Positions 1-36,473 of a stretch of DNA of 36,473 nt are shown here, in pieces. The translations under genes were made by a program, and so were the position numbers. The stretch comes from Lentilactobacillus parafarraginis DSM 18390 = JCM 14109 (GTDB lineage Bacteria; Bacillota; Bacilli; Lactobacillales; Lactobacillaceae), in the NCBI RefSeq assembly GCF_001435895.1, contig NZ_AZFZ01000012.1, positions 1-36,473 on the forward strand, in the 5' to 3' direction. The notes under the pieces were generated by a model, which worked only from the letters and a program-made list of their open reading frames with translations, made no database searches and was not told the origin of the DNA. The first letter of the stretch is position 1; every line of letters begins with the position of its first letter.

Positions 1-208
1 CTGAAATAAAGTTTTCAGACGGACCCTAATTAAAATATATCTTTTAACGCCTCTTCCAAAAATAAATTACAATTAATTTTTATTTGCGCTTCACGAAGCA
101 ATTAATCAAAAACTCAATAATATAATAAATCCAGTGGAAGTAAGTTTATAGAAAATATATTCTGACGTCCACTAGATTCTTTATGATGAGCAGTCTATTG
201 TCATTCTG

Positions 209-1080
209 TTATGGATCTCTATGGATATAATCTCCACTGACCAATATGTCAGTACTCTTAAAGAGATAATTGGGGCCCCCCCTCTTCGTCACTCCAATCA
301 TCACCGCCCCGACTACCACCAATACCAACCCGGCCAAAATAAACCATTCCTGCATGCTGGTTTTCTTTTCGTGAAGAATGAACAGCCCGCCCAAGGTTGC
401 AATGACTACGTTAAACTGAGGGGGGTAAAGCCAACGCCACACCATTGAATTGATTTGAAAGTAAAATGCCGATGTTAGCAATCGCGAAGCAAAAGCCGGT
501 CGGAATATTTTGAAAGCTTTTTTGCTAAAAATATCCTGCCACCGGATCGTCCCGACGATGATCATCATCGCCACCAAAGTCGCTATGACCTGGGGAAACA
601 GAATATCCCAACCGTTTAGCCCAAAGATTCGCGGGAAAACCGCGTAGCCGACGTTAGCGGCCGCCGAAAAGGTCAGAACGATTAGTCCACCCCCCCAATG
701 TTGGTCCCAGCATTCTCTGGGCGATCCTTATAGTAGGTCGTCAGGTAGATTCCTAAAATAGTAATTGCCAGGGTGCCAAATCCTAATATGTATTGCCATA
801 GGTACGGGCACTCCTGAAAGTAAAACACCCCAAATAATGCCGATTTCAACTGCTCCCCAGTTGAAATCGGCATTGCCTATGATAGTCCCATCATATCAAA
901 CGACTTAACCTGCAGAATATTGGCCACATACCAGGACACCCCGCAAAGAACTGAGCCCCAAATTAATCCCTTGGTAATTTGCGCTGGTCGATGAATCATC
1001 AGCGCGCAAATGGCAAATAAGAACACGCACAAGGCCCATCAGTAAATCCGTCACAGGATCGCCTTCTTCTCATCACATGG
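209..1080 (-). pseudogene. Decayed GRP-family (GlcU/RbsU-like) sugar transporter
   Basis: Fragments in several minus-strand frames join into the middle and C-terminal part of a glucose/ribose porter (GRP) family membrane protein. In order they read GDPVTDLLMGLV, FLFAICALMIHRPAQITKG, MPISTGEQLKSALFGVFYF, IPTGFCFAIANIGILLSNQ and NVVIATLGGLFILHEKKT. I count at least five lesions: a frame change near 1035, a TAG at about 892-894 where the family has a Lys/Arg before MPISTG, a frame change in the C-run near 690-697, one near 511-515 (a lost A in an A-run), and one near 435-445. The N-terminal membrane segments are missing. Intact relatives have about 290 residues and ten membrane helices. It cannot make a working transporter as read. 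The 208 bases to its left are AT-rich and hold no gene that I can see. Confidence 0.85.
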
Positions 1081-1233
1081 TAGATAACTAATCTGTCATA
1101 ATGATTACCTTTAAGATGTGGCAACACAATGCGTTGCGTATCTTTTCATTAAATATCTCAAAAAAACACGCCACCAGTTAGCCAAAAACGATTCCCACCA
1201 TCCTCAGCTAACTACCGCCGTGCTTTCCAAATT

Positions 1234-1992
1234 TTAGCGATTCTTTGGCTTCCCAATCAACCCCAACAACCGTCGCCGAAACGCCCCGTATGCGGGTTCG
1301 CCCGACAAATCCGAAATATCTTTCTTGAAATACGGATTCGCTTCCACGCTCACGATCGTTCCGGGGTGCTGGTTAATCACAATGATGTTTTGCCCTAAGA
1401 AGAGGGCCTCATCAATGTCGTGGGTAATCGCAATCACGCAATTTTGCGTCGTTTCCCACAAATTTAACAAGATGTCATGCATGTCACTGCGGGTCGCGTT
1501 ATCCAGCGCGCTGAACGACTCATCCAGCATTAGGATTGGCGGCCGATTGATAAATTCCCGGGCAAGGGCCACCCGCTGTTTCAGGCCACCAGAAAGCTCA
1601 TAGATCGCCGCGTCCCGATAATCAGTCAACCCCGTCTGAGCCAGCAAACGCGCTAAGCGGTCCTGAATTTCCGGATCATTCAGATGGCGCATCTTCGGCC
1701 CAAACAGAATATTGTCCGCCACCGTCAGCCACGGAAACAGCGCCATGTCCTGAAAGACCATCCCCCGCTGCCAATCCGGCTGATCAATCGCTTTTCCCGC
1801 CATCTTAATTTGGCCGGTGGATGGGTGATCGTAGCCGGCAATCAAGTTAAGGAGGGTCGTTTTGCCAATTCCCGACGGCCCGATCACGACGTTGAGCGAA
1901 TTACTTTCCAAATTCAGATTAATATTCTTCAGTGAGGGGTCACACGACCCGGCATACTTAAAATCAACGTTTTCAATGGTTAACAGGCTCAT
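1234..1992 (-). CDS. ABC transporter ATP-binding protein, sulfonate/taurine/nitrate type
   Basis: This is the 252-residue ATPase of an ABC importer of the NitT/TauT class, on the inner face of the membrane. Walker A is GPSGIGKTT (residues 38-46), the Q-loop lies in MVFQDMALFPW, the signature is LSGGLKQRVALARE, Walker B is ILMLDESFSALD and the H-loop is AITHDIDEA; all are intact. Its ATG overlaps the TGA of the binding-protein gene as ATGA, so the two are translationally coupled. It is the last gene of a three-gene operon (permease, binding protein, ATPase). Family membership is certain. The substrate (alkanesulfonate, taurine or another small sulfur or pyrimidine-type compound) cannot be read from the sequence, although the neighbouring thiosulfate genes favour a sulfur source. 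Confidence 0.93.
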   Translation of the reverse strand: MSLLTIENVDFKYAGSCDPSLKNINLNLESNSLNVVIGPSGIGKTTLLNLIAGYDHPSTGQIKMAGKAIDQPDWQRGMVFQDMALFPWLTVADNILFGPKMRHLNDPEIQDRLARLLAQTGLTDYRDAAIYELSGGLKQRVALAREFINRPPILMLDESFSALDNATRSDMHDILLNLWETTQNCVIAITHDIDEALFLGQNIIVINQHPGTIVSVEANPYFKKDISDLSGEPAYGAFRRRLLGLIGKPKNR

Positions 1993-3008
1993 GATAATCC
2001 CTCCCGAGGCATAAATTCAGACGTGACAAACCGGCAGCAGTCCGCGTAACTCGGCGTGCTATTCAAGGTCTGCTGGTCGCACATAAACTGGCAGGCGGCG
2101 TAGAACTGCTTGGTAAACGTCGTGTCCGTGAAGGCTGCCATCTGCCGGGACGGCACCCACCTGGCCGTCCCAATTTGCTTCTTGGTTGCCTGGGGGCTTA
2201 GCTTCAAATTAGCGGCTGTGCTGCGATAAACCATTTGCGGATCGTGCCGATAATCATCATGGATCCGGGCCAGGCAATTGACGAACGCCCGCAAGACTTG
2301 AGGATGATGCTTGATAAACCGGTTGCTGGCCAACGTCACGTTCGCCGTTAAGCGGCCCTGGCGTGCTAAATTCTGACTGTCAGCCAATTTAACCCGTTGA
2401 TTCAAATTCGACAGACTCGGTTCCCATGTGTAGGCGCCATCAATGTCCCCCCGATGCCACGCGGCAACAATTTCTTCGGTTTGCATGTCCACCAAATCAA
2501 CCTTTCCCAGCAAATGGTGCTTCTTCAATAGCATCATTAAGCTATAGTGCGACGTCGAGGCAAACGGCGTGGCAATTTTTTTGCCCTTTAAATCCTGCCA
2601 GTGGTGAATGCCACTGCTTTTCTGGACAACTAATTGTTCATTACTGCCGATCACGTCATTGACCCACACCAGTTTTGCCGGCAAGTGGGCCGCCATGGCG
2701 ACGACCGCGTTGGTATCACCCATCGTGGCAACGTCGATACTATTTGACATCAGGGCCTTATTGGCATCCACTCCCGAATCAAAGGTGACAAATTGGGCCC
2801 GGTAGCCGCGTTTTTCAAAAGTCTTCTTTAACAATCCCGTTTGCCGGGCAGTCGTGACATCGTTTGGAACCCGCAAAACACCAATTCGAATGACCCGGTT
2901 AACTGGCTGCTCACCAGCCGGGTGCTTTCCATTCGCCATTGAAAATCCCGAAAGGCAAACCAACAGAAGCAACAACCCTAATAATGCGAATCGTTTCAAT
3001 CTTTTCAT
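1989..3008 (-). CDS. ABC transporter substrate-binding protein, SsuA/TauA-like
   Basis: A 339-residue exported binding protein. The N-terminus MKRLKRF followed by a leucine-rich stretch is a signal peptide. A Cys lies in the hydrophobic core (LLVCLSG), but the residues before it do not make a good lipobox, so lipoprotein anchoring is uncertain. The mature part begins with VIRIGVLRVPNDVTTARQTG and carries MSNSIDVATMGDTNAV and WHRGDIDGAYTWEPSL, typical of the NMT1/SsuA/TauA fold. I chose the ATG at 3008 rather than the one six codons upstream because it overlaps the permease TGA by one base (TGATG) and has a G-rich ribosome site just before it. The protein should deliver ligand to the membrane permease and ATPase of the same operon. 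Ligand unknown; sulfonate or taurine-like is an inference from family and context. Confidence 0.88.
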   Translation of the reverse strand: MKRLKRFALLGLLLLLVCLSGFSMANGKHPAGEQPVNRVIRIGVLRVPNDVTTARQTGLLKKTFEKRGYRAQFVTFDSGVDANKALMSNSIDVATMGDTNAVVAMAAHLPAKLVWVNDVIGSNEQLVVQKSSGIHHWQDLKGKKIATPFASTSHYSLMMLLKKHHLLGKVDLVDMQTEEIVAAWHRGDIDGAYTWEPSLSNLNQRVKLADSQNLARQGRLTANVTLASNRFIKHHPQVLRAFVNCLARIHDDYRHDPQMVYRSTAANLKLSPQATKKQIGTARWVPSRQMAAFTDTTFTKQFYAACQFMCDQQTLNSTPSYADCCRFVTSEFMPREGLS

Positions 3009-3787
3009 CAGAATTTCCCCCGCCAATGCACAACCCGATTTTCAACCAACTTGATCATCCAATCCAGCACGACGCCAGTCACGCCCAGGACGATAATCCC
3101 GACAAACATCACGTCACTCTTTAAATAATGCGACGCGTCAACGATCATCCAACCGATACCGGCAGATGCCGCAAACATTTCCGCTGAGACAATCGTCGTG
3201 TACGCGACCCCAACGGCAGACCGGACGCCGGTAAAGACGTCGGGCAGCGCCGCTGGAAACACCACGTGAAAGAAGATTTGCCGTTGATCCGCGCCCAACG
3301 AGGACGCCCCGCGAATGTATTCTCGATTAATCTTGACGACCGCGTCAAAACACGCCAGGTAAATCGGCGGTAAGGCCGCCAGAAACAGTAAGGTCACTTT
3401 CGACGTTTCACCAATGCCCAGCCATAAAATCAGCAGGGTATAGTAAGCCAACGGTGGAATCGGTCGGATAAACTGCACGATCGGGTCAACCACCGCTTTG
3501 ACGGTTGGCACGTACCCACTCAAAAGTCCCAGCGGAATGCCAATCACGATGGCCAGCACAACGGCAACTAGCAGCCGCCCCAACGTAATTAAATAGTGCT
3601 GGTACAGCAAAGTGCCATTGTACCCAACCAGACATAAATTAATGAACGTCTGCCCCACTCGCAGCGGTGACGGCAACAATACCGGAGAAATCAGCTTCAA
3701 AGACGTCACCGTGCTCCATAGAATGATGATGACCGCGGTCGTCGCCAAACTAATATTGAATGACCGTAACCGACGTTTTTTCTGCAT
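3008..3787 (-). CDS. ABC transporter permease, SsuC/TauC-like
   Basis: A 259-residue membrane permease of the NitT/TauT class with about six helices. The ABC-coupling loop reads EYIRGASSLGADQRQIFFHVVFPAALP in two adjoining pieces, the usual EAA motif. The start at 3787 is chosen because GGAGG lies 8-12 bases upstream and the protein then begins MQKKRRLRSFN, a normal positive N-terminus. A start 29 codons upstream would add a Cys/Trp/Arg-rich extension with no homology that I recognise. It is the first gene of the operon and would form the channel for the binding protein and ATPase that follow. The 179 bases between it and the CoA-disulfide reductase gene upstream contain no clear terminator, so it may have its own promoter or be partly read from the sulfur genes. 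Confidence 0.9.
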   Translation of the reverse strand: MQKKRRLRSFNISLATTAVIIILWSTVTSLKLISPVLLPSPLRVGQTFINLCLVGYNGTLLYQHYLITLGRLLVAVVLAIVIGIPLGLLSGYVPTVKAVVDPIVQFIRPIPPLAYYTLLILWLGIGETSKVTLLFLAALPPIYLACFDAVVKINREYIRGASSLGADQRQIFFHVVFPAALPDVFTGVRSAVGVAYTTIVSAEMFAASAGIGWMIVDASHYLKSDVMFVGIIVLGVTGVVLDWMIKLVENRVVHWRGKF

Positions 3788-3966
3788 CTTTTTTTCCTCC
3801 TTTGCTTGGTCACCGGAATGACTGGGTTGCCAGCATCTTAATCGACAAGCGCGCAACCATACGATTTTATTCATGAATCACGATCAGGGTTAGAACAAAC
3901 CACTCATTTGCCCTAGCCCTAATCGACACTATGATACGAAAGCCATCTTGATTTTAACGACCCGGT

Positions 3967-5670
3967 TTACAGTAAATCGAATCGGTATTCCGTCATAATC
4001 GGCTCTCTTTTTTCGGTCACGTCCCGGTAGTACTCTTCCTCACTAATTCCCAGGAATGAGCCGGAAATATTGTAAATGTTGGTGTAACCCATATTGTTCA
4101 GCGCCCGAACCACGTTATAGCTCCGTTGGCCGCTTAGGCAGTGAACGTAAACTGGCCGACCGGTTGGAATTTCATCTAACCGATCCCGGAACTCGCTCAT
4201 CGGAATGTTGATCGCATTCTTGATATGGCCCGCTTCGTATTCAAACTTCTCACGGACATCAATGATGGTTGCCCCGGATTCAACTAATGAGCGAACCTCC
4301 GAAACGTTGACCTGCTTGTACTCATCATTCAAAATGTTGGTAGCCACCAGACCGGCCATGTTAACGGCATTCTTAGCGGTACTAAACATTGGCTGGTAGC
4401 ACAATTCCAAGCTTTCTAAATCTTCAACGTATTGGTGATTGGTAATCATTGCGGCAATGACATCCACTTGTTTATCAACGGCACTTTCACCAACTGCTTG
4501 AGCGCCCAAGATTTCCCCGGTTGGGTAAGCAAATACCAGTTTGAAGTAAAGGGGCTTGGCATTTGGCATCAACGCCACTTTATCCTTTGGAATCACCATG
4601 ACGGACCGGTAATCAATCTTTTCGTCCTGACACTGCTTTTCAGTTAAGCCAGTTGACGCAACGTTCATTTCGAAAACTGGAATGCATTGGGAACCGATAA
4701 TCCCGCGATTGCGGATCTGACGACCATATACATGATCAACTGCTTGGCGGGCTTCCAATTGGGCTGGAAATGCCAAATTCAGTTTGGCCGGTTTGCGGGT
4801 CATGCGGTTGGTTAATTCAATGGCATCGCCGACTGCATAGATGTGAGGTAAATTGGTTTGGTAGTTCTGATCCACCTTAATGCCGCCGGTAACTCCCAGC
4901 TTGATACCGGTCTTTTTGGCAAGCTCCGTATCGGGTTTAACGCCGACCGCCATAATGACGGCGCCGCTCTTCACAGTTTTGCCGGATGCCAAGGTGATAT
5001 CGTCATCAGTAATTTCGGTTAACGTATCGTTGGTAATCACGTCAACGTCATGATCAATCATCGTCTTCTGGATAATTTGGGCCATGTCATCATCGATCGT
5101 GCCCAGAATATGCGGCATCCCTTCGACCAAGGTCACGTGATAGCCACCCTTATTCATGTTCTCAGCGGTTTCAATTCCAATAAAGCCGCCGCCAATCACT
5201 GAGACATCCTTAATTTGGTTATCATCCAAGAAGCTCTTAATCTTCTTAATGTCCACCACGTTACGGATAGTGAAGACATTTTCATGATCAATCCCCTTGA
5301 TTGAGCGGGGCAAGATTGGAGTGGCTCCTGGTGATAGGAATAATTCATCGTAGTCTTCTGCGGTCACGTCATCGGTTAAGACGTTACGAACCTCGACCGT
5401 TTTAGCGATTGGGTTAATCCCAACGACCTCATGATTAACAATTGCATCGATATTGTACTGGGCCTTGAACTGCTTGGGATCCATCAACACGATGTCCTCA
5501 GCGTCCGCAATGGTGCCTGATAAATGATAGGGAAGCGCGCAATTTGAAAATGAAACGTTGGGTCCCTTTTCAAACATGACCACCTTTGCGTCCTCATCTA
5601 ACCGCCGAGCTCTCGCAGCTACGGATGCCCCACCAGCAACGCCGCCAATAACAACAATCTTTTTACTCAT
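3967..5670 (-). CDS. CoA-disulfide reductase with C-terminal rhodanese domain
   Basis: A 567-residue flavoprotein of the pyridine-nucleotide disulfide reductase family. The FAD-binding motif is VVIGGVAGGASVAARAR near the N-terminus, the single redox cysteine is Cys44 in SFSNCALPYHLSG, the NAD(P)H-binding motif is VIGGGFIGIETAENM, and the second FAD motif ends in IYAVGDAIEL. From about residue 455 a rhodanese domain follows: DVREKFEYEAGHI and the active loop HCLSGQRS with Cys511. Such CoADR-rhodanese fusions reduce CoA disulfide, CoA persulfide or polysulfide with NAD(P)H in the cytoplasm. The gene starts 17 bases after the thiosulfate-type transporter, so the pair is an operon: import of a sulfane-sulfur compound, transfer by the rhodanese, reduction by the flavin domain. 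The fusion and active sites are seen directly; the physiological substrate is inferred. Confidence 0.92.
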   Translation of the reverse strand: MSKKIVVIGGVAGGASVAARARRLDEDAKVVMFEKGPNVSFSNCALPYHLSGTIADAEDIVLMDPKQFKAQYNIDAIVNHEVVGINPIAKTVEVRNVLTDDVTAEDYDELFLSPGATPILPRSIKGIDHENVFTIRNVVDIKKIKSFLDDNQIKDVSVIGGGFIGIETAENMNKGGYHVTLVEGMPHILGTIDDDMAQIIQKTMIDHDVDVITNDTLTEITDDDITLASGKTVKSGAVIMAVGVKPDTELAKKTGIKLGVTGGIKVDQNYQTNLPHIYAVGDAIELTNRMTRKPAKLNLAFPAQLEARQAVDHVYGRQIRNRGIIGSQCIPVFEMNVASTGLTEKQCQDEKIDYRSVMVIPKDKVALMPNAKPLYFKLVFAYPTGEILGAQAVGESAVDKQVDVIAAMITNHQYVEDLESLELCYQPMFSTAKNAVNMAGLVATNILNDEYKQVNVSEVRSLVESGATIIDVREKFEYEAGHIKNAINIPMSEFRDRLDEIPTGRPVYVHCLSGQRSYNVVRALNNMGYTNIYNISGSFLGISEEEYYRDVTEKREPIMTEYRFDLL

Positions 5671-5687
5671 AATATCCGATCTCCTTT

Positions 5688-7031
5688 TTAGTTTGAACTT
5701 GTTGAAAACAATGGTTTACGTGATACCTTGTACGTTGGGCACAGGGCAATCTTGCCTGCAAACAGCTTGATTGCGACCGCGCCGCCCAAAATTAAGAATG
5801 CCATGAAGATGTAACCGTGAACTGAGAAGTTGGTAATTGAGGAGTATAGCGCGCCGATGTTGCACCCCCGGGCCATTCGTGAACCGAGGCCCATCAAGGC
5901 ACCGCCAACCTCGTAACCGCCGAAGTCACGCAGGGTCATCTTGAACTTCATGCTGAAGCGGCCGGCAAGCAGAAAGGCGATTAACGCCCCAACCACAATC
6001 CCAATGTTTCGGATCGTGCCGCCATCAACCAGCAGGGAATGCTGCATGGCAGTGGCGGTTTCGTCAAAGGCCGGCGAGGTAAATTTCATCCCGAACAGCC
6101 CCAGAAACTTTTGATCCAGGCTAACAAACGGGGTGGTGACGCCCCAGGCCTTGCCGGTGGTCGTGAGAATGAAGACCGATGCGACGGCAATTCCAACCGA
6201 TCCGGTCACAAACGTCCAGCGTTGAACGAAGAACCGGTGATACGTTTTCCACGACCAAAGCTTAAATGGTTCCTCAGGATCGTCTTGAAGCGGCTTCTCA
6301 AAGGATTCCCAGTCAGACTTGGGATCCAGGTAAACCCCCTGGCGTTTCTTGCGATTTTCGTAACGCTTCAAAATCACGTACAGAATCAGCATCATGCCAA
6401 GCGTCAGCGCGATGGCACCGCCATAGCCGACGTACTGGGGCAGCCAGGCATTAATCCCAACCTTGCCGATCGCCGTGTTATCAAGCTGATAGCCAATGTA
6501 CTGGCCGGGAGCGGCAAACAAGACGAAGAACGGAAACGCCATCCAGGCATGACCCTCACCTTCCCCAAAATCAGAAAGGGTTCCTGACGCGCAGCCGCCA
6601 GCCATTAACATGCCCATTCCAAACAGGAAACCACCCAGCATAACTGAGATATTGCCAATTCGAACGTTTTGGGTTCCGGGGATAATTGACTGACCTGGAT
6701 TGGTAATCTTCCAGGCCGGCAAAGCCCCCTTGCTGGCGGCAAACCATTGAATCCCAACGTTTACGATGGCGGTGACTGCCAGTAAAATAATAATGGCTGT
6801 TGCCAGGCTGCCCTCACCACGATAGAAGGTTCGCTTCACCCCGCCGGCAAATCCGAACCGTGATCGGGTCAGCACGTAGCCAATCATCAATCCGGCAACC
6901 AGGTAAACCGGTAAGTTACCGTCAATAATGTGAAGGTATTCACCCCACCCAATCATCAGGACAAGAACAAGCAATCCTATTAATGGCTGACGTTTACTCA
7001 ATCCATTTTTCTCTAAACCGTCCGCTATCAT
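5688..7031 (-). CDS. YeeE/YedE family transporter, probable thiosulfate importer
   Basis: A 447-residue polytopic membrane protein with two homologous halves of the YeeE/YedE (sulf_transp) family. Conserved cysteines lie in MLMAGGCASGTLSDFGEG in the first half and in RMARGCNIGALYSSI in the second; in the structurally known thiosulfate importer of this family, comparable cysteines relay thiosulfate across the membrane. A third Cys lies in IALCPTYK at the C-terminus. A GGAGGT ribosome site sits six bases before the ATG. It is the first gene of a two-gene operon with the CoADR-rhodanese and is divergent from a LysR regulator. Thiosulfate as substrate is an inference from family and from the rhodanese partner; another sulfur or selenium compound is possible. 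Confidence 0.85.
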   Translation of the reverse strand: MIADGLEKNGLSKRQPLIGLLVLVLMIGWGEYLHIIDGNLPVYLVAGLMIGYVLTRSRFGFAGGVKRTFYRGEGSLATAIIILLAVTAIVNVGIQWFAASKGALPAWKITNPGQSIIPGTQNVRIGNISVMLGGFLFGMGMLMAGGCASGTLSDFGEGEGHAWMAFPFFVLFAAPGQYIGYQLDNTAIGKVGINAWLPQYVGYGGAIALTLGMMLILYVILKRYENRKKRQGVYLDPKSDWESFEKPLQDDPEEPFKLWSWKTYHRFFVQRWTFVTGSVGIAVASVFILTTTGKAWGVTTPFVSLDQKFLGLFGMKFTSPAFDETATAMQHSLLVDGGTIRNIGIVVGALIAFLLAGRFSMKFKMTLRDFGGYEVGGALMGLGSRMARGCNIGALYSSITNFSVHGYIFMAFLILGGAVAIKLFAGKIALCPTYKVSRKPLFSTSSN

Positions 7032-7099
7032 GTTGCACCTCCAGATATTGTTAATTTATTCACGATTACAGTGTAACCGCTACCAGCCACTGCCGTAAA

Positions 7100-7140
7100 A
7101 TACTTATCGGGTAGCGGGGGTATAGCCTGTAGGGTATAAT
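7100..7140 (+). promoter_or_regulatory. Probable lysR promoter and LysR-type operator
   Basis: The 130-base divergent region between the transporter and the LysR gene has TATAAT at 7135-7140 for the rightward gene and no good -35. An interrupted dyad, ATAC (7100-7103) with GTAT (7120-7123), sits just upstream and could be the binding site of the divergent regulator. The -10 is clear; the operator is a guess from position and symmetry. Confidence 0.4.
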
Positions 7141-7161
7141 ATTGATGGGAGGGCTTTCATC

Positions 7162-8082
7162 ATGAACGATACGTCAATCTTATTGAACTATTTACGGGCA
7201 ATTACCGCCAGCGGCAGCATTTCCGCGGCTGCCCGCCAGCTTTACATTTCGCAGCCATACTTGAGCCGTTATATCCACGAAAAGGAAGCCGAATTGGGGA
7301 TCACCCTGCTCAATCGTAAGACGCACCCGATCTCACTGACTGACGGCGGCGCCAAATACCTGCAGGGAATCGAGAATTTGGACAATCAGTACAAATCACT
7401 AGTCAGCGAAGTCAACGAAATGACCTATAACCAAAAGGCCAACATCCGGATCGGCATTAACCAGTCAATTTCCAGTCAGTTATTGCCGAAACTGATCGCC
7501 CACTACACCACGGAGTTTCCGGGGAGAAAAGTGTTCGTCAAGGAAGGCCCTTCCAGTCAGATGGAGGACCAGCTGCTCAATCACCAAATCGACGTTCACG
7601 TGAGAATGCTGCCGATTTTTCCAAATGAAATTATGTATCAGGAACTCTGCGATTCACCGGTGTACTTGATCATTAACCGTTCGTGTCCGCTATACCGGCG
7701 GGCCAACGATCAGGTCATCACCGCCGATTTCCCGCTTAAAGAGATCGGCGGATCCGACATGATCTTTCTGCATTCCGGCTCCGGATTTATGCGGTTAATT
7801 GAACTATTTTTAGCCAATAACAAGCTGCCGCTGAACCAAAAGTACGAGGTTAAGTACTTAGAAACGGCCGCCAACATGGCCTACGAAGGCCTGGGGTGCA
7901 CGTTTGTGCCGGGGATGTTTCTTCACGAAACGTTTAATCCTAATAAGTGCAACGTGCTCAAAATTCCGACTGACAAAATTCCCCTTAAACTGGTTGTGTC
8001 TTACTTGAAGGATTCCGCCCTCAATGAGGTTGTGCAGGAATTCGTTAAAGTGGCAACGAACACCGCCATCTTCACCGGCTGA
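7162..8082 (+). CDS. LysR family transcriptional regulator
   Basis: A 306-residue LysR-type regulator. The N-terminal winged helix-turn-helix reads SGSISAAARQLYISQPYLS (residues 17-35), followed by the linker helix and a periplasmic-binding-protein-like effector domain from about residue 90 (NIRIGINQSISSQLLPKLIA). A GGGAGGG ribosome site precedes the ATG. It is divergent from the thiosulfate-type transporter and CoADR-rhodanese genes, the usual arrangement for a LysR protein that controls its neighbour, so a sulfur-responsive role (like CysB or CymR analogues) is likely. The effector is unknown. It ends before a clear bidirectional terminator. Confidence 0.9.
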   Translation: MNDTSILLNYLRAITASGSISAAARQLYISQPYLSRYIHEKEAELGITLLNRKTHPISLTDGGAKYLQGIENLDNQYKSLVSEVNEMTYNQKANIRIGINQSISSQLLPKLIAHYTTEFPGRKVFVKEGPSSQMEDQLLNHQIDVHVRMLPIFPNEIMYQELCDSPVYLIINRSCPLYRRANDQVITADFPLKEIGGSDMIFLHSGSGFMRLIELFLANNKLPLNQKYEVKYLETAANMAYEGLGCTFVPGMFLHETFNPNKCNVLKIPTDKIPLKLVVSYLKDSALNEVVQEFVKVATNTAIFTG

Positions 8083-8116
8083 GGCCTCAGGCAGCTAATT
8101 GCTAAATTGCCATATC

Positions 8117-8164
8117 AAAAGCCGTCCAGATTGTCCGATTGGGACAATTCTGAACGGCTTTTTG
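8117..8164. terminator. Bidirectional terminator
   Basis: A long hairpin (AAAAGCCGTCCAGA, then GTCC/GGAC inside, closing with ACGGCTTTTT) is flanked by T-runs on both strands. It lies between the rightward lysR gene and the leftward phosphatase gene and serves both. Confidence 0.85.
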
Positions 8165-8203
8165 TGTAGGGCCATTTCAAATTATTAGTGTTATCGACGA
8201 CGC

Positions 8204-9088
8204 CTATTTCTCCAAATACTTATCCTGCAGCTTCGTCAAATCACTCTGAGTCAATCCAAGCCCCTTGGTTAAGAAGCCCTTCATTGACCCGTAGTGTTTT
8301 TCAGCCTGCTTGTAGGCTTCGTCCAAGTATGCTTTTTCAACGATTAGCCCATAATAATTCTTCTTAATTGTGGCCTGACTGGCGCCCTTCTTCTTGAGAG
8401 CGGCCAAGGCCTGGTCATTAGTCGTTTTGCGGTATTTATTAGATAACAGATAGTCTTTATAAATGGTTTGCTTGCTGACGCCAAGCGCGGTCATAATCAG
8501 GGCCGTGCCAAATCCGGCGCGATCCTTGCCGGCACTGCAATGCCATAAGACGGCCTTGTTGCTTGGCGTGGTCAACAATTCATGGAATAGAACCTTGTAA
8601 GCATGACGGCCCTGGGTGGAGTCGACAAAGTACTTATAATAATCGATCATCCCCGTTTGACCATTCGCAATTTTGTCATTCTGTTTGCTTTCAGCGTCGG
8701 AAACCACCGGATTCTTGACATACTTGACGCCGGCAATCTTTTTATCCGGAGCTTCCTTCATTTCTGCGGGAGTCCTGAGGTCAACGTCAACGCCTAAATG
8801 GTGCTGCTTAACCAAAACGGCTTCATCGTGAGCGGTTAAAGTGTTCAACTTCGCCGATCGAATCAGCATGTTCGGCTTAATCACCTTTCCCGATTCCGTG
8901 TGGTAGCCGCCCAGATCACGGACGTTGACGGCGCCCTGCAGCTTAATCTGTGAACCGGCAACCGGCGTAGCAGCCTTTACCTTGGTAGTTGCCGCGCTGG
9001 CAACCGGCGTAACCGCACTGGCGGCGATTGGCGTTCCCACCGCTAACAAACTGAGTGCAACAGCGAATAACGTAACTTGCTTTTTCAA
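8204..9088 (-). CDS. Secreted tyrosine-phosphatase-like protein
   Basis: A protein of about 294 residues with a Sec signal peptide (MKKQVTLFAVALSLLAVG, cleavage near the Ala-rich stretch) and a tyrosine/serine phosphatase domain of the Y_phosphatase3 type. The domain opens with NVRDLGGYHTESG and holds the catalytic loop HCSAGKDRAGFG, which fits HCxxGxxR with Cys and Arg present. I chose a TTG start at 9088 because GGAGGAGAG lies 4-12 bases before it and the protein then begins as a normal signal peptide; the upstream ATG codons at 9130 and 9103 would put the ribosome site inside the gene. Relatives act as phosphotyrosine or phosphoinositide phosphatases, and some secreted ones from pathogens act in host cells. 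Its role here is unknown. It appears to be a single-gene unit. Confidence 0.87.
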   Translation of the reverse strand: MKKQVTLFAVALSLLAVGTPIAASAVTPVASAATTKVKAATPVAGSQIKLQGAVNVRDLGGYHTESGKVIKPNMLIRSAKLNTLTAHDEAVLVKQHHLGVDVDLRTPAEMKEAPDKKIAGVKYVKNPVVSDAESKQNDKIANGQTGMIDYYKYFVDSTQGRHAYKVLFHELLTTPSNKAVLWHCSAGKDRAGFGTALIMTALGVSKQTIYKDYLLSNKYRKTTNDQALAALKKKGASQATIKKNYYGLIVEKAYLDEAYKQAEKHYGSMKGFLTKGLGLTQSDLTKLQDKYLEK

Positions 9089-9401
9089 GATTCTCTCCTC
9101 CATACCCTTTTTATGATACGAATTCATCATAGTTGATTAACGTAAAAACCGGGTAATAGTGCCGTAAATGTTGTGTATATTTCTGCTGGATCGGATTGGA
9201 CGCCATCAAAACACGTCAAATGAGTCAAAATATACATGACCAATCCACTTGAGATATCACTTTCACCATTAGTCTCACCATATTTTCTAGGGCTCACACC
9301 ACTTATTTTAACGACATCCCCAACGATTGGGGAACTGTGGCTTTTTCACTGCGAATTTTCATTTTGTAGGCAAATAGTTTAGCTCTCAAATACGACTATT
9401 A

Positions 9402-9407
9402 TATAAT
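9402..9407 (+). promoter_or_regulatory. -10 of the SDR gene promoter; notes on the 9089-9450 gap
   Basis: TATAAT, 44 bases before the SDR start codon, with only a weak -35 (TTTAGC near 9378). The rest of the gap holds no gene that I can see. It contains a short hairpin, TCCCC/GGGGA at 9317-9333, followed by CTTTTTC at 9351, which may be a weak terminator, and the untranslated leader of the phosphatase gene. Confidence 0.5.
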
Positions 9408-9450
9408 AACTTCGTAAACCGTAACCCACTACCCATTAGGAGGAACTATC

Positions 9451-10185
9451 ATGGATAGGTTAAAGGACAAAGTCGCCATTATTACCGGCGCATCCCAAGG
9501 CATGGGTGCCAGCCACGCAAAATTGTTTGTTTCGGAAGGTGCCAAAGTGGCCATCACCGATATTAACGAAGAAAAGGGAAATCAAGTCGCTGCAGAATTA
9601 GGAAACGGGACAATCTTTATCAAGCAGGACGTTTCCAGTGAAAGCGATTGGCAAAACGTGGTTCACACAACGGTCGATCACTTTGGCAAGCTGGATATCC
9701 TGGTAAATAATGCCGGTATCAGTATCAATAAATCTCTGGACGACATGAGTGTTGATGACTACCTCAAAATTTTCAAAATCAACCAGTTATCCGTTTTCCT
9801 GGGAACCAAGTATGCCGCCCCAGCCCTTCGCAAGAACGGTTCCGGCAGTATCGTTAACATCTCTTCAATGAACGGACTGGTTGGCGGGGCAGTTGGCTAC
9901 ACCGACACTAAATTTGCGGTTCGAGGATTGACGAAGGCCGTTGCCTTACAGCTGGCCAAGGACAACATCCGCGTTAACTCAGTTCATCCCGGGGTAATTG
10001 CAACGCCGATGATCCTTCAGGGCGACAGCAAGGCCGTTATCGAAGAATTTGCGAAGAACATTCCTCTTCAGCGGGTTGCCGAACCAAGCGAAGTTTCCAA
10101 AACCGTTTTATTCCTGGCGTCGGATGATTCAAGTTACTCAACCGGTTCAGAATTCATTATCGATGGCGGGTTAACCGCTCAATAA
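9451..10185 (+). CDS. Short-chain dehydrogenase/reductase, NAD-type
   Basis: A 244-residue classical SDR. The cofactor motif is TGASQGMG (residues 13-20), beta-strand 2 ends in VAITDIN, where the Asp predicts NAD(H) rather than NADP(H), the NNAG motif is VNNAGIS, and the catalytic residues are Ser in VNISSMNG and Tyr/Lys in YTDTK. The C-terminus (SEFIIDGGLTAQ) is typical. Close family members are hydroxysteroid dehydrogenase-like or secondary alcohol dehydrogenases and 3-oxoacyl reductases of lactobacilli; the substrate cannot be told. AGGAGGA precedes the ATG. The gene stands alone between a promoter and a terminator. Confidence 0.9.
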   Translation: MDRLKDKVAIITGASQGMGASHAKLFVSEGAKVAITDINEEKGNQVAAELGNGTIFIKQDVSSESDWQNVVHTTVDHFGKLDILVNNAGISINKSLDDMSVDDYLKIFKINQLSVFLGTKYAAPALRKNGSGSIVNISSMNGLVGGAVGYTDTKFAVRGLTKAVALQLAKDNIRVNSVHPGVIATPMILQGDSKAVIEEFAKNIPLQRVAEPSEVSKTVLFLASDDSSYSTGSEFIIDGGLTAQ

Positions 10186-10211
10186 CAATTCCGCAATCAA
10201 ATATATTATGA

Positions 10212-10274
10212 CGATATTCAAACGGGCTACCACGCATCTTCAAAAGAAATGCGTAGTAGCCCGCTTTAATATCG
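10212..10274. terminator. Bidirectional terminator after the SDR gene
   Basis: Nested dyads CGATATT/AATATCG, CGGGCTAC/GTAGCCCG and ACGCAT/ATGCGT form one long hairpin between convergent genes (SDR rightward, GPH transporter leftward). The T-run is short, so efficiency is uncertain. Confidence 0.75.
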
Positions 10275-10301
10275 TGAATTTAATTTAACGCGTCCGCCAC
10301 C

Positions 10302-11681
10302 CTACTCGGCGGCTTCACGCTTATCGGCTCGCTCTAATAAGTCACTCTTAATCTGATTTTCCATTCGCTCATATTTAAAGTAGAACACCATAATGGCAGC
10401 AACAACCGCATAGATGATCACTGGCAGCCAAATGAACGAAAAGCTGATTGCACTTGATGCTTGGGCGGTTTGGGTGCGGTGAGCCACAAAGCCGGCCGCG
10501 GCTAAAATCTTAGACGGAATAAAGCTCCCAAATCCTGATCCGAGCTGGATACAGAAGGCACTCCCGACAGCTGTCAGGAACCCTGGTGCCCGATAGCCGC
10601 TCTTCCACTCACCATAATCAACGGTGTCGGCCAGCATGGCAAATGGCATTGACATCGCAAACGACGACCCAATCACGCCGATTGACCAGGCAATAATCAC
10701 TAAAACAAAGTTTCCGCTCACAACTGCCATCAGCGCTTGACCGGCGGCTCCAATTGCCAAACCAATCAGCATGGTTGCGGTTTTATTAGTAATTTTGACA
10801 ACGAAGGGAATCGAAATGCTGGAGATAATTCCCAAGACTTGCAGGCCATTAAAGACCGATGCCAGCTGGGCATTTCCTAAATTATACTTCGCGTAGTACG
10901 TCGAAAAGCTGTTGCGATCGGCCTGGGCGATCCAGAAAATGGCAAACGCGCTCACCAGCAAATACCAAGGGACGTTGCCAACCGTTGCTTTCAAGCTGTT
11001 CTTGAAGGAGACGGATTTTGTGCTAACGGGGACCCGTTCCCGGACGTTCTTAAACGCCAACAGCAGCAGGGCCGCCGCCACAATTCCGAACAATGAAATC
11101 GTCAGTGTAAAGCCGCGCTTGTTATTGCCATTTCCCAACAGGGCGACCAACGGCAACGTAAAGGTACTCGTCAAAAATGACCCAATCAAGCTGCCGACCA
11201 TCCGGTAAGAATTCGCGCCGATCCGCTCACCGGCGTCCAACGTCAGATTGGGCAAAATGGCGGTAATGGTCGTTTGAATTCCGGTATAAATCACCCCGGC
11301 AGCCAGAATGTAAGTAAAGCCCGCGTACAAGAGTTTAGCCGTGCCATGAAGATTCGGGGCTGAAAATGCGAGCAGGGTCCCAATCGCAAACGGAATCGAT
11401 AACCATAGAAAGTACGGGCGACTTTGCCCCCACCTGGTATGGGTGTGATCGACAATCGATCCCCAAAAGATTGCGCTGACAGCATCAACAATGCTGGCCA
11501 GTAAAATAATCATGCCGGCGCCGGACACCGGAATATTGAATACGTCCGTGTAAAAATAGAGAATGTAGCTGGACATGCTGACATATAGGAGATTGCCGGC
11601 CATATCCGTGAAGGCGTAACTAACCTTCTCAAGAACCGGCAGCTTGGCAGCCGCCGGATTTGCTTGCTCGTTTAATTCCAT
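10302..11681 (-). CDS. GPH-family sugar:cation symporter (MFS fold)
   Basis: A 459-residue transporter with twelve predicted helices, of the glycoside-pentoside-hexuronide family (MelB, XylP, LacS types). The N-terminal signature is visible: EKVSYAFTDMAGNLLY, FYTDVFNI, then IVDAVSAIFWGSIVDHTHTRWGQSRPYFLW, read in two pieces, with the conserved Asp and the WGxxRPY element. There is no EIIA-like domain at the C-terminus, unlike LacS. The start at 11681 is preferred over the ATG six codons upstream, because the GGAGG ribosome site lies between the two. No glycosidase lies next to it, so the sugar is unknown. It has a strong promoter of its own with a dyad next to it, and an AraC-type regulator gene upstream on the same strand. 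Confidence 0.9.
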   Translation of the reverse strand: MELNEQANPAAAKLPVLEKVSYAFTDMAGNLLYVSMSSYILYFYTDVFNIPVSGAGMIILLASIVDAVSAIFWGSIVDHTHTRWGQSRPYFLWLSIPFAIGTLLAFSAPNLHGTAKLLYAGFTYILAAGVIYTGIQTTITAILPNLTLDAGERIGANSYRMVGSLIGSFLTSTFTLPLVALLGNGNNKRGFTLTISLFGIVAAALLLLAFKNVRERVPVSTKSVSFKNSLKATVGNVPWYLLVSAFAIFWIAQADRNSFSTYYAKYNLGNAQLASVFNGLQVLGIISSISIPFVVKITNKTATMLIGLAIGAAGQALMAVVSGNFVLVIIAWSIGVIGSSFAMSMPFAMLADTVDYGEWKSGYRAPGFLTAVGSAFCIQLGSGFGSFIPSKILAAAGFVAHRTQTAQASSAISFSFIWLPVIIYAVVAAIMVFYFKYERMENQIKSDLLERADKREAAE

Positions 11682-11697
11682 CAAATAGCCTCCATAC

Positions 11698-11765
11698 ATG
11701 AATCAATTTGTAAATCCGATTCATAAAAATATGATTATTATAAGTCAGTAAGGCGCTGGTTTCAA
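11698..11765 (-). promoter_or_regulatory. Promoter and dyad operator of the GPH transporter gene
   Basis: On the minus strand TTGAAA (11760-11765) and TATAAT (11737-11742) are 17 bases apart, a near-consensus housekeeping promoter. Between the -10 and the gene is the inverted repeat ATGAATC ... GATTCAT (about 11698-11726), placed to block elongation or initiation if bound. Which regulator binds is not known; the neighbouring AraC protein is the nearest candidate. Confidence 0.7.
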
Positions 11766-11885
11766 CCGAATTATTAATTTTTCATTGACCTATAACGGTT
11801 GATTTAACGGTAAAGGAGTTTACTTTTTTATAAAATATCATAGTAGTTTTCAATAACCCGATCTCAACATTAAATTGGGCCAATC

Positions 11886-11922
11886 AAAAACTGACCAAAC
11901 AGGGCGGTCATTGTTTGGTCAG
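11886..11922 (-). terminator. Terminator of the AraC-type regulator gene
   Basis: A perfect 11-bp stem, CTGACCAAACA with TGTTTGGTCAG, is followed on the minus strand by TTTTT. It separates the regulator gene from the GPH promoter. Confidence 0.85.
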
Positions 11923-11978
11923 TTGATCCGATTCGTATTCATTTGTAAGTTGGAAATTTAGCTATCAAGCGGATCATT

Positions 11979-12878
11979 TCAATCAGCGATCGACTTGATT
12001 TGGTCGGTGGTCACCCGATCACGAAAATCCTTTGGTGTCTGGCCCGTCCAGCCTTTGAACTGGCGATTGAAATTCTTGGGACTGCTGTATCCTAAAGCGC
12101 CGCTAATTTGAGCAAGCGAATAGGTTGGCACTTTCAATAATTCCGAGGCGGCCTGCTGTTTTAATTCCGATACATAACGTCGTGGCGTCATCCCGTATTC
12201 GGTTCGAAACAGCTTTTCAGCGGACCGGTTATTCACCGATGCCAACGACAAAATATCGTTAATTAGGGTTGTGTCCCCGCTGAACGGCCGATCGCCATGA
12301 ATGAAGTTTTTGACCCGATCAGCAATGTTCGCCTTCAGATAATGGGCAATGACCTTGGAAATTTCATGCTGGGCAAACTTACCGTTGCCGTGGACTTCAG
12401 TGATAACGTCATGGATTGCCAACATGATTCGGCTCACAATCACCTGAATGGACAGGGTTAACTCGAAGTCCTGATGATTTTCCCCGCTGATTTCAATCAG
12501 CCGCGTGAGATGCGGGGTGACCAACTGCGCCAAAACCGTCTCCCGGGGGTACACGTAAATTAAATTCTGGCTCAAAAACAGTTGAAGTTTCGGATCATCC
12601 ACCGCTAAGTCAAAGCTGAAGTACGTCACGTCTTCGTCGGGCTGCGCGTTAAAGACTAACTTTGGCGGTAAAGCCAACACGTCACCCTTTTCCAAAACAA
12701 AGTGACAGTTAGCGATGTCGACGTGGGCCTTCCCGCTTAGGAGGACCCCAATTCGAAAATGGGGATCCGACTTGAAAGTAAGCCGCTGATTATGCTTGAT
12801 CTGATGTTCACTGGCAGCTAAAAAGTCAAATCCGCAGTGAAGGTCCGGAAAATTAACGCGCCGTCTGCTTTTATTCAT
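11979..12878 (-). CDS. AraC family transcriptional regulator
   Basis: A 299-residue regulator with an N-terminal cupin-type sensing domain (IGVLLSGKAHVDIAN, then FVLEKGDVLALPP) and a C-terminal pair of helix-turn-helices from about residue 200, ending with the AraC signature (LAQISGALGYSSPKNFNRQF, then GQTPKDFR). The start at 12878 is chosen because GAGGTGG lies just upstream; the ATG 12 codons earlier has no such site. It lies between the citrate cluster and the GPH sugar transporter, reading toward the latter. By position it more likely controls the sugar transporter than citrate genes, which have a CitI-like regulator of their own. The effector would be a small molecule, often a sugar, held by the cupin. 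Confidence 0.88.
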   Translation of the reverse strand: MNKSRRRVNFPDLHCGFDFLAASEHQIKHNQRLTFKSDPHFRIGVLLSGKAHVDIANCHFVLEKGDVLALPPKLVFNAQPDEDVTYFSFDLAVDDPKLQLFLSQNLIYVYPRETVLAQLVTPHLTRLIEISGENHQDFELTLSIQVIVSRIMLAIHDVITEVHGNGKFAQHEISKVIAHYLKANIADRVKNFIHGDRPFSGDTTLINDILSLASVNNRSAEKLFRTEYGMTPRRYVSELKQQAASELLKVPTYSLAQISGALGYSSPKNFNRQFKGWTGQTPKDFRDRVTTDQIKSIAD

Positions 12879-12960
12879 GTTGGCCACCTCTTTTCTTCTT
12901 TCTAATCTATTCATGTTTGATTATATCATCGATCGTGACAAAATGAGCAAATCAAGTTAT

Positions 12961-12985
12961 AAAAAATGCCGTTAACCGGCATTTT
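12961..12985 (-). terminator. Terminator overlapping the end of citG
   Basis: The stem ATGCCG/CGGCAT, extended by AAA/TTT pairs, is followed on the minus strand by a run of six T. The TAA stop of citG sits in the loop, so the 5' arm of the hairpin is coding sequence. It ends the mae-cit operon. Confidence 0.85.
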
Positions 12986-13874
12986 GATCATTACGGATAA
13001 TCCCGTTTCGAAGGCCCAGAAAGATCGTTAAAATTAACAGATCAGCCGAACCGCCAAGACTCAAATTTTCCTGCTTGAATTTTCGATTCAGTTCCTTAAG
13101 AAACGCAAATCCATCAACGGTTTGACTGCCGCCTAACTCAAAATAGCGGGTCACCCACCGACGCACTCGCACCAAAATATCGGGATCGCCGGAACGTTTG
13201 ATCAAATTAGAGTCATCTGCATATAACAAAATATGCAATAGAGTATCTAATAACCGTTCATTTATAGTGCCCGTACTTTTTTCGAGGAATGGGTAGGCGT
13301 GGTTCATGACCACCGGAAAGCCGGCAGCTGCTTCGCCCCGGATTCCCAGAAAGCCGTACTTCACGTACTGGTACTCGCCAGCAGTCAGGTTGCGAACGTC
13401 GTGCAAGTCGCCGTTGGCCAAATCGTGATCGATCAATGCCGCCAGCATTTTTTGAATCACCCGCATAAGCCCGGCATTCCCCGTGGGAACCGCGGCGGGA
13501 TGGCGATCCTGAAAGGCCGCCGCCGTCAGCGTAATGCCCAGTGAAAAGATGGCTCCCTTGTGTGTATTCACGCCATGGGTGGCGGCAAACATATCCTTCT
13601 CCGCTTCAATCCCAGCTGGCCGAATCGTTTGAAAGAGATCTGGCAAGGCGGCCACCCCACCGGAGAACTGTTCGCCAGCGGCCACGCAGGCGTCAAAGTA
13701 GGTCCGCAGACTTACCGCCGAATCAATAAACATAAAGACATTCATGTCCGGATGGGGCCCGGCGTCCACCGGATCGACCAACCCGGGCTTGGGATTCACA
13801 GAAACTTCGTAGAGCATTGCCGCCAGCGCTGTCGAAACCAGTTGCCTTGCGTGGGTTGTTTCACTCGTTGTCAT
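12972..13874 (-). CDS. citG: Triphosphoribosyl-dephospho-CoA synthase
   Basis: A protein of about 300 residues that makes 2'-(5''-triphosphoribosyl)-3'-dephospho-CoA from dephospho-CoA and ATP, the precursor of the citrate lyase prosthetic group. Typical CitG blocks are visible: AAMLYEVSVNPKPGLVDP, then HPDMNVFMFIDSAVSL, and near the C-terminus NLSLGGSADLLILTIFL. I chose the ATG at 13874, which overlaps citX by 14 bases and has a GAGGCGGG site upstream; an earlier start at 13910 would only add a tail read through citX. The close overlap with citX fits the fact that the two proteins act in sequence and are fused in some bacteria. It is the last gene of the operon. Confidence 0.93.
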   Translation of the reverse strand: MTTSETTHARQLVSTALAAMLYEVSVNPKPGLVDPVDAGPHPDMNVFMFIDSAVSLRTYFDACVAAGEQFSGGVAALPDLFQTIRPAGIEAEKDMFAATHGVNTHKGAIFSLGITLTAAAFQDRHPAAVPTGNAGLMRVIQKMLAALIDHDLANGDLHDVRNLTAGEYQYVKYGFLGIRGEAAAGFPVVMNHAYPFLEKSTGTINERLLDTLLHILLYADDSNLIKRSGDPDILVRVRRWVTRYFELGGSQTVDGFAFLKELNRKFKQENLSLGGSADLLILTIFLGLRNGIIRNDQNAG

Positions 13875-14430
13875 TAACCGTTCCCGCCTCACCTTTGAAT
13901 TCTTGATCAAATACTTGTTGAATCACGGCCTGCAGTTCACTGACCGAATGCCGCCGGGAGCGAGCGCATTCCTTTGCCGGCCGCCCACAAATAAAGCACT
14001 TGCGAACCGGCAGTCCGAGCTTTGTCCGCGACAGCGCCGTCGCTTGCCCATGACCGAACACGTCGACATCGAACAGGCGACCAAACGCATCCTGATCTTC
14101 GAATGCTGCCGCTTGCCGTTTCACAGCTTCAAGAGGCCCGGCAACCGTCAAAAAGGCCTCATTGCCCGTCGGCTTATCCCACTGAGCCACCAACTTCACA
14201 TCGGCATCCCCCGCCTGAAGCGACTGAATCAGGCTTAATAAGCCATGATTGAACCCCCGATGGAGTTGATCGTTATTTTTAATTGGGCCGGGAATATTCA
14301 GCTTGACGGCCAAAATGCTGGCGTCAAGATAATCTGCCACGAGTTGCTTCTGAAAGGCCACCCGGGCGTCCTTACTTTCTAACACGGCGGTGATGTCCTG
14401 CGGCTCACCAGTTTCAAACAGTTTGGTCAT
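13861..14430 (-). CDS. citX: Apo-citrate lyase phosphoribosyl-dephospho-CoA transferase
   Basis: A 189-residue nucleotidyltransferase that moves the prosthetic group made by CitG onto the serine of the citrate lyase acyl carrier protein (CitD). The family motif is present as FGRLFDVDVFG, followed by LGLPVRKCFICGRPAKECAR, a Cys-rich segment seen in CitX proteins. The start at 14430 has GGGAGGG seven bases upstream; the ATG at 14481 is rejected for want of such a site. It overlaps citG by 14 bases. It is separated from citF by about 440 bases filled by a palindromic element, while all other cit genes abut or overlap, so that gap is probably a later insertion. Confidence 0.92.
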   Translation of the reverse strand: MTKLFETGEPQDITAVLESKDARVAFQKQLVADYLDASILAVKLNIPGPIKNNDQLHRGFNHGLLSLIQSLQAGDADVKLVAQWDKPTGNEAFLTVAGPLEAVKRQAAAFEDQDAFGRLFDVDVFGHGQATALSRTKLGLPVRKCFICGRPAKECARSRRHSVSELQAVIQQVFDQEFKGEAGTVNDNE

Positions 14431-14514
14431 CAAAATCCCTCCCTTAGTTAGTTTATGTATACAAAAGACCCTGCGTGCCAAGAATTCAGCAGTGGTCTTG
14501 TGAGTAAGAGTGTG

Positions 14515-14855
14515 ACGAGGCTCGGTAGGTGCGGTGGCTAAGGGTAAAATGACGGGAATCCCGGTTCTGGATTCTTGGCATTTTACCCTTAGACGTTAGC
14601 GCCTGAGCCGTTGCCCCTAAAGGGACTAGGCAATGCCTTCAGCATGGCCGTTGGAACGCGTTTCGGCTAGGTAATAATAGACCGACCACTCCAGTCTCTT
14701 CGTTTCCACTAGGTGACAACGAAGCAAACTAAGTGGCTCGTTCATTGCTACCCAGTTGAAACGTGCTCCAAAGGACTGATCCCGGCCGTGTAAGCCCAAA
14801 AACAAACATTCCAAGCCCGGGAATCTCTGTTTTTGGGCTTACACTCTGGGATCAA
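14515..14855. repeat. Non-coding element of three nested inverted repeats between citF and citX
   Basis: Three hairpins follow each other. Left: CTAAGGGTAAAATG (14538-14551) with CATTTTACCCTTAG (14579-14592), extended outward by GGCTC/GAGCC. Centre: arms of about 65 bases, imperfectly complementary (GGAACGCGTTTCGGCTAGGTA near 14650 against GGAGCACGTTTCAACTGGGTA on the other strand near 14765), meeting at CTTCGTT/AACGAAG near 14697-14723. Right: a perfect 17-bp stem, GTGTAAGCCCAAAAACA (14788-14804) with its complement (14828-14844), extended by GATCCC/GGGATC. Left and right hairpins resemble each other (both hold a GATTCCCGG- or GAATCCCGG-like core). The short reading frames inside look non-coding. 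It may be a MITE-like or REP-like mobile element or a structured RNA; I do not recognise a named family. It could reduce transcription into citXG. Confidence 0.75.
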
Positions 14856-14873
14856 AGCGTCCTTTTCCGCACT

Positions 14874-16412
14874 CTAATCCTTTACCTCATTAATCGCATC
14901 AATAATACTCCCATCGCGATACTCAACCAGGGCAACGGTCCGGTCGGTAAATTCCAGCGGCTTTGGCTTACCAACTTTCTTTTCGGCCATCTGCTGAAGT
15001 TCTTCGATCGTGTAAACCGGCACACCAGGTAAGTTTGCGAAGGCTTTTTGCAAGTCCTTGCGCTTTGGGTTAATTGCAATGCCGTATTCTGTTACCAATA
15101 CGTCCACTGAATCACCTGGGGTCACGTTCGTCGTAACCTTTGGCACAACCGTGGCAATTCGGCCCCGAACAAGTGGAGCGGAAATAATCGTTAATTTGGC
15201 AGTTGCGGCATCTTGGTGACCACCAACGGCGCCCCGGATCACGCCATCTGAACCGGTCATGACGTTGACGTTAAAGTCAGTATCAATTTCCAACGCGCTC
15301 AAAATCACAACGTCCAGCTGATCAACCATCGCGCCCTTATTGTCAGGATCGGCGTACCATGACGCATCGATTTCCTGCTGGTTCGGATTGGTGTGCATCG
15401 AATCAGCGGCGCCCTTGTCGAAGTCCTGAACGTCCATGACGCGGCGAACCAAGCCCTCTTCAAGCAAATCCGTGGTTGGCTTTGTAATGCCACCTAAGGC
15501 AAACGATGCCTTGATCTGGTTATCAATCATGGCTTGGCGCAAGTAGCGGGTAACGGCCAGTGCGGCGCCACCGGAACCAGTCTGGAACGAGAAACCGTCT
15601 TTAAAGTACGGTGAATGAACAATCACATCGTTAACCATCGACGCGATCTTCAATTCCTTAGGATCCTTGGTAAACCGGGTTGCCCCGGAGCCAATCTTGT
15701 CGGGATCCCCAACTTTGTCGACCTTGACAACGTAGTCAACCTGCGTCTGCTTGATGGAAGCCGGCGTGTTGGGGTATGGCATGATGTTGTCCGTCAGCAA
15801 AACCACGTTATCGGCATACTGGGCATCCATTAAGGCATAACCCAGTGAGCCAAAGACGGCGTCGCCCTGCATCCCGTTGGCATTTCCTAACTTATCGGCG
15901 TTGGGCACTCCCAAGAAGGCGACGTCAATCTTGATATCACCGTGTTCGATTGCCCGGGCCCGGTTGCCATGCGAACGGAAAATAACCGGATTCTTCAGGC
16001 CACCGTGAGAAACAAAGTCCCCTAAAGAACCGCGCATTCCGGAACTGGTAATGTTGGTGATGGTGCCCTTCTTAATGGCCTCAATCACGATATCATTCAT
16101 GACCCCGGTCAATGAAGAGGGTGCCAGCGTCAGGTTCTTGATCCCCTGATCAATAATCACGCGCATCACTTCGTTGAACACAAAGTCCCCGTTTCGGAAG
16201 TGGTGATGAAACGAAATCGTCATCCCGTCCTTAACGGTCTTCTTGACAACGTCCTCAATGGAATCCACCAACTTATCGTCACCGGTGGAGACATGAACCT
16301 TTGGGGCTACCCGCTGGACTTCCGGCTCCCCAATTTCGGTGCTCTTAAAGCCTTCGTAGTTTAACTGCTTCATTAAATCATCTGGTAATTCGCGACCAAC
16401 ACTATTTTTCAA
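14874..16412 (-). CDS. citF: Citrate lyase alpha subunit (citrate CoA-transferase)
   Basis: The alpha subunit (about 512 residues) exchanges the acetyl group on the lyase acyl carrier protein for citrate. Family blocks include [18 protein letters not shown] near the start, [16 protein letters not shown], and [19 protein letters not shown] near residue 400. The best start is a TTG at 16412, because GGAGGGG lies seven bases upstream and the length then matches homologues; ATG codons at 16433 and 16430 are possible but lie before that ribosome site and inside citE. It overlaps citE by 11 bases. It works in a complex with CitD and CitE in the cytoplasm. Confidence 0.94.
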
Positions 16413-17316
16413 TGTAGTTCCCCTCCTCATCAACTAAGTGAGACGCCTTGGCAAGCATCATAACCCGCTGAGCTCGGAGAACAACTGGCCGGTCAACCAT
16501 TTGACCGTTCATTGAAATCACTCCAGATCCCTTAATTCGGGCTTCCTCAATTGCATTAATCACATTCTTGGCATTTTCAACTTCTTTTTCGGTTGGTTCG
16601 TATACTTTATTGACCATCGCAATTTGCCGCGGGTTAACCAACGATTTACCGTCAAATCCAAGCTGGTGGATGTAACGGGTCTCACGGTAAAAGCCTTCGG
16701 TATCGTCCATGTTGGTGAAGACGGTATCAAATGCGGCGATCCCGGCAGCTCGGGCAGCATGGAGAACCATGTTGCGGGCAAACTGTAATTCGGCGCCATC
16801 AGGATAACGATGGGTCTTCATATCGGTGGTGTAATCTTCAGCAGACAGCGCAATCCCAATCATCCGATCAGATGCCGCAGCGATTGCCGGGGCATTCAAA
16901 ACGCCCTTGGCACTTTCAATGGCAGCCATCAAATGGGTGGATCCTTCTTTTCTGCCGAATTCCTTTTCGGCGGCCAGGACATCCTTCTCAAGGGTTTTGA
17001 CCATATCGGCCGTTTCGGTCTTCGGTAACCGAATCACGTCGATGCCGGCCTTCACCATTGCTTTGATGTCGTTATGGTAATAGGGTGTATCGTCACCATT
17101 GATCCGGACAACCAATTCAGCGTCGCCGTAGTCCTGTGTCTGCAAGGCTTCATAGACCAAATCTCGGGCAGCATCCTTCTCAGCCATCGACACGGCATCT
17201 TCGAGGTCAAACATAATGGAATCGGCACCATAAATGCCGGCATCCTTGACCATTGCGGGGTTGTTGCCGGGTACAAACATCATTGTCCGTCGTAATCGTT
17301 CACCATTTTCAGCCAT
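16402..17316 (-). CDS. citE: Citrate lyase beta subunit (citryl-ACP lyase)
   Basis: A 304-residue TIM-barrel lyase that splits citryl-ACP to acetyl-ACP and oxaloacetate. HpcH/HpaI-type motifs are [19 protein letters not shown] at the start, [17 protein letters not shown] with acidic metal ligands, and [17 protein letters not shown]. The length is normal. GGGAGGT precedes the ATG, which lies one base after the citD stop codon, so translation is coupled. All catalytic blocks appear intact. Confidence 0.95.
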
Positions 17317-17317
17317 T

Positions 17318-17611
17318 TTACAGTACCTCCCATGCAGGTTGGTCGACCGTCTTCAACGCCCGTTGCGCAGCGGCGATCGTTCGGGCCTTAATCACGCAGT
17401 CCAAGGCACCCTTGTCGACGGCCTTCACCTTCACATTATCAATATCAAATTTTTTGAGAGTTTCGGTAATCACCGCGTTAATCTGATCACCAAACTGTTT
17501 TTTGACATCCGATTCAAGATCGATCTGGATTCCGGATTGACCCTTTGACAGCATGATTTGGATATCTGACGACTCCAAAGTCCCCGCAATTGCGGTCTGC
17601 TTAATTTCCAT
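17318..17611 (-). CDS. citD: Citrate lyase gamma subunit (acyl carrier protein)
   Basis: A 97-residue acyl carrier protein. The prosthetic-group serine is Ser14 in AGTLESSDIQI, as in other CitD proteins. The chosen ATG at 17611 overlaps the end of citC by 11 bases, and AAGGAATG upstream serves as its ribosome site. It carries the acetyl or citryl group between CitF and CitE and is loaded by CitX and acetylated by CitC, all encoded beside it. Confidence 0.94.
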   Translation of the reverse strand: MEIKQTAIAGTLESSDIQIMLSKGQSGIQIDLESDVKKQFGDQINAVITETLKKFDIDNVKVKAVDKGALDCVIKARTIAAAQRALKTVDQPAWEVL

Positions 17612-18659
17612 CAATATTCATTCCTTTCATAATGCGTGATTGAAGCTCATGTAAGTTCTCCTTAATAAAATCATAAGTCGAACTTGGCAGCGATTCAATG
17701 ATATTTGAAAGATCACCGGCCTTAATGGCTTTTCTCACCCGGGTGGCGGTAATGACAGCCCCCGTTTGGTCCTGATTTCTGGGAACTTCAACGACCTGAA
17801 CATCCGGTGGCAGTTCCCGTTTTAAAGCTTGATTGTACTGGTTGGTTGTCTTGGATAGCGGCTCGGAACCAACGTAACGGGTCGTAATGTGAAGGGCTGG
17901 GGCAATCTGGGTCTTAAACACCCGGGCGTCCAGTGCCGTCTGGTAGTCGGTCGCCGTGACGTTGTCCGGCAGAAAATAAGCCGGAAACGTCGCGTAACTG
18001 ACCATGTAGTCGCCGCCCGCCACCACGATGACGTTATCCAAATCACGAAGCCCTGCCCGAACGAGCTTCAGTCGTTCATCAGCGGTAAACAACGACCGCT
18101 CGGCGCTCACCACGAAAACGTACACGAAGTCGTTTTGCTTGGCGGCTTTTTCGACCAGGTAGCGATGCCCCAGGGTAAATGGGTTGGCGTTCATCACCAC
18201 GGCCCCGATTTGCTGGTACTGCTGATTGGGCACCTTGGGGAGACCATCCAGATAATCGTGAATGTTGGGATCGCCCATTTCAAGAAACGCGGCGACGTCC
18301 GTATCCCCCAGCTGCTCAAAGCCGATATGCTGAAAGCTTTCGGAATACCTCTTCTTGGTAAACACAAAGATGTGAAAGATCTGCTGCTGAAACAGCCGGT
18401 TCACCAGTTCACCGACAATCGCGTTAAACCGGCTGCCGGTCGTCACGCCCTTGTTGCAGACGCCAACGTATTTCAGGACGTTACCAGCAGCTGAGCCGGT
18501 TGCAACCAGGTCATCGCCGTTATAGATGCCGATTGTGAAATCGATCTGATCGACTTCCCGATCACTAAAGTCGGCGATGCCCAATGACTTTAGGAAAGCC
18601 TGCCATTTGGCGCGAACCTTCGAATTAGTTAAATTTAAATCAACAATTGATTCATACAT
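17601..18659 (-). CDS. citC: Citrate lyase ligase ([citrate (pro-3S)-lyase] ligase)
   Basis: A 352-residue enzyme that acetylates the citrate lyase prosthetic group with acetate and ATP to switch the lyase on. The N-terminal half looks like an acetyltransferase-type domain; the C-terminal half is a cytidylyltransferase-like domain with NANPFTLGHRYLVEKAA (the HxGH-type site, here TLGH) near residue 163. GGAGG precedes the ATG at 18659. It follows the malic enzyme gene by 17 bases and overlaps citD. Confidence 0.94.
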   Translation of the reverse strand: MYESIVDLNLTNSKVRAKWQAFLKSLGIADFSDREVDQIDFTIGIYNGDDLVATGSAAGNVLKYVGVCNKGVTTGSRFNAIVGELVNRLFQQQIFHIFVFTKKRYSESFQHIGFEQLGDTDVAAFLEMGDPNIHDYLDGLPKVPNQQYQQIGAVVMNANPFTLGHRYLVEKAAKQNDFVYVFVVSAERSLFTADERLKLVRAGLRDLDNVIVVAGGDYMVSYATFPAYFLPDNVTATDYQTALDARVFKTQIAPALHITTRYVGSEPLSKTTNQYNQALKRELPPDVQVVEVPRNQDQTGAVITATRVRKAIKAGDLSNIIESLPSSTYDFIKENLHELQSRIMKGMNIDGN

Positions 18660-18676
18660 TAGTTAGTGATCCTCCA

Positions 18677-19852
18677 CTAATCGGTTACTAATGCGTGATC
18701 TTTCTTGGCATAGGAGACTAATGCATTAGTAACGGTTTTAACAACGCCCTTATCAAAGACGCCGGGGACAATTTCTTCAGCCGTTGGGTTGGCAATCATG
18801 CCGGCCAGGGCGTTTGAGACCACCGCCTGCAAGTCATAACCAACGTGCTTGATGCCAGCTGATAACAGCCCCTTAAACAATCCTGGGAACACCAGGATGT
18901 TGTTCACCTGGTTCGGATACTGGGACGAGCCGGTAGCAATCACCACTGCGCCGGCATTGCTGGCAATTTCCGGATCAATTTCGGGAATCGGGTTGGCCAG
19001 CGCGAAGATAATCGGATCAGCGGCCATCCGGCTAACGTCGTCAGCGGTCATCAAATTGGCAGCTGACAACCCGATAAAGGCATCTTTGCCCCTGATAACG
19101 TCTGATAACTGACGGTTCTTGAGACTGTCATCCTGACCAAGCTTGGCAGCGAAGTCCCGCTGGTATCGATTATAACGCCCGTCATTCTTAGTGATCACGC
19201 CATCCTTATCCACAAGCGTCAGATTGGTAATCCCAACGTGGTCCAAAAGTTTGGCAGTCGCAAGCCCGGAAGCGCCAACCCCGTTGACGACAACCTTCAA
19301 GGATTTCAGCGGCTTGCCGGTCACCTTGGCGGCGTTGATTAATCCGGCCAGAACAACGATTGCCGTGCCTTCCTGATCGTCGTGGTAGACGGGAATGTCT
19401 AATTCCCGGGCCAGCTGGTCTTCAATTTCGAAGCACCGGGGTGCCGCGATGTCTTCCAAATGGATCCCGGCAAAGGAACCAGCAATGTTCTTAATTGTCC
19501 GAACAGTTTCATCGACACTCACCTGATTGACTGAGATGGGAACCGCATTGACGCCGGCCAAGTCCTTGTATAACAGGGCCTTGCCTTCAATCACCGGCAA
19601 ACCGCCGGCTGGGCCGATGTTGCCAAGTCCCAGAACGGCCGATCCGTCGGTCACCAAGGCCACCAGTTTACCGCTCATGGTGTAGCGGTCCTTTAACTCC
19701 GGATGGCTGGCAATCAGCTTGGAAAGGATTGCCACGCCGGGCGTATAGGCTTTTGCCAAGTCCTTGCGGTCATCAACCGGTAATTCAGACGCGATGTCCA
19801 ATACGCCGGTATGCAGTTCGTGAAGCTTTAAAATATCATCTTTCTCAGTCAT
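18677..19852 (-). CDS. mae: NAD-type malic enzyme / oxaloacetate decarboxylase
   Basis: A 391-residue malic enzyme of the short bacterial type. Motifs are AKAYTPGVAIL, GLGNIGPAGGLPVIEGKALL, HLEDIAAPRCFEIE and the nucleotide-binding VVVNGVGASGLATAKLL. The start at 19852 has GGGAG upstream; the codon seven residues earlier is rejected. In citrate clusters of lactic acid bacteria this protein decarboxylates the oxaloacetate released by citrate lyase to pyruvate, or malate to pyruvate. No membrane oxaloacetate decarboxylase (oadABD) lies in the window, so it probably takes that role here. It is the first gene of the mae-citCDEF-citXG operon and divergent from the CitI-like regulator. Confidence 0.92.
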   Translation of the reverse strand: MTEKDDILKLHELHTGVLDIASELPVDDRKDLAKAYTPGVAILSKLIASHPELKDRYTMSGKLVALVTDGSAVLGLGNIGPAGGLPVIEGKALLYKDLAGVNAVPISVNQVSVDETVRTIKNIAGSFAGIHLEDIAAPRCFEIEDQLARELDIPVYHDDQEGTAIVVLAGLINAAKVTGKPLKSLKVVVNGVGASGLATAKLLDHVGITNLTLVDKDGVITKNDGRYNRYQRDFAAKLGQDDSLKNRQLSDVIRGKDAFIGLSAANLMTADDVSRMAADPIIFALANPIPEIDPEIASNAGAVVIATGSSQYPNQVNNILVFPGLFKGLLSAGIKHVGYDLQAVVSNALAGMIANPTAEEIVPGVFDKGVVKTVTNALVSYAKKDHALVTD

Positions 19853-19933
19853 ATAGGTCGTCTCCCAATTCAAATTCTGCTCTTAATGTCATTAATTCCG
19901 CGTGATTTTATCTGATTTCATTGCTCACTAAAT

Positions 19934-19962
19934 AGAATAACGCGTCTTTTAACATTTATCAA
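19934..19962 (-). promoter_or_regulatory. Promoter of the mae-cit operon
   Basis: On the minus strand TTGATA (19957-19962) and TATTCT (19934-19939) are 17 bases apart, about 80 bases before the mae start codon. No other promoter-like pair is as good in this divergent region. Confidence 0.6.
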
Positions 19963-19976
19963 ATATCTATGGATAT

Positions 19977-20019
19977 TTTTAAATTTGTTAAATCCACAGC
20001 CATCATGATTTTAAATTTG
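19977..20019. promoter_or_regulatory. Direct repeat, probable operator of the CitI-like regulator
   Basis: TTTTAAATTTG occurs twice (19977-19987 and 20009-20019), 32 bases apart start to start, about three helical turns, in an AT-rich stretch between the two divergent promoters. CitI-type regulators of lactic acid bacteria bind AT-rich sites in the equivalent place. The repeat is seen; binding is inferred. Confidence 0.5.
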
Positions 20020-20051
20020 AAAAGGAATTCTCTATTTGTAAAAACCTATGC

Positions 20052-20057
20052 TATAAT
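20052..20057 (+). promoter_or_regulatory. -10 of the citI promoter
   Basis: TATAAT 35 bases before the regulator start codon, with a weak TTTGTA-like -35 near 20034. The operator-like repeats lie just upstream. Confidence 0.55.
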
Positions 20058-20092
20058 ATTTTTAAAGCCTCACCATTGAAAGGAGCCCGCCC

Positions 20093-21040
20093 ATGAACGA
20101 CGTCAAACATCAGGAACTCCTGGCCAACATTGCCCAGGACTACTACCTATCAAAGCAAACCGTCACCGACCTATCGAAGAAGTACCAGCTCAGTCGCTAC
20201 CTCATCACTAAGTATTTAGATGAAGCTTTAGCAAGCGGCCTGGTCAAAATCAGCATTGCCACGCCCATCAGCCGGAACTTCGACTTGGAAATGCGCTTTA
20301 AGAAGGCCTTTAACGTGCGGAACGCCTTCATTCTGAAATCTTCAGACACGCCCAACGATGATAACGAAAACATCATTGAGTATGCCTCGGCAGAAATTCA
20401 GGATCTCATTCGCCAAAGCCGGATTATCGGCCTCACCTGGGGCGATACAGTGCTCAGCGTCATCTCCCACTTCCAAGCCGAAGTTAGAGATGACATCACC
20501 TTCTCGCAATTTGTCGGCAATAACCTCAAGTACACGTCTTTATCTGGCGCCACCCCACTGGTCGAAAAGGCCGCGGCTAAATTTGGCGCGCCCTACCAAA
20601 CCATGCCGGCACCGCTGTACATCCTCAGTGATTCCGCCAGGGCCGAACTCCAGCATGAGCCGGCGCTGGTCCCGGCCTTTAGCACCGCTTCGAAGATGGA
20701 CCTGCTATTTACCGGTATCGGCACGTTGGCTTCAGTTGATACGATTCCGGTGTGGAAGCAGCATCAAGCTGAGATTTTTGACGGCGTTGACCTCGATCGG
20801 GTGGCCGGCATGCTGTACGGGCGGCCGTACGACATTAACGGCACGATTCTAAACGTCAAGAATGACAAGACGTTTGGCATCCCCATCGACACGGTGCTGG
20901 CAACCACCCGTCGTGTCGGCATCGTAAAGAGCAAGTTCAAGGCCCGGGCATTGTTAGGTGCCCTGCGCGGCGAACTACTCACCGACATCGTTACCAACGA
21001 AGGGGTTGCCAACCGGGTTCTGCTGGAAATGGGCGGCTAA
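20093..21040 (+). CDS. citI: SorC/DeoR-type regulator of citrate genes (CitI-like)
   Basis: A 315-residue regulator with an N-terminal helix-turn-helix (LSKQTVTDLSKKYQLSRYL, residues 18-36) and a C-terminal sugar-binding-type effector domain of the SorC family (from about residue 60; GLTWGDTVLSVISHF, then FTGIGTLASVDTIP). AGGAGC precedes the ATG. The place, divergent from mae-cit, is that of CitI/CitR in other lactic acid bacteria, where the protein activates the citrate operon when citrate is bound. The gene symbol is given on context and fold; sequence identity to characterised CitI could not be measured here. Confidence 0.85.
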   Translation: MNDVKHQELLANIAQDYYLSKQTVTDLSKKYQLSRYLITKYLDEALASGLVKISIATPISRNFDLEMRFKKAFNVRNAFILKSSDTPNDDNENIIEYASAEIQDLIRQSRIIGLTWGDTVLSVISHFQAEVRDDITFSQFVGNNLKYTSLSGATPLVEKAAAKFGAPYQTMPAPLYILSDSARAELQHEPALVPAFSTASKMDLLFTGIGTLASVDTIPVWKQHQAEIFDGVDLDRVAGMLYGRPYDINGTILNVKNDKTFGIPIDTVLATTRRVGIVKSKFKARALLGALRGELLTDIVTNEGVANRVLLEMGG

Positions 21041-21065
21041 GGACAATTAAATCAGCATGATCACT

Positions 21066-21095
21066 GGGTTGCCGTTTACGCGGCAGCCCTTTTTT
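21066..21095 (+). terminator. Terminator of the citI-like gene
   Basis: The stem GGGTTGCCG/CGGCAGCCC (one mismatch) with a short loop is followed by TTTTTT. Good for the rightward strand; the leftward side lacks a T-run. Confidence 0.88.
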
Positions 21096-21099
21096 GGCC

Positions 21100-21885
21100 T
21101 CACCTTCGCAAAAACTTGCGCAGGGCCGTCCAAAACGCTTCCGGCTGTTCGGCCATTACCAGATGGCCACTGTGATCAATGACTTTGGCGCTGCCGTTCT
21201 TCGCCATTTTCGCCATCACTGCGGCAAACGCCGGATCAAAGTACGGTGACTGCCTGCCGGCAACCACCAGCAGCGGGATCTTTAATGAAGCAACGATGTC
21301 CCGCCAGTCCTGAAACGCATGGTCAACCAGCAGCGGATAATTGAGCTGGGCATCGTAAGGATGAGCCTTGGCGGCGGCCTTCATTTGACTGAAAACGGCA
21401 TCCCCAATTTTATGAACTGCGGCCCGGCCCATCGGAAACTTCAGGCTGGCAGGAAAACTGTCCCAGGTTAACGATTCAAAGCCGTACTGCCAAGTGGCAT
21501 CGCTGATCATTTTTGGGGACTGGTCGACATCGACAAATTTGGCAAACCGGCCCTCACCGAACAGTGAAGCGTATGCAAACAGGGTGGCTGCGCCCATCGA
21601 ACTGCCAATGCCAATCACATTGTCGACGTCGAGATCAGCCAGCAGTTCCGCCACATCCAGGGCGTGACGACTCATCCGCCGCCCCTTTACAGTGTGTTCA
21701 GAAGCGCCCTGATTGCGGGCGTCCAGATTAATGACCCGGTAGCCGTTCTCAACTAATTTGGGGATGATGGCGCCGAACACTTCTTTATAGGCCCCAACCC
21801 CAGAAAGGAGCAAAACCGTTTGGCCTTGCCCCTCATCTGTGTAGTCGAGAATGACGTGATCACTGGTTTGAAATTTGATCGTCAT
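21100..21885 (-). CDS. Alpha/beta hydrolase
   Basis: A 261-residue cytoplasmic alpha/beta-fold hydrolase. The nucleophile elbow is GIGSSMGAAT (Ser in GxSxG), an acidic candidate lies in LLVVAGRQSPYFDPAF, and the catalytic His is in IDHSGHLVMAEQPEAF. There is no signal peptide. The GGAGGAGGG site is unusually close to the ATG (three to nine bases). The gene starts 26 bases after the citrate transporter gene ends, so it is probably read with it. Relatives include esterases, lactonases and haloperoxidase-like proteins; the substrate is unknown, and the family is too broad to tie it to citrate use. Confidence 0.85.
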   Translation of the reverse strand: MTIKFQTSDHVILDYTDEGQGQTVLLLSGVGAYKEVFGAIIPKLVENGYRVINLDARNQGASEHTVKGRRMSRHALDVAELLADLDVDNVIGIGSSMGAATLFAYASLFGEGRFAKFVDVDQSPKMISDATWQYGFESLTWDSFPASLKFPMGRAAVHKIGDAVFSQMKAAAKAHPYDAQLNYPLLVDHAFQDWRDIVASLKIPLLVVAGRQSPYFDPAFAAVMAKMAKNGSAKVIDHSGHLVMAEQPEAFWTALRKFLRR

Positions 21886-21911
21886 CCCTCCTCCGAAATT
21901 TTAATGAACCA

Positions 21912-23332
21912 TTACCATAAACCAATCACTTTCATCCAAAGAGCCCCAATTCCGATCCAAACGACCAGATAGAAGAGCCCGAGAATGAAGTTCATGCGCC
22001 ACCAATCAGATTGCTTAACGTAGCCGGAACCAAATAACACGGTTGCGGGGCCACTGGCAAAGTGAGTGGTTGAATTAAAGATCGCGCCGACAAAGCCAAG
22101 CGTGATAGCTGCCATAACGGCAGGGGCACCGGAAGAAATCGCAACCCCGAGTAATGCCGAGTACATTGCGGTAACGTGGGCGGTCCCACTAGCAAACAGG
22201 TAGTGAGAATAGAAGTAAACCAGTACCAAAATCAACAGAACCCAGATCCAGCTAACGCCGGCAACGGCATTCTTAATGGTCAGAGATAACCACGGAATAA
22301 CACCCAGAGTGTTCAATTCGGTTGCCATGAAAATCAAGACTGAGAACCACAGTAACGTGTTCCAAGCCCCGGTTTCCTTGAGGATATCCTGAATGGACAG
22401 CACCCCGGTGAGCAGTAACAGCGAAACGGCCATGAAGGCAACTAAGGAAGCTTCCATGCCAATAAAGCTGGAAATCATCCACATAATCAGCGCAAAGACG
22501 AAGACGCCGGCCATCATTTTTTCAGGTAACGAGAACTTACCCATCTTATCCAATTCGGAATCCGCCCACTCCTTGGCGTTTGGCGTTTCCTTAATCTCAG
22601 GCGGGTACATCTTGTAAATGATCCACGGCACACAAATTAACGAAATAATAGCAGGTACTAAACCAGCGATGAACCAAGTCATCCATGGGATGTTAACGTG
22701 CAGTGCTTTGGCAAGGGCAACGGCAACAAGGTTAGGCGCCATTGCAGTCATGAACAACCCGCTGGTGATGATGTCACCGTGAAACTCTTCGAAGACCAGG
22801 AACGCGCCCATTTTACGAGCGGTCCCGTCCCTTGGATCTGACCCATAGGTGTGAGCCAGTGAATCAATAATTGGGTAAACAATGCCGCCTGAACGAGCGG
22901 TGTTACTTGGAGTGGCTGGAGCGGTCACCAAATCAACGGCGATCAGTGAATAGACCAACCCAAGTGATTTCTTTCCAAACAGGCGGACGAACAGCAGCGC
23001 GACTCGACGACCAAACCGGTCTTGATGAAGCCCCGTGACAGGAAGTAGGCCATGGCGATCATCCAAACGGTACTGTTACCAAATCCCATGGCGGCGTCGT
23101 CCATATCGACTAAGCCCAACGTGACGGTAATCGTAAATCCAAATAGTGCAACGGCGCCAATTGGCATTGGCTGGGTAATGCACCCAACAATGGTCCCAAC
23201 AAAAATAGCTAACATATGCCAGCCGGCAACTGGAATTCCGGCGGGCTTAAACGGTGTGCAGAGCCATATAATTAAAGCAATGGCAATCGGCCAGATGAAT
23301 TTCTGGTACTTAATTTTCTCTAAGTGTTCCAT
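21912..23332 (-). pseudogene. DASS-family citrate/dicarboxylate transporter, frameshifted
   Basis: The gene would encode about 473 residues with some twelve helices of the divalent anion:sodium symporter / CitT family. Family motifs are TAPATPSNTARSGGIVYP (the SNT motif) and, later, FNSTTHFASGPATVLFG. The start codon at 23332 has AAAGGGG upstream. The reading frame is broken near 23011: the first part reads correctly to SRGFIKTGL, and the second continues from RRVALLFVRLFGKKSLG one frame over. One missing G in a GGG run would restore the frame. As read, the product would stop after 129 residues. It lies between an LDH/MDH-type gene and the citrate cluster and would be the citrate carrier. It is either a true inactivating mutation or a sequencing error. 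Confidence 0.85.
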
Positions 23333-23458
23333 ACAGAATTATCCCCTTTGTTTGAAACGGATCCATTCGCGATCCCCTTCATTAATTGGTGCAATGAAGA
23401 TCAATCAACATTTGAGTCAAATCCCCCTTTTGTGAATTTATTCAAATGCCAATCGTTT

Positions 23459-23472
23459 AGGAAACGGTTTCA
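23459..23472. promoter_or_regulatory. cre-like palindrome upstream of the citrate transporter
   Basis: AGGAAACGGTTTCA fits the catabolite-responsive element consensus TGWAANCGNTNWCA with about two mismatches when read on the minus strand, and its core is a near-perfect dyad. It lies about 130 bases upstream of the transporter start. This would place citrate uptake under CcpA control. The rest of the 310-base gap 23333-23642 holds only the transporter leader and the ldh terminator. Confidence 0.45.
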
Positions 23473-23566
23473 CAAAAACCACTTGAAATTATGACCGGGC
23501 CAACACCTCCCTAAGTGCATTACCAAAGCATTTTTATTGTGACTTCATTAACAAGTATGGGCAAAT

Positions 23567-23611
23567 AAAAAGCAGTGATAATGTTTTATTTCTTTCAATA
23601 ATACCACTGCT
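23567..23611 (-). terminator. Terminator of the dehydrogenase gene
   Basis: AGCAGTG (23571-23577) pairs with CACTGCT (23605-23611), with further A-T pairs inside, and is followed on the minus strand by TTTTTATTT. It separates the dehydrogenase gene from the transporter gene. Confidence 0.75.
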
Positions 23612-23642
23612 ATTGCCGATTATAAAAAGTTTGCATGTTTGG

Positions 23643-24587
23643 TTATGCGTTCATTAATACTTCCGCCATCTGGCGTGCCGACCGCTTCATCTTGGCCTTT
23701 TCGTCGTCTGATAACGGTTCCTCAATTACTTTAGCAATCCCCCGGGAATTAATCAAGGCCGGGTTGCCAATGTAGATATCCTTCAAACCATATTCGCCGC
23801 TTAATGGCGCGCTAACTGGCATCACAATATTTTGATTATTTAAGATTGCCCGGGTGAGCATCATCATCCCGTAGGCAACGCCGTAGAAGGTCGCGCCCTT
23901 CAAGCCGATGATTTTACCGCCCTTTTTGCGGACATCCACTTCAATTTGGTCAAGGTCATCTTCAGTGATCCCCTTTTCCATCGCAACTGTCCGCAGCGCG
24001 CGGCCACGAATGGTTGCTTCATCGTAGGCGGCAAAGGAGCTGTCGCCGTGCTCGCCCAAGATGTTGGCATCGATATCCTGCAGGTTAACGTGGAATTTGT
24101 TGGCCAGGGCCACTTGGAACCGGGCGGAATCAAGGGATGTTCCAGTTCCAATCACGCGGGTCCGTGGGAATCCGGAAATCCGTTGGGTAATCGTCGTTAA
24201 GATATCAACCGGGTTGGCGGATACTAAGAAGATGCCGTTAAAGCCGCTATCCACAATCGGACGCACAATTGATTCGAGGATGCGGGCGTTTTTAGAGACC
24301 AAATCCAAGCGGGTTTCGCCCGGTTTTCGTGGAACGCCAGCGGTAATCACAACCAAATCGGCGTCTTTGGCATCCGCATATTCACCAGCGCGAATCCCCA
24401 TTGGGCCGGCCATTGGCATCACGTCTTCAAGATCAATCACGTCGCCTTCGGCATGATCCTTGGCAACGTCAACGATCACCAATTCGTCAGCGATCTGAGA
24501 TTGAATTAATGAAAAGGCATATGATGAGCCAACTGCCCCGTCACCGATAAGCACAACTTTTTTTGATTTATGAATTTGATTTAACAT
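23643..24587 (-). CDS. LDH/MDH-family 2-hydroxyacid dehydrogenase with malate-type Arg
   Basis: A 314-residue NAD-dependent enzyme of the L-lactate/malate dehydrogenase family. The cofactor motif is IGDGAVGSSYAF, with Asp40 at the end of strand two (IVD), favouring NAD. The catalytic His180 is in LGEHGD, the substrate Arg156 in SLDSARF and the loop Arg93 in PGETRLDL. The specificity residue, Gln in lactate dehydrogenases (GAPQKPGETR or NQKPGETR), is Arg87 here (GVPRKPGETR), which is the malate dehydrogenase choice; the codon CGA is one base from CAA. The LDH-type Thr in KGATFYG is kept. GGAGA precedes the ATG. With the citrate genes next door, reduction of oxaloacetate to malate is a plausible role; a lactate or branched hydroxyacid role cannot be excluded. 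Confidence 0.88.
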   Translation of the reverse strand: MLNQIHKSKKVVLIGDGAVGSSYAFSLIQSQIADELVIVDVAKDHAEGDVIDLEDVMPMAGPMGIRAGEYADAKDADLVVITAGVPRKPGETRLDLVSKNARILESIVRPIVDSGFNGIFLVSANPVDILTTITQRISGFPRTRVIGTGTSLDSARFQVALANKFHVNLQDIDANILGEHGDSSFAAYDEATIRGRALRTVAMEKGITEDDLDQIEVDVRKKGGKIIGLKGATFYGVAYGMMMLTRAILNNQNIVMPVSAPLSGEYGLKDIYIGNPALINSRGIAKVIEEPLSDDEKAKMKRSARQMAEVLMNA

Positions 24588-24678
24588 AACGGCATCTCCA
24601 TTCGTTTGACGTTTTTCTATCCGTCTACAAGCCTGAGGAAAACAACGGTCTTTCTATCCTCTTTGTGAATTCATATAC

Positions 24679-24707
24679 ATTGTATGCTATCGTTTTAAAA
24701 ATGTCAA
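24679..24707 (-). promoter_or_regulatory. Promoter of the dehydrogenase gene
   Basis: TTGACA (24702-24707) and TACAAT (24679-24684) on the minus strand are 17 bases apart, a near-consensus housekeeping promoter about 90 bases before the start codon. A cre-like word, TTAAAACGATAGCA, overlaps the spacer, and AAACGGTTT, the core also found upstream of the citrate transporter, lies at 24765-24773. Confidence 0.8.
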
Positions 24708-24860
24708 AACATATCGTTTATTTTCCAAAATTTAAATGCCCATTTGTAATTTTTTTGAGAAAGTAAACGGTTTTTATTATAATTTTAACGTTTTTCTCAT
24801 TAAAAATGGTTGGGCCATTTCGCCCCTACGCCGCCCTAAAAGGATTTATTAGAAAGCAAT

Positions 24861-24965
24861 GTGAAGGAAATCACGATAAATTTCCTGCTCGGGCTTGCCT
24901 TTTTAGAGGCGCGTTGGCTGGGAATACCGTTAGTCTGCATGATCATGATTTGGTTTAAAAAATAA
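24861..24965 (+). CDS. Possible 34-residue hydrophobic peptide (doubtful)
   Basis: A GTG-started frame encodes a short peptide with one hydrophobic segment (FLLGLAFLEARWLGIPLVC, then MIMIW) and a basic end, FKK. An AAAGGA lies about 16 bases before the start, too far for a good ribosome site. It may be a small membrane peptide or the tail of a lost gene. Nothing else is seen in the 24588-25019 gap apart from the dehydrogenase promoter. Confidence 0.2.
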   Translation: MKEITINFLLGLAFLEARWLGIPLVCMIMIWFKK

Positions 24966-25016
24966 TCAGTTAGAAAAACGTATATAAGTCTGAAGAAAGG
25001 AAAATCAGTTTAGCCG

Positions 25017-25050
25017 TGATATAATTACTGTGAATACATCGTGAATACAT
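25017..25050 (+). promoter_or_regulatory. mazEF promoter with direct-repeat operator
   Basis: TGATATAAT (25017-25025) is an extended -10 without an evident -35. Just downstream the 10-base word GTGAATACAT occurs twice (25030-25039 and 25041-25050), one helical turn apart, over the expected start of transcription. That is where a MazE-type antitoxin would be expected to bind for autoregulation. Confidence 0.6.
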
Positions 25051-25063
25051 GGAGGTGTTCCCC

Positions 25064-25276
25064 TTGAAAGTTAGAGAACAGGGTAATTCATTAGTTGTGA
25101 CGGTTCCAAAGAAATTTGGGATCAAATCAGGAACCGAAGTTGTCGCGGTTAAGGGCAAGGGAAACTCATTCTCATATGTCCCAAAATTGGCAAATCCGTT
25201 TACTGACCCAACCATTCACTTTGGCCATGACCAAGAAGCGTTTCCTGATGATTCGACTGGGCGTGAATCGCTGTGA
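25064..25276 (+). CDS. mazE: MazE-type antitoxin
   Basis: A 70-residue antitoxin with an AbrB/MazE swapped-hairpin DNA-binding domain: MKVREQGNSLVVTVPKKFG, then KSGTEVVAVKGKG. The C-terminal part is acidic (DQEAFPDDSTGRESL), as usual for the toxin-binding tail. The start is a TTG at 25064, six bases after GGAGGTG; the ATG at 25049 would place this ribosome site inside the gene. It ends in a GTGA overlap with the toxin gene. Confidence 0.88.
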   Translation: MKVREQGNSLVVTVPKKFGIKSGTEVVAVKGKGNSFSYVPKLANPFTDPTIHFGHDQEAFPDDSTGRESL

Positions 25277-25656
25277 GCAGGGATTCGTATCGGGGCTATA
25301 CCCCTGAACAGGGCGATATCGTGTATGTGACCTTCGATCCACAATCCGGTCGGGAAATTAAAAAGCGCCGCCCCGCGTTAGTCGTAAGCGCAACCCCGTA
25401 TAATCGGGCGACCGGCTTTGTCCAAATCTGTCCAATTATAAGCACCATTCGCCATCGACCAGGATTCTTTACACTGACTGATCAGAAAGCCATCAGTGGT
25501 CAGGTTAATGCCATTCAACTCCGATCGGTTGATTTCCTTTCTCCTCATAGAAATATCGTTAAAGTCGAAGCAATCGATCCCAGAACCTTTGGTGAAATCG
25601 CCCAGTTCATCAGATTTATCTTTGACTTTGACCAAATCCTCGACTTCGGCGATTAA
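25273..25656 (+). CDS. mazF: MazF/PemK-type mRNA interferase toxin
   Basis: A 127-residue toxin of the CcdB/PemK-like fold: GDIVYVTFDPQSGREIKKRRP at the start (read as GDIVYVTFDPQSG and KKRRPALVVS), with CPIISTIRHRPGFF and SGQVNAIQLRSVDF, matching the conserved Arg and QxR-type elements of MazF. It uses a GTG start inside the antitoxin stop (GTGA overlap), so it is made only with the antitoxin. Family members cut mRNA at short sequences; the site is unknown here. A strong terminator follows. Confidence 0.9.
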   Translation: MSRDSYRGYTPEQGDIVYVTFDPQSGREIKKRRPALVVSATPYNRATGFVQICPIISTIRHRPGFFTLTDQKAISGQVNAIQLRSVDFLSPHRNIVKVEAIDPRTFGEIAQFIRFIFDFDQILDFGD

Positions 25657-25670
25657 CCGGAATAACGCCA

Positions 25671-25722
25671 AACAATCCCGCCAAATCCGTCTGACTTAAC
25701 AGGCAGATTTGGCGGGATTGTT
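25671..25722. terminator. Bidirectional terminator between mazF and the carboxypeptidase
   Basis: A perfect 17-bp stem (AACAATCCCGCCAAATC and its complement), extended by CTG/CAG pairs, is followed by TTTT rightward; leftward the stem ends in TTGTTTGG. Confidence 0.88.
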
Positions 25723-25740
25723 TTCGATTCCTTTAAACAC

Positions 25741-26913
25741 CTAAATTTTCCCAGTTCGATAAACGTGATTCATCAACGACCGGGTTTCAGTAAACTCGTT
25801 CTCGTCATGAAGGACCACCGTAATCACGCGGTGATGGCCGGCCTTCTTACCGGTTCCGACGAAGCAGTAACCTGCCAAATCAGTAAAACCAGTCTTTAAG
25901 CCGTCAACCTTCAACGACTTTTGCGCGTACTTGCGGCCTGGCAATAGGTTGTTATAGTTGTGCATTGACTGACTGCCAATCTTGACGTTGCCCATCTTGG
26001 CGTAAGTCAAAACGCTGGGGTAATCGCTGATAAAGTGCTTGGCAATCAGGGCCACGTCCTTGGCGGAAACCTTATTGGCGTTGCCGCCCGGTGCCGAATA
26101 GCCGTATGAACGCAGGGCATTTTGTTCCATGCCGTTTGCGGATACAAAGCTCGCGTGACCGAAGTGCCAGGATTTAGCCTGCTTGTTCATTAGTTTAATA
26201 AACCGGCGATTGGCTGCTGGCGTTGAGCCGCCGGCAACCCACTGGCCTAGCGCGATGGCGGCATTGTTCGATGAACCAATCAACGCTGCCTTGTACAGTG
26301 AGCGGACGGTGTAGTGATTCTGCTTGAATTTGAAGCCGCCATAAACGCCGGACCGCCCCATGGTCTTCAAACCAGCGTAGTGGGTGTTTACACGACTATT
26401 CCAGGTTGCCGAGGTCTTGGCAACCTTTTTATCAACCAGATACAGCGTCATTAGTTTAGAAACTGACGCGATCGCCCGCGGGGTGTTCACATTTTTATGC
26501 CAGAGAACCTTGCCCGTACTTGCATCCATTGCCACGGCGGCCTTCGCATACTTTAAGCCAAACGGGGCCTTGCCCTTCTTCAAATGATGGTGCCAAACGT
26601 AGCCGCTAACAGAACCGCTGCCGCTTTTAACGCGGTAGTATGTCGCGTTTTTGCCATTATGCTTTAAAATCACTTTTTTGGCGGCATACCAGGTGGTGTA
26701 GGGATACGTCTTCAGTGCGTGAAGCCGGCGGGTGTGGTGCAGATTATAAATATAGCCCGCCTTTGAAGCCCGGTGATAAGCGGTCTTTTTCATAGTTGTG
26801 GTCTTTACAACCCGATAACCAGCGGCGTGGGCAACTACCGGCTGGTCCATAACGACTGCCGTGGCCCCGAAAATGGCGGCTGCGGCAATCACCCCAATAA
26901 ATTGTCGTTTCAT
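25741..26913 (-). CDS. D-alanyl-D-alanine carboxypeptidase (S11 family), secreted
   Basis: A 390-residue exported penicillin-binding protein with the three active-site motifs of the S11 family: SxxK in ASVSKLMTLY, SxN in GSSNNAAIAL, and KTG in DGLKTGFTDLAG. It removes the last D-Ala from peptidoglycan pentapeptides outside the cell. A signal peptide ends near HAAG (residue 32). Residues 33-115, before the catalytic domain, are rich in Lys, His and Tyr (for example YRVVKTTTMKKTAYHRA) and look like an SH3- or SLAP-like wall-binding domain. There is no C-terminal membrane anchor, unlike classical DacA; the N-terminal domain may do the anchoring. GAGGAG precedes the ATG. Confidence 0.9.
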   Translation of the reverse strand: MKRQFIGVIAAAAIFGATAVVMDQPVVAHAAGYRVVKTTTMKKTAYHRASKAGYIYNLHHTRRLHALKTYPYTTWYAAKKVILKHNGKNATYYRVKSGSGSVSGYVWHHHLKKGKAPFGLKYAKAAVAMDASTGKVLWHKNVNTPRAIASVSKLMTLYLVDKKVAKTSATWNSRVNTHYAGLKTMGRSGVYGGFKFKQNHYTVRSLYKAALIGSSNNAAIALGQWVAGGSTPAANRRFIKLMNKQAKSWHFGHASFVSANGMEQNALRSYGYSAPGGNANKVSAKDVALIAKHFISDYPSVLTYAKMGNVKIGSQSMHNYNNLLPGRKYAQKSLKVDGLKTGFTDLAGYCFVGTGKKAGHHRVITVVLHDENEFTETRSLMNHVYRTGKI

Positions 26914-27061
26914 GAATCATTCTCCTCATTTCGATAATTGATCCTTTTTCTAAAAGATCAGACCAATCTATTATAGCTGATTAGAATTATCAAAATCTGG
27001 AAAAATATAATTGTAATGGTTTTGTGACCTCACTGTCGTATTTTCATTTGTGATTTCATAC

Positions 27062-27108
27062 AAAAAATCCGCCGAAATTTTGTAGAAAGTGCTGACCAAT
27101 TTCGGCGG
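27062..27108 (-). terminator. Terminator-like hairpin reading leftward, upstream of the BCCT gene
   Basis: The perfect 11-bp stem CCGCCGAAATT (27069-27079) / AATTTCGGCGG (27098-27108) is followed on the minus strand by TTTTTTG. No leftward gene lies before it, so it may shield the carboxypeptidase gene from antisense reading or be part of the leader of the BCCT operon. Confidence 0.55.
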
Positions 27109-27182
27109 TAATTAAGCTATGATCCTTTTGTGAAGAGATGCTTCCTGTCGCGTAATGGTCAAAAAAGGTTAAGGTGATCGTT

Positions 27183-28766
27183 ATGAAAGCCATTATTCAG
27201 CGAAAGAACTTTTTGTTTTGGGCCTCAATTGTTTTTGCGGGGATTTTTTCGATTTGGGCCGTCGTCAGCCCCACCGGAATGACCGGGACGCTTTGGAATT
27301 GGCTTGGCCTTTACAACCGGACCTTTAGCTGGTTTACCATGCCAATGCCGGTGATTCTGCTGCTGATTTGTCTGTATCTGGCCTTCGGAAAATTTGGCAA
27401 GATTAAACTGGGCGGCGCCGACGACGAGCCAGAAATGAGCACGTTTGCCTGGATTGGCACCCTGTTTACTGCCGGCATTGGTATCGGCATCGTCAACTTT
27501 GGGGTTGCCGAACCCCTGGTCCACTACCTGCAGTCACCCGTCGGAATTGCCGGGGGTGTTTCCCCAGCCCAAGCAGCCGAAAACGGCATGAAATACAGCA
27601 TGTTTATCTGGGGATTGCCGGCATGGGCCATCTACACCATGGCCGGATTAGTGATTGGCTACTTTGCATACTATAAAGGAAAGAAGTTTCTGCCGGGCGA
27701 ACCAATTGCCGCCGGGTTCTCTGATAAGGCGTGGGCCCCAAGCGTTGCCGTTCTTGCCAACATTGTCGCGGCTGGCGCGGCCGCTCTGACAATTGCCGCC
27801 CACATTGCGATTGGTATTTTTCAAATCCAAAACGCCGTGCATTCGGTCAGCGGGTTCGATATTTCTTCAGCGACCAGTTCGATTGCGTTATTAATTATCA
27901 TGTTCTTTATTTATACGTTTGCCGCCATTCTGCCGATTCAAAAGGGGATGGCATCCCTTGGCAAAATCAACACCATTGTCGCGGTGATTTTGATGATCTA
28001 TGTCTTCATGATTACCAACTCGACGATGATTATGCGACTGGTGACTGAAAACGTCCGCCACGCCTTTTTGGACGTCTTTCCAGTCGCCTTCACCACCATC
28101 CCGTTTTCTGATCAGACCTGGTTTGGTTCGTGGCCCAACACAATCATGATCTGGTGGTTCTCCTGGACGCCGTTCTTGGGGATCTTTATCGCCCGAATTT
28201 CCAAAGGCCGCACCATTCGCCAAATCGTGACCATGTCCATTTTGGTACCGACGTTCTTCCTGATCTTTTGGTTCAGCGTTTTCGCCGGCAACGGCTTCTG
28301 GAACACGTTCTTTGGTGATGGTAAAATCATTCATTTTATTGCTAATAACCCGGAGAACGTCTACCTGTCGTTCATCATGGTGCTCAAGGAGCTGCCGGGA
28401 TTCCAAGTTACCGGGCCAATCTTCCTGTTACTGGTGGTGATCTTTTTGGCGACCGCCACAACGTCGGGCATGATTTCGTTAAGTATCATTACCAGCAACG
28501 GCCCGGAAAACGCCCCGAAGACCCGGGTAATTTTGTGGTCAGTCCTGACCACGATGATTGCCTTTTCCAACATCGCCACCGGGACTTTGGACGGCGTCAA
28601 AGCTGTCGGCGTCATCATCGGGATTCCGTTTATGCTGTTTGTCCTGTTATCCATTTCCGGCATGTACCGGCAGATGACGCTTGACTACAACCACAATCTC
28701 CTGGTAGCCGCTGAAAAGAATCAGCAACTGATTGACCGCGAACACGGAAAGAAGGCGTCATCATGA
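27183..28766 (+). CDS. BCCT-family transporter (betaine/carnitine/choline type)
   Basis: A 527-residue membrane protein with twelve predicted helices of the betaine-carnitine-choline transporter family. Visible family blocks are LFTAGIGIGIVNFGVAEP (glycine-rich helix), GLPAWAIYTMAGLVIGYF, and WWFSWTPFLGIFIARISK with GRTIRQ, the conserved cytoplasmic loop. The ATG at 27183 has AAGGTGA seven bases upstream. The stop overlaps the next start as ATGA. It is the first gene of a three-gene operon with a tiny membrane protein and a carnitine-acyltransferase-like enzyme, which points to carnitine or a choline-like quaternary amine as substrate. The C-terminal tail is short, without a clear osmosensing extension. 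Confidence 0.92.
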   Translation: MKAIIQRKNFLFWASIVFAGIFSIWAVVSPTGMTGTLWNWLGLYNRTFSWFTMPMPVILLLICLYLAFGKFGKIKLGGADDEPEMSTFAWIGTLFTAGIGIGIVNFGVAEPLVHYLQSPVGIAGGVSPAQAAENGMKYSMFIWGLPAWAIYTMAGLVIGYFAYYKGKKFLPGEPIAAGFSDKAWAPSVAVLANIVAAGAAALTIAAHIAIGIFQIQNAVHSVSGFDISSATSSIALLIIMFFIYTFAAILPIQKGMASLGKINTIVAVILMIYVFMITNSTMIMRLVTENVRHAFLDVFPVAFTTIPFSDQTWFGSWPNTIMIWWFSWTPFLGIFIARISKGRTIRQIVTMSILVPTFFLIFWFSVFAGNGFWNTFFGDGKIIHFIANNPENVYLSFIMVLKELPGFQVTGPIFLLLVVIFLATATTSGMISLSIITSNGPENAPKTRVILWSVLTTMIAFSNIATGTLDGVKAVGVIIGIPFMLFVLLSISGMYRQMTLDYNHNLLVAAEKNQQLIDREHGKKASS

Positions 28767-28939
28767 TTCTCATGTTCTTAACATCCAAATTCGTCCCCAA
28801 CGAACATTTTCCGTTGGACAAAGCCCTTGCCGGCCACGATATCGTGACCAACTTACTGACGTCGCTTGTCATTATCGCGTTTATTGCATTGATTGCCTGG
28901 ATCGTGTACGAGGCATTCGATCAAAAAAAGGAGGAGTGA
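28763..28939 (+). CDS. 58-residue single-pass membrane protein coupled to the BCCT gene
   Basis: An intact small gene whose ATG overlaps the transporter stop (ATGA) and whose stop is followed five bases later by the acyltransferase start. It reads MILMFLTSKFVPNEHF, then PLDKALAGHDIVTNLL, a hydrophobic helix TSLVIIAFIALIAWIVY, and an acidic/basic tail AFDQKKEE. The helix spans about residues 33-49. I recognise no named family. Position and size resemble small accessory subunits of other secondary transporters (for example MetS beside MetP), so a BCCT helper subunit or an adaptor that holds the acyltransferase at the membrane are both possible; neither is shown. Its last codons contain the GGAGG ribosome site of the next gene. 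Confidence 0.8.
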   Translation: MILMFLTSKFVPNEHFPLDKALAGHDIVTNLLTSLVIIAFIALIAWIVYEAFDQKKEE

Positions 28940-28944
28940 TCGTC

Positions 28945-30714
28945 ATGGTAAATGAACGTTATACCACTGACCTCCAGCCAAAATTACCGTCATTACCGGT
29001 CCCGGAGCTTGCCCAAACCCTGACCAGCTTGGAAATTTGGGCAACCCCACTGCTTAATCAGCAGACAGCCGAAGATTTTTATCATTTGGTCAGACAATTT
29101 TCCCAAACGGACGGTCCAATCTTGCAGAAACGCCTGATCAGTTTAGCCCGGCAAACATCGGGCAGCTGGCTTGCCCCCATCTGGGAGGAAAGTTATTTAA
29201 CCAGCCGTCAGCCGCTGCAAAATTCCACCAACTTTGCCTTCACGGTTGATCCGGCCGTGATTCCCCCGGCGGCCAGCCAAAGCTACCTGGCCGCCCAAAT
29301 CATTGACCGCTTGACCGGCGCCTACCTGAGCTACGCCACGGGCAATCAACCATTGGAAACCTACCGCAATGGTAATTTGATGGACATGAGTTACTACCAA
29401 AACTTCTTCAAGGCCATGCGCTTGGCCCGACTTGGAAAGGACAGCTTTTATCAGGGCGATTCCGAAATAACCAACCAACAGGTGGCCATCATTTCCGGGC
29501 GCCAGTTGTATTTTGTGACCGTCACGGACGCGGACGGGCGCCAGTTGCCGGCCGAAAAGATCGCCGCGGATCTCACGGAAATTTTAACTCAACCGGCAAG
29601 CGATTCGCCATTTGTCGGTGAATTCACCGGTCTTCCCCGGGATCAGGCCGCTCAACAACTCACCGCCCTGCTAGAAGATGATCATAATCGCACGATCTGG
29701 CATGCCGTCAGTGACGCATTGTTCACGGTCAGCTTCGAAACGGCGCCCGCTGATCACAACTATCTTCGAGAAACGCTGCTGGGCGTCACCAACCGCTTTG
29801 TGGATAAGCCACTTCAAATCGTGATCTATTCCGATTCCCACGTCGGCTTCGCCATTGAACACAGCCGTGTGGACGGCGTGCCGGCACTGAACCTCATTCA
29901 ACACGCCCTCACCGGCCTAGGCGATCACTCGCGCTGGTCGATGAAAACGACGCCGCCAAAACCAGTCTCGTTTCACTTAACGCCGGAACTGACCAGTCAA
30001 TTGAAACTTGCCGCTGATCAAAATCAACGGGTTGCCGGCCAAATAACCATTACAACCGCCGCCTTCGATCACTTCGGCAAGAACCAGATCAAACAATTTG
30101 GCGTTAGTCCCGACGCTTTCTTCCACATCGCCCTCGCCCTGGCAATGTATCGGCTGACCGGCACCTGGCAAAGTATCTACGAACCGGTCTCCATGCGCAA
30201 CTTCTACCAGGGCCGCACCGAAGACGCCCGCAGCGTGAGCCTGGAAAAGAAACGCTTCATTGCCGCCTTTGAGCATCAGGAAGACCCGCGGGATTTGAAG
30301 CAACTATTTGAGACAGCCGCCAAAGCGCACACCACCCGCATTCGCCTCGCCCAACAGGGATTCGGCGTTGAGCGCCACTTGTTGGGGCTGGAAACGGTAT
30401 TCAACCAGAATCAAAATGGCCTGAAGATCGCCAAGACGTTTTTCGCTTCCCCCCAACTTGCAAAGCTGCGAACCGATTTTCTGTCAACGACATCGATTCC
30501 ATTTCCAGTCATTCAGGGACTGAGCTTTGCCCCGACTTCGCCCAAAGGATACGGCGTTTACTACGGCATTTTAAAGGATGATATTCGCCTAGCGGTTTCC
30601 AGCTGGCAGGGAGCCGAATTTTCCCCGAATCAGTGGCTGGTGGCCATCGGCAAGGCCCTTGACGATTTGCATGAAATGGTATTGAGCTGGCCGAAGAATC
30701 GCAACCGACTGTGA
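28945..30714 (+). CDS. Choline/carnitine O-acyltransferase family protein
   Basis: A 589-residue protein of the carnitine acyltransferase family, which is mainly eukaryotic and uncommon in bacteria. The catalytic His306 is in AIEHSRVDG (family ExHxxxDG). The segment YEPVSMRNFYQGRTEDARSVS, read as YEPVSMRNFYQGR and TEDARSVS from residue 412, matches the family YExxSxRxFxxGRTxxxRSxS. LSTTSIPFP (513-521) and KGYGVYYG correspond to the STS and DGYGVCY blocks. These enzymes move acyl groups between CoA and carnitine or choline. GGAGG lies before the ATG at 28945; a longer frame from 28732 is a shadow over the two upstream genes. No signal peptide or membrane segment is seen. With the BCCT transporter upstream, import and acylation or deacylation of carnitine is the simplest model. 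Confidence 0.9.
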   Translation: MVNERYTTDLQPKLPSLPVPELAQTLTSLEIWATPLLNQQTAEDFYHLVRQFSQTDGPILQKRLISLARQTSGSWLAPIWEESYLTSRQPLQNSTNFAFTVDPAVIPPAASQSYLAAQIIDRLTGAYLSYATGNQPLETYRNGNLMDMSYYQNFFKAMRLARLGKDSFYQGDSEITNQQVAIISGRQLYFVTVTDADGRQLPAEKIAADLTEILTQPASDSPFVGEFTGLPRDQAAQQLTALLEDDHNRTIWHAVSDALFTVSFETAPADHNYLRETLLGVTNRFVDKPLQIVIYSDSHVGFAIEHSRVDGVPALNLIQHALTGLGDHSRWSMKTTPPKPVSFHLTPELTSQLKLAADQNQRVAGQITITTAAFDHFGKNQIKQFGVSPDAFFHIALALAMYRLTGTWQSIYEPVSMRNFYQGRTEDARSVSLEKKRFIAAFEHQEDPRDLKQLFETAAKAHTTRIRLAQQGFGVERHLLGLETVFNQNQNGLKIAKTFFASPQLAKLRTDFLSTTSIPFPVIQGLSFAPTSPKGYGVYYGILKDDIRLAVSSWQGAEFSPNQWLVAIGKALDDLHEMVLSWPKNRNRL

Positions 30715-30761
30715 CGCCACGCTTAATATAGTAATAACCGGCTGATGATTTCAGCTAATGA

Positions 30762-30799
30762 GGTGACGACAACTATCTAGATGTCGCCACCCCTTTTTT
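30762..30799 (+). terminator. Terminator of the BCCT-acyltransferase operon
   Basis: GGTGACGACA (30762-30771) pairs with TGTCGCCACC (30782-30791) with one mismatch, followed by CCTTTTTT. Confidence 0.9.
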
Positions 30800-30883
30800 G
30801 TGCTATCTTTAAGATGAATCAATCGTTGATCAATTGTGGTCATGCCATCGACTGCCATCTCTCACGAAAAGGGGTAATGACTC

Positions 30884-31687
30884 ATGCCAATCCAGTCGAT
30901 TCTTCATCAACAATTTCGCGTCATTAAAACTGAAGCTGTCCGTTACCAAAATAACCCGTACGATCCTGATCGGGCCCACGACTTGCGGGTCGCGATCCGA
31001 ACCTTGCGGGGACTGATTAAATTTATCAAGCGGCGGCTGCCCACAACCGTTTATACCGAAATCGACCAGCAGTTGAGTGCCGCGGCGCAAATCTTTGGCC
31101 CGGTTCGCGAGCTCGACGTTCTGATCGAAGAGGCCGCTCAATTTGCGTACGATCATCCTGACAAGAACGCGGCCTACCAGCACTTCTTCAGTATGTTGGC
31201 TGCCAAACGACACGATGCCATGCAGGCCACCCTCACGACGGCCGTTCAAGACAAATTGGCGACCACTATCACCAATGTCCAGCGCCAGTTAAAGACGCTC
31301 GACCTGGACCAACAGGATAACTGGTCAGACTACGTTGAAACCGAAATGGCCCGCCGGAAGAAAAAGCTGGCCAAGGAATATCGCCATCTTGATTTAAGCG
31401 ACTACCCCGCGGTTCATCACCTGCGCAAACGCTCGAAAACGTTGCGGTACGCGGCCACCTACTTTGTCAATTTGGCACCCAAGAACGCACCGAAAATTCG
31501 TCAAAAGGCCGAAAAAATCCAGAACACCACCGGCACCATTACCGACGCCCATATTAACGCCGACTATCTCAAAACCTTTGCCAAGCAAGCCCAGGACCCG
31601 CGGGACACTGCGCTGTTATTAAAGATTGCCGATGATCAACTGGCAAAAATTAAGCCGGCCCGCCAAAATAAGGGGGATTCCAAATGA
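30884..31687 (+). CDS. CHAD-domain protein
   Basis: A 267-residue all-helical protein with a CHAD (conserved histidine alpha-helical) domain. The signature DPDRAHDLRVAIRTLRGL lies near residues 26-43, with a second basic block, VHHLRKRSKTLRYAATYF, near 177. The many Arg, Lys and His residues fit the known binding of polyphosphate or other polyanions by CHAD domains. AAGGGG precedes the ATG. No CYTH phosphatase domain is attached or adjacent. It overlaps the following esterase gene as ATGA, so the two are made together. Cellular role not known. Confidence 0.9.
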   Translation: MPIQSILHQQFRVIKTEAVRYQNNPYDPDRAHDLRVAIRTLRGLIKFIKRRLPTTVYTEIDQQLSAAAQIFGPVRELDVLIEEAAQFAYDHPDKNAAYQHFFSMLAAKRHDAMQATLTTAVQDKLATTITNVQRQLKTLDLDQQDNWSDYVETEMARRKKKLAKEYRHLDLSDYPAVHHLRKRSKTLRYAATYFVNLAPKNAPKIRQKAEKIQNTTGTITDAHINADYLKTFAKQAQDPRDTALLLKIADDQLAKIKPARQNKGDSK

Positions 31688-32451
31688 GCGTTCTCACCTA
31701 CACGCGGGCCTGGTCCGGATTACAAGAACAGACCACCACGTACGTGATTTTACCCAATGAGCTGCCCCAATCCGGCAAGCTGCAGGTCCTGTGGCTGCTT
31801 CACGGCTTGGGGGATAACGGCAGCGGCTTTCTGCGTAAAACCAACCTCGAGGTGCTGGATAAGTACACAAATCTGGCCATCATCACGCCGGAAATGAACC
31901 GCAGTTTTTATACGAACATGGACCGGGGCCTGCCTTATTGGGATTATTTAACCACCGAGGTCATCCCCACCATGCGGCAGCTGTTGCCCCTATCAACCGC
32001 CCGGGCTGACAACTTTGTCGGCGGCGTCTCGATGGGTGGCTTTGGCGCTTTCAAGTTAGCGTTCAGCCACCCCGACTGGTTTAGTGCGGTCATGGCGATG
32101 TCGCCGGTTGTCGATTTAACCAGCCTGCCGCAAGTGATGCCGGATTATCAGGAAATCTTTTCGGGTCCCTTGCCAAATCAATATTTGGAAAAGTTGGCCC
32201 AGGAGGCCCCGCCGGCAGCCCTCAAAAGTTTAAGAACCTTCTATTGTATTGGCGATCAGGATATCCTGAAACCGCAAAACGCCCGCTTCGTTCGCCGCCT
32301 TCAGGATCAGGGGACGCTGACACTTGACCTCAAGACCGGTCCGGGGGATCACGATTGGCTTTATTGGCAGGAAATGTTTCCCGAAATGTTGCGCTGGCTT
32401 TTGAATGTGCGGCTGAGTGACGGAGCACCATTGAAAAATCAGGATGAATGA
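31684..32451 (+). CDS. Alpha/beta esterase (tributyrin esterase / esterase D-like)
   Basis: A 255-residue cytoplasmic esterase. The oxyanion region is WLLHGLGDNGSGFLRKT, the nucleophile elbow is GGVSMGGFGAFKLAFSHP (Ser in GxSxGG), the acid lies in CIGDQDILKP, and the His in GPGDHDWLYWQ. This is the layout of the EstA tributyrin esterases of lactic acid bacteria and of S-formylglutathione hydrolase. There is no signal peptide. It is translationally coupled to the CHAD gene by a 4-base overlap; a joint function is not known. It would cleave short-chain esters. Confidence 0.88.
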   Translation: MSVLTYTRAWSGLQEQTTTYVILPNELPQSGKLQVLWLLHGLGDNGSGFLRKTNLEVLDKYTNLAIITPEMNRSFYTNMDRGLPYWDYLTTEVIPTMRQLLPLSTARADNFVGGVSMGGFGAFKLAFSHPDWFSAVMAMSPVVDLTSLPQVMPDYQEIFSGPLPNQYLEKLAQEAPPAALKSLRTFYCIGDQDILKPQNARFVRRLQDQGTLTLDLKTGPGDHDWLYWQEMFPEMLRWLLNVRLSDGAPLKNQDE

Positions 32452-32461
32452 CAGAAAAAAT

Positions 32462-32510
32462 AAGTGGTTAGCTTCCAGAATAGTAAGTCTGGAAACTAAC
32501 CGCTTTTGTT
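32462..32510. terminator. Bidirectional terminator between esterase and uppP
   Basis: GGTTAG/CTAACC and TCCAGA/TCTGGA form one stem with a small internal loop between convergent genes; TTTT follows rightward and CTTATTTTTT leftward. Confidence 0.85.
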
Positions 32511-32516
32511 TCACAT

Positions 32517-33347
32517 TTATTTGGCTACCAATCCAAAATACCCAATCACGATCACCGCGAGGATAATGCGGTACCAGCCAAACACCTTGAAGTTATTATG
32601 CTTGATGTAATTAAGCAGGAACCGAATCGCCAGGTAGGCAACGATAAATGACACAATCATCCCCGTCAGCAATACCGCCGTCTGCATGCCGGTAAAGACG
32701 CCGCCGTGGTGGAAGTACTTATAAAGCTTCAGCAATGACGCCCCGAACATCGTGGGGATCGCCAGGAAGAATGAAAATTCAGTCGCCACAAACCGCGACG
32801 TGCCAATCAAAATTCCGCCGAGAATGGTGGCCCCGGATCGGGAAGTCCCGGGTACCAGCGACAAAAGTTGAAACAGCCCGATAATGAAGGCGGTTGAATA
32901 CGACAATCGGTTCAAATCAGTGAACTGCGGGGTCCGTTTGGCGTTCCAATTTTCAATCACGATAAACAGAATCCCGTACACCAGCAGCATGGCGGAGACG
33001 ACTGCCCAGTTCATCAAATGCGCGTCCATCCAGTCGTTAAGCAGAAGGCCAATCACGACCGACGGCAGGACGGCCACAATCACTTTCGACCACAGAATCC
33101 AGGTTAAGCGGCGCTCATCGCTGGTCTTTTTGGGCGACAGCGGGTTGAGCTTATGAAAGTACAGGACCACCACCGCCATGATGGCGCCGAGCTGAATGAC
33201 CACGTTGAACATGTCGGTAAACTGTTGGGACTCACTCATTTTGATGAACTCGTTCACCAGAATCAGATGACCGGTGGAACTGATCGGCAAAAACTCGGTG
33301 ATGCCTTCGACGATCCCTAAAATAATGGCTTTGATAATATTTAGCAT
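32517..33347 (-). CDS. uppP: Undecaprenyl-diphosphate phosphatase
   Basis: A 276-residue membrane enzyme that removes a phosphate from undecaprenyl diphosphate to recycle the cell-wall lipid carrier; it also gives bacitracin tolerance (BacA). Both family motifs are intact: [20 protein letters not shown] near residue 12 and [13 protein letters not shown] near residue 166. Eight helices are expected. AGGAG lies before the ATG. It is a single-gene unit with a terminator shared with the convergent esterase. Confidence 0.95.
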
Positions 33348-33664
33348 GACAAACGACTCCTATTTAATTGATAGTCCAAGCATGCCATAAATGACGCGGC
33401 AACGGGGCTGATTTACCAATTGTTTACATATTGGAAACGGACTTTTTACATTCGGGATGCCAGCTGCTATTTTTTCCTTAATTGGTGATGAGGCAAATGT
33501 GAATGAGCACCCTTTTTACGTGACCAACAGCCCAACTGACCATTCATTTTGAATCAACTGAAGACTTAAAGAGCCGCGGCTTATGGCTGCGACCCTTTAT
33601 GATTTAGATGATTATTTTGTCAGGCATTAATTTAGTGAGGAACCCCGGCGTGTTTTGAAGCAGA
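33348..33664. other. Intergenic region between uppP and the transposase gene
   Basis: A 317-base gap. The left part is the leader and promoter region of uppP, without a convincing -35/-10 pair. A 32-codon frame at 33457-33555 has no ribosome site. The right part should contain one end of the insertion sequence, but I could not match its bases to the other side. Otherwise I see nothing. Confidence 0.4.
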
Positions 33665-34615
33665 CTAATCCTGCTTGGCTTCATCAAGGTCAACGTCACC
33701 GCTGTGGCGCTGCCGATACGCGACCGGGCTTAACCATCCCAGCCGCTCCTTGATGCGGACATAATTATAGTAGTGTATGTAACGCTGAATCGCCAGCTTG
33801 AGTCTGGCAAAGCTGTGATAGACCCGGCCATAGTACATCTCGCGTTTCAAAATGCTGAAGAAATTCTCCATGATCGCGTTATCCAGACAGGTGCCTTTCC
33901 GTGACATGCTTTGAAAAATTCGTTCCTGCTTGAGCCGCTGGTGGTAGGCCGCCATTTGGTAAACCCATCCCTGATCGGAGTGAAAGGTCCGCCGAACCGG
34001 GCAGTCAGCGGTCACCTTCACGGCGTCGTTGAGTGCGGCCAAGATGGCCCCTTCACTGGGTTGTGAAGAGATCCGGTACGAAATAATTTCTCGATTATAC
34101 ATGTCTAAAAAGGCGTCCAGGTAAACGCCCTTGACCTGAAACTGGCCGTTGGGCAGCTTGACGACGTACTTGAGTTCGGTGGTATCCGTCGTGACTTTCT
34201 GATGACAAATGGCCGTACAAAACCGGCGGCGCAACCGGTTCTTACAAACAATCCCGACCTTGCCCTGATAGGAATGATAAGTCGTCGAATCCAAGTGAAT
34301 GGCCCGTTTGGCACATCCCTCAGCCTGAATATGAAGTTTGCGCATCAGGCGCTGAACGTGCTTTTTATTAATTAGGACCCCCTGATCACGCAGGGCAATC
34401 GTCACCCGCCGGTAGCCATAGTCCGGATTCTGACGATGAACGGCAAGAATCCGGTCCTCAAGGGCTTTATCAGCGTCAGGCCGGTGAAACCGTTTCTGCC
34501 AATACATATAGGTTGCCTTCGGAAATCGAAGGGCCTTTAAAATGTCAGTGAGAATGAACTTTCCGCGAAGGTCGTAGATGATCTGCGATATTTCCCGACG
34601 GCACAGAGCCGCCAC
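33665..34615 (-). CDS. IS3-family transposase, OrfB part
   Basis: A 316-residue DDE transposase of the IS3/IS150 type. The N-terminal HTH_21-like part (NPDYGYRRVTIALRDQGV) is followed by the integrase core with catalytic residues in VTTDTTELKYV (first Asp), FHSDQGWVYQ (second Asp) and NAIMENFFSILKRE (Glu). All three are present. The start is a GTG in a frame that opens a little upstream. A full OrfA with its own helix-turn-helix and frameshift window, normal for IS3 elements, is not seen in the 200 bases upstream; only MTQRFVQTELLGDW and a few further codons can be read. The element is probably partial and immobile by itself. It lies beside the trailer end of the CRISPR array. Confidence 0.88.
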   Translation of the reverse strand: MAALCRREISQIIYDLRGKFILTDILKALRFPKATYMYWQKRFHRPDADKALEDRILAVHRQNPDYGYRRVTIALRDQGVLINKKHVQRLMRKLHIQAEGCAKRAIHLDSTTYHSYQGKVGIVCKNRLRRRFCTAICHQKVTTDTTELKYVVKLPNGQFQVKGVYLDAFLDMYNREIISYRISSQPSEGAILAALNDAVKVTADCPVRRTFHSDQGWVYQMAAYHQRLKQERIFQSMSRKGTCLDNAIMENFFSILKREMYYGRVYHSFARLKLAIQRYIHYYNYVRIKERLGWLSPVAYRQRHSGDVDLDEAKQD

Positions 34616-34889
34616 TTCTTTGCCGGCCTTCGCTACGGTTTTAAAAACGATTGGCGAATGTCAGTTTGAAGAAGCCAGTCACCTAAAAGTTCAGTTTGGA
34701 CAAATCGCTGGGTCATGTGCGTCACCTCGACTGATGAGCGGGAGTGGTCACCGCGTTGCGTGGTTTGTAATGGATAACGTTAATTTAATTTTATTTTAGT
34801 TCACGGCGGGGAATTTGAACAGGGATAAGAATGTGAGATGGGAAGAAAATTGCGGGATGGGGATTGGTTACACTTGATCGGGATGTTGT
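34616..34889. other. Spacer between transposase and CRISPR array
   Basis: 274 bases without a gene that I can support. A short minus-strand frame (about 34640-34720, beginning MTQRFVQTELLG) may be debris of the insertion sequence. The last 90 bases before the array are G-rich. By the orientation of the repeats this is the trailer side, so no leader is expected here. Confidence 0.4.
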
Positions 34890-36473
34890 TTTTGACCCCC
34901 ACAGGCGTGGGGAATACATTGTACAAGCGCACTTCTGAACCGTCGTACAAGGATCACCCCCACATGCGTGGGGAATACCTGTGGCACCTTCACTTTTTCA
35001 CTCATAATTTAGGATCACCCCCACATGCGTGGGGAATACAGCCGCTCTCCCAATTAAAGAACGGATTGAAAAGGATCACCCCCACATGCGTGGGGAATAC
35101 AGTCCTGGAATAGCTTGCCATTTTCCAATGTTGGGATCACCCCCACATGCGTGGGGAATACAATTCTTTTTTAACATTTTAACCCATCCTTTGAGGATCA
35201 CCCCCACATGCGTGGGGAATACTCTATCAATAAAGGGTGCTTATGCTCTTTCATAGGATCACCCCCACATGCGTGGGGAATACCATTAAAGGGTGCATTA
35301 GATAAATCACGAAACAGGATCACCCCCACATGCGTGGGGAATACTTAGCTAATAACTATGGAGCAACTAAATCAGTAGGATCACCCCCACATGCGTGGGG
35401 AATACTTATTAAACTCATATTAGTTCCATAGGAGTTCAGGATCACCCCCACATGCGTGGGGAATACTTAAAGAAAACTTTAAAGAGAATATTACAAGTAG
35501 GATCACCCCCACATGCGTGGGGAATACTTAAGGATTGTGTTGATAAAAATGGGGTTGGGAGGATCACCCCCACATGCGTGGGGAATACTTAAGGATTGTG
35601 TTGATAAAAATGGGGTTGGGAGGATCACCCCCACATGCGTGGGGAATACTTAAGGATTGTGTTGATAAAAATGGGGTTGGGAGGATCACCCCCACATGCG
35701 TGGGGAATACTTAAGGATTGTGTTGATAAAAATGGGGTTGGGAGGATCACCCCCACATGCGTGGGGAATACTTAAGGATTGTGTTGATAAAAATGGGGTT
35801 GGGAGGATCACCCCCACATGCGTGGGGAATACTTAAGGATTGTGTTGATAAAAATGGGGTTGGGAGGATCACCCCCACATGCGTGGGGAATACTGCTGGA
35901 AAAGTTGCAGAGCGTCAGATTATCCAGGATCACCCCCACATGCGTGGGGAATACCAGCGTTGATAGTTTGTGTCATCTCTTTGATTGGGATCACCCCCAC
36001 ATGCGTGGGGAATACTTATGTATTTGTTGACTGGCCATTCAAATATCAGGATCACCCCCACATGCGTGGGGAATACAGTCCTGGAATAGCTTGCCATTTT
36101 CCAATGTTGGGATCACCCCCACATGCGTGGGGAATACAATTCTTTTTTAACATTTTAACCCATCCTTTGAGGATCACCCCCACATGCGTGGGGAATACTA
36201 TTAAAGGGTGCATTAGATAAATCACGAAACAGGATCACCCCCACATGCGTGGGGAATACTTAGCTAATAACTATGGAGCAACTAAATCAGTAGGATCACC
36301 CCCACATGCGTGGGGAATACTTATTAAACTCATATTAGTTCCATAGGAGTTCAGGATCACCCCCACATGCGTGGGGAATACTTAAAGAAAACTTTAAAGA
36401 GAATATTACAAGTAGGATCACCCCCACATGCGTGGGGAATACTTAAGGATTGTGTTGATAAAAATGGGGTTGG
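34890..36473 (-). CRISPR. Type I-E CRISPR array, 26 repeats in window, runs off the right edge
   Basis: Twenty-six 28-base repeats occur at an exact 61-base period from 34890 to 36415, separated by 25 complete 33-base spacers plus 31 bases of a 26th. On the plus strand the repeat starts GGATCACCCCCAC and ends GCGTGGGGAATAC; its complement starts GTATTCCCC and ends GTGATCC, the type I-E form with a CCCCAC/GTGGGG stem and a GTGATCC handle, so the array should be transcribed leftward. The leftmost repeat (34890-34917) is degenerate, which marks the trailer end. Leader and cas genes should lie beyond the right edge. Only 14 spacer sequences are distinct (plus one single-base variant). One spacer fills six successive units (35528-35865), and a run of six others occurs twice. 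Confidence 0.97.

Follow-up and report, generated by a model that had tools for sequence, protein, structure and literature searches.

A candidate carnitine-handling operon in Lentilactobacillus parafarraginis and its relatives

The stretch of DNA analysed here (hereafter the window; 36,473 nucleotides, forward strand) comes from Lentilactobacillus parafarraginis DSM 18390 = JCM 14109 and carries, at positions 27183-30714, three plus-strand open reading frames whose limits and junctions are as first described. The first (27183..28766; ATG at 27183, stop TGA at 28764-28766) encodes a BCCT-family transporter of 527 amino acids; an in-frame GTG at 27174, upstream of this ATG, is a possible alternative start. 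Its stop overlaps, in the sequence ATGA, the start of a gene for a 58-residue membrane protein (28763..28939; ATG at 28763, TGA at 28937-28939). Five bases past the stop of this small gene begins the third (28945..30714), which codes for a carnitine-type O-acyltransferase of 589 amino acids, and whose likely ribosome-binding site, read from the sequence as AAGGAGG (28928..28934, plus strand), sits within the 3' end of the small gene. The single terminator that had been placed at the end of the operon is borne out in part: a consensus scan of the plus strand found no terminator, but an imperfect hairpin (30762-30791) is followed by a T run (30794-30799), which makes a probable intrinsic terminator at 30762..30799 on the plus strand plausible, and a 51-base stretch in the hairpin region folds at -13.3 kcal/mol (z -3.5). 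No Rfam element in the window reaches its gathering score. GC and GC3 of all three genes fall within the range of the window's ORFs, so composition does not mark them as foreign DNA here. The preliminary description had called for the same trio to be sought in other Lactobacillaceae, and a BCCT orthologue is indeed found in 6 of 395 genomes, each time with both the small gene and the enzyme.

Acyl transfer between carnitine and CoA is known chiefly from animal cells. The enzyme of the window matches PF00755 at 413 bits (cut-off 22.3; positions 1-559 of 574), and its predicted catalytic features stand up well: His306 aligns with the catalytic His343 of CrAT, the block GRTEDARS (423-430) with GRTDTIRS, and S514-T515-T516 with the CrAT STS, though the last block, earlier described as STS-like, reads STT. 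An AF2 model (pLDDT 86.6) has 1nm8 as its top Foldseek match (E 7e-40, TM 0.88/0.87), giving a predicted two-domain CrAT fold. CrAT is the best match by E-value, with TM-scores of 0.88-0.90, but COT, CPT2 and ChAT score about equally, so the fold cannot choose among them.

Individual residues are more discriminating. The set recognised in the window enzyme comprises H306, D310, K379, K383, D390, Y412, E413, T425, R477 and S514-T515-T516. In CrAT numbering, used from here on, K379 and K383 correspond to Lys419 and Lys423, D390 and E413 to the Asp430/Glu453 pair, and Y412, T425 and R477 to Tyr452, Thr465 and Arg518, which we take to be the carnitine-site residues. PMC11852590 gives Lys419 and Lys423 as contacts of the CoA 3'-phosphate in CrAT. 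H343, K419, K423, D430, Y452, E453, T465 and R518 are kept in all six trio enzymes, that of L. parakefiri being read from the first piece of a frameshifted gene. The likeness to CrAT (1nm8/1ndb) thus takes in the full-length fold, the catalytic His, the CoA lysines, Asp430/Glu453 and the three carnitine-site positions. The differences are an identity of 27% between the window enzyme and human CrAT, STT in place of STS, Asn or Asp at 467, Leu or Phe at 564 where CrAT has Met and CPT2 Gly, and the setting, a bacterium in which the trio enzyme shares its operon with a transporter. Position 564 presumably bears on acyl chain length, and Leu or Phe there would suit short acyl groups.

Fold and catalytic block are also common to ChAT (2fy2), so that the trio might instead serve choline, the BCCT protein importing it and the enzyme acting as a bacterial choline acetyltransferase that makes acetylcholine. 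Asparagine at 467, as in ChAT, is present in five of the six trio enzymes (the window enzyme has Asp) and points this way. The choline O-acetyltransferase signature itself, Val465/Asn518 in human ChAT, is absent: T425 and R477 occupy these positions in the window enzyme, and Thr/Arg is found in all six trios, as in CrAT, COT and CPT2. Acetylcholine production by L. plantarum, on record since 1947, is reported in PMC12096481 and PMC12181349, and this too has been weighed in favour of choline. However, of 40 Lactobacillaceae genera surveyed, PF00755 was found in just two (Lentilactobacillus and Secundilactobacillus), and so cannot explain acetylcholine in L. plantarum; the trio enzyme does not account for acetylcholine production in lactobacilli generally.

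The transporter bears on the same question. It is the sole PF02028 match in this genome (full length, 363 bits in a profile search), and its PDB matches are BetT, TmaT and BetP; among the matches listed from 348 Bacilli genomes, no other BCCT protein exceeds 34% identity to it. It is alike to BetP, BetT, TmaT, Aci01347 and CaiT in family and in the Trp and Tyr residues of TM4/TM8, presumably the set named the aromatic box, which are kept in an alignment to BetP made by eye. Its TM3 motif, GIGIG (residues 98-102), is of the zwitterion type and ends in G102, as does that of BetP in Gly, whereas the choline transporter of solved structure carries Asp there. A Gly-type motif is typical of betaine transporters and an A/D type of choline transporters (PMC6562126), and a choline-specific BCCT protein is therefore not indicated in the window. 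The same source describes a Gly-type carrier, Aci01347, that transports both carnitine and choline (PMC6562126), which lends the choline alternative some support. The carnitine antiporter type can be set aside, since similarity to CaiT (E 4e-19) is far below that to BetT (1e-55) and the TM3 glycine motif is present. Of the residues tied to Na+ coupling in BetP, the Na1 threonines T246/T250 are replaced by Ala200/Ile204; at Na2 (T467/S468) Thr424 is kept and the serine has become Ala425. The preliminary description had named carnitine or choline as substrate. Given Thr465 and Arg518 in the enzyme and Gly in place of Asp in the BCCT motif, the residues favour carnitine, or a similar zwitterion, and we regard the choline alternative as distinctly unlikely.

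The 58-residue protein has one predicted transmembrane helix (best segment 31-49), preceded by a conserved VPxxxFPxDKxL and followed by a conserved AF(D/E)xK(K/R)(E/D); searches of Pfam and NCBIfam with it gave no match above cut-off. The small gene occupies the identical place in all six trios, and pN is lower than pS in every one of the 15 pairs among them, which together indicate that the reading frame is more than chance. Its product is probably a partner of the transporter.

The trio is patchily distributed, with BCCT carriers in 4 of 24 Lentilactobacillus and 2 of 15 Secundilactobacillus genomes. Loss of the trio in close relatives had been named as an observation that would speak against its significance, and such loss is partly seen: 20 of the 24 Lentilactobacillus genomes are without the enzyme, and three of the six trios carry lesions, each read from a single assembly (a stop in the BCCT gene of L. 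fungorum, a frameshift in the enzyme gene of L. parakefiri, and frameshifts in both genes of S. similis). The unit is thus dispensable. It might even be a decaying or mobile remnant, at present functionless in most holders. Besides the lesions and the patchy spread, such a remnant would accord with flanking genes that mostly differ from one to another of the four sites in Lentilactobacillus (two of which lie close to genes for HicB/CcdA-like antitoxins), and with BCCT and enzyme genes that lie 2 to 7 GC points above their own locus in four related loci (L018-L021), a weak sign of foreign origin there. Yet the frames are open in the window, in L. raoultii and in S. folii, all six enzymes retain their catalytic-site residues, and pN is well below pS for all three genes (dS is saturated for most pairs, so dN/dS ratios were set aside and pN was compared with pS alone). 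A functionless remnant is on this evidence very improbable. Plasmid carriage was considered and dropped, tblastn giving no match in 72,556 plasmid records; a comparison aimed at an empty site established none, using a single flanking gene whose identity in relatives does not exceed 54%.

Enzyme sequence also occurs, without the BCCT gene of the trio, in nine more genomes of Secundilactobacillus. Seven of the nine proteins are near full length and under purifying selection, and these seven have mostly lost Y452, R518 and K423. Asp430/Glu453, on the pantetheine side, are kept and the catalytic His usually so; the lysines for the CoA 3'-phosphate and the residues of the carnitine site have for the most part disappeared. 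Loss of the carnitine site under persisting purifying selection makes these enzymes look repurposed, as far as sequence can tell. Independent losses of the transporter are not called for, as a single change in BCCT state accounts for the tree; the BCCT-less branch has support of no more than 87/87 (91/89 in another tree), and an alternative tree that groups S. folii with S. similis survives the AU test (p-AU 0.209). With one transporter loss, the shared decay of residues counts as one case, not seven. Position 419 cannot by itself mark lost function, being Ser, Ala or Thr in all five of the other Bacilli copies, and the argument rests on positions 423, 452 and 518.

Outside Lactobacillaceae, the window enzyme is 29-32% identical to those five Bacilli copies (L078-L082) and 27-28% to three from Clostridia (L048-L050), and Tyr452, Thr465, Arg518 and Lys/Arg423 are kept in all eight. 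These loci differ from the trio in being without the ATGA-linked BCCT and small genes: seven of the eight stretches have no BCCT gene beside the enzyme, though two of the three clostridial stretches end within 500 bases of it, and one Bacilli genome has a DddT/CaiT-like BCCT gene, of a different subfamily, near its PF00755 gene. A recent acquisition from an animal is the less likely reading, as the Bacilli copies are slightly nearer to the window enzyme than human CrAT is; the clostridial copies are no nearer. The enzyme tree that had been suggested, with bacterial and eukaryotic members, includes a single animal row, and its long branches make the deep root tentative.

With modest confidence, we hold it probable that the unit is a carnitine-handling operon, combining carnitine uptake with short-chain O-acyl transfer. 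The BCCT protein would import L-carnitine, a close zwitterion or an acyl ester, with the small membrane protein binding and assisting it. The cytoplasmic PF00755 enzyme would reversibly transfer short acyl groups, acetyl being the likeliest, between CoA and the hydroxyl of carnitine, with His306 as general base. In this heterofermenter, acyl-carnitine could then store or supply acetyl-CoA and free CoA, with a link to acetyl phosphate via phosphotransacetylase; the genome carries one PF01515 (PTA/PTB-family) gene. The constant company of enzyme and BCCT gene, and the decay of positions 452, 518 and 423 where that gene is missing, count for carnitine, as does the DddT/CaiT-like BCCT gene close to PF00755 in one other Bacilli genome. 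Against it count the ChAT-like Asn467 (Asp in the window), a transporter that is not of the CaiT type and whose Gly-type motif is shared with the choline-moving Aci01347, the lesions and absences described above, and the scarcity of BCCT neighbours outside the family. The papers listed by the literature searches include no description of a carnitine acyltransferase-transporter unit in lactobacilli.

Carnitine is a compatible solute of L. plantarum, and the transporter might simply gather it as such, the enzyme merely modifying the pool. The genome, however, has another osmolyte-type gene with a whole OpuAC match (203 bits; of the further matches one is in two pieces with stops and one, inside the window, is weak), and the enzyme would be needless. 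The C-terminus of the transporter is moreover short and hydrophilic, and a short tail has been linked to the absence of osmotic activation in another carrier (PMC6562126). Osmolyte use is accordingly quite improbable. A fixed direction, with animal or plant acyl-carnitines imported and their acyl groups passed to CoA, relies on the components of the carnitine-handling reading and is possible, if rather unlikely. Acetyl-CoA would then serve as an electron sink (ethanol) or as an ATP source via acetyl phosphate, for which the PTA/PTB-family gene is suitable, and carnitine would exit or remain as osmolyte. A scan of seven nearby genes in the window found none that resembles a carnitine-degrading enzyme, and CrAT works in both directions (PMC11852590), but the sequence itself does not say which way the reaction would run.

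If carnitine handling is correct, there are lactobacilli that process carnitine esters, and this would give a new view of carnitine and short-chain acyl flow in the fermented materials where they live; the trio would be a compact test case, in three small genes, for how a transporter and an enzyme are coupled when a small membrane protein is built into the unit. A bolder and rather doubtful extension is a bacterial carnitine shuttle, in which a BCCT protein tuned by its small partner would exchange external acyl-carnitine against internal carnitine, or work the other way round, so that acyl groups enter or leave as carnitine esters and the enzyme links them to CoA, the carrier-less Secundilactobacillus enzyme having turned to another use. 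The mitochondrial carnitine shuttle consists of the carnitine/acylcarnitine carrier and CrAT/CPT2. The trio could be its convergent counterpart, with a possibly similar pairing of carrier and acyltransferase; the carrier families are unrelated and coupling in the trio is conjectural. For the BCCT-less enzymes, the loss of most CoA 3'-phosphate lysines and of most of the carnitine site, alongside the kept Asp430/Glu453, would fit a donor without a 3'-phosphate, for example acyl-carrier protein, together with another acceptor. They offer a natural series in which the carnitine site is lost and selection maintained.

The three genes stand in the order given in the preliminary description, as confirmed by their open reading frames on the forward strand: a BCCT transporter gene (27183-28766; PF02028, 363 bits in Pfam) overlaps by ATGA a small ORF of 58 residues (28763-28939), and the enzyme gene (28945-30714; 589 residues), which starts five bases after that, gives the expected acyltransferase match (PF00755, 413 bits). 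The single terminator proposed at the end is plausible: a hairpin (30762-30791) precedes a T run and the stretch 30750-30800 has a better fold than 199 of its 200 shuffled versions, but a simple consensus scan misses it. In NCBIfam the enzyme has no listed match and neither the BCCT nor the small ORF scores above cut-off, and no Rfam family reaches gathering score across the window. The trio neighbours a D-Ala-D-Ala carboxypeptidase gene on the opposite strand; past the terminator come genes for a CHAD-domain protein and an esterase. Roughly 3 kb beyond the trio, at 33665-34615 on the reverse strand, lies a transposase-like gene with an integrase core (rve, HTH_21). At 25049-25656 (forward strand) there are two small overlapping genes that look like a type II toxin-antitoxin pair, the second being PemK/MazF-like (PF02452, 67 bits) and the first lacking a Pfam match. 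The genome assembly comprises 3.08 Mb in 254 contigs.

The best reading, and on balance a probable one, is that carnitine uptake is joined to short-chain O-acyl transfer; the closest competing explanation is that the cell scavenges acyl-carnitine. An AF2 model of the enzyme (12 sequences, mean pLDDT 86.6) has human carnitine acetyltransferase (CrAT; 1nm8) as its best structural match by E-value (7e-40), though TM-scores for COT, CPT2 and choline acetyltransferase (ChAT) are about equal to that for CrAT, so fold alone cannot choose among them. H343, K419, K423, D430, Y452, E453, T465, R518, S552 and T553 (CrAT numbering) are kept in all six trio enzymes, that of L. parakefiri being counted by its first piece. 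In CrAT, H343 is the base, K419 and K423 bind the CoA 3'-phosphate and D430 and E453 are part of the pantetheine site (PMC11852590). The catalytic His recognised earlier corresponds to H343, and the E347 position is Asp in all six. R518 and T465 are the positions that tell carnitine from choline enzymes; the trio enzymes share both with CrAT, COT and CPT2, whereas human ChAT has V465 and N518. Asn467, found in ChAT and in five of the six trio enzymes, points mildly away from carnitine and towards choline.

The nearest solved relatives of the transporter, all distant, are the choline transporter BetT, a trimethylamine transporter and BetP. Its TM3 motif is GIGIG; glycine betaine carriers typically have GMGIG and choline-specific carriers GIGIA/D (PMC6562126). 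The motif may speak against a choline-specific carrier, as a lean rather than proof, because the Gly-motif carrier of that study moves choline as well as carnitine. Unlike BetP, the transporter has Ala200 and Ile204 in place of the two Na1 threonines, an absence shared with DddT, which uses a different site (PMC13270143). The 58-residue protein has one predicted helix and conserved flanks in all six trios, with nonsynonymous differences (pN) of 0.07-0.38 against synonymous differences (pS) of 0.49-0.84, and the overlap of its gene with the BCCT gene suggests a partner of the transporter.

Judged by title and abstract opening, no paper among those listed for carnitine acetyltransferase or O-acyltransferase in Lactobacillus, for carnitine in Lentilactobacillus or for bacterial carnitine acyltransferases describes such a lactobacillus gene, in a literature set that lacks most subscription journals. 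L. plantarum is reported to make acetylcholine (PMC12096481 and PMC12181349); the term 'acetyltransferase' is absent from the main text of the former, and 'choline acetyltransferase' from that of the latter.

The operon is genuine, and it is both rare and conserved at the sequence level. PF00755 occurs in 15/397 Lactobacillaceae genomes, from two of 40 genera (Lentilactobacillus and Secundilactobacillus), in 4/398 genomes of a phylum sample and 8/348 of a class sample (own genome included in each), and in none of 14 control genomes. This BCCT is found in 6/395 Lactobacillaceae (E up to 1e-100), all six of which also have the small gene and the enzyme, so that the trio does recur in the family. 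Loss from close relatives, which the preliminary description would count against its reading, is partly seen: only four of 24 genomes of Lentilactobacillus, the window's own genus, have the trio. Of the 15 Secundilactobacillus genomes, 11 contain enzyme sequence: the trio occurs in S. folii and S. similis, seven have a near-full-length enzyme without BCCT (the S. angelensis copy has a stop near its end), G162 has a split gene and G020 a C-terminal remnant. Class-wide, a BCCT search (E up to 1e-60) that scored only some candidates per genome matched 158/348 genomes, and among the matches listed none outside the window is more than 34% identical to this BCCT; the window's genome has no further PF02028 match. 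Besides an intact copy, one Bacilli genome (G1083, stretches L075-L077) carries a further PF00755 stretch that is fragmented and interrupted by stops.

Several points count against the carnitine reading. Three of the six trios carry lesions, namely an in-frame stop in the BCCT gene of L. fungorum, a frameshift late in the enzyme of L. parakefiri and, in S. similis, frameshifts in the BCCT and enzyme genes alike; every lesion is known from a single assembly and may be a sequencing error. Conservation is lower for the enzyme than for the carrier (42-45% against 76-77% identity between the window and the two Secundilactobacillus trios). Among eight stretches from outside Lactobacillaceae (all three from the phylum sample and five of seven genomes from the class sample), only that of G957, a member of the Bacilli, has a BCCT near the enzyme (L079:5885-7390 and 8647-10128); this BCCT is DddT/CaiT-like, with a TetR gene between the two and an S15-type hydrolase after. 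Searching with two BCCT queries (tblastn) gave none in the other seven stretches, of which two clostridial contigs end less than 500 bases from the enzyme. In G748, a clostridial genome, the enzyme gene is followed by one for an acetyl-CoA hydrolase/transferase.

The seven BCCT-less enzymes (L023:8486-10240, L024:429-2189, L025:8131-9909, L026:8160-9917, L027:8098-9822, L028:8763-10523 and L029:7961-9757) keep H343 in 6/7, D430 in 7/7 and E453 in 6/7, with K423 in 1/7, Y452 in 0/7, R518 in 1/7 and T465 in 4/7. Fourteen other bacterial sequences all have Y452 and R518, and Lys or Arg at position 423. K419 is missing in all seven, and was dropped as evidence because 5/5 other Bacilli also lack it. 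Since pN (0.20-0.36) is well below pS (0.73-0.85, near saturation), the seven proteins are still under selection; with CoA-lysine and carnitine residues mostly lost, a repurposed acyltransferase is possible. In the tree their branch falls within Secundilactobacillus and excludes S. folii and S. similis (support 87/87; 91/89 in a second tree). BCCT state changes once on the enzyme tree, so the residue losses count once rather than seven times. The branching order of S. folii and S. similis is not firm (p-AU 0.209 for a topology holding them together).

Small matrixin-like metallopeptidase copies adjoin the enzyme gene in Secundilactobacillus (L020:7476-8129, L023:10318-12235, L028:5599-8664 and L030:581-7826); L030 has six of them and L028 three, and PF00413 was checked on three copies, from L020 and L023. 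Nine of the 11 Secundilactobacillus loci encode, at L020:12081-12731 or the equivalent site, a conserved 211-248-residue protein with no Pfam match in the two members scanned; its gene points away from that of the trio or enzyme.
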